A program made the translations under genes and the position numbers. Positions 1-64,000 of a stretch of DNA of 64,000 nt are shown piece by piece. The stretch comes from Hymenobacter caeli (lineage in GTDB: Bacteria > Bacteroidota > Bacteroidia > Cytophagales > Hymenobacteraceae), in the NCBI RefSeq assembly GCF_013294115.1, contig NZ_JABSNP010000001.1:124001-188000 (forward strand), given 5' to 3'. Below the pieces are notes generated by a model. That model was not told where the DNA came from, did no database searches, and was given only the letters and a program-made list of their open reading frames with translations. Position 1 is the first letter of the stretch, and each line of letters begins with the position of its first letter.

Positions 1-425
1 GCCAGGATGCCGACGACCGCCAGGACCTGTTCCAGGAAATTGTGCTCCAGCTGTGGCGGGCGTGGCCGCGCTACGTGCCCCAGCCGGGCGCCCAGCTCAG
101 CACCTGGCTCTACCGCGTGGCCCTGAACGTGGCCGTGAGCAACCTGCGCCACCGCACCCGCCACCCAGCGCCCGGGGCCCTCGGCGCCGACGCGCTGCAA
201 GTGGCCCAGGCCCCCGAAGCCGCCGCCTTTGAGCCCGAAGAAACCGCCGCCCTGTACCGCGCCATTGCCCGGCTGTCGGAGGTCGACAAGGCCTTCGTGC
301 TATTGTACCTGGAAGACCGGCCCTACGAAGAAATGGCTGAAATACTGGGTATTACCCAAAACAACGTGCGCGTGAAAATGCACCGCGTGCAAGAAAAGCT
401 CCGTCAATTATTGGTTCGCCGCTAA
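1..425 (+). CDS. ECF-family RNA polymerase sigma factor (5' end outside window)
   Basis: The reading frame is already open at base 3 and ends at a TAA at 423-425, so the start lies outside the window. The first visible residues (DADDRQDLFQEIVLQLW) match the end of sigma region 2, which binds core polymerase and the -10 element. The C-terminal part (AEILGITQNNVRVKMHR) is a typical region 4 helix-turn-helix that reads the -35 element. The protein should direct transcription of a small extracytoplasmic-function regulon. The gene 12 bp downstream encodes a membrane protein of the kind often paired with such factors in Bacteroidota, so the two probably form an operon. Family assignment is firm; the regulon and inducing signal are unknown. 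Confidence 0.9.
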   Translation, partial: QDADDRQDLFQEIVLQLWRAWPRYVPQPGAQLSTWLYRVALNVAVSNLRHRTRHPAPGALGADALQVAQAPEAAAFEPEETAALYRAIARLSEVDKAFVLLYLEDRPYEEMAEILGITQNNVRVKMHRVQEKLRQLLVRR

Positions 426-437
426 GCCTTATTCATT

Positions 438-1085
438 ATGGAACTCGACGATTTGCGCCGGCAGTGGCAGCAGCCCGCGCCATCTGCTTCGGCCGCGCTC
501 ACCCTTGCTGAACTCAGTGCCTTGCTGACCCGGCAACGGGGCAGCCTGGTAGATAAAATGCGTCGCAATGCGCGGTGGGAAGCCGTTGGGACGGCATTGC
601 TTGCGGCAGCCACGGTCGGATTCCTGCCCTTTGTGCCGGAGCTGGGCTTGCTGCCCCACCTGCTGCTGCTGCTGACTTTCGTGCTGCTGTACTACTACTA
701 CCGCGTGCTGGGCGCGCTGCGCCAAATGACGAAAATTACCGGTAGCGTGCGTAATCATTTGGCACGGCTTTGCGCAGGGTTGCGGCAGATGCTGCGTTTC
801 AATTACGGCCTGACGTTGGCGATGGTGCCCATTACTTTGCTGGTGACGCTCGGCCTGCCAATGGGGCGCGAGCTAGCACGGGTTGGCCAGGAAATACTGC
901 GCCACCAGCCGGTTCATTGGGGACGCTTGCCGCTCTTGACGGGCATACTGCTTGGGGCGGGCGGGCTGGTGCGGGCGCTGGTAATACCGGTTACCCGTTG
1001 GCAACTCCAACGCCTCTACGGCCAGCACCTCGACCGCCTCGAAGGCCAACTGCGCGAGCTGGACGAGCCGCCCCCCGGGGCCTGA
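438..1085 (+). CDS. Membrane protein co-transcribed with sigma factor
   Basis: A 215-residue protein with a polar N-terminus of about 45 residues that starts MELDDLRRQW. It has four likely membrane segments, near residues 48-65, 71-88, 122-140 and 163-185, and a charged C-terminus. It starts 12 bp after the sigma factor stop, which implies an operon. Known relation: in Hymenobacter and relatives a small membrane protein with a similar N-terminus commonly follows ECF sigma genes. An anti-sigma or accessory role is inference only, because no zinc-binding anti-sigma motif is visible. No enzyme motif was recognised. Confidence 0.7.
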   Translation: MELDDLRRQWQQPAPSASAALTLAELSALLTRQRGSLVDKMRRNARWEAVGTALLAAATVGFLPFVPELGLLPHLLLLLTFVLLYYYYRVLGALRQMTKITGSVRNHLARLCAGLRQMLRFNYGLTLAMVPITLLVTLGLPMGRELARVGQEILRHQPVHWGRLPLLTGILLGAGGLVRALVIPVTRWQLQRLYGQHLDRLEGQLRELDEPPPGA

Positions 1086-1146
1086 GTTGGGGCCCCGGCT
1101 ATTCATGCGTATTCTTGCAACTTCCTATACTTCCTTTTTTTCGGCT

Positions 1147-2088
1147 ATGACTCCTATCCTCGAAGCCCTGGACGTGCGCAAAACCTACGCCGCCCACACC
1201 GCCCTCGACGGCGTGAGCCTCGCCATTCCTGAGCAGAGCATCTTCGGGCTGCTGGGGCCCAACGGGGCGGGCAAAACCTCGCTCATCCGCATCATCACCC
1301 AGATTACGGGGGCCGACGGGGGCGAAATCCGCTTTCGGGGCCAGCGGCTGGGGCCCGCCCACATCGGCGAAATCGGCTACCTGCCCGAGGAGCGGGGCCT
1401 CTACAAAAAGATGCAGGTAGGCGAGCAGCTCCTCTACCTGGCCCGGCTGCGGGGCCTGACCCGGGCCGACGCCGTGGCCCGCATCAAGCAGTGGCTGGCG
1501 CGGCTCGACCTCACGCCCTGGGCCCAGAAAAACGTGGAAGACCTCAGCAAGGGCATGCAGCAGAAGGTGCAGTTCATCGCCACGGTGCTGCACCAGCCCA
1601 AGCTCATCATCCTCGACGAGCCGTTCTCGGGCTTCGACCCCATCAACGCTAACCTGATAAAAGACGAGATTCTGGACCTGCGGGCGCAGGGGGCCACCAT
1701 CATCTTCTCCACGCACCGGATGGAATCGGTGGAGGAGCTGTGCGACAGCATCGCCCTGATTAACAAGTCGCGCAAGGTGCTCGACGGGCCGGTGTCGGCC
1801 ATCAAAAACCAGTTCAAAACCAACACCTACGAGGTGGAAGGCAAGGGCCGCCCCCTCCTCACGCACCCCGATTTTGAGGTGGTGGAGCAGAAAGCCCGCG
1901 AAAACGACCACTTCTACGCCCAGGTGAAACTGCACGCCGGCGTGACGCCCAACGAGCTGCTGCGCTTCCTCATCGGGCAGGTGGAGGTGCACGCCTTCCG
2001 CGAGCGGATTCCGAGCATCAACGAGATTTTCATCCAGCGCGTGGGCGAAACCATGCCCGAAACGGCCCCGGCCGAAGCCGCCAGTTGA
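1147..2088 (+). CDS. ABC transporter ATP-binding protein (NatA-like)
   Basis: A 313-residue ATPase starting at ATG 1147; the open frame extends 20 codons upstream but without ABC-domain sequence. It carries Walker A (GPNGAGKTS), a signature motif (LSKGMQQK), Walker B with catalytic Glu (LIILDEPFSGFDP) and the switch histidine (FSTHRMES). The C-terminal third looks like the DUF4162 extension found in NatA/YhaQ-type exporters. It should energise the ABC-2 permease encoded 0.2 kb downstream. Substrate unknown; Na+ export and drug or antibiotic export are the common guesses for this family. The two genes are separated by a palindromic repeat, which may uncouple their expression. Confidence 0.92.
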   Translation: MTPILEALDVRKTYAAHTALDGVSLAIPEQSIFGLLGPNGAGKTSLIRIITQITGADGGEIRFRGQRLGPAHIGEIGYLPEERGLYKKMQVGEQLLYLARLRGLTRADAVARIKQWLARLDLTPWAQKNVEDLSKGMQQKVQFIATVLHQPKLIILDEPFSGFDPINANLIKDEILDLRAQGATIIFSTHRMESVEELCDSIALINKSRKVLDGPVSAIKNQFKTNTYEVEGKGRPLLTHPDFEVVEQKARENDHFYAQVKLHAGVTPNELLRFLIGQVEVHAFRERIPSINEIFIQRVGETMPETAPAEAAS

Positions 2089-2105
2089 ACATCGAACGGA
2101 AGGTC

Positions 2106-2199
2106 GTCATGCCGAGCGCAGCCGAGGCATCTCGCGTGCTTCGTTGCACGGATTGATTCACTGCCGCACGCGAGATGCCTCGGCTGCGCTCGGCATGAC
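2106..2199. repeat. Palindromic dispersed repeat, copy 1 (33-bp perfect arms)
   Basis: Left arm 2106-2138 and right arm 2167-2199 are perfect reverse complements over 33 bases, with a 28-base loop. The same arm sequence occurs in full at 21533-21642. It sits between the ATPase and permease genes of one ABC transporter. A REP- or MITE-like intergenic element is the likely explanation; no coding capacity is seen. Confidence 0.93.
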
Positions 2200-2291
2200 G
2201 GTCAATTTTGAATGGCAAGCCTTCCCAAACAGCTTCGCTTCGACAAACTCGGCAGGACATCCTGAAAACCACGTATAACCTACCCCTCGTC

Positions 2292-3695
2292 ATGGACAAA
2301 ATCTGGCTCATCATTCAGCGCGAATACCTGACCCGGGTGCGCAAAAAGAGCTTTCTGGTGATTTCGCTGCTGGCCCCGGTGCTGCTGGCGGGCTCGTCGC
2401 TGGCCATCGCCAAGCTGGGCGGAGGCGGCTCGCCCGACGTGGTGGCCGTGTACGACGAAAGCAATTTGCACCTGCTGGCGCACCTCGTGAATACCGACGA
2501 CGTGCAGTTCGTGCCCGCGCTGGGCGCGTCGCTGGCCGCGTCGGAGGAGGCGTTTAAAAAGGCCAAAACCAAGGAGGACGCGCTGCTGTACGTGCCGGCC
2601 AGCGTCAGCATCGACAGCACCGGGGGCGTGCAGCTGCTCGGCAACGGCAACGTGCCGCTCCGGCGGCAGAGCAACGTGCGGGCGGCCGTGAGCAAAGCCC
2701 TGGGGGCCCTGAAGATGGAGCGCTCGGGCCTGAAGCAGTCCACCATCGACGACTTGCAGGCCCGCATCGAGCTGACGGCCGTGGACCTGACGCGGCAGGG
2801 CGACGGGCGCAACGACGTGCGCACCACCACCAGCATGGCCTACGTGCTGTCCATTCTGGTATACTTTTTCATTTTCGTGTACGGCGTACAGGTGATGCGC
2901 GGCGTGAGCGAGGAGAAGTCGAACCGCATCATGGAGGTCATGATTTCGTCTGTGAAGCCGTTCCAGCTCATGATGGGCAAAATCCTGGGCATCGCGGGCG
3001 TGGTGCTCACGCAGTTCGGGCTGTGGCTGGCGCTCTCGTGGGGCCTCACCACGGTGCTCGTGCCGCTGCTGCTCAGCGACAAGCCGGCCGCTGTGGTGGC
3101 CGCCCGCCCCGGGGCCCCCGCGGCAGTGGTCCCCCCCGCCGTCAACGACCGGCCGCTGGTGGCCAATACCACGCCCAGCAGCGCCGCGGCGGCGGCCGAC
3201 GCGCCGCCCGTGGCCGCGCCGCGCCCCGGGGCCCCGTTCAGCATCTGGGCGCTGCTGGACGGCTTGCCCATCGGCCGCATCATCGGCGGGTTCCTGTTCT
3301 TCTTCCTGGGCGGCTACCTGCTGTACTCGGCCATGTTCGCGGCCATCGGCTCGGCGGTGGACGACCAGACGGACGCCCAGCAGTTCATGTTTCCGGTCAC
3401 CATTCCGCTCATCCTCAGCTACGTCGTGAGCATCAACGTCATTATCAACGGCGACCCCAACGGGCCCCTGGCGTTCTGGCTGTCGATGATTCCCTTCACT
3501 TCGCCCATTGCCATGGTGATGCGCCTGCCCTTTGGGGTGCCGCTGTGGCAGCTGCTGCTCTCGGGCACGCTGCTGGTGGCCGGCTTCGTGGGCGTGACGT
3601 GGGTGGCGGCCCGCATCTACCGGGTGGGCATCCTCATGTACGGCAAAAAAGTAACCTACAAGGAGCTGGGCAAGTGGATGTTCTATAAAGGGTAG
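2292..3695 (+). CDS. ABC transporter permease (NatB-like, ABC-2 type)
   Basis: A 467-residue membrane protein. ATG 2292 is chosen because the protein then begins MDKIWLIIQREYLTRVRKKS, the usual start of this family. A first membrane helix follows at about residues 20-40. Next comes a large extracytoplasmic domain (about 45-185), then a hydrophobic region with about five further helices. Residues about 270-315 are an Ala/Pro/Val low-complexity insertion in the membrane half (encoded near 3100-3237), not expected in a transport core. It should form the channel for the ATPase encoded at 1147-2088. Substrate cannot be read from sequence. Confidence 0.88.
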   Translation: MDKIWLIIQREYLTRVRKKSFLVISLLAPVLLAGSSLAIAKLGGGGSPDVVAVYDESNLHLLAHLVNTDDVQFVPALGASLAASEEAFKKAKTKEDALLYVPASVSIDSTGGVQLLGNGNVPLRRQSNVRAAVSKALGALKMERSGLKQSTIDDLQARIELTAVDLTRQGDGRNDVRTTTSMAYVLSILVYFFIFVYGVQVMRGVSEEKSNRIMEVMISSVKPFQLMMGKILGIAGVVLTQFGLWLALSWGLTTVLVPLLLSDKPAAVVAARPGAPAAVVPPAVNDRPLVANTTPSSAAAAADAPPVAAPRPGAPFSIWALLDGLPIGRIIGGFLFFFLGGYLLYSAMFAAIGSAVDDQTDAQQFMFPVTIPLILSYVVSINVIINGDPNGPLAFWLSMIPFTSPIAMVMRLPFGVPLWQLLLSGTLLVAGFVGVTWVAARIYRVGILMYGKKVTYKELGKWMFYKG

Positions 3696-3723
3696 GGTTT
3701 TCGCAACCGACTTCGGGGCCGGG

Positions 3724-4662
3724 TTGTTGGTAAGCGCGACGGGCTACCCGCTTCACCCCCTGCGAAACCTCCCCAAAACCTTGCAAAACCTCGCGCTAAA
3801 ACTCGTCTGCCTGCTGGCCCTGTGCAGTTTCACGCTGGGCGACCGGCCCGCCTACCGCCTCTTCACGGCCGACAACAAGGCCGCCGACTACGACCAGATG
3901 GTGGCCGACCTGGCCCAGGCCGACGTGGTGCTCTTCGGCGAGCAGCACAACGACCCGCTGGCCCACTGGCTGGAGCTGCAGGTGGCCAAGGACTTGCAGC
4001 GCCTCAAGGGCCCCGGCAAGCTCGTGCTGGGGATGGAAATGTTCGAGCGCGACGTGCAGCCGCTGGTGGCCCAATACGCCGCCGGCACCCTGCCCGACTC
4101 GGCCTTCGAGCGCCAGGCCCGCCCCTGGCCCAACTACGGCACCGACTACCGCCCGTTGCTGCAATTCGCCCAGGCCCACCAGATTGCCGTCATCGGCACC
4201 AACGCCCCCCGGCCCTTCGCCCAGACGGTGGCCCGCGGCAGCCTCGCTGCCCTCGACAAGCTGCCCGCCGCCGACCGGGCCCTGCTGGCCCCGCTGCCCA
4301 TTAAGGTGGACTACGAGCTGCCCGGCTACAAAAACATGGCCGCCATGTTCGGCGGGGGCAGCGGCCCCCACGGCGGCGGGGCCCAGACCGTCATCCAGGC
4401 CCAGGCCCTGAAAGACGCCACAATGGCCTACTTCATCCGCGCCAGCCGCCAGCCCGGCCAAACCCTGCTCCACCTCAACGGCAGCTACCACTCCGACCAC
4501 CACGACGGCATCGTGGCCTACCTGCGCCAAGGGGGCCCCGCGCTCAAAGTGCGCACCCTCAGCGTGGTGACGCAGGCGCAGCTGGACCGGTTGGACAAAG
4601 ACAACCTCAACGTGGCCGACTACGTGGTGGTGGTGCCGGAGGACATGAACAAGACGTACTGA
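3724..4662 (+). CDS. ChaN-like haem-binding protein (DUF399 family)
   Basis: Up to 312 residues. No ATG precedes the conserved region. TTG 3724 and TTG 3781 are the candidate starts; the latter would give a clean signal peptide (about residues 1-20). The conserved core begins with VVLFGEQHNDPLAHW and includes LVLGMEMFERD and a late NGSYHSDHHDGIVAYL region. These features match the ChaN/DUF399 family, whose members bind haem in the periplasm and are linked to iron uptake. A Gly/His-rich loop (FGGGSGPHGGG) lies near the middle. It is convergent with the toxin-antitoxin array that follows. Family call fairly firm; start uncertain. Confidence 0.82.
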   Translation: MLVSATGYPLHPLRNLPKTLQNLALKLVCLLALCSFTLGDRPAYRLFTADNKAADYDQMVADLAQADVVLFGEQHNDPLAHWLELQVAKDLQRLKGPGKLVLGMEMFERDVQPLVAQYAAGTLPDSAFERQARPWPNYGTDYRPLLQFAQAHQIAVIGTNAPRPFAQTVARGSLAALDKLPAADRALLAPLPIKVDYELPGYKNMAAMFGGGSGPHGGGAQTVIQAQALKDATMAYFIRASRQPGQTLLHLNGSYHSDHHDGIVAYLRQGGPALKVRTLSVVTQAQLDRLDKDNLNVADYVVVVPEDMNKTY

Positions 4663-4733
4663 GCGGGCCGGCGGCAGCTTCCGGCGGCGCGGGCCGGTGC
4701 TGATTTAGCAATGCAAGCCCCCGTAAAATAACG

Positions 4734-5079
4734 CTAAAAGGCGGGCGGAATTAGCGCCAGCAGTTCTTTGAGGCGTTTTTCGGAGATGCTGTCCTGTCCG
4801 GACTTATCGTAATCGAAAGCAGGTAAACCGTTTCCGCCACGCCACCACGCAGGTGATGACGCGGGCCCCACCGCTGCTCCCCTTCCCCTTACTAGCAATT
4901 TTCAGCCGGATTTTGTAGCAGTTTTGCCCGAGGGCGGTGCCGGTTCTGGGCATTTCAGCCAGTATATCGTTCAATGCGTAAAGCTCCGCTTTTAAAGAAA
5001 TGTATCGCTTTAGCAACGGCTTAGCCTCCCGCTGGAACGCCTCGATGGCCTGAACCCTGAAACTATTCAACTTCGTCAA
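4734..5079 (-). pseudogene. RelE/ParE-family toxin, two frameshifts
   Basis: The intact frame from 5079 encodes 91 residues that match the N-terminal three quarters of a RelE-type toxin (CYKIRLKIASKGKG, then SGGARVITCVVA). It then runs into unrelated sequence. Adding one base near 4840 restores VAETVYLLSI. Adding a second base inside the following YDKS codons restores the family's C-terminus (SISEKRLKELLALIP), ending at a TAG at 4734-4736. Two separate single-base deletions therefore explain the break. The intact family cleaves ribosome-bound mRNA and is neutralised by the upstream-encoded antitoxin. The start overlaps the antitoxin gene by 17 bp. Sequencing error in GC-rich runs is the alternative. 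Confidence 0.8.
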
Positions 5080-5338
5080 GGAATTGCTTGAGAGAAATGG
5101 CCTGCTTGCGGCCGGCCATAATTTCTTTCATCTCCCCAATGGCCTCCACTAGGTCGCGCTCGGCTTTGGTGCGGGGAATGAGCTTGTTGGCCGCGGCCTT
5201 GGCGGCCTTGGTAGCGGCGCTAAGCGGCGCTTCGGCGGGGGCGGCAACTACCCGGGCCTTAATCTTCATCTTTTTGAGGAGCGCCGTAAGGAGCTGCAAA
5301 TCGGCTTCCGAAGCCGGGGTCACAACCAAAGAGTCCAT
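5063..5338 (-). CDS. Antitoxin-like small protein of RelE-type module
   Basis: A 91-residue protein starting MDSLVVTPASEADLQLLTALLKKMKIKARV. This N-terminus is typical of small Bacteroidota proteins encoded directly upstream of RelE/ParE toxins. The middle is an Ala/Lys-rich linker and the C-terminus (about residues 60-91) is a charged helix likely to wrap the toxin. It overlaps the 5' end of the downstream toxin gene by 17 bp, the usual arrangement for translational coupling. Since the toxin is frameshifted, this antitoxin may now be an orphan. Antitoxin role is inferred from context. Confidence 0.7.
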   Translation of the reverse strand: MDSLVVTPASEADLQLLTALLKKMKIKARVVAAPAEAPLSAATKAAKAAANKLIPRTKAERDLVEAIGEMKEIMAGRKQAISLKQFLDEVE

Positions 5339-5367
5339 GCGAAAGTGAATGAAGGGTGGGACGGGGC

Positions 5368-5559
5368 TCAGGGCGTGTCGGAGCCTTGGGGCCCGGCCTT
5401 TGCCAGGGCCCCGGCCAGGTTGCGCTGAAACTGGGTGGCCGCCGCGGCCGGCTCGGTGAGGACGATGCCGTACTGCTTTTGCAGCTGCTCCCAGTCGGCG
5501 ATGGCAATGAAGACACCGGTAATTTTCCCTTTCTCGTCCGACAGATATTTAACGTCCAT
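5368..5559 (-). CDS. Short antitoxin-like protein, possibly truncated
   Basis: A 63-residue protein. Its first half (KGKITGVFIAIADWEQLQKQ) resembles the first half of the antitoxin at 5940-6197 (GKQTAVLVPIREWERIQKS). The second half is short, Ala-rich and lacks the charged toxin-binding helix seen in that paralogue. It lies between the two toxin modules, 28 bp upstream of the next antitoxin start, with no toxin of its own. It is probably a remnant of a duplicated module or a solitary DNA-binding antitoxin fragment. Homology is by eye over about 20 residues, so confidence is moderate. Confidence 0.5.
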   Translation of the reverse strand: MDVKYLSDEKGKITGVFIAIADWEQLQKQYGIVLTEPAAAATQFQRNLAGALAKAGPQGSDTP

Positions 5560-5613
5560 ACCAGAGGCTTTTAGGAGAGGTAAAAATCCCCAGGGGCATT
5601 GCCAGGGCTTTTT

Positions 5614-5950
5614 TCAGGGGTTAATAGTGGGAATCTCGCTCACGAGGGCCAGCAGCTCCGCGTCGGAAATGTTGGCCTGCTCCGATTTATCGTAAATCGA
5701 CAGCAGGTAAACTTCGGCCGCCACGGATACAACGCAGGTAATTACCCGGGCCGCCGCTTTTGCCCTTGCTTTTGCTGGCGATGCGCAGGCGAATCTTGTA
5801 GCAGCCGTGGCCCAGGCTGGTGCCCTGGGTGGGGTCGGTTTCCAGCACCTCAAGCAAATTATCAATTTCCTGCCGGAGCGAAGGATATTTTTTGAGCAAG
5901 CGTTTTAGCTCGCGTCGAAAAGATGCTATCGTTTCGACGCTATGGCTCAT
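5614..5950 (-). pseudogene. RelE/ParE-family toxin, one frameshift
   Basis: Paralogue of the toxin remnant at 4734-5079. The frame from 5950 gives GHGCYKIRLRIASKSKGKSGG and then shifts. The rest of the toxin (ARVITCVVSVAAEVYLLSIY, then DKSEQANISDAELLALV) is present in another frame to a stop at 5614. Restoring two bases in the GCGGCGGC run near 5740-5755 rejoins the halves into about 112 residues, the normal size for the family. The start overlaps the antitoxin stop at 5940 by 11 bp. As it stands the product would lack its C-terminal strands and probably be inactive. Confidence 0.8.
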
Positions 5951-6197
5951 TATCCAATTCGGCTAAAAGCTGGTGCAACGGGTACTTCGGTATTTTGCCG
6001 GCTTCCATGAGCTTCATTTCGCGCACGGCCTCGCGGAACTCCTCCTTAAAGCGCTCCTTGGCCGCTGCGCCGGGGGCCGCTGCTTTCTTGGCAGCGGCCG
6101 GCTTTTGCAGGCTTTTCTGGATGCGCTCCCATTCCCGGATGGGCACCAGCACGGCCGTTTGCTTGCCGGCCGCATCCAACACGAACTGAACGCTCAT
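5940..6197 (-). CDS. Antitoxin-like protein of RelE-type module
   Basis: An 85-residue protein starting at ATG 6195-6197; an open frame runs 13 codons further upstream but without family sequence. The N-terminus (SVQFVLDAAGKQTAVLVPI) resembles the compact dimerisation fold of small antitoxins. A Lys/Ala linker (about residues 37-47) leads to a long charged C-terminal helix (KERFKEEFREAVREMKLMEA) suited to toxin binding. It overlaps the following toxin gene by 11 bp, as expected for a co-translated pair. The module would be self-repressed at its promoter upstream of 6197; no operator was identified. Confidence 0.68.
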   Translation of the reverse strand: MSVQFVLDAAGKQTAVLVPIREWERIQKSLQKPAAAKKAAAPGAAAKERFKEEFREAVREMKLMEAGKIPKYPLHQLLAELDNEP

Positions 6198-6257
6198 ACC
6201 AAACGGGTTTAAATCAGCGAAATCGCAGCCAATCAATCAGTTGAAAGCAGCGGTTGT

Positions 6258-6605
6258 TTAGGCCGAGAACGACGAGCCGCAGCCGCAGGTGCTCTTGGCC
6301 TGGGGGTTGTTGAACACGAAGCCGCGGGCGTTGAGGCCGTCCTGGAAGTCGACTTCCATGCCCATCACGTACATGGCGTGCTTCTTGTCCATGATGAGCC
6401 GGAGGCCGTCGAGGTCGTAGGTTTCGTCCTGGTCCTTGGCTTTGTCGAAGCCGAGCAGGTAGCTCATGCCCGAGCAGCCGCCGCCCTGCACGCCGATGCG
6501 CAGGCCGTAGTCGTCGGGGACGTTTTTTTCCTGGATGATATTCTTTACCTCGACCACGGCGCGGTCGGTGAGGCTGATGGGGGCGAGGGTTGCGACGGTG
6601 GCCAT
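6258..6605 (-). CDS. A-type iron-sulfur cluster carrier (IscA/ErpA/HesB family)
   Basis: A 115-residue protein with the family's invariant cysteines: one in QGGGCSGMSYLLGF near residue 44 and a C-terminal CGCG pair (TCGCGSSFSA). These ligands accept Fe-S clusters from a scaffold and hand them to apo-enzymes in the cytosol. The short N-terminal extension (MATVATLAPISLTD) is ordinary. A perfect TAnnTTTG promoter element lies 36 bp upstream on the same strand at 6641-6648. The LeuC and IlvD enzymes encoded at the other end of the window belong to Fe-S dehydratase families that need such clusters. Whether it is IscA or ErpA by function cannot be told. Confidence 0.93.
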   Translation of the reverse strand: MATVATLAPISLTDRAVVEVKNIIQEKNVPDDYGLRIGVQGGGCSGMSYLLGFDKAKDQDETYDLDGLRLIMDKKHAMYVMGMEVDFQDGLNARGFVFNNPQAKSTCGCGSSFSA

Positions 6606-6640
6606 ACGGAATTACGGAGGAATGGTAAATGGAACAATTA

Positions 6641-6648
6641 CAAATATA
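6641..6648 (-). promoter_or_regulatory. Bacteroidota -7 promoter element for the Fe-S carrier gene
   Basis: Reading the minus strand, the bases are TATATTTG, an exact match to TAnnTTTG, about 36 bp before the start codon at 6605. A clear -33 TTG at the usual spacing is not obvious. Confidence 0.55.
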
Positions 6649-6712
6649 CAAACGGCGCGGGCCGGTGCATTGGTTCTTGCAAACAGGCGCGGAAGGGCGG
6701 CGGTTCAGGGCG

Positions 6713-6720
6713 TAGTTTTG
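6713..6720 (+). promoter_or_regulatory. Bacteroidota -7 promoter element for the 6770 gene
   Basis: TAGTTTTG matches TAnnTTTG and lies about 50 bp upstream of the ATG at 6770. With the oppositely oriented element at 6641-6648 it makes a divergent promoter region. Confidence 0.5.
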
Positions 6721-6769
6721 CCCGGCCGGGCCCCGGGCCGGTTTTACTCCCTATCCTTTTATTCGTTCT

Positions 6770-7306
6770 ATGGATTCGCCCGCTTACCTTTTCGAGCTGC
6801 TCAAAATTATCCTGCCCGCCCTCATCGTGGCCGGCTCTATCTACCTGCTGTTCAAGCAGTACCTGGAGAAAGACCAGCAGCGCCGCCTCATCGAGATGCG
6901 GCTCGACAGCAGCAAGGCCACGCTGCCGCTGCGCCTGCAGGCCTACGAGCGGGTGGTGCTGCTGCTCGAGCGCATCTCGCCCAACAACGTGCTGGTGCGC
7001 CTGAGCAGCGCCGGCCAAACCGCCCCCGACTTCCACCGGCTGCTGCAACAGGAAATCCGGGCCGAGTACGAGCACAACATCTCGCAGCAGCTCTACCTCT
7101 CGGCCGACACCTGGGCCTTGGTGCGCGAGGCCAAGGAAAGCGTGCTTACGATGGTGAACCGCGCCTACCACGGCCTGCAAAACCCCGCCCAGACCCGCGG
7201 CACCGAGCTGGCCAAGCGCATCCTCGAAGGCCTGATGACCGACGCCGCCGAGCCCACCGCCCAGGCCCTGGCCGCCGTAAAGCGCGAGGCCGCCAGCCTG
7301 TTTTAA
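6770..7306 (+). CDS. Membrane-anchored conserved protein (DUF7935-like)
   Basis: A 178-residue protein with one N-terminal membrane segment (about residues 9-28, LLKIILPALIVAGSIYLLFK). A long, mostly helical cytoplasmic domain follows, rich in Glu, Arg, Leu and Gln. It resembles a conserved single-pass protein widespread in Bacteroidota that has no known function; the DUF7935 label is from memory and should be checked. It begins a co-directional run of four small genes (6770-8675) with gaps of 4-12 bp, so they probably form one operon from the promoter at 6713. No catalytic motif is visible. Confidence 0.6.
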   Translation: MDSPAYLFELLKIILPALIVAGSIYLLFKQYLEKDQQRRLIEMRLDSSKATLPLRLQAYERVVLLLERISPNNVLVRLSSAGQTAPDFHRLLQQEIRAEYEHNISQQLYLSADTWALVREAKESVLTMVNRAYHGLQNPAQTRGTELAKRILEGLMTDAAEPTAQALAAVKREAASLF

Positions 7307-7318
7307 GCGAGTGCCCCG

Positions 7319-7705
7319 ATGACCCTGGCCGCCGTTGAAACCGTTGTACGGGCCCTGGGCCAGCTGCTGGGGGCCCCGGCCGCGCTGCTGCCCACGTTTG
7401 GCCGCAACGAAGACTACGCCCGGCCCGAGGTGCGGGCCGATGCGGCCGGGTACCACTTCGTGGTGGTGGAGCGCGGCCAGGAAGTGGCGCACGAGGTTTT
7501 CCAGCACCTCGAAGAATTGCTGTTTGTAATATTCAGCGCCGTTACCTTCTCGATGGCCAGCCAATACGAGCTGCGCCACCGGGTGGCCGGGCAGGACACC
7601 CGCATTCTGTTATTTGCCCGGCAACTTGAGTTGCTCGCGCGGCTCGATGTAAGCTTTGCCGACCGGCTGCGGCCCCGGTACCACCAGCTGCTCGCCAGCG
7701 CCTAA
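7319..7705 (+). CDS. Imm63-like immunity protein
   Basis: A 128-residue protein. The segment YHFVVVERGQEVAHEVFQHL is followed by EELLFVIFSAVTFSMASQYE, then LRHRVAGQDTRILLFARQLE. This follows the pattern I know from Imm63, an immunity protein family of polymorphic-toxin systems (RGQE, then a TFSMA..YEL block, then QD.R..LF.KQ.ELL). It starts 12 bp after the preceding gene. No polymorphic toxin, Rhs or VgrG gene is within reach, so it would be an orphan immunity gene, possibly protecting against toxins of relatives. The family match is from memory of a motif pattern, not a search. Confidence 0.6.
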   Translation: MTLAAVETVVRALGQLLGAPAALLPTFGRNEDYARPEVRADAAGYHFVVVERGQEVAHEVFQHLEELLFVIFSAVTFSMASQYELRHRVAGQDTRILLFARQLELLARLDVSFADRLRPRYHQLLASA

Positions 7706-7714
7706 CGCCCACCT

Positions 7715-8248
7715 ATGCCCCCCAAAACCCGCATTGCCGTTGACATGGACGAGGTAATGGCCGACTCCATTGCCCGCTTTCAGGAGTGGTACGGCCGCGA
7801 CTTCCAGCGGGAGCTGACCCTGGAAACCCTGCACGGCAAGGACGCCGCCGACGCCGTGGCCCCCGAGCACCAAGCCGCCCTGCGGGCCTACCCCAACGCG
7901 CCCGGCTTCTTCCGCGACCTGCCCGTGGTGGCCGACAGCCAGGACGTGCTGCGCCGGATGGCCGAGCGCTACGAGCTGTTCGTGGCCACGGCCGCGATGG
8001 AATTTCCCAACTCGTTTTTGGACAAGTACCACTGGCTCCAGCAGCATTTTGCGTTCATTCCGTGGCCGAACTACGTGTTCTGCGGCGACAAGCGCATCCT
8101 CAACGCCGACTACCTGATTGACGACAACGCCTACAATTTCGACGGCTTCCGGGGCGAGGGCCTGTTGTTCAGCGCCCCGCACAACGCCCACACCACGGGC
8201 TGCCGCCGGGTGAACAGCTGGCGGGAAATAGCGGACATTTTTCTGTAA
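7715..8248 (+). CDS. 5'(3')-deoxyribonucleotidase (HAD superfamily)
   Basis: A 177-residue HAD phosphatase. The nucleophile motif is DMDEVMADS near residue 10, where the first Asp forms the phospho-intermediate and the second is the acid/base. The later motif DYLIDDNAYNFDGFRG supplies the metal-binding acidic pair. This layout, the size and the motif FFRDLPVVADSQDVLRRM near residues 65-85 match bacterial 5'(3')-deoxyribonucleotidases, which dephosphorylate dUMP/dTMP-type nucleotides and help control dNTP pools. It sits in a tight run with the Imm63-like gene (9 bp gap) and a small membrane protein (4 bp gap). Confidence 0.85.
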   Translation: MPPKTRIAVDMDEVMADSIARFQEWYGRDFQRELTLETLHGKDAADAVAPEHQAALRAYPNAPGFFRDLPVVADSQDVLRRMAERYELFVATAAMEFPNSFLDKYHWLQQHFAFIPWPNYVFCGDKRILNADYLIDDNAYNFDGFRGEGLLFSAPHNAHTTGCRRVNSWREIADIFL

Positions 8249-8252
8249 GCCG

Positions 8253-8675
8253 ATGGGGGTCATCAACTGGTTGCGGGCGCTGGGCACGGCGGGCCTGGCC
8301 CTGCCGGTGGGCATGCTGCTGTTTGGCTGGTACCGCAGCCTGTACCGGCCGGGGCCCTACGGGCGCTGGCTGGGCGCCGGGCTACTGCTGGCGGCGCTTT
8401 TCGGCTACTACTACGCCGGACCGGTGCGCTACCCCGCCGCCGGCACCGTGGCGGGGCTGCTGGTGCCGCCCACCTTCGTAGTGGCGTTTGGCCTGGTCAA
8501 CTGGCTGAGCGAGCGGCTCAACGGCCGGCCGTTCATCCTTCCCAACCGGCCCACGATGACGCCCGCCGAGCGCACGGCCCTCAACGCCTCCGACCTGGCG
8601 GGCTACGCCCTGCTCATGCTGGCCTCCTACGGCATGTTTTTTTACTGGTCGGTGCAAATCGGCCAGCGCCCGTAG
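8253..8675 (+). CDS. Small membrane protein, unknown function
   Basis: A 140-residue protein with about four hydrophobic segments (near residues 10-28, 42-56, 64-84 and 112-130). Positively charged or polar loops separate them. No family was recognised. It starts 4 bp after the nucleotidase gene and its TAG stop at 8673-8675 directly touches the stop codon of the convergent bshA gene. No terminator can fit between the two. Coding status is supported by the operon position and clean hydropathy pattern. Confidence 0.65.
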   Translation: MGVINWLRALGTAGLALPVGMLLFGWYRSLYRPGPYGRWLGAGLLLAALFGYYYAGPVRYPAAGTVAGLLVPPTFVVAFGLVNWLSERLNGRPFILPNRPTMTPAERTALNASDLAGYALLMLASYGMFFYWSVQIGQRP

Positions 8676-9812
8676 CTACACCGCGGCCAGGGTGGCGGCG
8701 ATGGCGCGGCGGTAGCAGTCCTCGTACAAGGGCACGATGTTGGCCACGGCAAACTCCTCGGCGCGGGCGCGGGCGGCGGCCTTGAAGCGGGGCAGGTTGG
8801 CGTCGTCGAGCACGTAGAGGGCGTTTTTCACCATGTCGTCCACGTCGCCGATGTTGCTCACCATGCCGGTCACGCCGTTGATATTCAGCTCGGGGATGCC
8901 GCCGGCGTTGGTGCTCACCACGGGCACTTCGCAGGCCATGGCCTCCAGGGCGGCCAGGCCGAAGCTCTCGTTTTCGGACGGCATCAGGAACAGGTCGCCC
9001 ACGCTGAGCACTTCCTCCACGGCCTCGAGCTTGCCCAGGAAACGGATGTCGCGCTGGCAGTCGAGGTCGCGGGCCAGCTTCTCCATGCGGTTGCGGTCGG
9101 GGCCGTCGCCCACCAGCAGCAGCTTGGCGGGGATGACGGCCCGCACCCCGCAGAAGATGCGGAGCACGTCTTCCACGCGCTTCACGGCCCGGAAATTACT
9201 GGTGTGGACGAGCAGCTTCTCGCCCTCGGGCGCAATGGCGGCCCGGAAGTGGCTCTTGTCCTGCTTGCGGAAGCGCACGAGGTCGATGAAGTTGGGAATC
9301 ACCTCCACTTCTTTTTCGATGGGGAACGACTCGTAGGTCTCGCGCCGCAAGTCGGCCGATACGGCCGTCACGCCGTCGCTCTGGTTGATACTGAACGTGA
9401 CCACCGGCTCGTAGCTGGCGTCTTTGCCCACCAGCGTGATGTCGGTGCCGTGCAGCGTGGTAACGACCGGGGCCGCGATGCCGCGCGCGCGCAGAATCTG
9501 CTTGGCCAGGAAGGCCGCCGAGGCGTGCGGAATGGCGTAGTGCACGTGCAGCACGTCGAGCTTTTCGTTCTGCACGATGTCCACCATTTTGCTGGCCAGG
9601 GCCGACTCGTAGGGCGGGAACTGGAAGAGCGGGTACGCCGGCACGTACACCTCGTGGTAGAACAGGTTTTCGTTGAAGAAGTCGAGCCGCACCGGCTGGC
9701 TGTAGGTGATGAAGTGGACGCGGTGGCCGCGCTGGGCCAGGGCCTTGCCCAGCTCAGTGGCCACCACGCCGGAGCCTCCGTAAGTGGGATAGCAGACGAT
9801 GCCGATGTTCAT
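8676..9812 (-). CDS. bshA: N-acetyl-alpha-D-glucosaminyl L-malate synthase
   Basis: A 378-residue GT4 glycosyltransferase that joins UDP-GlcNAc to L-malate, the first step of bacillithiol synthesis in the cytosol. The N-terminus (MNIGIVCYPTYGGSGVVATE) carries the glycine-rich donor loop typical of BshA. HVHYAIPHA and VTTLHGTDITLVG are further hallmark segments. The C-terminal domain has the ESFGLAALEAMACEVPVV block with the EX7E-type acceptor of nucleotide sugar. Length equals that of known BshA enzymes. bshB and bshC are not in the window, as is usual where the pathway genes are scattered. It is convergent with and touches the previous gene. Confidence 0.95.
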   Translation of the reverse strand: MNIGIVCYPTYGGSGVVATELGKALAQRGHRVHFITYSQPVRLDFFNENLFYHEVYVPAYPLFQFPPYESALASKMVDIVQNEKLDVLHVHYAIPHASAAFLAKQILRARGIAAPVVTTLHGTDITLVGKDASYEPVVTFSINQSDGVTAVSADLRRETYESFPIEKEVEVIPNFIDLVRFRKQDKSHFRAAIAPEGEKLLVHTSNFRAVKRVEDVLRIFCGVRAVIPAKLLLVGDGPDRNRMEKLARDLDCQRDIRFLGKLEAVEEVLSVGDLFLMPSENESFGLAALEAMACEVPVVSTNAGGIPELNINGVTGMVSNIGDVDDMVKNALYVLDDANLPRFKAAARARAEEFAVANIVPLYEDCYRRAIAATLAAV

Positions 9813-10105
9813 AAAAAAAGCGGGCAGTGGTGGGAATTCGGTAATCGGCCGGGCCGCCGTTCGTTGCGGGCCGTCCGCCGCCGGGCGGGGGCGGACCGCC
9901 GCGAAGGAAAAATAAGCGCGGGGGTAACCGGGCCGCCCGGCAGATGTTGCCGCGCGGCCCGGGCGGAGGTTGGCCGAGGTCTCTACGTAGTTGGTCGGTA
10001 AAACAGGGGAATTGTTGCAGCGGGCGGGATAAAAAAATGATTTTCCGCCCGGCAGCGGCTTGCTTTGCGTATGCGTTGCGTTCGTTTTTCTGACCTCCCT
10101 GCCGC
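9813..10105. other. Divergent spacer between bshA and the M1 peptidase gene
   Basis: These 293 bases separate two divergent genes and so should hold both promoters. The left part is GC-rich; an AT-richer patch lies at about 10020-10100. No exact TAnnTTTG was seen on either strand and no gene was recognised. Confidence 0.5.
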
Positions 10106-11995
10106 TTGAATAACCGTTTTTTCCGGCGCAGCGGGCCTTTGGCCCTGCTGTTGGCCCTGCTGGCCCTCGGCGGCCGGGCCCAGTCGCGACTGCCCATTCC
10201 GCGCAATTTGCTGGCCACCTACGGCAAGGGCACCCGCACCGAAGCCGGGGCCCCCGGCCCGCGCTACTGGCAAAACACGGCCGCCTACGACATCGACGTG
10301 GCGTACAACCCGTCGTCGCGCCGCCTCTCGGGCACGGTGGACATCGTGTACCAAAACAACAGCCCCGACACGCTGCGCCAAATCTGGTTCAAGCTCTACC
10401 CCAACCTGTACCAGGAAGGGGCCCCGCGGGTGAACCGCATCGCGGCGGAAGACGCGGGCGACGGCGTGCAGATTCAGGACCTGGCCATCGGCGAGCAGCG
10501 CTACGACGTGCGCCAGCTGCCCATCGACGCCACCAACCTGCCCGTGCCGCTGGCCGCGCCGCTGCTGCCCCGGCAAAGCGTGAAGGTGGCCATCGCCTAC
10601 GCCTACACCCTCAACCTGGGCTCGCACAACCGCACCGGCGAGGTAGAGCCGGGGGCGGCGTTCGTGGCGTACTTCTTCCCCCGCATTGCCGTGTACGACG
10701 ACATCGACGGCTGGAACCGCTGGCCCTACACCGGCGTGGCCGAGTTCTACAACGATTTCTGCACGTTCAAAGCGTCCATCACCGTGCCGCGCAACTACGT
10801 GGTGTGGGCCACCGGCGACCTGGTGAATCCCGGCGAGGTGCTGGCCAAAAAGTACATCGACCGCCTGCACCAGGCCGAGCAGACCGAGGGCGTGACGACC
10901 ATCATCGACAGCACCGACGTGCGGCGGCGCGACGTGACCAACCCCGACGCGCAGAACGCCTGGCGCTTCGAGGCCCGCGACGTCACGGACTTCGTGTTCG
11001 CCACCGCCGACCACTACGTGTGGCAGGCCGCCAGCCCCGTGGTGGACCCCAAAACCCAGCGCCGCACCCGCGTCGATGCCGTGTACTCGCCCCTGCACCG
11101 CGACTACAAAGACGTGATGGACATTGCCCGGCGCACGGTGCTGGCCATGAGCTACACGTTTCCGAAGTGGCCGTTTCCGTACAGCCACGAAACGGTGTTC
11201 GACGGCCGCGACCAGATGGAGTACCCGATGATGGTGAACGACAACCCCAGCGCCACCCGCCCCGAGGCCATCACCCTCACCGACCACGAGATTTTCCACA
11301 CGATGTTCCCGTTCTACATGGGCATCAACGAGACCAAGTACGGGTGGATGGACGAGGGCTGGGCCACCATCGGCGAGTGGCTGATTTCCAGCCTGATTGA
11401 CCCCGCCCTGGTGGATTCCTACGGGATGCAGCCCTACAACTTGGCCGCCGGCACCGAGGCCGACCCGCCCATCGTGACGCTCAGCAGCCAGCAAACCGAC
11501 CAGGCCTTTTTCCTGAATTCGTACCCCAAGCCGGGCCTGGGCTACCTGTTCGTGAAAGACCTGCTGGGCGACGAGCTGTTCACCAAGGCCCTGCACACCT
11601 ACATCCGCAACTGGCACGGCAAGCACCCGATGCCCTACGATTTCTTCAACTCGATGAACGCCGGGGCGGGCCAAAACCTGAACTGGTTCTGGCAGCGCTG
11701 GTTTTTCGACGACGGCTACCCCGACCTGGCCATTGCCCGCGTGACGCGCCCCGCCGGGGGCGGCGACATCGTAATCGAAGCCAAGGGCACCAAGCCCGTG
11801 CCCATCGACCTGCTCATCACCTTCGCCGACGGTACCACCCAGAAAATTCACCGCACCATCGCCGTGTGGCAGGCCGGGGCCCGCACCGTGGCCGTGCCCG
11901 TGGCCGGTAAAAAGCCTATCCAGCAGGTGGTGCTCGGCAGCCTCTACGTGCCCGACAGCTTCCCGAAAGACAACGTGTGGGAGGCGGCGAACTGA
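10106..11995 (+). CDS. M1-family zinc metallopeptidase, secreted
   Basis: A 629-residue protein read from TTG 10106, which gives MNNRFFRRSGPLALLLALLA, a signal peptide ending around GRAQS (residues 22-26). The zinc site is HEIFH at residues 394-398 with the third ligand Glu417 in WMDEGWA, exactly the HExxH-X18-E spacing of M1 peptidases. The upstream exopeptidase region is DQMEYPMMVND rather than the classical GAMEN, as in many Bacteroidota members. The N-terminal half is the beta-sandwich 'cold-active aminopeptidase' type. It should trim peptides in the periplasm or outside the cell. No partner gene is evident; the bshA gene is divergent. Confidence 0.88.
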   Translation: MNNRFFRRSGPLALLLALLALGGRAQSRLPIPRNLLATYGKGTRTEAGAPGPRYWQNTAAYDIDVAYNPSSRRLSGTVDIVYQNNSPDTLRQIWFKLYPNLYQEGAPRVNRIAAEDAGDGVQIQDLAIGEQRYDVRQLPIDATNLPVPLAAPLLPRQSVKVAIAYAYTLNLGSHNRTGEVEPGAAFVAYFFPRIAVYDDIDGWNRWPYTGVAEFYNDFCTFKASITVPRNYVVWATGDLVNPGEVLAKKYIDRLHQAEQTEGVTTIIDSTDVRRRDVTNPDAQNAWRFEARDVTDFVFATADHYVWQAASPVVDPKTQRRTRVDAVYSPLHRDYKDVMDIARRTVLAMSYTFPKWPFPYSHETVFDGRDQMEYPMMVNDNPSATRPEAITLTDHEIFHTMFPFYMGINETKYGWMDEGWATIGEWLISSLIDPALVDSYGMQPYNLAAGTEADPPIVTLSSQQTDQAFFLNSYPKPGLGYLFVKDLLGDELFTKALHTYIRNWHGKHPMPYDFFNSMNAGAGQNLNWFWQRWFFDDGYPDLAIARVTRPAGGGDIVIEAKGTKPVPIDLLITFADGTTQKIHRTIAVWQAGARTVAVPVAGKKPIQQVVLGSLYVPDSFPKDNVWEAAN

Positions 11996-12018
11996 GCCGT
12001 TCGCAGGTTCGCGCACCG

Positions 12019-12037
12019 CCCGCCCCGCAGGGGCGGG
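12019..12037 (+). terminator. GC-rich hairpin after the M1 peptidase gene
   Basis: CCCGCCCC at 12019-12026 pairs with GGGGCGGG at 12030-12037 around a 3-base loop, 23 bp past the stop. There is no T-run, so it is only terminator-like. Confidence 0.35.
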
Positions 12038-12257
12038 GCGGCCCCCGCCCCACTCCCGTGGCCCGGCAAGGGGTTCATTCAGCGACGGGCGGGGGCCACT
12101 CCTGCGCCCCACAGCTTCCCACTACCCCCCAGCTTAAAGACCGTTTCTATGCAGCGCGGGGGCATACTTGAGTACAAAAATTTCAAATTATTATTTCATT
12201 AGTAGTTCACAAGGCTGGCTGGCAAGGTAATTTTGGGGCTGTCCTTCAAAATACTAT

Positions 12258-14444
12258 ATGCCACAAACTTCTACCAAGCACTGCTTTCGCGCCACCAGCG
12301 CGGCCACCCTCTTCTTTGTGTTGACCGCCTTCGCCAGCTTTGGCCAGGCACGCTACACTTGGACCGCCTTCATTGATTCCAACTGGGGTACTGCCGGTAA
12401 CTGGTTGCCCCTCCGGGTGACGCCAGCGGCCAGCGACGTTCTGATGTTCGATGGAACCATTACAACAAGTACCAGCGTAAACCTGGACTTCGCTGCTTCG
12501 CAAACCATTGGGCAACTGATTTTTAGCAATAACGTGCAAGCCACGTTGAATATATGAGATATCAAAACGCTCGTCATCGGGGCCCAGCCCCCGGCCGTGG
12601 GCTTGCAGCTGGATGCCGGTACGCTGGTGAAAGTTGTGGGCACGCAGGGGAGTAATTCGGCGTTAAAAATTCAGATGGCCACCACCGCTCGGGCGGGTAT
12701 TGCCGGCCGGCTGGAGTTTTTGGGCCCCATTGGAAATACTGCCATTACTTCCAGTAGCACCCACACATTAATTTCCCCTACAATGGGGGCCGTCGAATTC
12801 ATGAACGGTAGCTACTTTTTAGCTGGCTTAAAGTTTGGCGGCAATCCTTTCGGTTCAGCCAAAGGAAGTACGGGCTCGGTAGTATTTCACGCCGGAGCCA
12901 CGTGTGAGCAGAGCAGCGGCGCTAGTCCTTTCGGCGGGAATACCTACGATGTTATCAGCCTTGATCCCCGTAGCTTGTTCCTGTACACCTCCAATGGCTC
13001 GAATGAAATCGGGCTGGCGGGCCATTCCTTCGGCTATCTAAGGCTCAATACCACCCGGACAATGGTGAACACTACTTACAGCACCGAGCCAACGACTATA
13101 GTAAATGACTTAATTGTTTCAGGTGGGGCTCACACCATCGACGTTGCCCAGCTTGATTTGAAAGGGAATCTTGTGCTAGACGGGGGCAGTCTGGCCTTCG
13201 TCCCCATTCCCGCTAACAAGCTATTGCTGACTTTAAACGGTGCGGCGGCCCAAACCATCGGTGGCACCGCCAGCAGTCCCTTGACGCTGCCTTCTAACGT
13301 GACCCTGGTGTTGAACAACCCGGCGGGCCTCGCGCTGCAACGCCCGCTGCAAGTGAACGGTACCCTCACGCTCACCAGTGGCCTGGTCTCTACAACCGCT
13401 GCCAACGGCCTGACCCTGGGGGCCGCCGCCATGATAAGCGGCAGCACCACCAGCTTCATCAACGGGCCATTGAGCCTGATGCAAGCCGGTACAGTGGTCA
13501 ATTTAACCTTCCCAATCGGCAGTGGTAGAGCTTACCGGCCGCTCACGCTCACCGGGCAGCAGGCGGACGCGCCCACCACTTACACGGCCCAGCAATTCAA
13601 CCAGGCCCCGGTGGCCCGGGCTTTTCCCACGGCGGCCGGTAGCGTGCAGCGGGTGTCGCGGGTGCGCTACTTCAACATCACCAACAACGGGGCCACCAAT
13701 TTTTCCCAAGGGACGGTCACGCTTAAATACGACGTTGACGACCAGGTAGATGCCACTGGTAAGCTGCGCATTGCCAAGAGCGACAACGCCGGTAACTGGC
13801 TCGACCTGGGCGGCACGGGCACCGCGGCCCCGGTGGGCAGCATCACGAGCACGGTACCGTTCGCGTCGTTCAGCGATTTTGTGCTGGCCAGCACCGAGGC
13901 CACCGGTGGCGCGGGCAACAACCCGCTGCCCGTCGTCCTCACCGGCTTCACGGCCCGGCGGCAGGGGCCGGCGGTGTTGCTGGAGTGGGCCACGGCCAGC
14001 GAGCGGAACAACAGCCGCTTCGAGGTGCAGCGGAGCGCCGACGGGCAGGCGTTTGCCACCCTGAAAACGGTGCCGGGCAGCGGCAGCAGCACCGCGGCCC
14101 ATGCTTATAGCTGGCTCGACGCCGATGCAGCCGGCGGGCCGCTCTACTACCGGCTGCGCCAGGTGGATGCGGACGGCACCGCCACCTACTCGCCGGTGGT
14201 AGCCGTGCTGCCCGACGCGGCGCAAACCGGCGTGTTTCCCAACCCGGCGCAGCAGCACATCCGCTTCGGGGCCCCGGCCGGCAGTGCCTACCGCGTGCTG
14301 AACGCGCTGGGCCAGCCGGTACTAACCGGCCGCGCCCCGGCCGAAGGCACCGCGCTCGACCTGCCCGGCTTGGCCCCCGGAATCTATTACCTGGAAATCA
14401 GCAACGCGCAGGGTCAGGTGCGGCACCGGTTCATTAAAGAATAG
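12258..14444 (+). pseudogene. T9SS-exported surface protein, interrupted by an in-frame TGA
   Basis: One frame runs for 728 codons but is cut by a TGA at 12555-12557 (codon 100). The part before it has a signal peptide (to about residue 31, ASFGQA) and the start of a beta-rich domain (TWTAFIDSNWGTAGNW). The part after it continues the same frame with repetitive beta-helix or autotransporter-like sequence. Near the C-terminus is a fibronectin-like segment and then the type IX sorting domain (GVFPNPAQQHIRF, LPGLAPGIYYLEI, HRFIKE). The intact protein would cross the outer membrane by T9SS and be anchored or released. Nonsense mutation, assembly error and readthrough are all possible. AT-richer than neighbours in its first kilobase. 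Confidence 0.82.
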
Positions 14445-14553
14445 CCCGCACCCCGCTACGGAAAGCACCGTTGCGCTTATCCCCTGCGCCGCTGGGCCAC
14501 GTATAAGCCAGTGGCCCGGGCAGGGGTGGCACCATCCTGGTTGGACCCAACGC

Positions 14554-15135
14554 ATGAGGAAGTTTCTTTCGTTACTTTTCCCGCTGCTGGCGGGCTGTAC
14601 TTGCCAGGAAGTGGTGCTCACGCCCGACGAGCGGGCGTGGCTCGCTGCTTATGCGCCGGGCGCGGTGGTGGCCTTCCGCAGCAACCGGGGCGCGACGAAC
14701 ACGCTCACGGTGCAGCCCCGGCAGGAGTGGCACGAAAACACCGACTGCAACTACCTGGAGGCGGGGCCCTACCAACCCATTTTCAGCCAAATAGTGCTGC
14801 GGCTGGGCACCCAGTACGACGATAAAAACCGGGACCTGGTAGTGAACCTGCACAAAATCACGCCGAAGATTCCGGGCGACCTCAAGTTTTACCTGGCCGG
14901 GCTGGAGTGCACTACTCCTGCCCAGCTAGGTGCGCCCGGGGCCAAGCTGGCGCGGCAGGCCTGCACGCTGGCCACCACGGGCAAAACCTACCCGGACGCC
15001 TACGTCTTTCGCAACGGGAGCAACGGCACAAACCGCGGCAACCAGCGGATGCAGGCATTTTACTGGGACAAGCAGGACGGCCTGATTCGGTACGAGCTGG
15101 CCGACGGCGAAGTATTCGACCGGGCCCCGCGCTGA
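14554..15135 (+). CDS. Lipoprotein of unknown function
   Basis: A 193-residue protein with a lipobox LLAGC; Cys15 would be lipidated and the protein held in a membrane. The mature part has several cysteines (near residues 17, 69, 119 and 136) that could form disulfides, and no recognised domain. It follows the T9SS gene by 109 bp on the same strand. The ATG at 14554 is supported by the basic start MRKFLSLLFPLLAGC. No function is proposed. Confidence 0.65.
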   Translation: MRKFLSLLFPLLAGCTCQEVVLTPDERAWLAAYAPGAVVAFRSNRGATNTLTVQPRQEWHENTDCNYLEAGPYQPIFSQIVLRLGTQYDDKNRDLVVNLHKITPKIPGDLKFYLAGLECTTPAQLGAPGAKLARQACTLATTGKTYPDAYVFRNGSNGTNRGNQRMQAFYWDKQDGLIRYELADGEVFDRAPR

Positions 15136-15257
15136 GCAGGATTTGGGGTCTTTTGCCGAGTTGGGCCAAGCAGGGGCCAGCCTCAATACTGCCCTAGCCC
15201 TGCCAGGGCCCCGGCAATTGTTGCCTAGCGGCTGCCACTCAACAATCCCAGGAGTAG

Positions 15258-15289
15258 CACCGGTTCGTGAAAGCCGGGGCGAACCGGTG
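15258..15289. repeat. Perfect 10-bp dyad between convergent genes
   Basis: CACCGGTTCG at 15258-15267 and CGAACCGGTG at 15280-15289 form a hairpin with a 12-base loop. It lies in the 231-base convergent spacer between the lipoprotein gene and the GH2 gene, so it may act as a terminator for either side, though no T-run follows. The rest of the spacer (15136-15366) shows nothing else. Confidence 0.5.
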
Positions 15290-15366
15290 GCGTTTCTTAG
15301 TCGCCAGTGCATCAGTGGGCGGGCCTGCTGGGCCAGGAGTGGGGCCGTTGCCCCAGTAGTAACAGC

Positions 15367-17865
15367 TCACTTTAAGCCGATTACCCTGCCAGGAGCATTA
15401 ACGGGTTTGCGCGCCGTGAGCTGAATAGTATCGGATTGGAGATTTCCGGACGACGCGGTTATTCGAATGGTGCCGGGCTGGTCGCGGGAGCGGACAACCG
15501 CCAGGGCCAGCCCGCTGAACGCCTGGCGCTGTTTGCTCTGCATGGTGGTGCGGTCCTGCGGGTTGCCGTTGTCGGTGCCCGCCAGCGTGCCCGCGCCTTC
15601 AACTTTAAACTCAATGAGGTTGTCCGCGTTCGGAACCACTAGGCCCTTGGCATCCAGGACTTCCACTTTTACGTCGGCAATGTCCCAGGCGTCGGCGTCG
15701 ATGGTTTTTTTATCCACCGACAGCCGAAGGGCCGCCGGGGGCCCGGTGGTGCGCACTTCTTCGCTTACCGTGGTGCCGTTTTTCCTGCCCACCAGCTTCA
15801 GTGTGCCGGGTTCGTAGGGCACGTCCCACGAGAGGTGCAGGTCGGACGTGGTGGCGTTCACGAAGGGATGGGCGAATTTGTTGTTGCCGCCGGAGTTGCC
15901 CTGCTGCGGAAAGGCCACCGATTTACTGCCGAAGGATTTCCCGTTGACGAACAGCTCCACGCTGTCGCAATTCGTGTAAGCCACCACGGGAATCACCTGG
16001 CCTTCGCGGCCGGCCCAGTTCCAATGGGGAAACGCGTGCACCATGGGCTTATCGGTCCACTGGCTTTGGTAGAAATAGTAGCTGTCCTTGGGAAAGCCGC
16101 ACAGGTCGATGACCCCCGAGCTGGAGCTCTTGAACGGCCAGTGGGCCTCGCCGAGGTGGTCGATGCCCGTCCACATGAAGTCGCCGATGACGTAGTCGTG
16201 CACGGCCGTGAACTTCCACAGCTGCTCGGCCTTCACCATGCTGGTGTTGTAGCTGCCGGGCCGGAAGCCCGGCCGCCCGACGACTTTGTCCGAGGCCAGC
16301 CGGTACACGCCGCGCATGCTGTAAATGGAGCCGTTTTCGGTGCCAATCACTTTCCAGGCCGGGTGTGCCTGCTTGTCGATGCTGTAGTACAATTCCCGGC
16401 GGTTGAGCCAGCGGTCCACGTAGTTGTACCCCACCACGTCCTGCAAGTCCAGGAAAGCAGGGGTGGCCGGGTACTCCACGTCCGCAATCCGGTCGTTGCC
16501 CACCGTCACCGGCCGGGTCGGGTCTTCTCGGTGAAAGGTGGCGAGCAAGTTTTTGAGCACTTCTACGCCCCGCGCTTTGCCCTGGTCCAGCACCTCGTTG
16601 CCCGCGCTCCAGATGACGATGGACGGGTGGTTGCGGTCGCGGTGGAGCATGGACACCAGGTCGGGCTGGGAATTTTCAGCGAACAGGGTGTGGTAGCTGT
16701 ACTGGACCTGGCCTTTGGCAATTTCCCATTCGTCGAAGGCTTCGTCCATCACCAGGAACCCCATCTGGTCGCACAGCTCCAGGAAGTCCGGGTCGGGCGG
16801 GTTGTGGGCCGTGCGGATGGCGTTGCAGCCCATGGCCTTCAGCGTTTGCAAGCGCCGGACCCAGGCCTGCCGGGGCACCGCCACGCCCAGGCAACCGGCA
16901 TCGGAATGCAGGCATACGCCGTTCATTTTCACGTGTTTGCCGTTCAGCAAAAACCCCTTGTCCTGGTCGTACTCGATGCGCCGGATGCCGAACGAAGACG
17001 TGGTGTTGTCGCCCACCTTTTTCCCGGTCAGCACCGACGAATGCAGCGTGTAGAGCGCCGGCGTGGCCACCGACCACAGGGCGGGCGCGGTTATTTTCAG
17101 GGTTTGCGCAACGTCGGTGCTGCCGGCGGCGGCCAGGGTAACCGGCGTATCGACCACGCCAACCGTTGCGCCGGCCGCATTCTTGACGACCGACCGCAGC
17201 ACAATGTTTTGGGGGGTTGGCAGGCTATTCTCCACCGTCGTGCGGACGGCCACGGTGGCCGCCGCCGAATCGGCCGCCGGCGTGGTGATGTACGTGCCCC
17301 ACTGGGCCACGTGCACGGGATTGGCAACGTTGAGCCACACGTGCCGGTAGATGCCCGAGCCGGAATACCAGCGGTTGTTGGGCTGAAGGGAGTTGTCGAC
17401 CCGGACGGCAATAACGTTCTCGCCTTTGCTGAGGAAAGGCGAGAGGTCGTAGTAAAAGCCGGTGTAGCCAAAAGCGTGTTTGCCCAGCGAGTGCCCGTTG
17501 AGCCACACCTCGCTGTTCATGTAAACGCCTTCAAACTCCACCCAGCATTTCTGGCCGTTCGAGAGCTGCGGCAAACGAAAGTGCTTGCGGTACCACCCGA
17601 TGCCCGCGGGCAGGTACCCGCCGTAGCCCGTCGTGGGGGCATCTTCCTTGAATTCGCCCTCGATGCTCCAGTCGTGCGGCAGGTTCAGGGCCCGCCACGG
17701 CCGGTCGTCAAAATCTATTTTGTCGGCACCTTGTGCATCCGCCTGGATAAACTGCCAGCCGTAGTCCAGCAACAGGCGCTGCCGGGGCCCCGGCGCGGCC
17801 AACGAGCGCGCCCCGGACAGGGCCGCCACCAAAAGAAAACCGAGGAAAAGCAAACGTTTGTGCAT
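15367..17865 (-). CDS. Glycoside hydrolase family 2 (beta-galactosidase-like), secreted
   Basis: An 832-residue protein starting at ATG 17863-17865, chosen because it opens a signal peptide (MHKRLLFLGFLLVAALSGAR). A GH2 sugar-binding domain comes first (about 30-200, with LPHDWSIEGEFKEDAPTTGY). An immunoglobulin-like domain follows, then the TIM barrel. Catalytic acid/base is Glu424 in WSAGNEVL; the probable nucleophile is Glu510 in VIGTENGS. The C-terminal region (about 620-830) has a DUF4982-like VELFVNGKSFG part and an invasin-like beta domain. It should cleave beta-linked galactosides or related sugars in the periplasm. No SusC/SusD pair is near, so it is not in a classical utilisation locus here. 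Confidence 0.88.
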   Translation of the reverse strand: MHKRLLFLGFLLVAALSGARSLAAPGPRQRLLLDYGWQFIQADAQGADKIDFDDRPWRALNLPHDWSIEGEFKEDAPTTGYGGYLPAGIGWYRKHFRLPQLSNGQKCWVEFEGVYMNSEVWLNGHSLGKHAFGYTGFYYDLSPFLSKGENVIAVRVDNSLQPNNRWYSGSGIYRHVWLNVANPVHVAQWGTYITTPAADSAAATVAVRTTVENSLPTPQNIVLRSVVKNAAGATVGVVDTPVTLAAAGSTDVAQTLKITAPALWSVATPALYTLHSSVLTGKKVGDNTTSSFGIRRIEYDQDKGFLLNGKHVKMNGVCLHSDAGCLGVAVPRQAWVRRLQTLKAMGCNAIRTAHNPPDPDFLELCDQMGFLVMDEAFDEWEIAKGQVQYSYHTLFAENSQPDLVSMLHRDRNHPSIVIWSAGNEVLDQGKARGVEVLKNLLATFHREDPTRPVTVGNDRIADVEYPATPAFLDLQDVVGYNYVDRWLNRRELYYSIDKQAHPAWKVIGTENGSIYSMRGVYRLASDKVVGRPGFRPGSYNTSMVKAEQLWKFTAVHDYVIGDFMWTGIDHLGEAHWPFKSSSSGVIDLCGFPKDSYYFYQSQWTDKPMVHAFPHWNWAGREGQVIPVVAYTNCDSVELFVNGKSFGSKSVAFPQQGNSGGNNKFAHPFVNATTSDLHLSWDVPYEPGTLKLVGRKNGTTVSEEVRTTGPPAALRLSVDKKTIDADAWDIADVKVEVLDAKGLVVPNADNLIEFKVEGAGTLAGTDNGNPQDRTTMQSKQRQAFSGLALAVVRSRDQPGTIRITASSGNLQSDTIQLTARKPVNAPGRVIGLK

Positions 17866-18209
17866 GGCTAGGCTTTGCGTTGATTGAATAAATTGAGCCG
17901 GTACGGGAACGAAGCAAGCGGCACCCGCGGGGAGAATCAGTGGTTGCGGCCGACCGAAACGCCCCTGACTATCACGAGCTAAAAACTTCCGGTGAGCCAC
18001 GGAAAAGTGTTCCGCCCGGCGGTGCCCTATTTAAGGCACGTTTTTCAATGGGGGTCCATTTACCGCATTTTTGCGGGGTAAATGAGGATTTTATACCACA
18101 AAACGGGGCATTGACCGCCGGTTGCCAGGCGCTGGAGCGGTTCCCGTGCTACGTCGCTTCACGGGGGGGGCCGGCCGCCGAGCGGTGCACAAGCCCGCGG
18201 GAACGGCGC
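17866..18209. other. 344-base spacer between two glycosidase genes
   Basis: Both flanking genes are on the minus strand, so this holds the promoter of the GH2 gene and the end of the GH3 transcript. A bulged hairpin lies at 18059-18082 (CCGCA/TGCGG around TTTT, extended by TTTA/TAAA). It is AT-richer than its surroundings and could be a terminator or operator. No exact promoter element and no gene were recognised. Confidence 0.5.
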
Positions 18210-21245
<3,036 letters not shown>

Positions 21246-21270
21246 AGGGAGAACCGGGCCCGGGGGGCCG

Positions 21271-21278
21271 TACTTTTG
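21271..21278 (+). promoter_or_regulatory. Promoter-like TACTTTTG pointing away from the GH3 gene
   Basis: Exact TAnnTTTG on the plus strand. The next plus-strand gene, mutL, starts 463 bp downstream, so it would imply a long leader or a small RNA. It may equally be chance. Confidence 0.3.
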
Positions 21279-21532
21279 CCGTGGAAAAACGCGGAACCGG
21301 CGGCGGGGGCTGGCCGTTCCAACCCCGCTGCCCGCCCGCCCCAAACCGAACGAAAAACGCCCCCTGAAAGCACGTTCACGCCCCGCCGCTTAGACGCGAA
21401 GGTACGCAAAAACCAGGCTGGGTGGACTTTGCCGATGAGTTATGAGCTATGAGCTACGAATATCCTCTGAATGCCTTCCGCCTCCGGCCTATCATTGAAG
21501 CTGTTTGGAAAAGTTACAAAAACGGTTAGCAC

Positions 21533-21642
21533 GTCATGCCGAGCGCAGCCGAGGCATCTCGCGTGCCGCAGCAATCCAACCAACCAGTTGAACGATTGAA
21601 TTACTGCCGCACGCGAGATGCCTCGGCTGCGCTCGGCATGAC
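21533..21642. repeat. Palindromic dispersed repeat, copy 2 (33-bp perfect arms)
   Basis: Arms 21533-21565 and 21610-21642 are identical to those at 2106-2138 and 2167-2199. Complementarity extends a few bases beyond each end. The loop is longer than in copy 1 (44 against 28 bases) but shares a short ATTGA..TACTGCCG-like stretch next to the right arm. Confidence 0.93.
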
Positions 21643-21690
21643 GTTCAACTAAGCTATATAATCGATTTCTTCAACAGCGTCATTTTATTA

Positions 21691-21726
21691 CCCATAACTC
21701 ACAACTTACCCATAACTCACAACTCA
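21691..21726. repeat. 18-bp tandem repeat in the mutL leader
   Basis: CCCATAACTCACAACTTA at 21691-21708 is followed directly by a copy differing at one base (21709-21726). The block ends 14 bp before the mutL ATG. Confidence 0.85.
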
Positions 21727-21740
21727 TAACCCAACCAAGA

Positions 21741-23765
21741 ATGCCCGACATCATCCGCCTGCTTCCTGAGTACCTCGCCAACCAGATTGCGGCCGGCGAA
21801 GTGGTGCAGCGCCCGGCCTCGGTGGTGAAGGAGCTGCTGGAAAACGCCGTCGATGCCGGGGCCCTGCAAGTGCAGCTCATCGTGAAAGAAGCGGGCAAGC
21901 AGCTGGTGCAGGTCGTGGACAACGGCACGGGCATGAGCCCCACCGACGCCCGCATGAGCCTGGAGCGCCACGCCACCAGCAAAATCCGCAGCACCGAAGA
22001 CCTGTTCCGCATCCGCACGCTGGGCTTCCGGGGCGAGGCCCTGGCCAGCATTGCGGCGGTGGCGCAGGTCGAAATCCGCACCAAGCAGCCCGCCCAGGAC
22101 ACCGGCTCGCTGCTGCTCGTGGAGGGCTCGCAGGTGACCAGCCAGCGGCCCACGGCCTGCCCCGACGGCACGAGCATCGCCGTGAAAAACCTGTTTTTCA
22201 ACGTGCCCGCCCGGCGCAACTTCCTCAAGAGCAACGCCGTGGAGATGCGCCACATCCTCGACGAGTTCCAGCACGTGGCGCTGGCCAACCCGCAGGTGGC
22301 GTTTTCGCTGTTCCAGAACGAGCTGGAGGTGTTCGGCCTGCCGGCGGGCAAGCTCAGCCAGCGCATCGTGCAGCTGCTGGGCCACGGCTACAAGGAGCAG
22401 CTGGCCAACTGCGAGGAAGTCACGCCCTTCATCACGGTGAAGGGCTTCGTGGGCAAGCCCGAATCGGCCAAAAAGAGCCGCGGCGACCAGTTTTTCTTCG
22501 TCAACAACCGCTTCATCCGCTCGGCCTACCTCAACCACGCCGTGCTGGCGGCCTACGAGGGCCTGCTCCCGCGCGAGGCCCATCCGTTCTACGTGCTGTT
22601 CCTGGAGCTGGACCCCAAGGCCATCGACATCAACGTGCACCCGACCAAGACGGAAATCAAGTTCGAGGACGAGAAAACCGTGTACGCCGTGGTGCGGGCC
22701 GCCGTGAAGCAAAGCCTGGGCCTGCACAACATCGCGCCCTCGCTCGACTTCGAGGGCGACGTGAACTTCGCGCCCATCCGCCCGCTGCGCGGCGGCAAGG
22801 CCCCGGCGGGGGCCCCCGGGGAGCCCCTGCCGGCCCCCGTCCGCGCCCCTGGCAGCCGCCCCGATTTTCAAGTAGAAGCGGCCGCGGCCGCCCGCCGCTC
22901 CGGGGCCGGGGCGTCCACGTTTGCCAATTTTCAGTCCGACACCCGCACCGACGGCTACGCCCGCCAGGAGGCCCCGCGCCCCACCGAGCAGGCCCGCCGC
23001 GACCTCGAAGCCTTCTACCGCGAGCTGGGCCAGCCCGTGCGCCCGCCCGACGACCTGCCCGCCGAAGACCCGGAGGCTGCCGCCCCCGCCGGGCCCGCGG
23101 CGGCCCCGGGGCCCCCGGCACTGCCCCTTGCTTTCCCCGACGACGACCCCGGCACCAAGCACCAGGTACTGGGCCCCCACTTGCCCAGCCGCGAAGGGGG
23201 CCCCCGCGCCGTGCAGGTGCAGCAGCGCTACGTGCTGGTGCCGGTGAAGTCGGGCGTGCTGCTGATTGACCAGGAAGCGGCGCGGGAGCGGATTCTCTAC
23301 GAGCAGTACGCCCAGCGCCTGGAGCGGCCCGACAGCGCCTCGCAGACGCTGCTGTTTCCGCGCACGGTGGGCTTCACGCCGGCCGATTTCGCGGTGCTGC
23401 GCGAGCTGAGCGAGCCGCTGCACGCGCTGGGCTTCCGCTTCGTGGAGTTCGGGCCCCACACCATTGCCGTGGAGGCCGTGCCGGCCGGCCTGCCGCCCCA
23501 GGCCGAAAAAGAGCTGCTCGAAGGCCTGATTGAGCAGTTCCGCGCCACGGCCGGGCCCCTGCGCCTCGACCGCCGCGAGGCCCTGGCCCGGGCCCTGGCC
23601 CGGCGCGTGGCCGCCAGCACCGCCGCCGCCCGCCTGCCCGACGCCGAGCTGAACGCCTTGGCCGACCGCCTCTTCGCCTGCCAGGTGCCCGGCTACACCC
23701 CCGACGGCCGCAAAACCCTCGTACTGCTCGACGGCAGCCAGCTGGCCGATTTCTTCCGCAAATAA
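21741..23765 (+). CDS. mutL: DNA mismatch repair protein MutL
   Basis: A 674-residue MutL. The N-terminal GHKL ATPase (about 1-330) has ENAVDAG, DNGTGM, TLGFRGEAL and the VHPTKTEIKF segment. A Pro/Ala-rich linker spans about 350-480. The C-terminal dimerisation domain starts near VQVQQRYVLVPVKSGVLLID. The endonuclease signature of nicking MutLs (DQHA-x2-E-x4-E) reads DQEAARERILYE at 510-521, with Glu in place of His. The CPHGRP-like motif near the end reads TPDGRK. It should couple mismatch recognition by MutS to repair, but nicking ability is doubtful. mutS is not in the window. A tandem repeat abuts the start. Confidence 0.96.
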   Translation: MPDIIRLLPEYLANQIAAGEVVQRPASVVKELLENAVDAGALQVQLIVKEAGKQLVQVVDNGTGMSPTDARMSLERHATSKIRSTEDLFRIRTLGFRGEALASIAAVAQVEIRTKQPAQDTGSLLLVEGSQVTSQRPTACPDGTSIAVKNLFFNVPARRNFLKSNAVEMRHILDEFQHVALANPQVAFSLFQNELEVFGLPAGKLSQRIVQLLGHGYKEQLANCEEVTPFITVKGFVGKPESAKKSRGDQFFFVNNRFIRSAYLNHAVLAAYEGLLPREAHPFYVLFLELDPKAIDINVHPTKTEIKFEDEKTVYAVVRAAVKQSLGLHNIAPSLDFEGDVNFAPIRPLRGGKAPAGAPGEPLPAPVRAPGSRPDFQVEAAAAARRSGAGASTFANFQSDTRTDGYARQEAPRPTEQARRDLEAFYRELGQPVRPPDDLPAEDPEAAAPAGPAAAPGPPALPLAFPDDDPGTKHQVLGPHLPSREGGPRAVQVQQRYVLVPVKSGVLLIDQEAARERILYEQYAQRLERPDSASQTLLFPRTVGFTPADFAVLRELSEPLHALGFRFVEFGPHTIAVEAVPAGLPPQAEKELLEGLIEQFRATAGPLRLDRREALARALARRVAASTAAARLPDAELNALADRLFACQVPGYTPDGRKTLVLLDGSQLADFFRK

Positions 23766-23792
23766 CCGCCGCGCCTGCCATCTACCGGGCGC

Positions 23793-23800
23793 TACTTTTA
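23793..23800 (+). promoter_or_regulatory. Near-consensus -7 element before the first rhomboid gene
   Basis: TACTTTTA differs from TAnnTTTG only at the last base and ends 5 bp before the ATG at 23806. If used, the mRNA would have almost no leader. Confidence 0.4.
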
Positions 23801-23805
23801 CGTTC

Positions 23806-24600
23806 ATGTTCAACCTCACGCCTACCGTTCGCAACCTGCTCATCGCGAATATTTTATTGTTGGTCGTCAGTGCCAACGTCTTGCCGCAGCTCATTCAGTT
23901 CGGAGCCCTGTACCCCGTCGGCTCGTCGTATTTCCAGCCCTGGCAGTTCGTGACGTACATGTTCCTGCACGCCGGCTGGGGCCACCTCATTGGCAACATG
24001 TTCGCCCTGATTTCCTTCGGGCCGCTGCTGGAGCAGCGCTGGGGCGGGCAGCGGTTTTTGGTGTTCTGGCTGATTTGCGGCTTTGGGGCCGGCCTGCTCT
24101 ACGAGGGCGTGCGGGCCTACGAAACCCACCAGATGCAGCAGGCCGTGGTGGAATTCCACCGCGCCCCGTCGGGCGGCGACTTCGCCGAGTTCTTCCGCAG
24201 CTACGCCCCCGAGTACACCGGCTACGAAACCCTGGCCAACGGCCTGGACCGCAACCCGCAAAACGCTGAATACATCGACGCCGCCAACAAGGCCCTGGAC
24301 GGGGCCGCGGCCGAACTCCTGAACTCGCCCTACGGCGGCATGGTCGGTGCCTCCGGGGCCGTGTTCGGCCTGCTGTTCGCCTTCGCCTACCTGTTTCCGA
24401 ACACCGAGCTGATGCTCTTGTTCTTTCCCTTTCCCATCAAAGCCAAGTACTTCGTGTTTCTCTACGGAGCCTACGAGCTCTACAACGGTGTGCACCGCAC
24501 CCCCGGCGACAACGTGGCCCACTACGCCCACCTCGGCGGCCTGCTCATCGGCTTCCTGGTGGTGCGCTACTGGGAGCGGGGCCGCGAGCGGTTCTATTAA
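23806..24600 (+). CDS. Rhomboid-family intramembrane serine protease
   Basis: A 264-residue membrane protein with six or so helices. The helix 2 motif is HAGWGHLIGNM, the catalytic Ser183 sits in GASGAVFG, and the catalytic His242 in AHLGG, giving the rhomboid Ser-His dyad. An insertion of about 70 residues (near 105-180) separates the third helix from the serine helix, unusual for the minimal bacterial form and probably an extramembrane loop. It should cleave single-pass membrane proteins within the bilayer. It is 40 bp after mutL and 144 bp before a second rhomboid gene. Confidence 0.92.
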   Translation: MFNLTPTVRNLLIANILLLVVSANVLPQLIQFGALYPVGSSYFQPWQFVTYMFLHAGWGHLIGNMFALISFGPLLEQRWGGQRFLVFWLICGFGAGLLYEGVRAYETHQMQQAVVEFHRAPSGGDFAEFFRSYAPEYTGYETLANGLDRNPQNAEYIDAANKALDGAAAELLNSPYGGMVGASGAVFGLLFAFAYLFPNTELMLLFFPFPIKAKYFVFLYGAYELYNGVHRTPGDNVAHYAHLGGLLIGFLVVRYWERGRERFY

Positions 24601-24631
24601 CTTTAAGCAGCCAATAACTTTAAGCAGCCAA
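24598..24631. repeat. 17-bp perfect tandem duplication containing the stop codon
   Basis: TAACTTTAAGCAGCCAA occurs at 24598-24614 and again at 24615-24631. The first copy begins with the TAA stop of the rhomboid gene. Confidence 0.9.
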
Positions 24632-24703
24632 CCGCCGCGCTGTTCCCGCGCCCACCGCGAAATCTAAATAATTTGCGCTTCTGCCCTTCAAGTCTTCAAG
24701 ATG

Positions 24704-24742
24704 AATCCGCGTAATCCTATAAATCCGCAAAATCTGCGATTA
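24704..24742 (+). repeat. Leader repeat of the AATCCGC/ATCTGCGATT family
   Basis: The 20 bases at 24722-24741 differ by one base from the right arm and, inverted, from the left arm of the porD-recN spacer (35026-35045 and 34863-34882). The element ends 3 bp before the ATG at 24745. Confidence 0.8.
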
Positions 24743-24744
24743 TC

Positions 24745-25650
24745 ATGAGTATTGTTCAAGACATTCGCACCGCGTTCGACCGCCGCGACAACGCCCTGAA
24801 TCAGCTGCTGCTGCTGAACGTGCTGGTGTTCGCGGCGCTGATTGTCCTGCACGCCGGGCTCACCATCGGCGGCGTGGGCGGCTACTACGAGCCCGTGCTG
24901 CGGCAGTTTGCGCTCTCGTCGGCGCTGCCCGTGCTGGCCCGCCACCCCTGGACCATCATGACCTACGCCTTCACCCACGAGGGCTTCTTCCACATCCTGT
25001 TCAATCTGCTGAACCTGTACTGGTTCGGGCAGCTGGTGCGCGAGTACCTGGGCAACCGCCGCCTGGTGAGCCTGTACGTGCTGGGGGCCCTGGCGGGGGC
25101 CGTGGTGTTTCTGCTGAGCTATAATTTCCTGCCCGCTTTCCGGCCGGGGGTGGGCGCGTCGGTGGTGGGGGCCTCCGCCTCGGTCACGGCCATCATCGTG
25201 GCGGCGGCCACGCTGCTGCCCGACTACACCTTCTCTCTGATTCTGTTGGGGCCCGTCAAAATCAAGTGGATTGCGCTGGCCGTGGTGCTCATCTCGCTGG
25301 CCGGCATCAACGGCGGCAACCCCGGCGGCGAAATCACCCACCTGGGCGGGGCCCTGCTGGGCTTCCTGTTCATCAAGCAGCTCAAAGCCGGGCGCGACCT
25401 GGGCCGCCCGGTGCAGGCCATCGGCGACTTCGTGGGCCGCCTGTTCAGCCGCCGGCCCAGCATGAGCATCAGCACCACCCGCCGCCCCGAGCCCGTGACG
25501 ACCGCCGCCCGCGGGGCCCGGCCGGCCGCCGCCCCCGGCCAGCCCCACCCCGACGAGGTAGATTCGATTCTGGAAAAAATCTCCCGCTCCGGTTACGAAA
25601 GCTTATCCAAGGACGAGAAGCAGAAGCTCTTCCGCGCCAGCCAACAATAG
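24745..25650 (+). CDS. Rhomboid-family intramembrane serine protease (second copy)
   Basis: A 301-residue rhomboid. Hallmarks are FTHEGFFHILFN in helix 2, Ser144 in GASAS and His199 in THLGGALLG. The membrane core (about 25-215) is the compact form. A soluble C-terminal tail of about 85 residues (Pro/Ala/Arg-rich, then VDSILEKISRSGYESLSKDE) follows; this tail with its short helical motif is frequent in Bacteroidota rhomboids. It differs from the preceding paralogue in length and loop structure, so they are not a recent duplication. Substrate unknown. Its start is directly preceded by a leader repeat. Confidence 0.92.
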   Translation: MSIVQDIRTAFDRRDNALNQLLLLNVLVFAALIVLHAGLTIGGVGGYYEPVLRQFALSSALPVLARHPWTIMTYAFTHEGFFHILFNLLNLYWFGQLVREYLGNRRLVSLYVLGALAGAVVFLLSYNFLPAFRPGVGASVVGASASVTAIIVAAATLLPDYTFSLILLGPVKIKWIALAVVLISLAGINGGNPGGEITHLGGALLGFLFIKQLKAGRDLGRPVQAIGDFVGRLFSRRPSMSISTTRRPEPVTTAARGARPAAAPGQPHPDEVDSILEKISRSGYESLSKDEKQKLFRASQQ

Positions 25651-25709
25651 TATAGAACGGCTGAATGCTAAGGCCACAGATTAACCCAAGCTTTTTCGTT
25701 AAGCCCGTT

Positions 25710-25949
25710 ATGAATCTATTATCCCGAATTACCATCAACCCGGAGATTTGCCACGGCAAGCCCATTGTGCGCGGGATGCGGTGGCCAGTGGTGGTGCTCC
25801 TCGACTTGCTGGCATCGGGTATGAGCAACGAAGAGATTTTGGACGAACATCCTGAATTGGAGCGCGAAGATATTTTGGCCGTGCTGCAATACGCGGGCTT
25901 ACTAGCTAGTGGTCGGCCATTGGGCGAGATGCTGGCGGGCCCCCGATGA
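25710..25949 (+). CDS. DUF433 protein, probable antitoxin
   Basis: A 79-residue protein starting at ATG 25710; an earlier in-frame start adds 15 unrelated residues. ITINPEICHGKPIVRGMRWP and the later SGMSNEEILDEHPELEREDI are diagnostic of DUF433, a small winged-helix family. Its stop overlaps the next gene's start by 4 bp, and that next gene encodes a DUF5615 PIN-like protein. DUF433/DUF5615 pairs are regarded as toxin-antitoxin modules, with DUF433 as the likely antitoxin and autorepressor. Unlike the other modules in this window, both genes are intact. Confidence 0.88.
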   Translation: MNLLSRITINPEICHGKPIVRGMRWPVVVLLDLLASGMSNEEILDEHPELEREDILAVLQYAGLLASGRPLGEMLAGPR

Positions 25950-26311
25950 AAGTGATTTGTGACGTGCATTTATCGGTGCGGCTCACCAAATTTTTGGTCA
26001 CGCAAGGTATTGATGCGATGCATGTCAACGCCCTACCGAAGAAATCGGAAACCACTGATGCCGAAATAAGCGCGTATGCCGACCTCCACGGCTACGTGGT
26101 TTTTACCAAGGACGAAGATTTCCGCACCAGTTACTTGCTGCAGCGTACCCCGCGCAAGCTGGTTCATATTCGCACTGGCAATGGACTGCGTGACAGAGAA
26201 GCACTAGAGCTCATTGGCCGGCATTTGGCAGAGTTAACGCAATTGGACAACTGCGCAACTTTCTACCTGGAAATGGATGCTGAGCAACTGACTGTCATCG
26301 TGGCCACTTGA
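25946..26311 (+). CDS. DUF5615 PIN-like protein, probable toxin
   Basis: A 121-residue protein beginning MKVICDVHLSVRLTKFL, in which Asp6 is the first PIN-type acidic residue. TKDEDF near residue 53 carries the second acidic cluster, and LVHIRTGN is the third family block. These fit DUF5615, a PIN-like nuclease family paired with DUF433. The ATG overlaps the DUF433 stop (ATGA), so translation is coupled. A strong bidirectional terminator follows at once. Nuclease activity is inferred from family membership. Confidence 0.87.
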   Translation: MKVICDVHLSVRLTKFLVTQGIDAMHVNALPKKSETTDAEISAYADLHGYVVFTKDEDFRTSYLLQRTPRKLVHIRTGNGLRDREALELIGRHLAELTQLDNCATFYLEMDAEQLTVIVAT

Positions 26312-26357
26312 GCAACATAAAGCCCCACTAGCTGCAGCTGGTGGGGCTTTATGTTGC
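26312..26357. terminator. Bidirectional terminator between DUF5615 gene and mdh
   Basis: GCAACATAAAGCCCCAC at 26312-26328 pairs perfectly with 26341-26357 around a 12-base loop that is itself palindromic. It begins directly after the TGA stop at 26311 and ends 16 bp before the mdh stop. The AT-rich lower stem gives T-rich flanks on both strands. Confidence 0.8.
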
Positions 26358-26373
26358 AGAATCTGAAGGGTAA

Positions 26374-27312
26374 CTACGCCGGCTGGCCCATCTTGTCCAG
26401 CGCGTCCATCACCTCCTTTACGTGGCCGCGCGAGGTTTCGAGCATGGCTTTTTCCTCGTCGTTGAGCTTTAGCTCAATCACGCGCTCCACGCCGTTTTTG
26501 CCCAGGATGACCGGGGCCCCCAGGTACACGCCGTTGATGCCGTACTCGCCTTGCAGCTCCAGGCACACCGGGAACACGCGGCGCTGGTCGCGCACGATGG
26601 CCTCCACCATTTGGGCGGCGGCCGCGCCGGGTGCGTACCAGGCCGAGGTGCCCATGAGCTTCACCAGCTCGCCGCCGCCCACGGCGGTGCGCTGCACGAT
26701 GGCGTCGAGCTTCTCTTTAGAAATCAATTCGGTGACGGGAATGCCGCCCACGGTGGTGTAGCGGGGCAGGGGCACCATAGTGTCGCCGTGGCCGCCCATC
26801 AGCACCGCCTGGATGTCTTTCGGGCTCACGTTCAGGGCCTCGGCCAGAAAGGCGCGGTAGCGGGCCGTGTCGAGGATGCCGGCCATGCCGAACACCTTCT
26901 CGCGGGGCAGCTTGGCGGTGAGGTGGGCCTGGTAGGTCATCACGTCGAGCGGGTTGCTGACAACGATGATAATGGCGTTGGGCGAGTGGGCCACCACCTG
27001 CTCGGTCACCGATTTCACGATACCGGCGTTGGTGGCAATCAGGTCGTCGCGGCTCATGCCGGGCTTGCGGGGCAGGCCCGAGGTGATGACCACCACCTCC
27101 GAGCCGGCGGTGCGGGCGTAGTCGTTGGTGACGCCCACGGTGCGCGAGTCGTAGCCGATAATCGGCGCTTTCTGCCAGATGTCCAAGGCTTTGCCTTCGG
27201 CAATGCCCTCTTTGATGTCGACCAGCACGACTTCGTTGGCGATTTCACGGGTGGCGAGCACGTCGGCGCAGGTAGCGCCCACGTTGCCGGCCCCGACAAC
27301 AGTAACTTTCAT
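26374..27312 (-). CDS. mdh: Malate dehydrogenase
   Basis: A 312-residue NAD-dependent enzyme of the lactate-dehydrogenase-like group, interconverting malate and oxaloacetate in the citric acid cycle. The N-terminal Rossmann loop is VVGAGNVGATCADVLA. Substrate-binding arginines lie in SGLPRKPGMSRDDL near residues 80-95. The catalytic histidine is in GGHGDTMVPLPRY near residue 177. Length is typical. It is monocistronic: a shared terminator lies downstream and a near-consensus TACTTTTA (27349-27356, minus strand) lies 37 bp upstream of the start. The rest of the spacer 27313-27439 holds nothing else clear. Confidence 0.97.
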   Translation of the reverse strand: MKVTVVGAGNVGATCADVLATREIANEVVLVDIKEGIAEGKALDIWQKAPIIGYDSRTVGVTNDYARTAGSEVVVITSGLPRKPGMSRDDLIATNAGIVKSVTEQVVAHSPNAIIIVVSNPLDVMTYQAHLTAKLPREKVFGMAGILDTARYRAFLAEALNVSPKDIQAVLMGGHGDTMVPLPRYTTVGGIPVTELISKEKLDAIVQRTAVGGGELVKLMGTSAWYAPGAAAAQMVEAIVRDQRRVFPVCLELQGEYGINGVYLGAPVILGKNGVERVIELKLNDEEKAMLETSRGHVKEVMDALDKMGQPA

Positions 27313-27439
27313 AGGAAACGGGTTGGGTGAGAAAACGGGGTTGGGCCGTAAAAGTAGGGCCCGCCGGGGATTGGATAGCCAGGAAATCCGGGCTTTTTCC
27401 AGGACGATTGATACATCGTCGGCCGCAGCTCCGGGCCCG

Positions 27440-28768
27440 CTACAGCCGCTGCACGGCCAGCACCCGCGCCGTTTCCTCGGTCACCTTGAAGCGGTCGTCT
27501 ACGCGCAGGCCCACCACCCAGCAGATTTTGCCGTCGGCCGAGGCCAGCACGCGCACGTCGTCCTTCAGGTTCAGCGGCACTTTCTGGTCGATGAGGAAGT
27601 TGCTGAGGTGCTTTTTGCCCTGCATCCCCAGCGGCATGAACCAGTCGCCTTCCTGCCAGCGGCGCAGCGTGAGGGGGAATTTCAGCTTGTCGGCATCGAG
27701 CGCGGCGGTGCTGCGCGAGCGGGGAATGGCGTAGCCCGCGCCGTCGTGGGCGGTGGCCCGCAGGCGCAGGCCGTCGGCCAGCAGGTCGTCCTGGCCCTCG
27801 GCGAGCTGGAAGGTGCCGTACTGCGCCAGCCGGCGGGGGGTGATGACGAGCTGGTCGCGGTCCTTCACCAGGCGGTGGGTGGGCGAGTCGAACTGCTTGC
27901 CCGACAGGCCCCTGAAGGCCGCCACAATCTCCTTCGTCACCACCCACGAGAAGCCGAAGGGCCGCAGCAGCTCGTGCAGCACCAGGGCCGTGGCAGCCGT
28001 ATTTTGGAGCAGCGCGATGCTGAAGTACGTGGCCTCGGGCGCGTCGCGGCGGGCCTGGGCGGCGGTGTCGGCCACGTAGCGGCGCACGATTTCCTCGGCC
28101 CCGCCCACCCGTTCGGCGGTGGCGGCCATCGTCTGGTCGAGGCCGGGGTTGATTTCGCGCAGCACCGGCAGCACCTCGTGGCGCAGCAGGTTGCGCTGGT
28201 ACACGGGGCTGTCGTTTGACTCGTCTTCGCGCCAGCGCAAGCCGTTGGCCACCAGGTAGTCGTGCAGGTCGTCGCGCCCCAGGCCCAGCAGCGGGCGCAC
28301 CACGGCCCCGTTCTTGGCCTGGATGCCGTGCAGGCCAGCCAGGCCGGTGCCGTGCGTCAGGTTCAGCAGCATGGTTTCGGCCTGGTCGCGCTGGTGGTGG
28401 GCCGTGGCGATGGCCGCCAGTCCCTCGCGGGCCCGCACCTGCTCGAACCACTGGTAGCGCAGCAGCCGGGCCGCCATCTGGGTCGAAATGCCCTCGCGCT
28501 CGGCGAAGGCCTTGGTCTGGAAAAACTCGGCGAAGTAGGGCGCGTCGTACTGCTTGGCCAGCTTGCGCACGAACTGCTCGTCGGCGTCGGCGTCCTCGCC
28601 GCGCAGGCCAAAGTGGCAGTGCGCCACCGCCACCTGGGCCCCCAGCCGGTGCAGCACGTCGAGCAGCACCACCGAGTCGAGGCCCCCGCTGACGGTCACC
28701 AGCACGGGGTCGGTTTCTATGGAAAACAGCTGGTGGGTTTCGATGAACTGGTGAACTTGGTCGAGCAT
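27440..28768 (-). CDS. tilS: tRNA(Ile)-lysidine synthase
   Basis: A 442-residue enzyme starting at ATG 28766-28768. Upstream in-frame sequence overlaps the neighbouring gene and is non-coding. The PP-loop SGGLDSVVLLD near residue 29 binds ATP. HCHFGLRGEDADADEQFV and ATAHHQRDQAETMLLNL are the other TilS hallmarks. The C-terminal part (about 330-442) holds the TilS tRNA-binding domains. It attaches lysine to C34 of the tRNA that reads AUA, changing its identity to isoleucine; the gene is normally essential. It starts 20 bp after the P-loop kinase gene on the same strand and may be co-transcribed with it. Confidence 0.95.
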   Translation of the reverse strand: MLDQVHQFIETHQLFSIETDPVLVTVSGGLDSVVLLDVLHRLGAQVAVAHCHFGLRGEDADADEQFVRKLAKQYDAPYFAEFFQTKAFAEREGISTQMAARLLRYQWFEQVRAREGLAAIATAHHQRDQAETMLLNLTHGTGLAGLHGIQAKNGAVVRPLLGLGRDDLHDYLVANGLRWREDESNDSPVYQRNLLRHEVLPVLREINPGLDQTMAATAERVGGAEEIVRRYVADTAAQARRDAPEATYFSIALLQNTAATALVLHELLRPFGFSWVVTKEIVAAFRGLSGKQFDSPTHRLVKDRDQLVITPRRLAQYGTFQLAEGQDDLLADGLRLRATAHDGAGYAIPRSRSTAALDADKLKFPLTLRRWQEGDWFMPLGMQGKKHLSNFLIDQKVPLNLKDDVRVLASADGKICWVVGLRVDDRFKVTEETARVLAVQRL

Positions 28769-28788
28769 GGTCGTTGTGATTGAATGAG

Positions 28789-29349
28789 TTAACGCAAGCC
28801 CAGGCGGCCTACTTCCGCCAGCACGGCCGCCAGCCGCCCGGCCACCGTGAGGTCGCCGCGCAGCGCCAGCACCGGGCAGGCGAAGCGGCCGAGCCAGGCC
28901 GTGTGGTTGGCCAGGGTGCGGCTGCCGCCGCAGGAGCCGTCGTCGTAGCCTGCGGCCCAGGTCAGGAAAGCGTGGGTTTGGGCGGCGCGGGCGGGGTCGG
29001 TGGCAATAACATCGCCGTAGCGGGCGTGTTCGCGCTGCTTTAGGCGGTGCAGGCGCAGGGCCGGGGGCAGCCATAAAAATACCGCCAGGTCGAGCACCGC
29101 CAGCTGCCGCTCGCCCCAGGGGCCCCAGCCCACCAGCGAGCCGCCCAGCACCCAGTGGGGCCCCTGCGCCAGGTCGTGGGCCAGCAGGGCGTTGCGCTCA
29201 CCCTCGGGCCGCCGCACGGTAAAGGGCGCTTCGGAGGGCCCCCAGAGGTAGTCGTCGCTGTCGAAATACAGCACCCCCAAGGCCGCCCCCAGCGCCGTGC
29301 CTAGCGTGGTAACGCCCGCCCCGGAAGCCCCGAAGAGATGGATTTTCAT
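28789..29349 (-). CDS. P-loop NTPase, adenylate/shikimate kinase-like
   Basis: A 186-residue protein with a P-loop near the N-terminus (FGASGAGVTTLG, where Val replaces the usual Lys) and the following DSDDYLW acidic pair. An aromatic WLPPALRLHRLKQRE lid-like helix follows. The layout resembles small nucleoside or shikimate kinase-like proteins annotated as AAA family. The missing P-loop lysine (GAGVTT instead of GxGKS/T) questions classical kinase activity, though some small-kinase relatives vary here. It lies directly upstream of tilS. The spacer on its 5' side is shared with the divergent OstA-like gene. Confidence 0.7.
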   Translation of the reverse strand: MKIHLFGASGAGVTTLGTALGAALGVLYFDSDDYLWGPSEAPFTVRRPEGERNALLAHDLAQGPHWVLGGSLVGWGPWGERQLAVLDLAVFLWLPPALRLHRLKQREHARYGDVIATDPARAAQTHAFLTWAAGYDDGSCGGSRTLANHTAWLGRFACPVLALRGDLTVAGRLAAVLAEVGRLGLR

Positions 29350-29430
29350 GGCAGAAGTGAACGATGAACCTGAACGGGGCTCCTAAGGCACTAAGCCGCA
29401 AAGATGCGCGTTAGGCCCCGCCGGCCGCCG

Positions 29431-29438
29431 TACCTTTG
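29431..29438 (+). promoter_or_regulatory. -7 promoter element giving a near-leaderless OstA-like mRNA
   Basis: TACCTTTG matches TAnnTTTG exactly and ends 8 bp before the ATG at 29447. Transcription would start within a few bases of the start codon. Confidence 0.6.
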
Positions 29439-29446
29439 CCCGCTAA

Positions 29447-31201
29447 ATGCCCCGCTTCCGCTTTTTTATCTTGCTCCTGCTGCTGCTGCCGGCCCTGGCC
29501 CGGGCCCAGCGGCCCGCCGTGGGCCCCGGGCCGCCCAAGCCGGTCGCCAAGGGCACGCCCGTGGAGCTGCTGAAAGGGGCCGGCACGCTCGTGGGCATGA
29601 CGACACCCGAAGGCGTAAAAATCCGCAAGGTGCTGGGCAACGTGGGCTTCAAGCAGGGCGACACGTTTCTGTACTGCGACTCGGCCTACCAGTACCTCGA
29701 CCGCAACGAGATTGAGGCGTTCAGCAACGTGCGCGTCATCCAGAACGACACCGTGACCATCAACGGCGACCACGGCTACTACAACGGCAACCTGCGCACG
29801 GCCCGCATGGTGGGCAACGTGGTGATGCACGACCCGCGCATGACCCTGACCACGCCCACGCTCAACTACGACCTCAACCGCAAAACCGCCACCTACCTCG
29901 AAACCGGCCACCTCACCGACCCCCAAAACACGCTCGACAGCCAGCAGGGCTTCTACGACACCAATAGCAAGGTATTCGTCTTCAAGCGCGACGTGCACCT
30001 GGTGTCCATCGACCCTAAAAACGGGCCCACCGACCTCACCAACGACACGCTCACCTACAACACCATCAGCAAGATAGCCTACTTCGACGGGCCCACCCGC
30101 ATCAAGGGCTCGCAGGGGAATTTGTACGCCGAGAAAGGCAATTACAACACCTTCACCCGGGTGTCGAACTTTGAGAAAAACGCCAAAATCGATACGCCCA
30201 ACTACTTGCTCGGCGGCGACAAGCTGGTGTACGACGAGGCCACGCTCTACGGCGTGGCGGCCGGGCACGTCACGCTCATTTCCAAGAAGGACAACATCGC
30301 CCTGCGCGGTGACTTTGGCCGGCTCTGGCGGGCCCTGGGCCGCACCAAGCTCTACGGCGGCCGGCCGGTGGTGCGCAGCATCTCCGACAAAGACACCCTG
30401 TACATGGCCGCCGACACGCTGCTGAGTGTGGAGGCCCGCCCCGGCCGGGCCAACGTGCGGCCGGTGCTGTACGCCTACCCCAAGGTGCAGATTTTCAAGG
30501 CCAACCTACAAGGGCGCTGCGACTCGCTGACCTACGACCGGCAGGATAGCATCATTTACCTGAACCGCGACCCGGTGCTGTGGCAGGCCCACACCCAAAT
30601 GCGGGCCGACTCGATGGAGATTATCCAGAAGCGCGGCAAAATCGACCAGATGCGGCTGTACGCCAACTCGTTCGTCATCAATCAGGACACGCTGCTGGAC
30701 TTCAACCAAATCAAGGGCCGCAACATCCTGGCGTACTTCCGCAACGGCCAGATTGGGCGCATCGACGTGCTGGGCAACGCCGAAAGCATTGCCTACGCCC
30801 TCGACGGCGACACCGCCGTGACGGGCATGAACAAGGGCGTATCGGCCACCATGCGGATGCGCTTTGCGGAGAATAAGCTCCAGAAAATCACAATGTTGGT
30901 GAACCCGGACGCCAACTTCATCCCGTTGCACGAAATCAAGGAGCCGGACACGCGCCTGAAAGGATTCAACTGGCGGCCCACCGAACGGCCTACCCGGCGC
31001 CAGGTGCTGGGCAAGCAGTTCGACGACCGGCCCCGCCGCAAAACCAAGGCTAAGGCTAAGGCTAAGCCCGTCCGCAAGAAAAGTTCGACGCGGCCCCGGG
31101 CCAAAACGAAGCAAGTGGCCCGCCCGCCGGCCCAAGCCGCGCCGCCCAAGCCGGCCAAACCCGCGCCCCCGGCCCCCAAGCCGGTCGTGGCCCGGCCTTG
31201 A
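29447..31201 (+). CDS. OstA-like protein, lipopolysaccharide transport type
   Basis: A 584-residue protein with an N-terminal signal peptide (FFILLLLLLPALARAQ, cleavage near residue 20). The body consists of repeated short beta strands of the OstA/LptA jelly-roll type, for example GDTFLYCDSAYQYLDRNEIE, VVMHDPRMTLTTPTLNY and RGSQG-type turns. Such proteins bridge the periplasm to move lipopolysaccharide to the outer membrane. The last 70 residues are Lys/Arg/Pro/Ala-rich (near KTKAKAKAKPVRKKSSTR) and probably disordered. Placement ahead of bamD, another outer-membrane assembly gene, supports an envelope role. Exact Lpt component not determinable. Confidence 0.88.
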   Translation: MPRFRFFILLLLLLPALARAQRPAVGPGPPKPVAKGTPVELLKGAGTLVGMTTPEGVKIRKVLGNVGFKQGDTFLYCDSAYQYLDRNEIEAFSNVRVIQNDTVTINGDHGYYNGNLRTARMVGNVVMHDPRMTLTTPTLNYDLNRKTATYLETGHLTDPQNTLDSQQGFYDTNSKVFVFKRDVHLVSIDPKNGPTDLTNDTLTYNTISKIAYFDGPTRIKGSQGNLYAEKGNYNTFTRVSNFEKNAKIDTPNYLLGGDKLVYDEATLYGVAAGHVTLISKKDNIALRGDFGRLWRALGRTKLYGGRPVVRSISDKDTLYMAADTLLSVEARPGRANVRPVLYAYPKVQIFKANLQGRCDSLTYDRQDSIIYLNRDPVLWQAHTQMRADSMEIIQKRGKIDQMRLYANSFVINQDTLLDFNQIKGRNILAYFRNGQIGRIDVLGNAESIAYALDGDTAVTGMNKGVSATMRMRFAENKLQKITMLVNPDANFIPLHEIKEPDTRLKGFNWRPTERPTRRQVLGKQFDDRPRRKTKAKAKAKPVRKKSSTRPRAKTKQVARPPAQAAPPKPAKPAPPAPKPVVARP

Positions 31202-31282
31202 GTGCAACCATTCGGCCGCCTGCGGTGGTCTCTGCCAAGCCGCGGGCCCGCCCCGGCCGCTCCGGTTTTAGGTTTGCCATCG

Positions 31283-31290
31283 TACCTTTG
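31283..31290 (+). promoter_or_regulatory. -7 promoter element just upstream of bamD
   Basis: TACCTTTG, an exact TAnnTTTG, ends 8 bp before the bamD ATG at 31299, the same spacing as at 29431-29438. Confidence 0.6.
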
Positions 31291-31298
31291 CTGCCCTT

Positions 31299-32147
31299 AT
31301 GCCATTTTCTCGCCTGACGCTCGTTTTCTTTTGCCTGGCCGCGCTGCTGCTGGGGGCCTGCAACCCCGGCTACCAGAAGCTGCTGAAAAGCGGCGACGTG
31401 AACAAAAAGTACGAAGCGGCCATCCGCTACTACGACGCCGGCGACTACTTCCGGGCCGGCACCTTGCTCGAAGACCTGGTGCCGCTGCTCAAAGGCCGGC
31501 CCGAGGCCGAGAAGGCCCAGTTTTACTTCGCCAACACCAACTACAAGCAGCGCAACTACGTGCTGGGGGCCTACTACTTCAAGCAGTTCGTCGACACCTA
31601 CCCCAACTCGGTTTACACCGAGGAGGCCTCGTTTCTGCACTCCAAGTCGCTGTTTCGCGACTCGCCGGGCTTCGAGCTGGACCAGACCAACACCACGTCG
31701 GCACTGGAAACCATCCAGGATTTCATCAACCGCTACCCCGAAAGCAAATTCCGGCCGGAGATAGAAGGGATGTCGCAGGAATTGCAGAAGAAGCTGGAAA
31801 GCAAGGCCTTCGAATCTGCCCGCCTCTACTACCAGCTGCGCTACAACCAAGCAGCCGTAACGGCCCTGGCCACGTTCGAGCAGAACTACCCGGCCTCGGC
31901 CTACGTGGAGCAGGCCGACTACCTGCGCCTGAGCGCCCAGTACGCCTGGGCCAAGGAGAGCATCGAGTCCAAGCAGCGCGAACGGTTTCTGGACGCCGTG
32001 GCGTTCTACCAGCACTACATCGACACGTTCCCGCAGAGCAAGAACCTGAAGCTGGCCCAGGCCATGTACGACGACAGCCGCGCCGAGCTGGAAAAGCTCA
32101 AGAGCCTGCCCGGGGCCCCCGACGCGGCCGCTGCGGCCAAGCAATGA
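31299..32147 (+). CDS. bamD: Outer membrane protein assembly factor BamD
   Basis: A 282-residue lipoprotein; the lipobox LLLGAC puts the lipidated Cys at 21. The rest is a chain of tetratricopeptide-like repeats, with YYDAGDYFRAGTLLEDLVP and YVLGAYYFKQFVDTYPNS as clear examples. This matches BamD/ComL, which works with BamA to insert beta-barrel proteins in the outer membrane. It has its own promoter element immediately upstream and is separated from rpoZ by a spacer that is largely inverted repeats. Gene order with rpoZ, coaC/B, porD, recN is conserved in many Bacteroidota as far as I recall. Confidence 0.93.
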   Translation: MPFSRLTLVFFCLAALLLGACNPGYQKLLKSGDVNKKYEAAIRYYDAGDYFRAGTLLEDLVPLLKGRPEAEKAQFYFANTNYKQRNYVLGAYYFKQFVDTYPNSVYTEEASFLHSKSLFRDSPGFELDQTNTTSALETIQDFINRYPESKFRPEIEGMSQELQKKLESKAFESARLYYQLRYNQAAVTALATFEQNYPASAYVEQADYLRLSAQYAWAKESIESKQRERFLDAVAFYQHYIDTFPQSKNLKLAQAMYDDSRAELEKLKSLPGAPDAAAAAKQ

Positions 32148-32149
32148 GC

Positions 32150-32239
32150 TGAATGGTTTTATTGTTGCATTGCTGGTGGTTGCTGGTTGAGCATTAACCA
32201 ACCAATGAGCCGCCAACAATTTAACAATAAAGCCATTCA
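32150..32239. repeat. Nested inverted stutter repeat in the bamD-rpoZ spacer
   Basis: Outer arms TGAATGGTTTTATTGTT (32150-32166) and 32223-32239 are complementary at 16 of 17 positions. Inside them CATTG..GGTTGCTGGTT pairs with AACCAACCAATG. The outer arm starts 2 bp after the bamD stop. More AACAATT-type stutters continue to the rpoZ start. Confidence 0.8.
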
Positions 32240-32281
32240 ACAATTAGTCAATTTAACAGTAAAACAATTAATAAACCGCCC

Positions 32282-32629
32282 ATGAAAACCGCACCCAACG
32301 CCGTATCCAGCTCCATCGTAACGCGCAACATGGCCGATTTTAGCGTCGAAAGCGGCAACGTGTACGAGGCCATCGCCGTAATTTCGAAGCGGGCCAACCA
32401 GCTGTCCATCAAGCTAAAAGAAGAGCTGAACGACCGCTTGGCCGAGTTTGCCTCTACCGTGGACAACCTGGAGGAAGTATTCGAAAACCGCGAGCAAATC
32501 GAGGTTTCCAAGCACTATGAGCGCATGCCCAAGCCCACCAGCCTCGCCATCGAAGAGTTTCTGGAAGGCAAGCTGCACTACACCACGCCGGAGCCGGTAG
32601 AGGTGCCGCTGCCCCGCGAGTTGTTCTAG
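32282..32629 (+). CDS. rpoZ: RNA polymerase omega subunit (Rpb6-like)
   Basis: A 115-residue protein. SGNVYEAIAVISKRANQLSI is the omega/Rpb6 helix that clamps the beta-prime C-terminus. The flanking SSIVTRNMADFSV and the C-terminal PKPTSLAIEEFLEGKLHY are the usual extension in Bacteroidota, where omega is longer than in Proteobacteria. It assists polymerase assembly. coaC starts 9 bp downstream, so the two are probably co-transcribed. The leader is filled with inverted AT-rich repeats. Confidence 0.92.
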   Translation: MKTAPNAVSSSIVTRNMADFSVESGNVYEAIAVISKRANQLSIKLKEELNDRLAEFASTVDNLEEVFENREQIEVSKHYERMPKPTSLAIEEFLEGKLHYTTPEPVEVPLPRELF

Positions 32630-32638
32630 GCCGCGCCG

Positions 32639-33241
32639 GTGGTGCCGCAACCTCCGTCGCCTTTGTCGCCGCTGGCGGGCCGCCGCCTGCTGCTGGGCGT
32701 CAGCGGCAGCATTGCGGCCTACAAATCGGCGGCGCTCACGCGCCTGCTGGTGCAGGCCGGGGCCGAAGTGCAGGTGATTCTCACCGAAGCCGCCGCCGCG
32801 TTCGTCACGCCCCTTACCCTGGGCACCTTGTCCAAAAAGCCCGTCCTGACGGGCTTTTTGCGTGATGCGGCGTCCGGGCAGTGGTACAACCACGTCGAGC
32901 TGGGCCTGTGGGCCGATGCGCTGCTGGTGGCCCCGGCCAGCGCCAACACGCTCGGGCAGCTGGCCAATGGCCTGTGCCCTAATTTATTAAGCGCCGTGTA
33001 CTTGTCGGCCCGCTGCCCGGTGTTCCTGGCCCCGGCCATGGACCTGGACATGTACGCCCACCCGGCCGTGACCCAAAATCTACAGCGCCTGCGCAGCTTC
33101 GGCAACCACGTGTTCGACTCGCCAAGCGGGGAGCTGGCCAGTGGCCTCGTGGGGCCCGGCCGCATGCTGGAACCCGAGCAGATTGTGGCCGAGTTGGCGA
33201 CGTTTTTTGGTTCGCCCAGCGGGGCAGTCCGCAATTGTTAA
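32639..33241 (+). CDS. coaC: Phosphopantothenoylcysteine decarboxylase (stand-alone CoaC)
   Basis: A 200-residue flavoprotein that decarboxylates 4'-phosphopantothenoylcysteine in CoA synthesis. It uses GTG 32639 (or the next GTG). GVSGSIAAYKSAALTRLL is the FMN-binding start. LLVAPASANTLGQLANG and APAMDLDMY are the active-site PASANT and PXMNXXMW-type motifs, the latter reading APAMDLDMY. The frame ends in TAA at 33239-33241 after a short unrelated tail (FGSPSGAVRNC). In most bacteria this domain continues directly into CoaB as one polypeptide; here CoaB is a separate gene 29 bp downstream in another frame. Confidence 0.9.
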   Translation: MVPQPPSPLSPLAGRRLLLGVSGSIAAYKSAALTRLLVQAGAEVQVILTEAAAAFVTPLTLGTLSKKPVLTGFLRDAASGQWYNHVELGLWADALLVAPASANTLGQLANGLCPNLLSAVYLSARCPVFLAPAMDLDMYAHPAVTQNLQRLRSFGNHVFDSPSGELASGLVGPGRMLEPEQIVAELATFFGSPSGAVRNC

Positions 33242-33270
33242 TGGCTCACTGTCAATTGATAACTGAAGCA

Positions 33271-33927
33271 ATGCGCGTCCTCATCACCGCCGGGCCTACC
33301 TACGAGCCGCTGGACCCGGTGCGGTTCATCGGCAACCGCTCGACGGGTAAGATGGGCTACGCGCTGGCGGCGGCCTTCGCGGCGGCGGGGGCCGAGGTGT
33401 GCCTCGTGAGCGGGCCCAGCGCCCTGCCAGCCCCGGCGCACTCCGCCGTGCACCTCACGCGCGTGGAAACGGCCGCCGAGATGTACGCCGCCGCCGCCGC
33501 CGAAGCCCCGGCGGCCGACGTGTGGGTGTTTGCCGCCGCCGTGGCCGACTACCGGCCCGCCCACGTGGTCGCCGAAAAAATCAAAAAAGCCGGCGACACG
33601 CTCACCCTGGAGCTGGTGAAAAACGTGGACATCGCCGCCACCCTCGGCCAAACCAAGCGGACTGAACAATTTGCCGTCGGTTTTGCGTTGGAAACAACGA
33701 ACGAGCTGGCCCACGCCCGGGACAAGCTGCACCGCAAAAACTTCGACCTCGTGGTGCTGAACTCGCTGCGCGACGCCGGGGCGGGCTTCGGCCACGACAC
33801 CAACAAGGTGAGCGTGCTGGACCGGGCCGGCCGGGTGGTTACTTTTGATTTGATGGCGAAAGCCGACCTGGCCACGGAGCTGGTGCGCCTGGTGCTGGCT
33901 CGCCGCGCTGCGCCTGTAACAACTTGA
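33271..33927 (+). CDS. coaB: Phosphopantothenate-cysteine ligase (stand-alone CoaB)
   Basis: A 218-residue ligase read from ATG 33271, which gives MRVLITAGPTYEPLDPVRFI, the standard beginning of the CoaB domain. GNRSTGKMGYALA and VFAAAVADYRP are the CTP-binding and active-site blocks. KIKKAGDTLTLELVKNVDI and VGFALETTNE complete the family pattern. It makes the substrate that CoaC then decarboxylates. The 29-base gap from coaC contains CAATTG/AACTG stutters typical of other leaders in the window. Its stop is followed by porD 11 bp later. Confidence 0.92.
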   Translation: MRVLITAGPTYEPLDPVRFIGNRSTGKMGYALAAAFAAAGAEVCLVSGPSALPAPAHSAVHLTRVETAAEMYAAAAAEAPAADVWVFAAAVADYRPAHVVAEKIKKAGDTLTLELVKNVDIAATLGQTKRTEQFAVGFALETTNELAHARDKLHRKNFDLVVLNSLRDAGAGFGHDTNKVSVLDRAGRVVTFDLMAKADLATELVRLVLARRAAPVTT

Positions 33928-33938
33928 TTGTTTTGACT

Positions 33939-34862
33939 ATGCGAAATATCATTGGTTTGCTCGCGCTGCTGCTGTTGGCCCTGGCCGGGCCCGCTGCCCG
34001 GGCCCAGGAGCTGAACTGCACCGTGTCGGTGTCGGTGGGCCCCGGCGTGGTCATCACCGACCAAAGCATCCGGGCCAACATGGAGCGCGACATCCAGGCC
34101 TTCCTCAACACGCGCGCCTGGACCAGCCAGACCTACCAGCCCCGCGAGCGCATCAACTGCCGGATGTTCGTCGTAATTACGGGGGCCACGTCGCCGGTAT
34201 ACCAGGCCACCATGCGGCTGATTTCAACCCGCCCCATCTACGGCACGGGCTACGAAACCAACGTCATCAGCATCGTCGACAAGAGCTTTAATTTTAACTA
34301 CCCGCCCACGAACTCGCTGGACTTTTCGCCCAACAGCTTCGTTTCCAACCTCTCGTCGCTGCTGGGCTTCTACGCCAACATCGTCATCGGGCTCGACCGC
34401 GACACGTTTGGCCGCCTCGGGGGCACCGCTAACTACGAACAGGCCCGCGTCATCACCCTGTATTCGGCTTCGCAGAGTGGCAGCGAGGCCGTCGACGAAA
34501 GCTGGAAAGACACCGGGGGCTCGCGCAGCCGCTACCAGCTGCTCAACAACCTCACCGACCCGCAGCTCCAGCCCTTCCGCGCCGGCCTCTACGCCTACTA
34601 CCGGCAGGGCATGGACATCTTTATTGAGAAGCCCGACGAAGCCCGCGTGGCCGTGCTGGGGGCCCTCACGGGCATTCAGCAGGTGGCCGCGCTGCGCGTG
34701 AGCGAGCCGATTTTCCGGTATTTTTTCGACGCCAAGGCGGATGAGATTGCCAACATCTTCCGCACCAGCCAGGACGCTAACCAGAAGCAGCAGCTGGTGA
34801 ACATGCTGACCAATATCGACGCTACTAACTCGGCGAAGTACCAGGCCATCCTCACCCGCTGA
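33939..34862 (+). CDS. porD: DUF4835 protein, PorD of type IX secretion
   Basis: A 307-residue protein from ATG 33939 with a signal peptide ending near ARAQ (residue 24). QELNCTVSVSVGPGVVITDQ begins the mature part, and IYGTGYETNVISIVDKSFNF and LSSLLGFYANIVIGLDRDTF are conserved DUF4835 blocks. The family includes PorD, reported as needed for type IX secretion; that link fits the T9SS-tailed protein at 12258-14444. It sits in the conserved coaB-porD-recN order. The spacer to recN is bounded by a 20-bp inverted repeat. Confidence 0.85.
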   Translation: MRNIIGLLALLLLALAGPAARAQELNCTVSVSVGPGVVITDQSIRANMERDIQAFLNTRAWTSQTYQPRERINCRMFVVITGATSPVYQATMRLISTRPIYGTGYETNVISIVDKSFNFNYPPTNSLDFSPNSFVSNLSSLLGFYANIVIGLDRDTFGRLGGTANYEQARVITLYSASQSGSEAVDESWKDTGGSRSRYQLLNNLTDPQLQPFRAGLYAYYRQGMDIFIEKPDEARVAVLGALTGIQQVAALRVSEPIFRYFFDAKADEIANIFRTSQDANQKQQLVNMLTNIDATNSAKYQAILTR

Positions 34863-35045
34863 AATCGCAGATTATGCGGATTCATTTGGGATTACGCTGA
34901 TTATTTTAGCATAAATTCTTTTTGTTGGCCTTCGTCGAAGGATACCAAATCAGTCGATTTAGAATTATTTATTAAAATAAAATCAGTAGCCGCGCCATTA
35001 AATTAATCTACGAAATCTGCGGTTAAATCCGCACAATCTGCGATT
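34863..35045. repeat. Inverted repeat spanning the whole porD-recN spacer
   Basis: Left arm 34863-34882 and right arm 35026-35045 are complementary at 19 of 20 positions. The left arm starts directly after the porD stop and the right arm ends 1 bp before the recN ATG. The 143 bases between are AT-rich. The same 20-mer precedes the second rhomboid gene at 24722-24741. Confidence 0.88.
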
Positions 35046-35046
35046 C

Positions 35047-36720
35047 ATGTTAGTCGATTTACGTATTCAGAATTACGCCCTGATTGAGTCGCTGGAGCTG
35101 CGGCCGTCGCCGCTGCTCAATATTATTACCGGCGAGACGGGCGCGGGCAAGTCCATTATGCTGGGGGCCATCGGGCTGCTGCTGGGCAACCGGGCCGACG
35201 GCAAGATGCTGTTTGACACGGCGCAGAAGTGCGTGATTGAGGGGCAGTTCGACATTGCCAGCTACCAGCTCCAGGACATTTTCGAGGCCGAGGACCTGGA
35301 CTACGACGCGCAGTGCATCCTGCGGCGCGAAATAAGCCCCACGGGCAAGTCGCGGGCGTTTGTGAACGACACGCCGGTGACGCTGGAGGCGCTGCGGAAA
35401 ATCGGGGCCAACCTGATGGACATCCACTCGCAGCACGACACGCTGCTGCTCGGCGACACGGTGTTTCAGCTCAACCTGCTCGACCTCTACGCCGGGCTGG
35501 TGCCGCAGCGCACCCACTACAGCAACGCCTTCCGGCAGTACCGCAAGCTGGAGGCCGAGCTGAAAACCCTGGAGGACCAGGCCACCCAGGCCAACGCGCT
35601 GCTCGACTACAACAGCTTTTTGCTGAACGAGCTGGAAGAGGCCAGCCTCGACGACGAGGACCAGGAGGCCCTGGAGCAGGAGGTGAAGCAGCTCGAGCAC
35701 GCCGAGGAAATCAAGTACAAGCTGAGCCAGGCCCTGCACGGGCTGCGCGACAGCGAAAGCTGCGCCACCGGCACCATGAAGGACGCCTCGATGCTGCTGG
35801 GCCAGGTGTCGGCCTACGCCGACAACTTCCGCGAGCTGCGCCAGCGCCTGGAAAGCTGCCTGATTGAGCTGCACGACATCGCCGACGAGGTGGAAACCGC
35901 CGAGCGCCGCACCGAGGGCGACCCTGCCCGCGCCGAGGAATTACAGGAGCGCCTGAACGTGCTCTACACCTTGCAGCGCAAGCACTCGGTGCGCGAGCTG
36001 GGGGCCCTGCTGGCCGTGCGCGACGAGCTGCGCCAGAAAGTGGGCAATGTGCTGAACCTGGACAAGCAAATCAGCAAGGTGCGCAAGGACGTGGAAGCCG
36101 CCCTGACCTCGGTAATCAAGCAGGCGGCCAAGCTCTCGGAGAGCCGGCGCAAGTCGTTCCCAAACTTTGAGCGCGAGCTGCGCGAACTGGTGGCCGACCT
36201 CGGGATGCCCAACGCCCGCATCGTGGTGGACCACCGCGCCGGGGCCCCCGCCGCCAGCGGCACCGACGTGGTGAACATCCTCTTCACGGCCAACAAGGGG
36301 GCCCAGCCCCAGACGCTGAGCAAGGCCGCGTCGGGCGGCGAGTTCTCGCGCCTGATGCTATGCGTGAAGTACATGCTGGCCGACAAGACGGCCCTGCCCA
36401 CGATAGTGTTCGACGAAATCGACACCGGCATCAGCGGGGAGATTGCCGTGAAGGTGGGCCGCATGATGCAGCAAATGGCCCGCAAGCACCAGCTGGTGGC
36501 CATTTCGCACCTGCCCCAGATGGCGGCGGCCGGCGACGCCCACTACTTCGTGTACAAGGAAGACCGCGCCGACCGCACCGTGAGCCGCATCCGCCAGCTC
36601 GGCGAAGACGACCGCATCCGGGAAATTGCCCACATGATTGCCGGGGCCAAGCCCAGCGAGAACGCCCTGCAAAGCGCCCGCGAGCTGCTGGCCCTGCGCG
36701 GCGAGGCCATGGCGGGGTAG
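35047..36720 (+). CDS. recN: DNA repair ATPase RecN
   Basis: A 557-residue SMC-like protein. The N-terminal ATPase half has Walker A GETGAGKSIMLGAIG; the C-terminal half has the signature LSKAASGGEFSRLMLC and Walker B TIVFDEIDTGISGE. Between them (about 150-360) is a Glu/Leu-rich coiled coil. Length and layout are standard. RecN holds broken ends together during recombinational double-strand-break repair in the cytosol. It is preceded by a spacer-length inverted repeat and followed by an 8-bp tandem repeat leader for fabI, so both flanks are unusual. Confidence 0.96.
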   Translation: MLVDLRIQNYALIESLELRPSPLLNIITGETGAGKSIMLGAIGLLLGNRADGKMLFDTAQKCVIEGQFDIASYQLQDIFEAEDLDYDAQCILRREISPTGKSRAFVNDTPVTLEALRKIGANLMDIHSQHDTLLLGDTVFQLNLLDLYAGLVPQRTHYSNAFRQYRKLEAELKTLEDQATQANALLDYNSFLLNELEEASLDDEDQEALEQEVKQLEHAEEIKYKLSQALHGLRDSESCATGTMKDASMLLGQVSAYADNFRELRQRLESCLIELHDIADEVETAERRTEGDPARAEELQERLNVLYTLQRKHSVRELGALLAVRDELRQKVGNVLNLDKQISKVRKDVEAALTSVIKQAAKLSESRRKSFPNFERELRELVADLGMPNARIVVDHRAGAPAASGTDVVNILFTANKGAQPQTLSKAASGGEFSRLMLCVKYMLADKTALPTIVFDEIDTGISGEIAVKVGRMMQQMARKHQLVAISHLPQMAAAGDAHYFVYKEDRADRTVSRIRQLGEDDRIREIAHMIAGAKPSENALQSARELLALRGEAMAG

Positions 36721-36819
36721 CAAGGGATGGGTGCGTGAAATAGTGAATGAATGAAAAGGTAAGTGGCTAACTTGCCGCCCTGAACCGAATGGCGAAAGAA
36801 AGGGCCGGGCTGCTTTTTC

Positions 36820-36851
36820 ATTCACCCATTCACCCATTCACCCATTCACCC
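36820..36851. repeat. 8-bp tandem repeat x4 abutting the fabI start codon
   Basis: ATTCACCC is repeated four times without interruption, leaving one C before the ATG at 36853. Near the start of the same spacer (36735-36757) GTGAATGAATGAAAA is complementary to the beginning of the array, so the leader can fold on itself. Confidence 0.92.
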
Positions 36852-36852
36852 C

Positions 36853-37674
36853 ATGTCCAACAACCTGCTCGCCGGCAAAGTCGGCATTATTTCCGGTGCT
36901 CTTGACGAGCGCTCCATTGCCTGGAAAGTGGCCCTCAAGGCCCACGAACAAGGGGCCCGCTTCGTGCTCACCAACGCGCCGCTGGCCATGCGCCTGGGCG
37001 AAATAAACGGCCTGGCGGAGCAGTGCGGGGCCACGATTATTCCGGCCGATGCTACGTCGATGGAAGACCTGGAGAAGCTGTTCAGCGGGGCCCAGGAGCA
37101 GCTCGGCGGCAAGCTCGATTTCGTGCTGCACAGCATCGGGATGAGCAACAACATCCGCAAGGGCAAGGCCTACGGCGACCTGAACTACGAGTGGTTCCAG
37201 AAGACGATTGACGTGTCGGCCATGTCGCTGCACAAGATGCTGGCCGTGGCCGAAAAGCAGGACGCCTTCAACGAGTGGGGCAGCGTGGTGGCCCTGAGCT
37301 ACATCGCCGCCCAGCGTGCCTTCCTCGACTACACCGACATGACGCAGGCCAAGGCCATGCTCGAAAGCATTGCCCGCAGCTACGGCCAGCGCCTGGGCAA
37401 GCTCAAGAAAGTGCGCGTGAATACCCTGTCGCAGTCGCCGACCAAAACCTCGGCCGGCACCGGCATCAGCGGCTTCGACGCCTTTTACGACTTCGCCGAC
37501 AAGATGTCGCCCCTGGGCAACGCCCCCGCCGAGGCCTGCGCCGACTTCTGCATCGCGCTGTTTTCGGACCTCACGCGCTACGTGACCATGCAAAACCTGA
37601 TGCACGACGGCGGCTTCAGCACCACCGGCATCTCGCAGGAAATGGCCGATTTGATGGTAAAAGCGAATTCGTAG
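36853..37674 (+). CDS. fabI: Enoyl-[acyl-carrier-protein] reductase (NADH)
   Basis: A 273-residue short-chain dehydrogenase that performs the last reduction of each fatty-acid elongation cycle. The modified cofactor loop is GIISGALDERSIAWKVA. The catalytic region SYIAAQRAFLDYTDMTQAKA holds the two Tyr and the Lys of the Y-x9-Y-x6-K pattern. QSPTKTSAGTGISGF is the substrate-loop region. Length is typical. The start codon is directly preceded by an 8-bp tandem repeat, which could make expression of this normally essential gene variable. A strong terminator follows. Confidence 0.96.
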   Translation: MSNNLLAGKVGIISGALDERSIAWKVALKAHEQGARFVLTNAPLAMRLGEINGLAEQCGATIIPADATSMEDLEKLFSGAQEQLGGKLDFVLHSIGMSNNIRKGKAYGDLNYEWFQKTIDVSAMSLHKMLAVAEKQDAFNEWGSVVALSYIAAQRAFLDYTDMTQAKAMLESIARSYGQRLGKLKKVRVNTLSQSPTKTSAGTGISGFDAFYDFADKMSPLGNAPAEACADFCIALFSDLTRYVTMQNLMHDGGFSTTGISQEMADLMVKANS

Positions 37675-37697
37675 CGGGTTAAATTATTTTGCTCAAG

Positions 37698-37728
37698 GCC
37701 CGGCCGCTTCCTGCGGCCGGGCTTTTTT
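37698..37728 (+). terminator. Intrinsic terminator of fabI
   Basis: GCCCGGCCGC (37698-37707) pairs with GCGGCCGGGC (37713-37722) around TTCCT and is followed by six T. Textbook form, 24 bp past the stop. Confidence 0.93.
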
Positions 37729-38024
37729 GTGCCCACCGGAGCCGGCCGGCACCCTGCGTGCCCCGTGCGCCGCCGGGCGCTTGCAGAAGGCCGTTGGCCG
37801 AACAAACGCTGCGCTTTAGCGAAAATGTGCATCGGGTGAAGGCTTCGTGCGCAACTATTGTAAGTGCATAGGGATGAGAAAGCTAAGTATTGTGCTTAGC
37901 TAAGAAACAATGTTTTTCTTCCTCTTTATCCTGAATTCGGATAAACTGCTTTTGGTGGTCCCGGACGACGGCCTGGCTTAAATTCCTTGTTTTTTTATTC
38001 TCATCCTTTTTTCACTTTACCAGC
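37729..38024. other. Regulatory spacer upstream of the PF03640-like lipoprotein
   Basis: AT-richer than average. It holds two dyads: AGCTAAG/CTTAGCT at 37881-37901 and the near-palindrome TTATCC-TGAATTC-GGATAA at 37926-37944. Pyrimidine-rich sequence leads to the ATG at 38025. The dyads look like repressor or activator sites; no gene was recognised. Confidence 0.5.
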
Positions 38025-38882
38025 ATGACCACAACTATACCATTCGCTTTTCTTAAACGCTGGCCGGCCGTAGCGGCGGCCAGCTTCTTGCTGGCTGCCG
38101 CGCTCGGTAGCTGCAAAAAGAATGAGGAGAACACCACGCCGCCCACCGTTATGCTGACCAGCAACGCCGCGCTGGGGTCTTTTCTGACCGATGGGCGGAA
38201 CAACACGCTTTACTACTACACGCCGGACGTCATCGGCACCAACGCCTGCACCGGCGGCTGTGCCGACGAGTGGCCGATCTTTTTTGCGGCCTCTGTGCAA
38301 GTGGGCCCCGGTCTGAACGCCGCCGACTTCACCACCGGGCGCACGGCCAGCGGCCGCAACCAAACGTTCTACAAGGGCTGGCCGCTGTATTATTTTGCCC
38401 CCGAAGTAAAGGGCGTCAACGTGCGCGAAGAGCCGGGCCAGGTGCTCGGCGAAGGCGACGACGACCAGTGGTACGTGGCCCGGCCCGATTACACGGCCAT
38501 GGTGGCCGAGAATACCGTGACGGATAAGAGCACGAGCAAGGCCAGCATCGAACGGTATTTGATCGACCCGCAGGGGCGCACGCTTTACACCTACGGCAAA
38601 GACAAGCGCCTGCCGGCCTCGCAAACCACCAATTGCCAGGGCGGCTGCGTCGAGGCCCGGCCGGTGTTCTACAGTGCCACCATAACGGTGCCTTCGGCCT
38701 TGAAGAGCAGCGATTTCGGCACCATCACGCGCACCGACGGCCCCAACGGCAGCAAGCGGCTGCAAACCACCTACAAAGGCAACCCGCTCTACTACTACAC
38801 GCCCGACAACGCGGTGCGCGGCAAAGCAGAAGGCAACGGCTACACCGATGGCACCGACCAGTGGATAGTGGCCGCCCCGTGA
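38025..38882 (+). CDS. Lipoprotein with PF03640-type secreted repeats
   Basis: A 285-residue lipoprotein; the lipobox LGSC puts the lipidated Cys at 30. The mature part holds two copies of a domain. The first covers about residues 45-150 (NNTLYYYTPD, then GGCADEWPIFF and GWPLYYFAPE). The second covers about 175-285 (GRTLYTYGKD, then GGCVEARPVFY and GNPLYYYTPD). This matches the 'secreted repeat of unknown function' lipoprotein family. Each copy has a Cys pair (NACTGGC, NCQGGC) that may form a disulfide or bind metal. It stands alone, with dyads upstream and a terminator downstream, so it is probably regulated by itself. Confidence 0.82.
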   Translation: MTTTIPFAFLKRWPAVAAASFLLAAALGSCKKNEENTTPPTVMLTSNAALGSFLTDGRNNTLYYYTPDVIGTNACTGGCADEWPIFFAASVQVGPGLNAADFTTGRTASGRNQTFYKGWPLYYFAPEVKGVNVREEPGQVLGEGDDDQWYVARPDYTAMVAENTVTDKSTSKASIERYLIDPQGRTLYTYGKDKRLPASQTTNCQGGCVEARPVFYSATITVPSALKSSDFGTITRTDGPNGSKRLQTTYKGNPLYYYTPDNAVRGKAEGNGYTDGTDQWIVAAP

Positions 38883-38903
38883 TACCACCCGAGCAGTAAA
38901 TAG

Positions 38904-38936
38904 AAAAGCCTGGCCGCAACTGCGGCCAGGCTTTTT
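38904..38936. terminator. Bidirectional-type terminator
   Basis: AAAAGCCTGGCCGC (38904-38917) pairs perfectly with 38922-38935 around a 4-base loop and is followed by T-rich sequence. The A-run on the left lets it work for the convergent blh transcript too. Confidence 0.9.
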
Positions 38937-38994
38937 CGTGGAGCAAACAACCCAACATTGACCCTGGAATTCCCCGCTGCCCGCACGGCGGCCG

Positions 38995-40005
38995 CTACGG
39001 CGTAGCACGCGGGCCGTGCCAGCGGGGGGCGTCCATCACCAGGGTTACGAGTAAGGCGTGGGGCAGCGTGACGATGGAGGCCACCACCAGCGCCAGGCTG
39101 AACCAGGCGGCCCCGTTGGGCAGGTGGGGGGCCAGCAGGCGGCCCAGCAGCAGCAGCGCCGCGCAGCTGAGCAGCAGCAGCGGGGCCGCCCGGCGCAGAA
39201 AAAACCCCAGCTGCGGCCACAGGGCTGGCCCGGTGCGCGGGCTGCCCGGTGCCGGGGCGTACCCCAACCAGCTGGTTAGGCGCAGCACGTGCTGCAAGCT
39301 GTGCCAGAACACAAAATACACGCCCACCGACAGCTGCGGGGGCAGCGCCAGCAGCAAGCCCACCAGCACCGCCACCTCGAACACTTCGGTGCGCAGCAGG
39401 GCCCACTGGTGCCGGTAGGCGTAGCAGGCCCACAGCGCCAGGTGGCCGCCCACCACCAGCAGGCCCAGGCCGCCCGCCCCCGCGGCAAACGTGGCCCCGG
39501 CCACGGCGGGAGCCCCGGCAAAGGCCAACAGCCCGTTCACGATGCCAGCCGTGGCGGTGGGCCACCACCAAGCCGGCACCGCAAAAAGGAGCAGGCCCCG
39601 CAACAAGCTGTGCGTTAGCCACAACACCGTAGATGCCCGGGGGCCGTCCAGCGTGTCAGCCGAACCCCAGTGCCACACCGTGAGCAGGAAAAAGCCCGCT
39701 ACCGTTGCCACCGGCCAGCCCCACCACAGGGCCCCCACCAGGCCCGCCAGCCCCAGGTAGCCGGCCAGAAACACCAGCCAGTAGCGCCAGCCGCCGGCGC
39801 GGGGCTGGCCGGCGGGCACCACCAATTGGTCGCAGGCCCCGTGGGCCACGCCCAGCACCACCATGCCCACGGCCAGCGGTGGCCCCAGCAGCGCCCACGC
39901 CGCGCCCGGAAAGGCCGCGCCCACGCCGGCCAGCGTCAGCACGGCCGCGTAGGAGTAGCGCCGCTGGGGCCAATCGGAGGCAGAGGAAGGGTCGGGGGCA
40001 GGCAT
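38995..40005 (-). CDS. blh: Brp/Blh family beta-carotene 15,15'-dioxygenase
   Basis: A 336-residue membrane enzyme from ATG 40003-40005; upstream in-frame codons lie in the hairpin region. It has about nine to ten hydrophobic helices. Iron-binding histidines are seen in GVAHGACDQ, TVWHWGSAD and FWHSLQHVLR, the conserved set of the family. It cleaves beta-carotene into two retinals in the membrane. The rhodopsin gene directly upstream on the same strand would use that retinal, so the two form a phototrophy cassette. A hairpin between them may tune Blh output. Carotenoid synthesis genes are not in the window. Confidence 0.93.
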   Translation of the reverse strand: MPAPDPSSASDWPQRRYSYAAVLTLAGVGAAFPGAAWALLGPPLAVGMVVLGVAHGACDQLVVPAGQPRAGGWRYWLVFLAGYLGLAGLVGALWWGWPVATVAGFFLLTVWHWGSADTLDGPRASTVLWLTHSLLRGLLLFAVPAWWWPTATAGIVNGLLAFAGAPAVAGATFAAGAGGLGLLVVGGHLALWACYAYRHQWALLRTEVFEVAVLVGLLLALPPQLSVGVYFVFWHSLQHVLRLTSWLGYAPAPGSPRTGPALWPQLGFFLRRAAPLLLLSCAALLLLGRLLAPHLPNGAAWFSLALVVASIVTLPHALLVTLVMDAPRWHGPRATP

Positions 40006-40027
40006 GGTAAAACGGTTAGAAGCCAAA

Positions 40028-40067
40028 ACAGGCCGTTGCCCGGCAGAAAAGCGGAGCAACGGCCTGT
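40028..40067 (-). terminator. Hairpin between rhodopsin and blh (possible attenuator)
   Basis: ACAGGCCGTTGC (40028-40039) and GCAACGGCCTGT (40056-40067) pair perfectly. In the minus-strand transcript the stem ends in TTTT. It lies 31 bp after the rhodopsin stop and 22 bp before the blh start, so partial termination would give more rhodopsin than Blh. Confidence 0.6.
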
Positions 40068-40098
40068 CGAACGGGGCCGCGTAGGAGCGGCCGGCAAT

Positions 40099-40893
40099 TT
40101 AGGCCATAACCGTTTCTTTGGCCCCGGCCCCCACGCCTTGCTGCGGGTGGGCCTGTACCACCGACTCGCTACGGGCAATGCTGTACACGACCAGGCCAAA
40201 ACCGATTTTGTTGACGGCGTCGCCGAGGTTGTATATCAAGTCGAGGCTGCTCGTCTTTAACAAGTTGAGGCCGTCGGGGCCGAGTAAGCCGCCGGGCATA
40301 GCCATGTAGCCGATGGGGTAAATGGCCCAGCCGACGAAGATGAACCACGACAAGTAGCGCACCCCTTTCTGCACGGCGCGCGAATCGGACTTGGCCGCCA
40401 ACTGCGCAATCTCACCGTACCAGGCCGAGTACAGGATGTAGAGGTAGCCCAGCGTGGACAGTGCTCCCCACAGGTTCGAGTGAAACTTGGAGCCGTCGGT
40501 GAAGGCTTCGCCGATGTAGCCGCACACGAGCATGAACACCGCCGCGATGACCAGCTTCCAAAGCAGGCCAATTTTGGCCCCCGCGGAGCGCACCAGCAGG
40601 TAAAACTCGATGACCATCAGCGGCACGGTCAGCGTCCAGTCGATGTAGCGCAGGGCCACGGGCGTCGAGTGGGTGCTGATGTAGTAGTCGCGCATGTAGT
40701 AGTAGTGCACGGCCGCGATGCCGGTAATCATGCCCGAAATCAGAAGCGAGGTTTTCCACTTATCGGCCACAGTGCTGCGCTCGAAAAGAAAAAATACCGA
40801 CGCGGCCGCCATGGCCATGTAACCCGTAAAAAACGTGAAGGCAACCGGGTCGTCAACCGGAATTTTCATGACATCGAGGAGGATGGTCTGCAT
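40099..40893 (-). CDS. Proton-pumping rhodopsin (xanthorhodopsin/proteorhodopsin type)
   Basis: A 264-residue seven-helix protein from ATG 40891-40893. The open frame reaches 40959, but the extra residues come from AT-rich leader sequence. The Schiff-base lysine is Lys229 in DAVNKIGFG with Asp225 one turn earlier. Helix C reads RYIDWTLTVPLMVIEF: Asp85 (acceptor), Thr89 and Glu96 (donor) form the DTE pattern of outward proton pumps. Met93 takes the colour-tuning place, which suggests green absorption. His63 in AVHYYYMRDYY matches the histidine that pairs with the acceptor in proteorhodopsin. It turns light into a proton gradient. Confidence 0.94.
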   Translation of the reverse strand: MQTILLDVMKIPVDDPVAFTFFTGYMAMAAASVFFLFERSTVADKWKTSLLISGMITGIAAVHYYYMRDYYISTHSTPVALRYIDWTLTVPLMVIEFYLLVRSAGAKIGLLWKLVIAAVFMLVCGYIGEAFTDGSKFHSNLWGALSTLGYLYILYSAWYGEIAQLAAKSDSRAVQKGVRYLSWFIFVGWAIYPIGYMAMPGGLLGPDGLNLLKTSSLDLIYNLGDAVNKIGFGLVVYSIARSESVVQAHPQQGVGAGAKETVMA

Positions 40894-41023
40894 GGCGGTT
40901 AGGAGTTTGGTGTGAAAGTATACTATATCAATAGTCAGCCCCCCATTAATGTTTGACAATCGAATGCGAAAGATTTAAAAAACTATTTTTCGGGCAAGCA
41001 CATCAGTCGTGGAGGCTTCTTGC

Positions 41024-41962
41024 TCAGTAGCCGCGGCTCAAATCCACCAGGTTTTCCAAAGGTTCGCCAGCCTGGAAGCGGGCAAGGTTGGCCAAGAACA
41101 CATCCACCTTGCCTTCGTCTTCGTGGGGCTGGCCGCCGGCGGTGTGCTGGGTGAGCAGCACGTTGGGCAAGGCCCACAGGGGGCTGTCGGGCGGCAGGGG
41201 TTCGGTGGCCGTCACGTCGAGCACGGCCCCGCCGAGGCGGCCGGTTTGCAGGGCCGCCAGCAGGGCGGGCTCGTCGGTGGTGTTGCCGCGGCCCACGCTG
41301 GCGTAGAGGCTGCCGGGGGCCATCGCGGCCACCAGCTCGGCCGAAAAAAAGCCCTCGGCGCTGCCGGGCAGGGTGTTGATTACGATGTCGGCCGCGGGCA
41401 GGGCCCCCAGCAGGTCCTGCCTGGTGCGCAGCTCGGCGCTGGGGTTGGTGCGGGCCAGCAGTTGCACCGGGCAGCCGAAGCCGCCCAGCTGCTGCCGCAG
41501 GGCCCGCGCAATGGCCCCGGCCCCGAGCACCACCACGCGCTTGCCGCGCAGCAGGCCCGCCCGGTTGCGCACGAAGGCCCCGCCCACCCAGCGCCGCTCG
41601 GCCTGGAACGCGGCCAGCGCGGGCAGGTGCCGGTACAGGGCCAGCAGGCCCGCCACCACGGTTTCGGCGCAGGGCCAGGCAAAGAAGTCGCCCACGTTGG
41701 CCACCGGAATGCGCAGCTTCAGCTGGCGGTAGCGCTCAAAGCCGGCCGAATCTATTTGCCAGAAGCGTAGGCTGGGCGGGGCCCCCGCCGCCAGCCAGGC
41801 CGGCGGCACGTTGCCGAGCAGGGCCTCGGCCTGCCCGAAGGCGGCGGGCGGGTGGTCGGTGGGCTGGTGGTCCTGAAAAGCTACCTCGTGGCCCGCCGGC
41901 AGGCGCTGGTGCAGATAGGCGTGGGCGGCGGGGCTCAGGGGCGAGTAAACGAAGAGGCGCAT
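41024..41962 (-). CDS. D-2-hydroxyacid dehydrogenase
   Basis: A 312-residue NAD(P)-dependent oxidoreductase. The nucleotide-binding loop is VVVLGAGAIARALRQQL. The catalytic set is Arg in SVGRGNTTDE, Glu in TATEPLPPDS and His in LTQHTAGG, all in the family's usual order. Such enzymes reduce 2-keto acids to D-2-hydroxyacids (glyoxylate, hydroxypyruvate and others); the GhrA-like length and loop hint at glyoxylate/hydroxypyruvate, but that is not certain. It is on the same strand as the rhodopsin gene, 130 bp upstream of it, with AT-rich sequence between. Confidence 0.88.
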   Translation of the reverse strand: MRLFVYSPLSPAAHAYLHQRLPAGHEVAFQDHQPTDHPPAAFGQAEALLGNVPPAWLAAGAPPSLRFWQIDSAGFERYRQLKLRIPVANVGDFFAWPCAETVVAGLLALYRHLPALAAFQAERRWVGGAFVRNRAGLLRGKRVVVLGAGAIARALRQQLGGFGCPVQLLARTNPSAELRTRQDLLGALPAADIVINTLPGSAEGFFSAELVAAMAPGSLYASVGRGNTTDEPALLAALQTGRLGGAVLDVTATEPLPPDSPLWALPNVLLTQHTAGGQPHEDEGKVDVFLANLARFQAGEPLENLVDLSRGY

Positions 41963-42003
41963 GTACGAAGATGGTTGAGGTCAAAAAAGCAGTGGGCTGA
42001 AAT

Positions 42004-42115
42004 GGGGTGGTCCGGCAAATTGTCCGAAGGGCTGCGTCGGGCCACTTTTACCAAACAGCGGCTTCGGGGTATTGCCAGAGGGGCCCGACGACGGAAAAAG
42101 TCGCCGGACCACCCC
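42004..42115. repeat. 13-bp inverted repeat flanking about 86 bases
   Basis: GGGGTGGTCCGGC (42004-42016) and GCCGGACCACCCC (42103-42115) are perfect complements. The unit lies in the 236-base spacer between the dehydrogenase and RND permease genes. It could be a small mobile or REP-type element; nothing coding is seen inside. Confidence 0.65.
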
Positions 42116-42138
42116 GTTCTGGATCATCACTAAAAAGA

Positions 42139-42173
42139 GAACGTCGTGCCCGGAAGACCGTTGCACGACGTTC
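42139..42173 (-). terminator. 11-bp hairpin after the RND operon
   Basis: GAACGTCGTGC (42139-42149) and GCACGACGTTC (42163-42173) pair perfectly around 13 bases, 26 bp past the permease stop. In the minus-strand sense the stem is followed by TCTTTTTAG, which fits a terminator. Confidence 0.65.
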
Positions 42174-42198
42174 AATTGCTTGTTCAGCGGGGGCGGGG

Positions 42199-45100
42199 CT
42201 AAGTCGGGGCAACGGTGCCTTCGGCCGGGGCCGCGCCGGCCTGGGGGGCTTCGTCGTCCTTTTTGGGGCCGCCGTGCGCCTCGTCGGGCTTGTAGCTTTT
42301 CTCCAGCTCGGCCAGCTTTTCTTTGCCGTAGGCGAAGCGGGTGATGATGACGTAGAGCACCGGCACGATGAAAATGCCCAGGCCCGTGGCCGCCAGCATG
42401 CCGCCGAACACCGTCCAGCCCAGGGTTTGGCGGCTCTGGGCCCCCGCGCCGGAGGCGAACACCAGCGGCAGAATGCCCAGGATGAAGGCCAGCGAGGTCA
42501 TGATGATGGGGCGCAGGCGCAGGCGCACGGCCTCCAGGGTAGCCTCCACCAGGGGCATGCCCTTGTCGACCCGTTCCTTGGCGAACTCGATGATCAGGAT
42601 GGCGTTCTTGGCCGACAAGCCAATCAGGGTGAGCATCCCGATTTGGGCGTACACGTTGTTGGTGAGCTTGGGCAGGAAAAACAGCGCCAGGATGGCCCCG
42701 AAAATGCCCACCGGCACCGCCAGCAGCACCGCGAACGGCACCGACCAGCTCTCGTAGAGCGCCGCCAAAAACAGGAACACGAACACGATGGACAGCGCAA
42801 ACACGTAAATCGTCTGGCCGCCGGCCAGCAGCTCTTCGCGGCTCAGGCCCGAAAACTCGTAGCCGTAGCCCTGGGGCAGGTTCTGGGCCGCCGTTTCCTG
42901 CAAGGCCTTGATGGCGTCGCCGGAGCTGTAGCCCGGGGCCGGGTTGCCGTTGACTTCCGCCGCCCGGAACAGGTTGTAGTGCGAGATGAGCGGGGCGCTT
43001 TCGGTGCGCTTGTAGGTGGTGAGGGTGCTCAGGGGCACCATGCCGCCGGCCCCGTTGCGCACGTAGTAGTGGCCCAGGTCGGTGATGTCGGCGCGGTAGC
43101 CCGAGTCGGCCTGGGCCACCACCCGGAACGTGCGCCCGTAGAGGGTGAAGTCGTTGATGTAGGCGCTGCCCAGGTAGGTGCGCAGGGCGGTGCCCACGTC
43201 GGCGATGGACACGCCCAGCTTCTTGGCCCGCAGGCGGTCGATGTCGAGCTGGTAGCCCGGCGTGCTGGCCGTGAAGAAGGAGAAGCTCGACGCAATTTCC
43301 GGCCGCTTGCGCAGGGCCCCCAGGAAGCTCTGCAGGTTGCGGTCGAAGGTTCGGATGTCGCCGCCGGCCTCGCGCTCCTGGAAGATGAACGAGAAGCCGC
43401 CCGTGTTGCCCAGGCCCGGGATGGCGGGCGGCGAAATCACCACCGTGGTGGCCTCCTTGAAGCGGGCAAACTTGGCCTGGAGGCTGGCCATCAGGCCGTT
43501 CAGCTGCAAATCTTTGTCGGTGCGGTCGTCCCAGGGGTCGAGCTGGCAGAAGATGGTGCCGGAGTTCGATTTGGAGGAGAAGTTCACCGCGTTCAGGCCC
43601 CCGAGGGCGGCGAAGTGCGCGATGCCCTTGGTGTGCTTTAGCTCCTGCATCATCTGCTGGAGCACGGCCACGGTACGGCCCGTGGAGGCCCCCTCGGGCA
43701 GGTTGAAGGTGATGAAAATGCGGCCCTCGTCCTCGGTGGGCAAAAAGCCGCTGGGCTTGCCGCGGAACAGCAGCCCGGCCCCGGCCACGATGCAGACCAG
43801 GATGATGACCACGAAGCGCGAGTGCTTGAGGCCGCGCTGCACCCCGTGGCCGTAGTGCTCCGTCACGCGGCCAAACCAGTCGTTGAACTTCTTGAAGCCC
43901 TTGCCCACGAAGCCCGTCGGCTCCTCGTCGGCCTGGTGGGGCTTGAGCAGCAGCACGCACAGGGCCGGGGTGAGGGAGAGGGCCACGAAGGCCGAAATCA
44001 GCACCGAGATGGCGATGGTGATGGCAAACTGCTGGTACAAGCGCCCCGTGATGCCCGGAATGAAGCCCACCGGCACGAACACCGCCGCCAGCACCAGGGC
44101 AATGGCAATAACCGGGGCCGAAATCTCGCGCATGGCCTCCAGGGTGGCGTCGAGCACGTTCAGGCCGCGCTCGTTCATGTTCACTTCCACGGCCTCCACC
44201 ACCACGATGGCGTCATCAACCACGATGCCGATGGCCAGCACAAAGCCGAAGAGCGTCAGGGTGTTGATGGTAAATCCCAGGGGAATGAAGGCAATGAACG
44301 CGCCGACGATGGACACCGGAATGGCCAGCACCGGGATGAGCGTGGAGCGCCAGTTTTGCAGGAAGATGAACACCACGATGACCACCAGCAGCAGGGCCTC
44401 CAGCAGCGTTTCCACCACTTCCTTAATGGACACCTGCACCACGCTCGCCGACTCGAAGGGCACGACGTAGGCGAGGTCGGCCGGGAATTGCTTTTTCAGC
44501 TCGTCCATCGTGGCCAGCACGTTGTCGTAGGTGGCCAGGGCGTTGGCCCCGGGGGCCTGGTACACGAGCAGGTAGGCGGCGCGCTTGCCGTCCACGTAGG
44601 AGTTGTTGGAGTAGTTGAACTTGCCTAGCTCCAGGCGGGCCACGTCCTTGAGGTAGACCAGGGCCCCGTCCTGGGGCCGGGTTTTCACCACCACGTCGCC
44701 GAACTGCGCCAGCGTCACCAGGCGGCCCTGCACCGTCACGATGTACTCGAACGGCTGCCCGTGCTCGGCCGGCGGGGCCCCGATGGAGCCGGCCGCAATC
44801 TGGGCGTTCTGCTCGGCCAGGGCCGCCGAGATGTCGCCGGCCGTCACGCCCAGCTCGGCCAGCTTGTCGGGCTTCAGCCAGATGCGCATCGAAAAGTCGT
44901 CGGCCCGGCTCACGATGTCGCCCACGCCCTTGGTGCGCAGCAGCGCGTCCTTGATGAACACGTTGGCGTAGTTGTCGAGGAAGGTCGTGTTGTGGCTGCC
45001 CTTGGGGGCGTACATGGCCACCAGCATCAGGATGCTCGGGTTGCGCTTGCGCACGGTCAGGCCCAGGCGCTGCACGTCCTGCGGCAGGGTGGGGGTAGCG

Positions 45101-45441
45101 ATGCCCACGCGGTTCTGCACGTCGAGGGCGGCGATGTTGATGTCGGTGCCCACGTCGAAGTTCACCGTCATGGCCATCTGCCCGTTGCTGGTGCTGTTGC
45201 TCTGCAGGTAGGTCATGCCGGGGGTACCGTTCACCTGCACCTCCACGGGCGTGGCCACGGTCTGCTCCACGGTCTGGGCGTCGGCCCCGATGTAGGTGCC
45301 GCTCACCGACACCGTGGGCGGCGTAATCTCGGGGTACTGCCCGATGGGCAGGCTCCGCATGGCCAGGAGGCCCACCAGCACAATCACCACCGAAGCGACG
45401 ATGGCCAGGACGGGCCGGCGGATAAAGGTTTCTGCAATCAT
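42199..45441 (-). CDS. RND efflux transporter permease (AcrB/HAE1 family)
   Basis: A 1080-residue inner-membrane pump subunit with twelve expected helices and two large periplasmic loops. It starts MIAETFIRRPVLAIVASVVI, the standard family start. The mid-protein VDDAIVVVEAVEVNMNERGL contains the Asp-Asp pair of helix 4 used for proton relay. FGFVLAIGIVVDDAIVVVEA and the later GLSAKNAILIIEFAKERV are conserved. It exports drugs, dyes or toxic compounds with the adaptor and outer-membrane channel encoded upstream in the same operon. The 94-base gap to the adaptor gene is made almost entirely of inverted TTAGCT repeats. Confidence 0.95.
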   Translation of the reverse strand: MIAETFIRRPVLAIVASVVIVLVGLLAMRSLPIGQYPEITPPTVSVSGTYIGADAQTVEQTVATPVEVQVNGTPGMTYLQSNSTSNGQMAMTVNFDVGTDINIAALDVQNRVGIATPTLPQDVQRLGLTVRKRNPSILMLVAMYAPKGSHNTTFLDNYANVFIKDALLRTKGVGDIVSRADDFSMRIWLKPDKLAELGVTAGDISAALAEQNAQIAAGSIGAPPAEHGQPFEYIVTVQGRLVTLAQFGDVVVKTRPQDGALVYLKDVARLELGKFNYSNNSYVDGKRAAYLLVYQAPGANALATYDNVLATMDELKKQFPADLAYVVPFESASVVQVSIKEVVETLLEALLLVVIVVFIFLQNWRSTLIPVLAIPVSIVGAFIAFIPLGFTINTLTLFGFVLAIGIVVDDAIVVVEAVEVNMNERGLNVLDATLEAMREISAPVIAIALVLAAVFVPVGFIPGITGRLYQQFAITIAISVLISAFVALSLTPALCVLLLKPHQADEEPTGFVGKGFKKFNDWFGRVTEHYGHGVQRGLKHSRFVVIILVCIVAGAGLLFRGKPSGFLPTEDEGRIFITFNLPEGASTGRTVAVLQQMMQELKHTKGIAHFAALGGLNAVNFSSKSNSGTIFCQLDPWDDRTDKDLQLNGLMASLQAKFARFKEATTVVISPPAIPGLGNTGGFSFIFQEREAGGDIRTFDRNLQSFLGALRKRPEIASSFSFFTASTPGYQLDIDRLRAKKLGVSIADVGTALRTYLGSAYINDFTLYGRTFRVVAQADSGYRADITDLGHYYVRNGAGGMVPLSTLTTYKRTESAPLISHYNLFRAAEVNGNPAPGYSSGDAIKALQETAAQNLPQGYGYEFSGLSREELLAGGQTIYVFALSIVFVFLFLAALYESWSVPFAVLLAVPVGIFGAILALFFLPKLTNNVYAQIGMLTLIGLSAKNAILIIEFAKERVDKGMPLVEATLEAVRLRLRPIIMTSLAFILGILPLVFASGAGAQSRQTLGWTVFGGMLAATGLGIFIVPVLYVIITRFAYGKEKLAELEKSYKPDEAHGGPKKDDEAPQAGAAPAEGTVAPT

Positions 45442-45447
45442 GTTTTT

Positions 45448-45538
45448 AAGCTATTAGCCATTAGCTGTTAGCTAATAGCTTTGTAAAAAGCCGGCACAAC
45501 GGAGCTAACAGCTAACAGCTATCAGCTAACGGCTATTA
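45448..45538. repeat. Inverted TTAGCT stutter repeats filling the adaptor-permease gap
   Basis: 45448-45481 and 45503-45538 both consist of near-repeats of the heptamers GTTAGCT/AGCTAAC and are inverted with respect to each other, around a GC-rich centre. One block reaches the stop codon of the adaptor gene (45536-45538) and the other ends 6 bp before the permease ATG. Confidence 0.85.
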
Positions 45539-46690
45539 TTTGGCCACCGCCGCGCCCGGGGCACTGATCTTAATTTTGCCACCGTCGCGCAGCTTCTGCA
45601 CGCCCTCGGTCACGATTTTATCGCCCGCCTTGATGCCGTTGAGCACCACCACCTGGTCTGCGAGGCGGGGGCCCAGCTGCACCTTGCGCTGGCTGGCGCT
45701 GTCGCCGGCGGCCACGTACACGAAGTTTTCGCCCATCTGCTCCACCACGGCTTGGTTGGGAATCACCAGGTGGTTGCCCGATTGGGTGTTGAGCACTTTA
45801 ACCACACCGCTCAGGCCGTCCTTCAGCTCGCGCCGGGGGTTAGCAAACTGCAACCGCACGGTGATGGTGCCGGTCTGGGCGTCCACGCCCCGGGCAATGG
45901 CCCGGATTTTCCCGGGTTGGCCGTAAGGCTGGCCGCCGGGCAGCACGAAGCGCAGGGTGGAGTCGCCCGCGCCGCCGGCCCGGTTTTGCAGGGCCGTGAA
46001 GCGGGGGATGTCGGTTTCCGTCACCACGAAGTCCACCCCGATGGGGTTCTCGCTCGAAATCGTGTTCAGCACCGTGGTGCCGGCGCTCACCTGGGTGCCC
46101 AGGCGCACCTGCGAGATGCCGATGCGCCCCGCGAACGGGGCCCGGATGGTGGCAAAGCCCAGGTTGGTGCGGGCGATGGCCACGGCGGCCTGGGCGGCGG
46201 CCACCTGGCTGCCGGCCGTGGCGGCGGTGGTCACGGCGGTTTCGGCCACCTGGCGGGCAATGGCGTCCTGCTGGAGCAGCCGCTGGTAGCGGGTCTGGTT
46301 GATGTTGGCGTTCTGGGCCGAGGCCCGGGCGCTGGCCAGGCCGGCCAGCGCCTGCTGGTAGGCGGCCTGGAACTGGCTCTTGTCGATTTGGTACAGGACC
46401 TTGCCCTTCGGCACCAGCTCGCCCTCCTTAAAGGAGAGGGCCGTGATAAAGCCCGTCACCTGCGAGCGCACCTCCACGCTTTGCAGGGCCACCGCCGTGG
46501 CGGGGTACGTGTCGTAATACACGGCGTCGGTGGTGCGGGCGGCCACCACGCTCACGGGAACGGGCGGCGGGGCGGCGTTCTTCTTCTGGTCGGCGTCTTT
46601 TTTGCCGCACGCGGCCCCGGCCACGAGGCCCAGGGCGGCGCACAGGGCCAGGTATTTGCTAGTCATGGGGCGGAAGCGAAACGGAAACAT
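45536..46690 (-). CDS. RND efflux periplasmic adaptor (membrane fusion protein)
   Basis: A 384-residue adaptor. With the start at 46688-46690 the ATG overlaps the TAA stop of the tolC-like gene (TAATG), which suggests translational coupling; an ATG 8 codons later is the alternative. A lipoprotein-type signal ends near Cys28 (VAGAACGKK). The barrel-sandwich (VEVRSQVTGFITALSFKEGE), an alpha-hairpin (about 95-165) and the beta-barrel (FATIRAPFAGRIGISQVRLG) follow in the order of AcrA/MexA. It links the inner-membrane pump to the outer channel. Substrate spectrum unknown. Confidence 0.93.
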   Translation of the reverse strand: MFPFRFRPMTSKYLALCAALGLVAGAACGKKDADQKKNAAPPPVPVSVVAARTTDAVYYDTYPATAVALQSVEVRSQVTGFITALSFKEGELVPKGKVLYQIDKSQFQAAYQQALAGLASARASAQNANINQTRYQRLLQQDAIARQVAETAVTTAATAGSQVAAAQAAVAIARTNLGFATIRAPFAGRIGISQVRLGTQVSAGTTVLNTISSENPIGVDFVVTETDIPRFTALQNRAGGAGDSTLRFVLPGGQPYGQPGKIRAIARGVDAQTGTITVRLQFANPRRELKDGLSGVVKVLNTQSGNHLVIPNQAVVEQMGENFVYVAAGDSASQRKVQLGPRLADQVVVLNGIKAGDKIVTEGVQKLRDGGKIKISAPGAAVAK

Positions 46691-48111
46691 TAATAATTGA
46701 CGGGCAGCGTGCCCTGGGTGCGCAGCAGCTCCACCTTGTAGCCCAGCACCTGAAACAGGGCGCTGTAGTAGGTGAGCTGCGAGGTGCGCAGGGTGGTTTG
46801 GGCAATGAGCAGGTCGAGGTAGGCCTTCACGCCCTCGTGGTACTGCAAATCGACGACGTGGTACACTTCCTTCGACAGCTCCAGGTTGCGCTTGCCGATG
46901 ACGTAATCGGCGTAGTAGCCCTTGTAGTTGGCCAGGGCCGTGGCGTACTCGGTCGTAATCTGGTTGCGGGTGCTGAGCAAATCCTGGTCGATGCGCTCGT
47001 CCTGGATGCGGGCCCGCTTCAGGTTCTGGGTGCGGCGGAAGCCCGTGAAAATGGGCAGCGCCGCCTGCAGCCCGGCGTAGGAGTTGGGAAACCGCTGGCT
47101 GAACTGGTCGCTGAAGCTGTTGCTCTGGTACACCGAGTTGTAGTTGCCAAAGGCCGCGAGCGAGGGCAGGAAGCCCAGCCGGTAATAGTCGATGGTGAGG
47201 TGCTGCAACGACTTCTGCGTGAGCACCTGCTGGTACTCGATGCGGTTGCCGGGGTCGAGGTGTTCGAGGGTGTCCACCACGGCGTCCTGCTCCAGGCGCA
47301 GCGTGTCGTACTGCAGCTTGATGGGCCGGCTGGCCGGCACGCCCATGAGCTGCTGCAAGTAGGCCGTTTTGGCGTTCACGGCTTCCAGGGCCTGCTTGCG
47401 GCCGGCCACGGAGTTGTTGAGCGAAATCTCGGCCTGGAGGTAGTCCGTTTTGTCGGCCGCGCCGGCGTCGTAGCGGGCGCGGGCGTCCTTCAGGTTGCGT
47501 TGCAGCCGCGTGATGTCTTCCTGGTACACGTCGAGCTGGCGCTGCGAGAGCAACACGTCATAAAACGCCTTGCTCACGTCCGACACCGTGCCGATGCGGG
47601 TGTAGGCCGTGTTCTGGCCGGCGGCCAGGCGCGTGTAGCGGGCCCCGCGGGCGGCCAGGTTCACGTCGTTGTTATAAAGCACCTGGGTGCCCGAGAGGCC
47701 CACCGTCGTCACGTTGCTCAGGCCCAGCTGGCGCGGGGTGAGGATGCCGGTGGTAGCGTCGGGGAAAAACGTATACGGCAACCCGAAGTAGTGCTGGGCG
47801 TTGGCGGTGAGCCCGATTTGCGGCAGCCACGCCGCCCGCGCAATGCGGATGTCGGCTTCGTTGCTGGCCTCGTCGAGGCGGGCCTGGCGCACCAGCGGCT
47901 GGTTCACCAAGGCGTAGCCCAGGCACTGGTCGAGGGTGAGGGGCCCGGCGGGCAGGGCCGGTTGGGCGGTGCCCGGCTGGGTGGGCGGGGGGGCGGTTTG
48001 GGCCGGGGCAGAGGCCCGGTCCTGGGCCCCCGCCAGGGCCGGCCCCAGGCAGCACGCCAGCAAGGCCAACCGCCGGCCCCAGCCCCGCGCCACGTAGTAG
48101 GTAGATGTCAT
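46690..48111 (-). CDS. TolC-family outer membrane efflux channel
   Basis: A 473-residue protein from ATG 48109-48111, giving a signal peptide (RRLALLACCLGPALAGAQ, ending near residue 31). The upstream in-frame stretch is non-coding leader. Two related halves of long helices and short strands are visible, each with the TolC/OEP pattern; examples are LDQCLGYALVNQPLVRQA and YALALANYKGYYADYVIG-like segments. It forms the trimeric outer-membrane exit duct of the pump. It is the first gene of the operon; its stop overlaps the adaptor's start by one base. The spacer upstream holds a palindrome at 48207-48242. Confidence 0.9.
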   Translation of the reverse strand: MTSTYYVARGWGRRLALLACCLGPALAGAQDRASAPAQTAPPPTQPGTAQPALPAGPLTLDQCLGYALVNQPLVRQARLDEASNEADIRIARAAWLPQIGLTANAQHYFGLPYTFFPDATTGILTPRQLGLSNVTTVGLSGTQVLYNNDVNLAARGARYTRLAAGQNTAYTRIGTVSDVSKAFYDVLLSQRQLDVYQEDITRLQRNLKDARARYDAGAADKTDYLQAEISLNNSVAGRKQALEAVNAKTAYLQQLMGVPASRPIKLQYDTLRLEQDAVVDTLEHLDPGNRIEYQQVLTQKSLQHLTIDYYRLGFLPSLAAFGNYNSVYQSNSFSDQFSQRFPNSYAGLQAALPIFTGFRRTQNLKRARIQDERIDQDLLSTRNQITTEYATALANYKGYYADYVIGKRNLELSKEVYHVVDLQYHEGVKAYLDLLIAQTTLRTSQLTYYSALFQVLGYKVELLRTQGTLPVNY

Positions 48112-48206
48112 AAGTGATTGTAACCGGCATGGTCCGGTAAATGTTTGCCCGGCCGCCGTGGGCCGCCGGGCCGCCTCGTGCAAACGAATAAAACGGCGGG
48201 AGGTTA

Positions 48207-48242
48207 ACCGGGAAGCCCCGCTTCAAAGCGGAGCTTCCCGGT
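48207..48242. repeat. 36-base near-perfect palindrome upstream of tolC-like gene
   Basis: ACCGGGAAGC..GCTTCCCGGT with CCGCTT/AAGCGG inside gives 17-bp arms with one mismatch and a 2-base centre. It lies 95 bp before the efflux operon and 84 bp after the ABC ATPase stop. No T-run follows on the minus strand, so an operator or REP-like element fits as well as a terminator. Confidence 0.6.
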
Positions 48243-48325
48243 AGCAAGACCGTCGTTAGACCCCGCGTCAGTTGTTTTCCCGGCCCAAACGCGGCTGTGC
48301 CCGGCCCGGGCCCGCTGGCTGAAAT

Positions 48326-49300
48326 TTAAGGCAGCGCCCAGCCGGCCCCGGCGGCCAGCGCCACGCCCACGATGTCGCCGGGCGCAAAAGCAGCGGCCGC
48401 GGCCCGGGCCCGGACGGTGCTCTGCGGCAGGGCGATTTCCAGCTCGTAGTAGCCGCCCAAAAACCGCACGGCCCGCACGGTGCCCGCCAGCCCGCCGCCG
48501 GCGGGCCCCACCGCGAACTCCTCGGGCCGCACCAGCAGCGCCGGCCCCGCGCCGGCGGTGGCCCCCAGGGCCCGGCGGTCGGCCCCGCGCACCAGGCTGT
48601 AATCGCCGAAGAGCCCGGCCGTGTACTCGTCCACCGGTTGGCGGTAGATGCGCTCCGGGGGCCCCTGCTGCACCAGCCGCCCGCCGCGCAGCACCAGGAT
48701 TTCGTCGGCCCAGGGCAGCGTGTCCGTCGCGTCGTGCGACACCAGCAGGCAGGTGATGCCCAGCCGGGCCCCGATGTCCTCCACCACGGCTTGCAGCACC
48801 CGCTTGTGCCCGCGGTCCAGGTTCGAGTACGGCTCATCGAGCAGCAGCAGCCGGGGCCCTCCCAGCAGCAGCCGCGCCAGGGCCACCCGCTGCTGCTCGC
48901 CGCCCGAGAGCTGGTCGGTGCGGCGGGCCCCCAGGTGGTCGATGCGGCACAGCGCGTACACGGCCTGGGCCTCGGCGGCGGGCCGCTGGTGGGCGTAGCG
49001 CAGCACCTGCTCCACGCGCAGGTGCTGCGGCAGCTCCGAGCGCTGCGAGAGGTAGGCCACGCCCGGGTGGCCGGCCACCAGTACTTCGGCGGGGCCCCGC
49101 ACGCGGGTGCCGGCCACGCGCACCTCGCCGGCGCTGGGCTGCACCAGGCCCGCGATGATTTGCAGCACGGTGCTTTTGCCGGCCCCGCTCTCGCCGGCCA
49201 GCGCCACCTTCTGCCCCTGGCCCTGGGCGAAGCTGAGGGGGTGCAGCACGGTGGTGCCGTGCTCCGCCAGGCCGATGCCAGTTACGGTCAGCAAGCTCAT
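48326..49300 (-). CDS. ABC transporter ATPase with C-terminal TOBE-like domain (orphan)
   Basis: A 324-residue ATPase. Walker A is GESGAGKST, the signature LSGGEQQR, Walker B LLLLDEPYSNLD, and the switch His lies in LLVSHDATDT. The C-terminal 90 residues (ALLVRPEEFAVGPAGGG onward) form a TOBE-like regulatory domain as in CysA/PotA/ModC importers. Import of molybdate, sulfate, polyamine or iron would be the family's usual role. No permease or binding protein is near, so its partners are elsewhere or it has another job. Its start overlaps the stop of the 2H phosphoesterase gene by 4 bp (ATGA), tying it to that gene. Confidence 0.88.
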   Translation of the reverse strand: MSLLTVTGIGLAEHGTTVLHPLSFAQGQGQKVALAGESGAGKSTVLQIIAGLVQPSAGEVRVAGTRVRGPAEVLVAGHPGVAYLSQRSELPQHLRVEQVLRYAHQRPAAEAQAVYALCRIDHLGARRTDQLSGGEQQRVALARLLLGGPRLLLLDEPYSNLDRGHKRVLQAVVEDIGARLGITCLLVSHDATDTLPWADEILVLRGGRLVQQGPPERIYRQPVDEYTAGLFGDYSLVRGADRRALGATAGAGPALLVRPEEFAVGPAGGGLAGTVRAVRFLGGYYELEIALPQSTVRARAAAAAFAPGDIVGVALAAGAGWALP

Positions 49301-50025
49301 GCGCGGGGGGCTGAGCCCAAGGAATAGGTTGCCAGCCGCACCGTGTTGGCCGTTCGTTGGTACCAGTCGTTGGCCACCAGCTCCACCCGGTCGACTTCAA
49401 ACGTGCCGATGGGCCACGCCCGGTACTTTTCAATGGCGGCGAGTACGCGGGCAGCATCCAAAAGCGGTTTCCTGAATCGGATAACGGTGGCGTGGGCCGT
49501 CTGGATGCTGTAGCGCTGGTCGATGGACTGCTGCAAGCCGGCGCTTCGGAAGGCTTCCCGAACATCCTGGCGGAGTGTTTCCAGGCCGTCGCCCCACGGA
49601 AAACCCTGCACGATGACGCTGCCGGCAGAGGCGGTGAGCCCCGCGAATTTTACGCGGAACGGCCGGGCATTCCGGGTGATGGTGCCCACCAAGTCCACGT
49701 ATTTTATGGGGTCAATCATGGCCAGCTGAAAGCCGTCGTAGCAGGAGATAATGGACATGACGGTGAGGTGCGTATCGGCCGCGGGGTAGTAGTACTGGTC
49801 CGGCTCGATGCGCCGGAAGTCCGCCAGGAGGCCCTCGATGGCGCTGGTGACGCGGGCTGGCGGGCGGGCCAGCAGCGTGAGGCCGTACCGGGTGTCGTGC
49901 GGCGAATCGATTAGATTGTCGATTTCGGCCTCGCCGCGTGCTATCGCGGCAATGGCGGCGGTGCGCATGGCGTCGTAGTGGGCGGGTAGGTCCATGCGGG
50001 CAAATGAAGTAGCGGCAACTTCCAT
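49297..50025 (-). CDS. 2H phosphoesterase / 2'-5' RNA ligase-like protein
   Basis: A 242-residue protein from ATG 50023-50025. It has the two HxT motifs of the 2H superfamily: HLTVMS in the N-terminal half and HATVIR in the C-terminal half, spaced about 105 residues apart. These histidines hydrolyse 2',3'-cyclic phosphates or related bonds. Function may be RNA end processing or signalling-nucleotide turnover; this cannot be decided here. It begins 8 bp after the PIN toxin gene and its stop overlaps the ABC ATPase start, so an operon of unrelated-looking functions is implied. Confidence 0.75.
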   Translation of the reverse strand: MEVAATSFARMDLPAHYDAMRTAAIAAIARGEAEIDNLIDSPHDTRYGLTLLARPPARVTSAIEGLLADFRRIEPDQYYYPAADTHLTVMSIISCYDGFQLAMIDPIKYVDLVGTITRNARPFRVKFAGLTASAGSVIVQGFPWGDGLETLRQDVREAFRSAGLQQSIDQRYSIQTAHATVIRFRKPLLDAARVLAAIEKYRAWPIGTFEVDRVELVANDWYQRTANTVRLATYSLGSAPRA

Positions 50026-50033
50026 AGCAGAAA

Positions 50034-50438
50034 CTACAGCAGGTTCAAAAAATCTTTGGCCCGGATGGTGTGCACGGTCGGAAACGGCACGTGCCGCAAC
50101 TTGTCGAAAGGCCGGTCGTTCGTGACCAGGTAATCGGCCCCGCAGGCAATGGTGCAATCCACGAATTTGTCGTCGTCGGCATCCACCTCGGCCAGCAGGT
50201 GCCATTGGTAGTAAACGGTCAGCTCCCGCACGCTGGGCAGGTTCAGCAGCTCCCGCAGCTGAATGTCGGTGCGGGCCAGGCCCAGGCGGCGGCCAATCTG
50301 CTCTTCGTACTCGGCCAGCGTTTCAGTGGTGGCGAACAGCGTCAGCCGGCCGTCCACCACGGCCCGGTACAGGGCATGAAACGGCGAGTGGCTCGGCAGG
50401 GCCACGAGCAGCACGTTGGCGTCAAATACCACGCGCAT
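50034..50438 (-). CDS. PIN-domain toxin of a toxin-antitoxin module
   Basis: A 134-residue PIN nuclease beginning MRVVFDANVLLVAL, with Asp6 as first metal ligand. TTETLAEYEEQIGRR supplies the conserved Glu, DADDDKFVDCTIACGADYLV the central acidic cluster, and VTNDRPFD the last Asp. It matches the 'putative toxin component, PIN family' group, which cleaves RNA. The gene begins 6 bp after the stop of a small antitoxin gene that is frameshifted in this sequence. If the antitoxin is truly broken, either the toxin is inactive or not expressed, or another antitoxin covers for it. Confidence 0.9.
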   Translation of the reverse strand: MRVVFDANVLLVALPSHSPFHALYRAVVDGRLTLFATTETLAEYEEQIGRRLGLARTDIQLRELLNLPSVRELTVYYQWHLLAEVDADDDKFVDCTIACGADYLVTNDRPFDKLRHVPFPTVHTIRAKDFLNLL

Positions 50439-50444
50439 CCCCGG

Positions 50445-50652
50445 CTATTGCGCTTCCTCGTTCAGCCAGTCGCGCATGGTCTGCGCGGTCCAGCCCTGCT
50501 GCTCCCAGGCCTGGTCGGCCAGGCCCGTCAGCCGCTGGGCGAAATACTGCCCGATGAGCGTGCGAATGTTTTGCAAGTCCGCGTCGCACCTGCTGCGCGA
50601 ACAATTTCAGCAGCTCCTGCTGCAGGTTGGTCAGCCGGTCGGTGGGAGCCAT
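50445..50652 (-). pseudogene. Antitoxin of the PIN module, frameshifted
   Basis: The frame from ATG 50650-50652 gives DRLTNLQQELLKLFAQQV and then garbage. The continuation (DADLQNIRTLIGQYFAQRL, then LADQAWEQQGWTAQTMRDWL) is intact in another frame to a TAG at 50445-50447. Restoring two bases, or removing one, near 50592-50600 rejoins a normal protein of about 68 residues. The pattern LTNLQ.ELLKLF plus a C-terminal ADxxWEQxGW is that of an antitoxin family I know next to PIN toxins. Assembly indel is the main alternative to real inactivation. Confidence 0.78.
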
Positions 50653-50864
50653 CGGTTTTTAGCGCCAGCGGGGCGCGTGGTTGGGACTGCAATGTTAGGA
50701 AATCGGCCGCAAGGAAGGCCGGGCGCGGCGGCGGCAGCGCGGGCACCGGCACCAGCGGGCCGTTGCCCGGCGCAATTATCGGCAATTATTTCGGCCCCGT
50801 AACGGCTTGCCCGGGGTTTGAATTTACCTTGGGGCCCGGAACCAACCCAATTGCTTCTTGCCAT

Positions 50865-52448
50865 ATGAATAAACTGCTCCTCCTGCCGCTGGCCGGCACC
50901 CTGGCCCTGGCCGCGCCCGCCCGGGCCCAGGCCCCTGAAAAAACCGATGCCGCCGCCCTGGCCAAAATCAAGGACGAAGGCCTGAACCGCTCCCAGGTGA
51001 TGGAAACGGCCTTTTACCTCACCGACGTGTGCGGCCCGCGCCTGGCCGGCTCCGAGGGCCTGGCCCGCGCCAACGCGTACACCAAAAAGCAGCTCACCCA
51101 GTTCGGCCTGGTGAACGCCAACATCGAGCCCTGGGGCGACTTCGGCCGCGGCTGGGACATCGATAAGAGCTACGTGGCCCTCACCAAGCCTTACTACCAC
51201 GCCATGATTGGCGTGCCCAAGGCCTGGACGCCCGGCACGCCCGGGGCCCTGCGCAAAGCGGTGGTGTACGTGAACGCCAAGGAGGAGGCCGACCTGGCCA
51301 AGTACCAGGGCCAGCTGCGCGACAAAATCGTGCTGCTGCCCGTGGCCGCCCCGCTCCAGCCCAACTTCGAGCCCGACGCCAAGCGCCTCAGCGCCGACGA
51401 GCTGCAAAAGCTGGCCGACGCTACCGCCGGGGGCCTGCCCACCGCCGCCAACCGCCCCGCCGACGTGCCCGACGCCGCCCGCCTGGCCGCCCGCAAGGCC
51501 CAGCTGGCCCTGCGCGCCAAGCTCAACGACCTGCTGATTACCGAGGGGGCCGCCGCCGTGCTCAGCGCCGGCCGGGGCACCGACGGCACGGTGTTCACCA
51601 CCAACGGGGCCCCCTACGCCGCCGACGCCAAGCCGGTGCTGCCCGAGCTGGAAATGTCGGGCGAGGACCAGCTCCGCCTCATCCGCCTCGTGGAAGCCGG
51701 CATTCCAGTGGAGGTGGAGATGGAAACCCGGACCCACTTCCAAACCCAGGATTTGAAAGGGTACAACGTGGTGGCCGAAATCCCCGGCACGGATAAAAAG
51801 CTCAAGAGCGAAGTGGTGATGCTCGGCGGCCACCTCGACTCGTGGCACGCCGCCACCGGGGCCACCGACAACGCGGCGGGCTGCGCCGTGATGATGGAGG
51901 CCGTGCGCATCCTCAAAGCCACCGGCCTTAAGCCGCGCCGCACCATCCGCATCGCCCTGTGGGGCGAGGAGGAAGAAGGCCTGTACGGCTCGCGCAACTA
52001 CGTGAAAAACCACTTCGCCGACCCCGCCACCATGCAGCTCAAGCCCGACCACGAGAAGCTGGCCGCCTACTTCAACCTCGACAACGGGGCCGGTAAAATT
52101 CGCGGCATCTACGCCCAGGGCAACGAGGCCGTGAAGCCGATTTTCACCGCCTGGCTCGCGCCCTTCGCCGAGCTGGGGGCCACCACCGTGACGCTGCGCA
52201 ACACCGGCAGCACCGACCACGTGGCCTTCGACGCCGTGGGCCTGCCCGGCTTCCAGTTCATCCAGGACGGCCTCGACTACTTCGCCCGCACCCACCATTC
52301 CAACCAGGACACCTACGACCGCCTCGTGGCCGACGACCTCAAGCAGGCCTCGGTCATCGTGGCCAGCTTCGTGTACGACGCCGCCATGCGCGACCAGAAG
52401 CTGCCCCGCAAGCCCCTGCCGGCCCCCACGCCGCCCCGCGTGCCGTAA
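50865..52448 (+). CDS. M28-family zinc aminopeptidase, secreted
   Basis: A 527-residue protein from ATG 50865 with a signal peptide (LLLPLAGTLALAAPARAQ, to about residue 22). A protease-associated-type domain (about 130-300) precedes the M28 core. Metal ligands follow the family order: His323 and Asp325 in GGHLDSWH, bridging Asp335 in GATDNAAG, catalytic Glu368-369 in GEEEEG, Asp406 in NLDNGAG, and a His in RTHHSNQD. It should release N-terminal residues from peptides in the periplasm or outside. A TACCTTGG-like promoter element lies about 35 bp upstream; the spacer is otherwise unremarkable. Confidence 0.9.
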   Translation: MNKLLLLPLAGTLALAAPARAQAPEKTDAAALAKIKDEGLNRSQVMETAFYLTDVCGPRLAGSEGLARANAYTKKQLTQFGLVNANIEPWGDFGRGWDIDKSYVALTKPYYHAMIGVPKAWTPGTPGALRKAVVYVNAKEEADLAKYQGQLRDKIVLLPVAAPLQPNFEPDAKRLSADELQKLADATAGGLPTAANRPADVPDAARLAARKAQLALRAKLNDLLITEGAAAVLSAGRGTDGTVFTTNGAPYAADAKPVLPELEMSGEDQLRLIRLVEAGIPVEVEMETRTHFQTQDLKGYNVVAEIPGTDKKLKSEVVMLGGHLDSWHAATGATDNAAGCAVMMEAVRILKATGLKPRRTIRIALWGEEEEGLYGSRNYVKNHFADPATMQLKPDHEKLAAYFNLDNGAGKIRGIYAQGNEAVKPIFTAWLAPFAELGATTVTLRNTGSTDHVAFDAVGLPGFQFIQDGLDYFARTHHSNQDTYDRLVADDLKQASVIVASFVYDAAMRDQKLPRKPLPAPTPPRVP

Positions 52449-52457
52449 ATCGAGCTT

Positions 52458-52522
52458 CTTCAGCCAGTCCCTACCCGGCTGAAGATAAATTAATCTGGAG
52501 TTAAGGCCGGGTTTACCCGGCC
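52458..52522 (+). terminator. Two hairpins after the M28 peptidase gene
   Basis: CTTCAGCC/GGCTGAAG (52458-52484) is followed by GGCCGGG-TTTA-CCCGGCC (52505-52522), then CAGTAA/TTACTG at 52540-52555. The group probably ends the peptidase transcript, although no long T-run follows. Confidence 0.5.
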
Positions 52523-52576
52523 GTCGGAGGTTTGCCGCACAGTAAGTTTTTACTGCGTTGCAAACCTTCCTTTTTT

Positions 52577-53256
52577 ATGTCCAGCGAAATTAAAAACCCA
52601 GAAATAAAGTCCCGCCCGCCGCCAAAAGCGAAGGCCCCGCCAAGCCCGGCCCCGCCAAGCCCAAAAAACCCGGCCCCAAGGCCGAAAAACTCCCGGCCCG
52701 GCTGCTCCCGCTGCATTCCTTCGCGGGCACGGTGGGCGCGTTTGGGGCTAACCCCGGCGGGGTGTACGACCGCTTCACGCTGATTGCCGGGGGCACCGAA
52801 TACACCGTGAAATTCCCGCCGCACTTCGGCCGGGCCCTGCACGAGGCCGCGCAGCCGGGCCAAGCCGTGGCAGTGCTGGGCCATTTCCGCCCCACGCCCA
52901 AGGGCGGCGAGCACCTGCACCTGGCCCGCATCGGCGTGGCGGGCGGGGTGCTGCGGCCCCAGCCCGCCGGGCCCCCCGCCACCGCCCACGACGCCCACGG
53001 CACCGTGGCCGAACTGCTGCTCGACCCCAAAGGCCGGCCGCACGGCCTGCGCCTGGCCGACGAAGCGGCCACGGAGTTGCGCTTCCCGCCGCACCTGGGG
53101 CCCCAGGTGGCCGAACGGGCAAGCGTGGGCAGCGAGCTGCAAGCCAGCGGCACGCGCCGCGCCGACGGCCCCGGCGAGGTGCGGGCCCCCGGCACCCAGC
53201 CCCCTTTGCAGGTGGAAATCCTGACCGTGGGCGGCGAGTCGTTTCTGATTGGCTAG
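52577..53256 (+). pseudogene. Duplicated OB-like domain protein, frameshifted near the N-terminus
   Basis: The C-terminal frame (open from about 52606, with GTG 52732 as its first usual start) has a clear two-fold repeat. GTVGAFGANPGGVYDRFTLI..YTVKFPPHFG is echoed by GTVAELLLDPKGRPHGLRLA..ELRFPPHLG, each followed by a G-x-x-V-x-x-x-G strand. The upstream ATG 52577 (MSSEIKNPEIK) is in a different frame. A Lys/Pro/Ala-rich linker bridges the two only if one base is restored near 52603-52609. The repeat resembles small bacterial secreted proteins with a 'DG..F..PPHL' pattern whose role is unknown to me. If not frameshifted, a shorter protein starts at an internal GTG. Confidence 0.6.
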
Positions 53257-53432
53257 CCTCGTACCCGAAGTGCCCCGCTGGGGCGCTTCCTGCCAACGGG
53301 CCACGCCGCGCCCCCCGGGCCGCGGGATGGCCCGTTTTTGGCCGCTACCGGCCGCGAACCGAGCGCGGCCGTATGCACTTCTTGCCCCCGTTCTTTCCGC
53401 TACTTCCCGCTCCCTCAGCCCCTGGCCACTGC

Positions 53433-54794
53433 ATGCCTCCCGTCGAAAAAACTGCCGACCAGAAAACCGATAAAACCGCCGCGCCCGCCTTGGCCGACGA
53501 CCCCAAGCGGGGCAGCATCCGGGCGCTGCGGGCCCTGAACTTCTTCATCGCCGACGTGCAGAACGGCATGGGCCCCTACATGGCGATGTTCCTGCAATCG
53601 AGCGTGCACTGGAACCAGGCCCAGATTGGCGGGGCCCTGGCGGCGGGCAACATCGCCCAGGTGCTGGCCCAAACGCCCGCCGGGGCCCTCATCGACCGCC
53701 TCCGCCAGAAACGCACCCTGCTGGTCGTCGGCATCGGGCTGATTGCCACGGCCGTGCTGGCCACCGCCTTCTTCACCACGCGGCCGGTGGTGATGGGCGG
53801 GCAGGCCCTGATTGGCGTGGCCGGGGCCATCTTCCCGCCCTGCCTGGCCGCTATTGCCCTGGGGTTGGTGGGCCGGAAGAATTTCGACCAAGCCCAGGGC
53901 ACCAACCAGGCCTTCAACGCGGCCGGCAACATGTTCGCGGCCGTGGCCCTGGGCGCGGTGGGCTACTATTTCAACCTGCGCTGGATGTTCTACCTCGTGG
54001 GGGCCCTCTGCGTAGGGGCCGTGCTGTGCGTGGCCCGCATCAAAGGCGACGACATCGACTTCGACCAGGCCCGCGGGGCCGACCAGGACGACCACCAAGC
54101 GGGCCCGGACCGAAAAGACGGCTCGCCTAATGGCCCACCCAGCAGCGCCGTCCCGGCGGCCCCCGGCGGCGTGTGGGACGGCGTCAAGGAGCTGCTGGCC
54201 GGCTTCCGCGAGCTGCTGACGCAAAAGCCGGTGCTGATTTTTCTGGCGTCGGCCGTCATCTTCCACTTCGCCAACGCCGCCATGGTGCCGCTCGTCACGC
54301 AGCTGCTGGCCAAGGGCGCAGGGGTGCAGCGGGCGGTGCTGTTCACCTCGGGCTACATGGTGGCCTCGCAGCTCGTGTTCATGGTGGTGGCGGCCGCGAG
54401 CGGCAAGCTGGCGGGCCGGCTGGGCCGCAAGCCGCTGTTTCTTTTCGGGTTCGCGGCGCTGGCGCTGCGCGGGGTGCTCTACACGCTCAGCCACGCGCCG
54501 GCGGCCCTCATCGCCGTGCAGTGCATGGACGGCCTCGGGGCGGGCATTTTCGGGGTGGTGGGCGTGCTCATCATCGCCGACCTCACCAAGGGCACCGGCC
54601 GCTTCAATGCCGCGCAGGGGGCCATTGCTACGGCCCAGGGCCTGGGCGCGTTCCTCAGCAACTCGGTGGCCGGCTACCTGGCCAAAACCCGCGGCGACGA
54701 CTTCACCTTCCTGGTGCTGGCCGGCATCGCGGCCGTGGGCCTGGTGTTCTTCTGGGTGTTCATGCCCGAAACCCGCGAGCAGGCGGCGGGCTGA
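53433..54794 (+). CDS. Major facilitator superfamily transporter
   Basis: A 453-residue protein from ATG 53433 (an ATG 20 codons earlier is in frame but gives an unlikely Pro-rich start). After a soluble N-terminus of about 35 residues come about twelve helices in two halves. The first half has ALIDRLRQKRTLLVV at loop 2-3, a variant of the MFS motif; the second has KLAGRLGRKPLFLFG at loop 8-9. The central loop (about 210-260) is Asp/Gly/Pro-rich. It may export drugs or metabolites; substrate unknown. It is followed by a lipocalin gene with no evident terminator between. Confidence 0.85.
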   Translation: MPPVEKTADQKTDKTAAPALADDPKRGSIRALRALNFFIADVQNGMGPYMAMFLQSSVHWNQAQIGGALAAGNIAQVLAQTPAGALIDRLRQKRTLLVVGIGLIATAVLATAFFTTRPVVMGGQALIGVAGAIFPPCLAAIALGLVGRKNFDQAQGTNQAFNAAGNMFAAVALGAVGYYFNLRWMFYLVGALCVGAVLCVARIKGDDIDFDQARGADQDDHQAGPDRKDGSPNGPPSSAVPAAPGGVWDGVKELLAGFRELLTQKPVLIFLASAVIFHFANAAMVPLVTQLLAKGAGVQRAVLFTSGYMVASQLVFMVVAAASGKLAGRLGRKPLFLFGFAALALRGVLYTLSHAPAALIAVQCMDGLGAGIFGVVGVLIIADLTKGTGRFNAAQGAIATAQGLGAFLSNSVAGYLAKTRGDDFTFLVLAGIAAVGLVFFWVFMPETREQAAG

Positions 54795-54963
54795 CCCGGC
54801 CGGCCGCGCATTCTATTCCCGCCAAGCCCGGCCGCTTTTACAATTGCGCCGCCTTCCCAACTATCGGAGCAAGCCGCTTCAGCCACCGCGCTGTAATTGG
54901 AAAAGCTGGCCGGCGGGGCGCGCACTGCGTAGAGAGGCCGTCCCCAAACATCATTTTCTGCCC

Positions 54964-55533
54964 ATGAACAACCTGCTCAAGCGCCGGCGGCCGCTCCTGC
55001 TCCCGGCGTTGGCCGCCGTGGCCACCGGGGTGGCCTACGCTTACGCCCGCCGCAAAAAACGGCCGCCTCTGCCCACCGTGGCGCACGTCGATTTGCACCG
55101 CTACGGCGGGCTGTGGTACGAAGTGGCCCGGCTGCCGGCTCGCTTCGAAAAAGGCTGCCAGCACGTGACGGCCGACTACACCCTGCGGCCCGACGGCAAG
55201 GTGGGCGTGCGCAACACCTGCCACAAGGGGGGGCTGTACGGGCCCGTGCGAGGGGCCTCCGCCGTGGCCCGCGCCGTCGACGCCACCAATGCCAGGCTCA
55301 AAGTGCAGTTCTTCTGGCCTTTCGAAGGCAACTACTGGATTCTGGCCCTCGACGAAGCCGCCTACCAATATGCGCTGGTGGGTGAGCCCAACCGCCAGAA
55401 CTTGTGGCTGCTGAGCCGCCAGCCGCACCTGGAGCGCCGCATCCGCGACCGGCTCATCGCCCATGCCCGCGCCCTGGGCTTCCCGGTAGAAAAACTGATT
55501 TTCACGCCCCAGCCCGTGGCCGGCAAGCCCTAG
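54964..55533 (+). CDS. Lipocalin family protein (Blc-like)
   Basis: A 189-residue protein from ATG 54964. A basic start and one N-terminal membrane segment (LLLPALAAVATGVAYAYA, about 11-28) anchor it. The lipocalin hallmark is DLHRYGGLWYEVARLPARFE near residues 41-60, and EGNYWILALDEAAYQYALVG plus LWLLSRQPHL are the later Blc-type blocks. Bacterial lipocalins bind fatty acids or lysophospholipids and are linked to membrane repair or stress. Unlike classical Blc it has a membrane anchor rather than a lipobox. A bidirectional terminator follows. Confidence 0.88.
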   Translation: MNNLLKRRRPLLLPALAAVATGVAYAYARRKKRPPLPTVAHVDLHRYGGLWYEVARLPARFEKGCQHVTADYTLRPDGKVGVRNTCHKGGLYGPVRGASAVARAVDATNARLKVQFFWPFEGNYWILALDEAAYQYALVGEPNRQNLWLLSRQPHLERRIRDRLIAHARALGFPVEKLIFTPQPVAGKP

Positions 55534-55586
55534 CTGCCGGCGCACCGGCGCGGGGCAAAGCGGCCATTCCGTGGCAACGCCCAATA

Positions 55587-55622
55587 AAAAAAGGACCCGG
55601 CCAATCGGCTGGGTCCTTTTTT
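55587..55622. terminator. Bidirectional terminator between lipocalin and Spy-like genes
   Basis: AAAAAAGGACCCGGCC (55587-55602) pairs with GGCTGGGTCCTTTTTT (55607-55622) apart from one mismatch, around AATC. A-runs and T-runs on the two sides serve both convergent transcripts. Confidence 0.9.
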
Positions 55623-55646
55623 GGGCGACTCGGAGAAGGCCGTCGG

Positions 55647-56120
55647 CTACTCGACTTTCGCCTTCAGCTTGTCTTTTTTGATTTTCACCTTGCCTTTTTT
55701 GGCGGTGCTGTCCTGGGCCATGCCCTGGCCCATGCCTTGGCCCTGGGCCATGCCCTGGCCGCCGCGCTGCATGCGCTCGGCCTGCATGGCGGTGTACTTG
55801 GTGTACTGGTCGGGCGTGAGCACGGCCTTGAACTGGTCGTCGTACTTGGCGCGGCCAGCCATCATCTGGTCGCGCATTTGCTCGCGCGTCACGCTGCCGC
55901 TTTGCACCTGGCCGCGCATGCCCTGCATTTCCTGGTCGCGGGCGGCCATAATGGCCTGCACTTTAGTGGTTTGGTCGGCGCTCAGGCCCAGGGCCTGGGT
56001 CAGGCGCTCGGTCTGGCGGGCGGCCATCTGGCCGGGGGCTCCTTGGGCGGGGGCCTGGGCTTGGGCGGCCCCCGCGCTCAGGGCAAAGGCGGCCAGCAAC
56101 GGAAACAGGAATTTTTTCAT
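55647..56120 (-). CDS. Small periplasmic protein, Spy/LTXXQ-like
   Basis: A 157-residue protein with a signal peptide (MKKFLFPLLAAFALSAGAAQ, cleavage near residue 22). The mature part is helical and Gln/Met-rich, with ALGLSADQTTKVQAIMAARD and AVLTPDQYTKYTAMQAERM. The repeated 'L(S/T)xDQ' pattern recalls the CpxP/Spy group of periplasmic chaperones. A Gly/Gln/Met-rich linker and a Lys-rich tail (KKGKVKIKKDKLKAK) end the protein. Chaperone or metal-stress function is inference only. The next gene upstream on the same strand encodes another tiny secreted protein. Confidence 0.72.
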   Translation of the reverse strand: MKKFLFPLLAAFALSAGAAQAQAPAQGAPGQMAARQTERLTQALGLSADQTTKVQAIMAARDQEMQGMRGQVQSGSVTREQMRDQMMAGRAKYDDQFKAVLTPDQYTKYTAMQAERMQRGGQGMAQGQGMGQGMAQDSTAKKGKVKIKKDKLKAKVE

Positions 56121-56202
56121 GGGTTAAAAAGGAGAAAAGGGGGAAATTGGGTGAATCCACAAAGCCGCCCCGGCGGGTTGGACCCGCCGGGGCGGCGAAG
56201 GC

Positions 56203-56439
56203 TTAACGGTGGTCGTAGCGGCGGTGGTCGTTCCCGCGGTGGTCGCGGTCGCGGCGGAAGTCGCGGCGGTCCCGGCCGCGGCGCTCGTGCTCGTAGCGGC
56301 CGTGGTCGCGGCGGTCATCGCGGCGGCCGTGCTCGTAGCGGTCGTGGCCGAAAGCCGGGGCGGCGGGAGTGGCGGCAAAAGCACTGCTGCTGGCGAGGAG
56401 GGCAACGGCGGCGAAGGCGGCAAAGAAGGAAGCTTTCAT
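56203..56439 (-). CDS. Secreted Arg/Asp/His-rich low-complexity protein
   Basis: A 78-residue protein from ATG 56437-56439 with a good signal peptide (SFFAAFAAVALLASSSAFA). The mature part is about 55 residues made almost only of Arg, Asp, His, Gly, Tyr and Glu in RDRR-, HDRYEH- and RRD-like units. Such composition should be disordered and highly charged with both signs; metal or polyanion binding is possible. No family recognised. Low complexity makes coding status less sure, but the signal peptide and neighbour (55647-56120, also small and secreted) support it. Confidence 0.6.
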   Translation of the reverse strand: MKASFFAAFAAVALLASSSAFAATPAAPAFGHDRYEHGRRDDRRDHGRYEHERRGRDRRDFRRDRDHRGNDHRRYDHR

Positions 56440-56656
56440 GGAAGTGGGGTGGGGATAAGAAGTTGTTGGAAAAGGGTTTGGGTCGGGCCTGCTATCCGCC
56501 CGATTGGCGAAGACCGGAGCAAGCCGCTCGTGCATTACCCTTTGCAAACCTGCGTCCAGACCCGCCGTTTTCGCCGCCGGCTAGACTAATCTCCCCATCC
56601 CCTCGACCGGGGCCCCCGAATCGCCGCCTAACCGGCCGGTTTGTGCCCCGCCGGCC

Positions 56657-58201
56657 TCACCGCATCTTCAGGAATTTGCGGCGCATCACGTCCTGCACCG
56701 GCACGTTGGTAATCTTGCTTTCCAGCCACGAAATCAGGTCGAAGTACAGAAACGGCCGCCGGTCGTAGGGGCTGGCGGCGATGACCACCATCTTGTCTTT
56801 CAGCTTGCTGAACTCCTCCTTGAGCTGGCCGGGCGCGATGGTGCCCACCCGCCGCAGGAACCGGAAAATCTCGACCTGCATCGGCTGCTGGTCGTCCATC
56901 TTGCCCAGGAAGTGGTACACCGAGCGCACCTGGTATTCCAGGCTGGCGTCGTCGCCGGCCTCGTAGTGGGCCACCAGGTTCAGGATGCGGGCGAAGCACT
57001 GCAGGTCCTCGCGCAGGCTCAGGTCCTTCTGGTCGATGATGAGGTTCAGGTACTCGATGGCCTTGCGGAACTGCCCGCTGCCGAAGTACAGGCTGGCAAT
57101 CTTGTAGTAGAAGACCAGCGTGCGGTGCAAATCGAGCTGCGAGCGGTGCAGGGCCAGGTTTTCGAGCAGCTCCGGCACAATGGCCAGCCCTTCCGTGAAG
57201 CGGGCCTCCAGGAAGTACACGTTGATGCGGTTCGTGTAGATGTACTGGAACAGCAGCGTCTCGGTGTTGGGGCTGGCGCGGCGCGTCTGGTTGGCGGCGA
57301 AGTCTTCCAGCTGCTGCAATACTTCCATGAACTTGCTGTAGTACAGTAGGTTGAAGAGCGAGGCCAGCAAATTGTGCAGGCCCTTGATGTAGAGCATGGC
57401 CTGGGTGTCCTTCAGGTGCGGCGCTTCCTCGAACAGGTCCACCCACTTCTGGGCGTAGCGGTAGCAGGCCCGGAAATCCTGGTTCAGGGTGTGGTACCAC
57501 ACGTGGGCCTGGTAGAAGTAGAGCCGCTCGAAAAACGTGCTGTCGGGGGCCACCGAGGCCGGCATGTTGGCCTGGAAAAACGCCGTAATCTGCTCGTGGT
57601 GGGCCTGGTTGCGGGCGTGCCCGGTCTTGAGGTAGAAGCCGTAGAGCCGCAGCGCGGCGTTGGACAGCTCGTGCATCCGGGCCAGGTGCGTCACCGTGTC
57701 CAGGGCCTCGGTGGCCAGGGTTTCGGCGCGGTCCCCCAGGCTGCGCGTGATGTACTGCGACTCAATCAGCTTCTCAAAATCGAGGGCCAGCAGGGCCACG
57801 TGGGGCAGCTCGGCCTGCTGGGCGGCCAGCTTGGTTTTCTCCAGCATCCGCAGGCTCTGCTGGTAGAAGCCCTTGTTGTAGAGCACCCGGGCGTAGTCGA
57901 GCTGCTCGTGGAGCTGGATGTCGGGGTTCTGGCCGGCGTGGTACACGCGCAGGCTGCCCAGCAGCTGCCGGTACAGGTTGGCCTTGAGGTTGGCCAGCTG
58001 GGCCCGCTTCAGGGCCGGCACCTGCGCCACGATGCGGTCCTCGTCGTAGGCGTCCAGCGCGTCCAGCGCGTCGAAAAGCTGCAAGAATTTCAGGCCCTCG
58101 CCGGCCCCCGGCCGGTCGGTGAACAGCCGGAAGTGCCGCTTTTCGGAGCGCGTCAGCGACTTGATAAGCTGGAAAACCGGGTCGGTGCTCTTATTGGGCA
58201 T
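56657..58201 (-). CDS. Helical-repeat (TPR-like) conserved protein, unknown function
   Basis: A 514-residue all-helical cytoplasmic protein with no signal peptide. It starts MPNKSTDPVFQLIKSLTRSE, followed by KRHFRLF, a beginning I associate with a conserved Bacteroidota family without a function. Helix pairs such as YNKGFYQQSLRMLEKTKLAA and YFGSGQFRKAIEYLNLIID are tetratricopeptide-like, suggesting a protein-protein scaffold. It is divergent from leuA, with an AT-rich promoter spacer between. No catalytic motif. Confidence 0.7.
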   Translation of the reverse strand: MPNKSTDPVFQLIKSLTRSEKRHFRLFTDRPGAGEGLKFLQLFDALDALDAYDEDRIVAQVPALKRAQLANLKANLYRQLLGSLRVYHAGQNPDIQLHEQLDYARVLYNKGFYQQSLRMLEKTKLAAQQAELPHVALLALDFEKLIESQYITRSLGDRAETLATEALDTVTHLARMHELSNAALRLYGFYLKTGHARNQAHHEQITAFFQANMPASVAPDSTFFERLYFYQAHVWYHTLNQDFRACYRYAQKWVDLFEEAPHLKDTQAMLYIKGLHNLLASLFNLLYYSKFMEVLQQLEDFAANQTRRASPNTETLLFQYIYTNRINVYFLEARFTEGLAIVPELLENLALHRSQLDLHRTLVFYYKIASLYFGSGQFRKAIEYLNLIIDQKDLSLREDLQCFARILNLVAHYEAGDDASLEYQVRSVYHFLGKMDDQQPMQVEIFRFLRRVGTIAPGQLKEEFSKLKDKMVVIAASPYDRRPFLYFDLISWLESKITNVPVQDVMRRKFLKMR

Positions 58202-58367
58202 TGTACGAATCGTTGAGTCAAGATACTTTATAACAGATAATTAAGTTAAAAAAGTATTGAATTGGAAATAGTACGGGCCGCGCAAAACTGCTTGGGCCGG
58301 TGCGTAAAACGCCGCTACTTGCAGCGCAATATCCACTTTGTTACCGCTCCCCGGGGGCGTAGCCCAT
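58202..58367. other. AT-rich divergent promoter region upstream of leuA
   Basis: These 166 bases are AT-rich from about 58215 to 58275. On the minus strand TATCTTGA lies close before the helical-repeat gene; on the plus strand CACTTTG precedes leuA. No leader peptide rich in leucine codons and no T-box-like structure was recognised, so control of the leu genes is unexplained. Confidence 0.45.
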
Positions 58368-59534
58368 ATGTCAGCCCAGAAAATTCAAATCTTCGATACC
58401 ACGCTCCGCGACGGCGAACAGGTGCCGGGCTGCAAGCTAAACCAGGCCGAGAAGCTCGTCATTGCCCGCCAGCTCGAAGCGCTGGGCGTGGACGTGATTG
58501 AGGCCGGCTTCCCGGTGTCGAGCCCCGGCGACTTTGCCGCCGTGGCCGCCATCGCCGCCCAAACCCAGGAGGCCACCGTCTGCGGCCTCACCCGGGCCGT
58601 CGAGAACGACATTCGGGTGGCCGCCGAGGCGCTGCGCGGGGCCCGCCGCCCGCGCATCCACACCGGCATCGGCACCTCCGATTTGCACATTTACCAGAAG
58701 CTGCGCAGCACCCCGGCCGACGTGCTGGTGCGGGCCGTGGCCGCCGTGAAGCTGGCCAAGAGCTTCGTGGAGGACGTCGAGTTTTACGCCGAGGACGCCG
58801 GCCGCACCGACAACGAGTTCCTGGCCCGGGTGTGCGAGGCCGCCATTGCCGCCGGGGCCACCGTACTCAACATCCCCGACACCACCGGCTACTGCCTGCC
58901 CCACGAGTACGGGGCCAAGATTAAGTACCTGTACGACAACGTGAAGGGCATCGAACGCGCCATCCTCTCCACCCACTGCCACAACGATTTGGGCCTGGCC
59001 ACGGCCAACTCCATCGCCGGTGTCATGCACGGGGCCCGGCAAATCGAGTGCACCATCAACGGCGTGGGGGAGCGGGCCGGCAACACAGCCCTGGAGGAGG
59101 TGGTGATGATTCTGCGCCAGCACCCCGGCCTGGGCCTCGACACCAACGTGCGCACCAAGCTGCTGGCCGAAACCTCGGCCCTCGTCTCGCACCTGATGAG
59201 CATGCCCGTGCAGGCCAACAAGGCCATCGTGGGGGCCAACGCCTTCTCGCACAGCAGCGGCATCCACCAGGACGGCGTTATCAAGTGCCGCGAAACCTAC
59301 GAAATCATCGACCCCAAAGAAGTGGGCGTCGTCGATTCGAGCATCGTGCTCACGGCCCGCTCGGGCCGCGCCGCCCTGGCCTACCGCCTCCAGAAGCTCG
59401 GTTACGACCTGGAGCGCCCGGCCCTCAACACCGCCTACGCCAGCTTCCTCGTCCTCGCCGACCGCCAGCGCGAAGTCATCGACGACGACCTGCACGCCCT
59501 CGTGGAGCAGGAGAAGCTGGTGGCCGCCAACTAA
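58368..59534 (+). CDS. leuA: 2-isopropylmalate synthase (short form)
   Basis: A 388-residue enzyme from ATG 58368. It condenses 2-oxoisovalerate with acetyl-CoA, the first step of leucine synthesis. [20 protein letters not shown] near residue 6 is the HMGL-like signature with the metal-binding Asp; [15 protein letters not shown] holds the His-x-His metal pair, and [15 protein letters not shown] is the second signature. It ends soon after the catalytic and subdomain region and lacks the about 130-residue leucine-binding C-terminal domain of long LeuA, so feedback control must be different. leuC follows by 12 bp in one operon. Confidence 0.93.
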
Positions 59535-59546
59535 CGCAATTCCCAC

Positions 59547-60941
59547 ATGGCCACGACCTTATTCGATAAAATCTGGGATGCCCACGTCGTCCGCTCCATC
59601 GCGAGCGGGCAGGAGGTGGTGTACATCGACCGGCACCTGATTCACGAAGTCACCAGCCCCCAGGCCTTCGATGAGATTGCCGCGCGGGGCCTGCCGCTGT
59701 TCCGCCCCGGCCAGATGCTGGCCACGGCCGACCACAACGTGCCCACCCTGCACCAGGACCAGCCCATTCGGGAGCCGCTGTCCCGCTCGCAGGTGGACAA
59801 GCTGACCGAGAACTGCCAGAAGTACGGCGTGGAACTGTACGGCCTGGGCCACCAGCGCCAGGGCATCGTGCACGTCATCGGGCCCGAGCTGGGCCTCACG
59901 CTGCCGGGCACCACCATCGTGTGCGGCGACAGCCACACCTCCACGCACGGCGCGTTCGGGGCCGTAGCCTTCGGCATCGGCACCAGCCAGGTGGCCCAGG
60001 TGATGGCCTCGCAGTGCCTGCTGCTGAACCGGCCCCAGCGGATGCGGATTTCGGTGGAGGGTGAACTACAGCGCGGCGTCACGGCCAAAGACCTGATTCT
60101 CTACGTCATCGCGCAGCTCGGCACGGGCGGGGCCACCGGCCACTTCGTGGAGTACGCCGGCAGCGCCGTGCGGGCCCTGAGCATGGAAGGCCGCATGACC
60201 GTTTGCAACATGAGTATCGAGATGGGGGCCCGCGGCGGCCTCATCGCCCCCGACGCCACCACGCTGGCCTACGTGGCGGGCCGGCCCTTCGCCCCGAAAG
60301 GCGCGGACTGGGAGAAAGCGGTGGCCTACTGGCAAACCCTGTACTCGGACGCCGACGCGGCGTTTGAAACCGAGTACACGTTTGACGCGCAGCAGATTAC
60401 GCCCATGATAACCTACGGCACCAACCCCGGCATGGGCATCCCGCTCACCGGCCACGTGCCGAGCGAGGTGCCCGAGGGAGAGGCCGAAAGCTTTGATAAA
60501 TCATTGAAATACATGGGTTTTGAGCGCGGCGAGTCGCTGCTGGGCAAGCAGATTGACTACGTGTTCATCGGCAGCTGCACCAACTCGCGCATCGAAGACC
60601 TGCGCACCGTGGCCGCCTACGTGCAGGGCAAGCAGAAGGCCGGCCACGTCGAGGCCATCATCGTGCCCGGCTCCAAGCAGGTGGAGCAGCAGGCCATTGC
60701 CGAGGGCATCGACAAGATTTTTGCCGCCGCCGGCTTCGAGCTGCGCGAGCCTGGGTGCAGCGCCTGCCTGGCCATGAATGAAGATAAGATTCCCGCCGGG
60801 GCCTACTGCGTGGCCACCTCCAACCGCAACTTTGAGGGGCGGCAGGGCCCCGGGTCGCGCACGCTGCTGGCCAGCCCGCTGGTGGCGGCCATCACCGCCG
60901 TGCAGGGCCGCATCGTGGACATTACCAAGTACTTGAACTGA
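59547..60941 (+). CDS. leuC: 3-isopropylmalate dehydratase large subunit
   Basis: A 464-residue aconitase-family subunit that isomerises 2- to 3-isopropylmalate with LeuD. The [4Fe-4S] ligands are the Cys in [14 protein letters not shown] (near residue 345) and the two in [11 protein letters not shown] (near 405-408). [15 protein letters not shown] and [12 protein letters not shown] are substrate-site blocks. Length is the usual one for the bacterial form. It is separated from leuD by a 158-base spacer holding a 39-bp perfect inverted repeat, odd for subunits of one enzyme that should be made in equal amounts. Confidence 0.96.
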
Positions 60942-60947
60942 TACGCC

Positions 60948-61075
60948 GCCTCACCCCCCGGCCCCCTCTCCGGGGGAGAGGGGGAGTCAAATAACCCGAT
61001 AAAAAGTTAATTAAACTCAGCAACCCAGACGTCTGTCTCCCCCTCTCCCCCGGAGAGGGGGCCGGGGGGTGAGGC
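60948..61075. repeat. 39-bp perfect inverted repeat between leuC and leuD
   Basis: Arms 60948-60986 and 61037-61075 are exact reverse complements over 39 bases with a 50-base AT-rich loop. Each arm also holds its own CCCCCTCTCC/GGAGAGGGGG-type palindrome. It starts 6 bp after the leuC stop and ends 24 bp before leuD. Confidence 0.95.
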
Positions 61076-61099
61076 GCACCGCTGAACGAGCTAGTTAAA

Positions 61100-61696
61100 A
61101 TGGAGAAATTTCAGACCCTGCACACCACTGGCGTTCCGCTGCCGCTGGAAAACATTGACACCGACCAGATTATTCCGGCCCGGTTCCTGAAAGCGACCAC
61201 CCGCGAAGGCTTCGGCACCAACCTGTTTTGCGACTGGCGCTACCGGGCCGACGGCACGCCCAAAGCCGATTTCGTGCTGAACAGCCCGCGCTACGCCGGC
61301 CAGGTGCTGGTGGCGGGCAAGAACTTTGGCTGCGGCTCCAGCCGCGAGCACGCCGCCTGGGCCCTGTACGACGCGGGTTTTCGGGCCGTGGTGTCGAGCT
61401 ACTTCGCCGATATTTTCCGCGGCAACGCCTTGAATACGGGCCTGTTGCCGCTGCAAGTGAGCGACGCGGAGCTGGCCCGCCTGCTGGCCGGCATCGAGGC
61501 CGACCCGCAGCTGGCGCTGGTGGTGGATTTGCCCGCCCAGACGCTGCAAGTGCCGGCCTGGGGCGCGGCGTTCGGCTTTGCCATCGACGCCTACAAAAAG
61601 GAGTGCCTGATTAACGGCTACGACGACATCGATTTTTTAGTGAACCAGAAACCGGCCATCGAGGCCTACGAACAACAACGCGCATGGGCATGGTAA
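61100..61696 (+). CDS. leuD: 3-isopropylmalate dehydratase small subunit
   Basis: A 198-residue swivel-domain partner of Leu[21 protein letters not shown] near residue 12 and [20 protein letters not shown] near residue 75 are the two diagnostic blocks. Length matches the standard LeuD. The start follows the large inverted repeat by 24 bp; its end overlaps the beginning of leuB by 13 bp (or 7 bp if leuB starts at 61690), which suggests translational coupling of those two. Confidence 0.96.
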
Positions 61697-62805
61697 CCAA
61701 AAAGATAGCTGTACTCCCCGGCGACGGCATCGGCCCCGAAGTGTGCCGCCAGGCCGTGAAGGTGCTGGAGGCCGTGGCCGAGCGCTTTGGCCACCGGTTC
61801 GCCTTTTCGTCGCACCTGGTGGGGGCCTGCGCCATCGACGCCACCGGCAACCCCCTGCCCGACGAAACCCTGGCCGCCTGCCGCGCCGCCGACGCGGTGC
61901 TGTTCGGGGCCATCGGCGACCCCAAGTATGACAACGACCCCACCGCCCCCGTGCGCCCCGAGCAGGGCCTGCTGCGGATGCGCAAGGAGCTGGGCCTGTT
62001 CGCCAACATTCGCCCCGTCACGGCCTACACCGCCTTGCTGAAGCACTCGCCCCTCAAGCCCGAGCGCATCGAAGGCACCGACTTGGTGATCTTCCGGGAG
62101 CTGACGGGCGGTATTTACTTCGGTGAGAAGGGCCGCACGGCCGACGGCACGGCCTACGACCACTGCACCTACTCGCGCCCCGAGATTGAGCGCATCGCCC
62201 ACCTGGCGTTCCAGTCGGCCGCCGGCCGCCGCCAGCACCTCACGCTCGTGGACAAGGCCAACGTGTTGGAAACCTCGCGCCTGTGGCGCGAAGTGGTGCG
62301 TGAGCTGGCTCCTCAGTACCCCACCGTCGCCGTGGATTACCTGTTCGTGGACAACGCCGCGATGCAGATTATCATGAACCCCACGCAGTTCGACGTGCTG
62401 CTGACCGAGAACATGTTCGGCGACATCATTTCCGACGAGGCTTCGGTCATCGCCGGGTCGATGGGCCTGCTGCCTTCCGCCTCCGTGGGGGCCGCGGTGG
62501 CGGTGTTCGAGCCCATCCACGGCTCGTACCCGCAGGCCAAGGGCCAGGGCATCGCCAACCCGCTGGCGGCCATCCTCTCGGCGGCCATGCTGCTCGACCA
62601 CTTGGGCCTGGGCACCGAAGCCGAGCTGGTGCGCGAAGCCGTGGACGAGGCCATCACCAACCACATCCTCACCCCCGAGCTGAACCCTTCGGCCCCCTAC
62701 ACCACCGAGCAGGTGGGCAGCTACGTCGCCTTCTGGATTGCCGACTCGAACGAGCAGCAGTGGAGCGCCCACAACATCGCCGTCGGCAGCAGCACCATCA
62801 TTTAG
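61684..62805 (+). CDS. leuB: 3-isopropylmalate dehydrogenase
   Basis: A 373-residue NAD-dependent oxidative decarboxylase, third leucine-specific step. The start is ATG 61684 or ATG 61690; both overlap leu[21 protein letters not shown] is the N-terminal hallmark. [14 protein letters not shown] is the substrate loop, [20 protein letters not shown] carries the metal-binding Asp residues, and [19 protein letters not shown] is the NAD-binding block. Standard length. Part of the leuA-C-D-B order. Confidence 0.97.
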
Positions 62806-62856
62806 CCAGCAACGCGGCGGGCCGCTCCGCCTTGCCGGCTGCCCGCCCCACCCCCA

Positions 62857-63540
62857 ATGCACACGGTAAAAGAACAGTTTGACGCGGTTTCGGCCCGGTA
62901 CGACCAGCAGCGGCCGTACCTGATTCCGTGCTACGACGACTTCTATGCGGTGGCCAACCCGTTGCTGCGCCGACGGCCCCGCGCCCGCACCGTGCTCGAC
63001 GTGGGGGCCGGCACGGGGCTGTTTTCCTCCTTCCTCTACCAGCAGCGGCCCGACCTGGAATTTACCCTCGTGGACCTGGCCCCGGAGATGCTGGCCGTGG
63101 CGCGGCAGCGGTTTGCCGGGCTGCCCGGCTTCGCGTTCCGGGAGCTGGACTTTGCCGCCGAAAACCTGCCGGGCACCTACGACCTCGTCATTTCCAGCCT
63201 GGCCATTCACCACCTGCCCGACGCGGCCAAGGCATCGTTGTACCAGCGCATCTACGGGGCCCTGAACCCCGGCGGCCTGTTCGTCAACGCCGACCAGGTG
63301 CTGGGCCGCACGGCCGGCTTCGACGCCTTCTACCGCCGCGACTGGCGGGCCACCGTGCGGCACTCGGGCCTGCCGGAGGAGGCCATCGGGCAGGCCTTCG
63401 AGCGCGTCAAGCTCGACGATTTCGGCACGCTGGAAGCCCAGCTGCGGATGCTGGAAGCCGCCGGCTTCCAGGAAGTGGATTGTCTGTACAAAAACCTGAG
63501 CTTCGCGGTGCTGGCCGGCGCGAAGGGCGACCTGGAATGA
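62857..63540 (+). CDS. Class I SAM-dependent methyltransferase
   Basis: A 227-residue protein with the Rossmann-type motif I VLDVGAGTGLFSSFL near residue 47, then motif II (FTLVDLAPEMLAVAR) and motif IV (DLVISSLAIHHLPD). This is the UbiE/Methyltransf_25-like layout. The methyl acceptor cannot be read from sequence. It sits between leuB (51 bp) and ilvD (59 bp) on the same strand and so probably rides in the branched-chain operon, though no role in that pathway is known for such an enzyme. Confidence 0.85.
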   Translation: MHTVKEQFDAVSARYDQQRPYLIPCYDDFYAVANPLLRRRPRARTVLDVGAGTGLFSSFLYQQRPDLEFTLVDLAPEMLAVARQRFAGLPGFAFRELDFAAENLPGTYDLVISSLAIHHLPDAAKASLYQRIYGALNPGGLFVNADQVLGRTAGFDAFYRRDWRATVRHSGLPEEAIGQAFERVKLDDFGTLEAQLRMLEAAGFQEVDCLYKNLSFAVLAGAKGDLE

Positions 63541-63562
63541 AGGCCCAATAACTTGCTCAAAT

Positions 63563-63593
63563 TACCAAGCACTACGCACCAAATACCAAGCAC
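63563..63593. repeat. 10-bp direct repeats in the ilvD leader
   Basis: TACCAAGCAC occurs at 63563-63572 and 63584-63593, with related GCACCAAA sequence around. The block ends 6 bp before the ilvD ATG. Confidence 0.7.
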
Positions 63594-63599
63594 CAAAAC

Positions 63600-64000
63600 A
63601 TGACGCTCAATAAATTCAGCCGCATCTACACCCAGGACGACAGCCTGCCCGCTTCGCAGGCCATGCTCATCGGCGCGGGCCTGTCGGATGCGGATTTGCG
63701 CAAGCCGTTCGTGGGCATCTGCTCGACGGGCTTCGAGGGCAACACCTGCAACATGCACCTCGACGGGCTGGCCGACGAGGTGAAGCGCGGCGTGGCCGCC
63801 CAGGGCCTGGTGGGGCTGCGCTTCAACACCATCGGCGTGAGCGACGGCATCACCAACGGCAACGCGGGGATGCGGTTTTCGCTGGTGTCCCGGGAGATAA
63901 TTGCCGACTCGATTGAGGCGATGGCCGGGGCCCACTACTACGACGCGCTGGCCTGCGTGGTGGGCTGCGACAAGAACATGCCGGGGGCCCTGATTGCCAT
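63600..64000 (+). CDS. ilvD: Dihydroxy-acid dehydratase (3' end outside window)
   Basis: The first 133 residues are visible from ATG 63600. They read [38 protein letters not shown] and finally [14 protein letters not shown]. The last block is the CDKxxPG Fe-S signature of IlvD, and the earlier Cys is another cluster ligand. It dehydrates 2,3-dihydroxy acids to the 2-keto acids that feed valine, isoleucine and, through LeuA, leucine synthesis. Its place after leuA-C-D-B fits a combined branched-chain operon continuing beyond the window. Confidence 0.96.

Follow-up and report, generated by a model that had tools for sequence, protein, structure and literature searches.

Mirror-image tandem-repeat arms in the recN–fabI gap and in other intergenic gaps of Hymenobacter

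Introduction

Arrays of the heptamer TAACTGA are known from Beggiatoaceae, Cyanobacteria, and some Bacteroidetes (MacGregor 2015, PMC4679880). As described there, some precede presumably essential genes, and one Flexibacter set stands in reverse orientation directly past a stop codon (PMC4679880). In several respects these arrays are like the arms in front of fabI that we analyze here in Hymenobacter: they consist of tandem units (7 nt) in gaps, are dispersed, and are spread unevenly between lineages, and their largest group ends 1 nt before a start codon (PMC4679880), as the fabI array does. However, the TAACTGA arrays are described as copies of a single heptamer in direct orientation, apart from one inverted case in the main genome (PMC4679880), whereas the Hymenobacter arms are paired and inverted, are built from many unit types, and turn over fast. 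Nor is the unit TAACTGA or a near variant of it; at fabI it is the octamer ATTCACCC, and elsewhere other 7–8-mers are found.

Inverted repeats of other kinds are also informative for comparison. Those attributed to template switching have arms matched by the copying of one from the other, as we propose for Hymenobacter, and have been described from yeast genes, where the arms are short, and from the stems of RNA genes (PMC8604942, PMC8794818). The Hymenobacter arms differ from these in being tandem 7–8-nt arrays, of a type shared across the genome, that flank a core. The coding palindromes of nematomorphs are similar in that a single lineage has many long, perfect inverted repeats, but they lie in mitochondrial coding sequence (PMC6649704), and the Hymenobacter arms are gap spacers. 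REP and REPIN sequences are likewise dispersed extragenic palindromes (PMC3733652, PMC3116915), and one of their ends is marked by a GTAG or CGTC tag (PMC3733652); the Hymenobacter arms, in contrast, show no association with a Y1 transposase at 20 Y1_Tnp loci and form tandem arrays round unrelated interiors. Among the literature matches listed, which include few subscription-journal papers and exclude preprints, none describes paired arms in Hymenobacter.

Anatomy of the recN–fabI gap

The window, by which we mean the whole stretch of DNA analyzed, comprises 64,000 nucleotides of Hymenobacter caeli. In it, recN (35047–36720, + strand; TIGR00634, 446.8 bits, above the cut-off) is followed by fabI (36853–37674, + strand), which encodes an enoyl-ACP reductase (PF13561, 2e-60); the best NCBIfam models for the product are FabI, yet all fall under the curated cut-offs. 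Between the two genes lies a gap of 132 bp with an inverted repeat (36721–36852, + strand), the left edge of which is the recN stop codon. An 8-bp repeat touching the fabI ATG had been proposed from the sequence alone, and four units of ATTCACCC do stand head to tail at 36820–36851, followed by a C at 36852 and the ATG at 36853. Tandem Repeats Finder reports the array at 36819–36851 (period 8, 4.1 copies, 100% matches, score 66). When up to three mismatches to a pair of units are allowed, the window has four matches, three of them overlapping within the fabI array, against 0.34 expected, and none of 100 shuffles got to four. The same reading had placed a complement of the unit at about 36735–36757, and GTGAATGAATGAAAA is found inside this interval, at 36743–36757.

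Between the recN stop and the fabI ATG, the gap consists in turn of a GTGAAT arm, a core that resembles a promoter, and an ATTCAC arm. The 5' arm, TGCGTGAAATAGTGAATGAA, lies at 36732–36751 (+ strand; inverted-repeat score 20), and the plain complement GTGAATGAATGAAAA runs on to 36757. The loop or core between the arms (36758–36813, + strand) holds a promoter-like box, TAACTTG, at 36768–36774, a motif that was defined after the sequences were seen. The 3' arm is the fourfold ATTCACCC array itself (36820–36851, + strand), with its best-paired part at 36817–36836. An inverted repeat thus fills the gap, and the octamer array at fabI, one half of a mirror-image pair of spacers, forms its 3' arm.

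Within the window's own recN–fabI gap the pairing of the arms is weak, with 16 of 20 positions complementary in the best block. The resulting score of 20 is above all shuffles (best 16 in 12 shuffles and best 18 in 30) and under the threshold of 26 that we used for unbiased gap samples. The RNA fold of 36721–36900 has −60.2 kcal/mol (z −2.2), and six of 200 shuffles were equally good. After the 3' arm comes CATG, with no T run of the kind that an intrinsic terminator has, and a search of 34800–38100 against Rfam gave no match up to E 1.

The gap across Hymenobacter

FabI relatives are present in 101 of 101 genomes of the genus. From these 101 loci we kept 96, dropping five without a recN end, and then 92, dropping four with a gap below 60 or above 400 bases. 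An inverted repeat scored above all 30 shuffles in 75 of the 92 gaps, a recurrence across the genus that bears out the complementarity pointed out in the sequence-only reading. Among the 75 repeats, 45 have a loop of at least 25 bases and end no more than 30 bases from the ATG, 29 end further upstream, and one does neither. Several kinds of arm occur (GTGA plus four bases, GGTTTTT, GGAGGGTA, TTAGCTTGCC, and GTCATGCTGAGCG-type palindromes), with a period of 8 (0.65–0.70, against 0.36 in shuffled sequence) and a composition of 4% C in the 5' arm and 3% G in the 3' arm. Named species with such arms in the fabI gap are H. nivis, H. rigui, H. perfusus, H. cavernae, H. citatus, and H. armeniacus. 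The closest FabI relative (95%) has no significant repeat in its recN–fabI gap, and two Pontibacter records, viewed by eye and unscored, have no such arms in theirs.

The two ends of a gap match each other better than they match the ends of other gaps. Comparing the first and last 45 nt in 86 gaps unselected for a repeat, we find a score of 24.3 for own ends against 12.9 for foreign ends, and the highest value among 5000 permutations was 15.5, which again backs that complementarity. The corresponding values in 49 gaps picked for a repeat, a selection-biased sample, are 30.2 and 15.0. The own partner was best or tied in only 15 of the 86 gaps because related species have arms in common.

Arm sequence turns over rapidly. 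A quick tree built from the coding DNA on either side puts at least 28 changes of arm type among the 75 repeat-bearing rows; across all 92 rows there were 42 changes when "no repeat" was counted as a state, and at least 16 gains or losses of the repeat itself. These counts are rough because the arm-type labels are regular expressions written after the sequences had been seen, and because many branches are weak (28 of 93 inner tree branches are open). The core is retained amid this turnover: of the 41 species whose repeat spans the gap, 39 have a promoter-like box in the loop. In the pair L076/L125 the loop is 0.79 alike and the arms 0.48 and 0.88, and in the pair L052/L055 the loop is 0.85 alike and the arms 0.55 and 0.67, so that in both the loop is kept better than the 5' arm. 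The loop of L077 resembles that of L061 and is accompanied by other arms, with a repeat in L077 that is not significant (score 18, best shuffle 18). We use neither L077 nor H. coccineus as an example.

These comparisons bear on the idea, put forward in the sequence-only reading, that the array is a slippage-driven contingency switch for FabI whose unit number varies and alters expression. Four perfect units immediately ahead of a start codon would suit such a switch. However, counted from the inner C through the last base ahead of the ATG, the array is exactly 34 nt long in L052, L054, L055, and L056, and the switch is unsupported because this length is the same in all four species sharing the arm type. 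Among these close relatives we see constant array length, with units that differ in sequence, in place of the expected variation in copy number. Other species have unrelated arms at the same recN–fabI position, and the array belongs to a genome-wide family that is not bound to fabI. The gene is usually essential, which we also count against a switch, and we regard this explanation as very improbable.

A promoter-like box between inverted repeats also calls to mind an inverton, that is, an invertible promoter. At the species level, however, narrow boxes (chosen post hoc) face fabI in 77 of 92 gaps and the opposite way in two, and a looser motif gives 71 forward and 25 reverse occurrences among the 92 gaps. 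The arms are not a single fixed recombination site either, and we find an inverton scarcely credible.

Dispersal of the arms

The octamer family is not private to fabI. In its own genome we find 93 overlapping two-unit octamer matches with up to two mismatches, and none with the reversed control; for GGTTTTTGGTTTTTGG, a reversed control of this kind is void because the sequence reads identically backwards. Examination of 34 regions gave 26 two-armed clusters, in all 26 of which the GTGAAT arm precedes the ATTCAC arm, and nine single-armed ones. By codon-usage gene calls, 20 of the settings are co-directional gaps, five convergent, and five divergent (two of these five with weak calls), four are inside called genes, and one is unresolved. 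Genes outside the window were called with a codon-usage script, with a Pfam check for L011, L014, L021, L032, and L040. Divergent gaps with arms are confirmed by Pfam on both sides at L014 (where the arms are 21/21 complementary), L021, and L032; at L040 one protein is without a Pfam family.

Pairing within loci of this genome is real but modest. With fixed windows, own arms scored 38.2 against 34.2 for others (n = 25), and four of 5000 permutations were as high. An earlier version of this test with 21 loci was biased, as the arms had been chosen for pairing, and the unselected rerun gave the smaller effect reported here.

Many copies per genome, and families that are uneven among species, are what the insertion of a mobile inverted-repeat element (MITE, REP, or REPIN) into the gap would produce. 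The interiors argue otherwise: of 136 pairs among the 17 loops of at least 20 nt, three are similar, all among L030, L031, and L033, which contain a nested palindrome. One contiguous insertion does not fit, because the interiors are otherwise unrelated and the fabI interior contains the promoter-like box of the gene. In addition, none of 20 Y1_Tnp loci has any of three exact arm motifs within about 1.5 kb, which gives no link to RAYT transposases, and Y1_Tnp matches number two to three in 12 of 13 genomes, whether rich or poor in arms, with none in G059. A mobile element is therefore improbable in our judgment.

The vocabulary of units is common to many loci in one genome and missing from other genomes. 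We observed ATTCACTC arrays outside the genus as well, in G040 (from another family of the order), where several hits are close inverted pairs, and only a single array was seen at L042. Longer runs of GGTGAAATGGTGAGAT and GGTTTTT occur at G016:C41:5324-5459 and G001:C49:178005-178076, on one strand among the matches listed, and such runs are possible seeds of arm families.

Three more gaps in the window carry paired arms. In the porD–recN gap, a second gap-spanning inverted repeat (score 37, against 25 for the best of 30 shuffles) has its 5' arm at 34863–34908 (+ strand), beginning at the first base past the stop, and its 3' arm at 34999–35045 (+ strand), one base ahead of the recN ATG. The HlyD–AcrB gap (45442–45535), within an apparent operon on the − strand with genes assigned by Pfam, has arms of AGCT-type heptamers at 45455–45480 and 45510–45535 (score 32, best shuffle 21 and 18 in two runs), the latter abutting the HlyD-type gene at its stop codon. 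A 43-nt arm at 60947–60989 (+ strand; score 81, best shuffle 23), between two aconitase-family genes (leuC/leuD-like), has its partner at 61034–61076 (+ strand), 23 nt ahead of the second gene. These CCTCACCCCCCGGCCCC-type arms are 98% matched, and their gap (60942–61099) is interior to an apparent operon, again with genes assigned by Pfam.

Two side observations in the window belong here. Perfect 35-nt palindrome arms beginning with CGTCATGCCGAGCGCAGCCGAGG occur at 2089–2291 and represent a second dispersed palindrome family; palindromes similar to it are those nested in the GTGAAT loops at L030, L031, and L033. At 38995–40893 (− strand), a bacteriorhodopsin-like gene lies beside a gene for a beta-carotene 15,15'-dioxygenase (both by Pfam), perhaps a light-driven pump together with its retinal-making enzyme.

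Gap orientation and specificity

For an unbiased sample we used parts of three genomes (244, 400, and 400 kb) with 457 gaps of 40 to 350 bases. Arms in these gaps have a period of 7 (0.40–0.42, against 0.27 in shuffled sequence). Gap-spanning repeats were found in 22 of 300 co-directional, 11 of 79 convergent, and 1 of 78 divergent gaps (Fisher p = 0.017, divergent against the rest), and repeats with longer loops in 54 of 300, 19 of 79, and 9 of 78, respectively (p = 0.14). The orientation pattern fits a mere lower tolerance of arms in 5' leaders too: such a model expects 10.5 longer-loop repeats in divergent gaps against 9 seen, and 3.0 gap-spanning ones against 1. In co-directional gaps, left arms abut upstream stops in 23 of 54 cases (13.5 expected under uniform placement, p 0.0002), right arms abut starts in 8 of 54, below the 13.5 expected by chance, and both ends jointly do so as uniform placement predicts.

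The contents of the loops vary with the gap. Promoter-like boxes lie in 4 of 22 gap-spanning co-directional loops of the unbiased sample, against 2.0 expected, with two in reverse; the promoter-in-loop layout is therefore established for fabI and not generally. In convergent gaps, 4 of 11 gap-spanning loops hold a terminator-like hairpin by eye, the outer arms enclosing it at L158:7106, L252:14121, L254:12773, and L276:15389.

Individual gaps differ strongly in how often they carry the repeat. It is present in 75 of 92 fabI gaps, 23 of 28 porD–recN gaps, 10 of 29 bamD–rpoZ gaps, and 5 of 28 gaps before bamD, and at a score of at least 26 in 64 of 92, 21 of 28, 7 of 29, and 1 of 28, respectively; for the rpoZ, bamD, and recN gaps we used the 30 best-matching of 61 genomes per query, of which 29, 28, and 28 were usable. 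This gap specificity hints at selection. Some gaps are held to the arm form, or to tolerate arms, much more than others, and here lies the best evidence for selection.

The specificity, with its high persistence in the fabI and recN gaps, would be welcome to an explanation at the RNA level, in which transcripts from recN fold the arms and thereby hide or cleave the fabI start, only RNA begun at the loop promoter is translated, and RNA-level selection keeps the arms as an insulator against read-through. Folding in silico agrees with it: the mean unpaired probability of the start region is 0.33 in read-through RNA and 0.76 in loop-started RNA, and is lower in the former in 41 of 41 species. It is 0.46 with a foreign 5' arm (own arm lower in 35 of 41) and 0.40 with a shuffled one (own lower in 31 of 41). 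The rarity of gap-spanning repeats in divergent gaps is also in its favor, but longer-loop repeats are not significantly rarer there, and lower tolerance in 5' leaders fits the orientation pattern too. Moreover, paired arms are present in the Pfam-confirmed divergent gaps, some convergent loops already hold terminator-like hairpins, and an insulator would be unwelcome between the subunit genes of an operon, yet arms occur within apparent operons, in the HlyD–AcrB and aconitase-family gaps. A test for RNA selection through the bias of G.U over A.C mismatches gave 127 against 124 in five co-directional classes pooled, with some short-loop repeats among them; the counts are 39 against 35 in the upstream hairpins of fabI, outside this pool, and 28 against 24 in terminator-like short-loop hairpins. 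The test is without power because short-loop hairpins show no bias either. Taking both sides together, we consider insulation possible but unlikely.

Origin of the arms

The account that we favor, with modest confidence, is that a DNA-level process rewrites spacers as matched arms around constrained cores, and a slippage switch has no part in it. We favor a process in DNA because the arms surround differing cores and occur in divergent gaps and in gaps of apparent operons as well. If both promoters of a divergent gap lie in the loop, no single RNA would hold both arms. Reverse-complementary arrays of 7–8-nt units would come to occupy the two spacers that flank a constrained core. The most likely means is template switching during replication, by which a reverse-complemented copy of one spacer would replace the other. 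Purifying selection, acting on the coding sequence and on the core, would limit this rewriting to the spacers. In co-directional gaps, the folding of arms in RNA reading through from recN, with the predicted hiding of the fabI start, would be a by-product, and RNA begun within the loop is predicted in silico to keep the start open.

The anatomy of the repeat, its dispersal, its turnover round a retained core, and its occurrence in co-directional, convergent, and divergent gaps are direct observations; template switching as the mechanism, and the neutrality of the arms, are what we infer from them. In other systems, template switching is reported to homogenize arms and to be able to create a hairpin in a single event (PMC8604942, PMC8794818). 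Among ten aligned pairs viewed by eye we could reconstruct no clean single switch event, the changes being mostly single and unmatched. In L110/L128 one arm has, by eye, a cluster of changes that agree with the opposite arm, with either direction of change possible. Against template switching, it leaves unexplained the vocabulary of units common to many loci within a genome.

Implications

If arms are written in DNA, covariation in gap hairpins would be a product of mutation and by itself no proof of RNA function. Paired arms that change together are usually read as selected RNA structure, and the same sign appears here round a promoter-like core, round terminator-like hairpins, and also in divergent gaps, a setting in which it is difficult to argue for pairing in RNA. 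The hairpins in gaps and the repeats at start codons throughout the phylum would then need a mutational null model before regulatory claims are made. Should selection be the cause, a single gap whose arm type was replaced at least 28 times would amount to a natural experiment in keeping structure without sequence. The more than 100 genomes of the genus allow this to be tested. Tentatively, and with more doubt than we attach to arm writing as such, we suggest that Hymenobacter may write matched 7–8-nt arms genome-wide round its promoters and terminators in a lineage-specific vocabulary, through unusually frequent template switching or a dedicated arm-copying enzyme.
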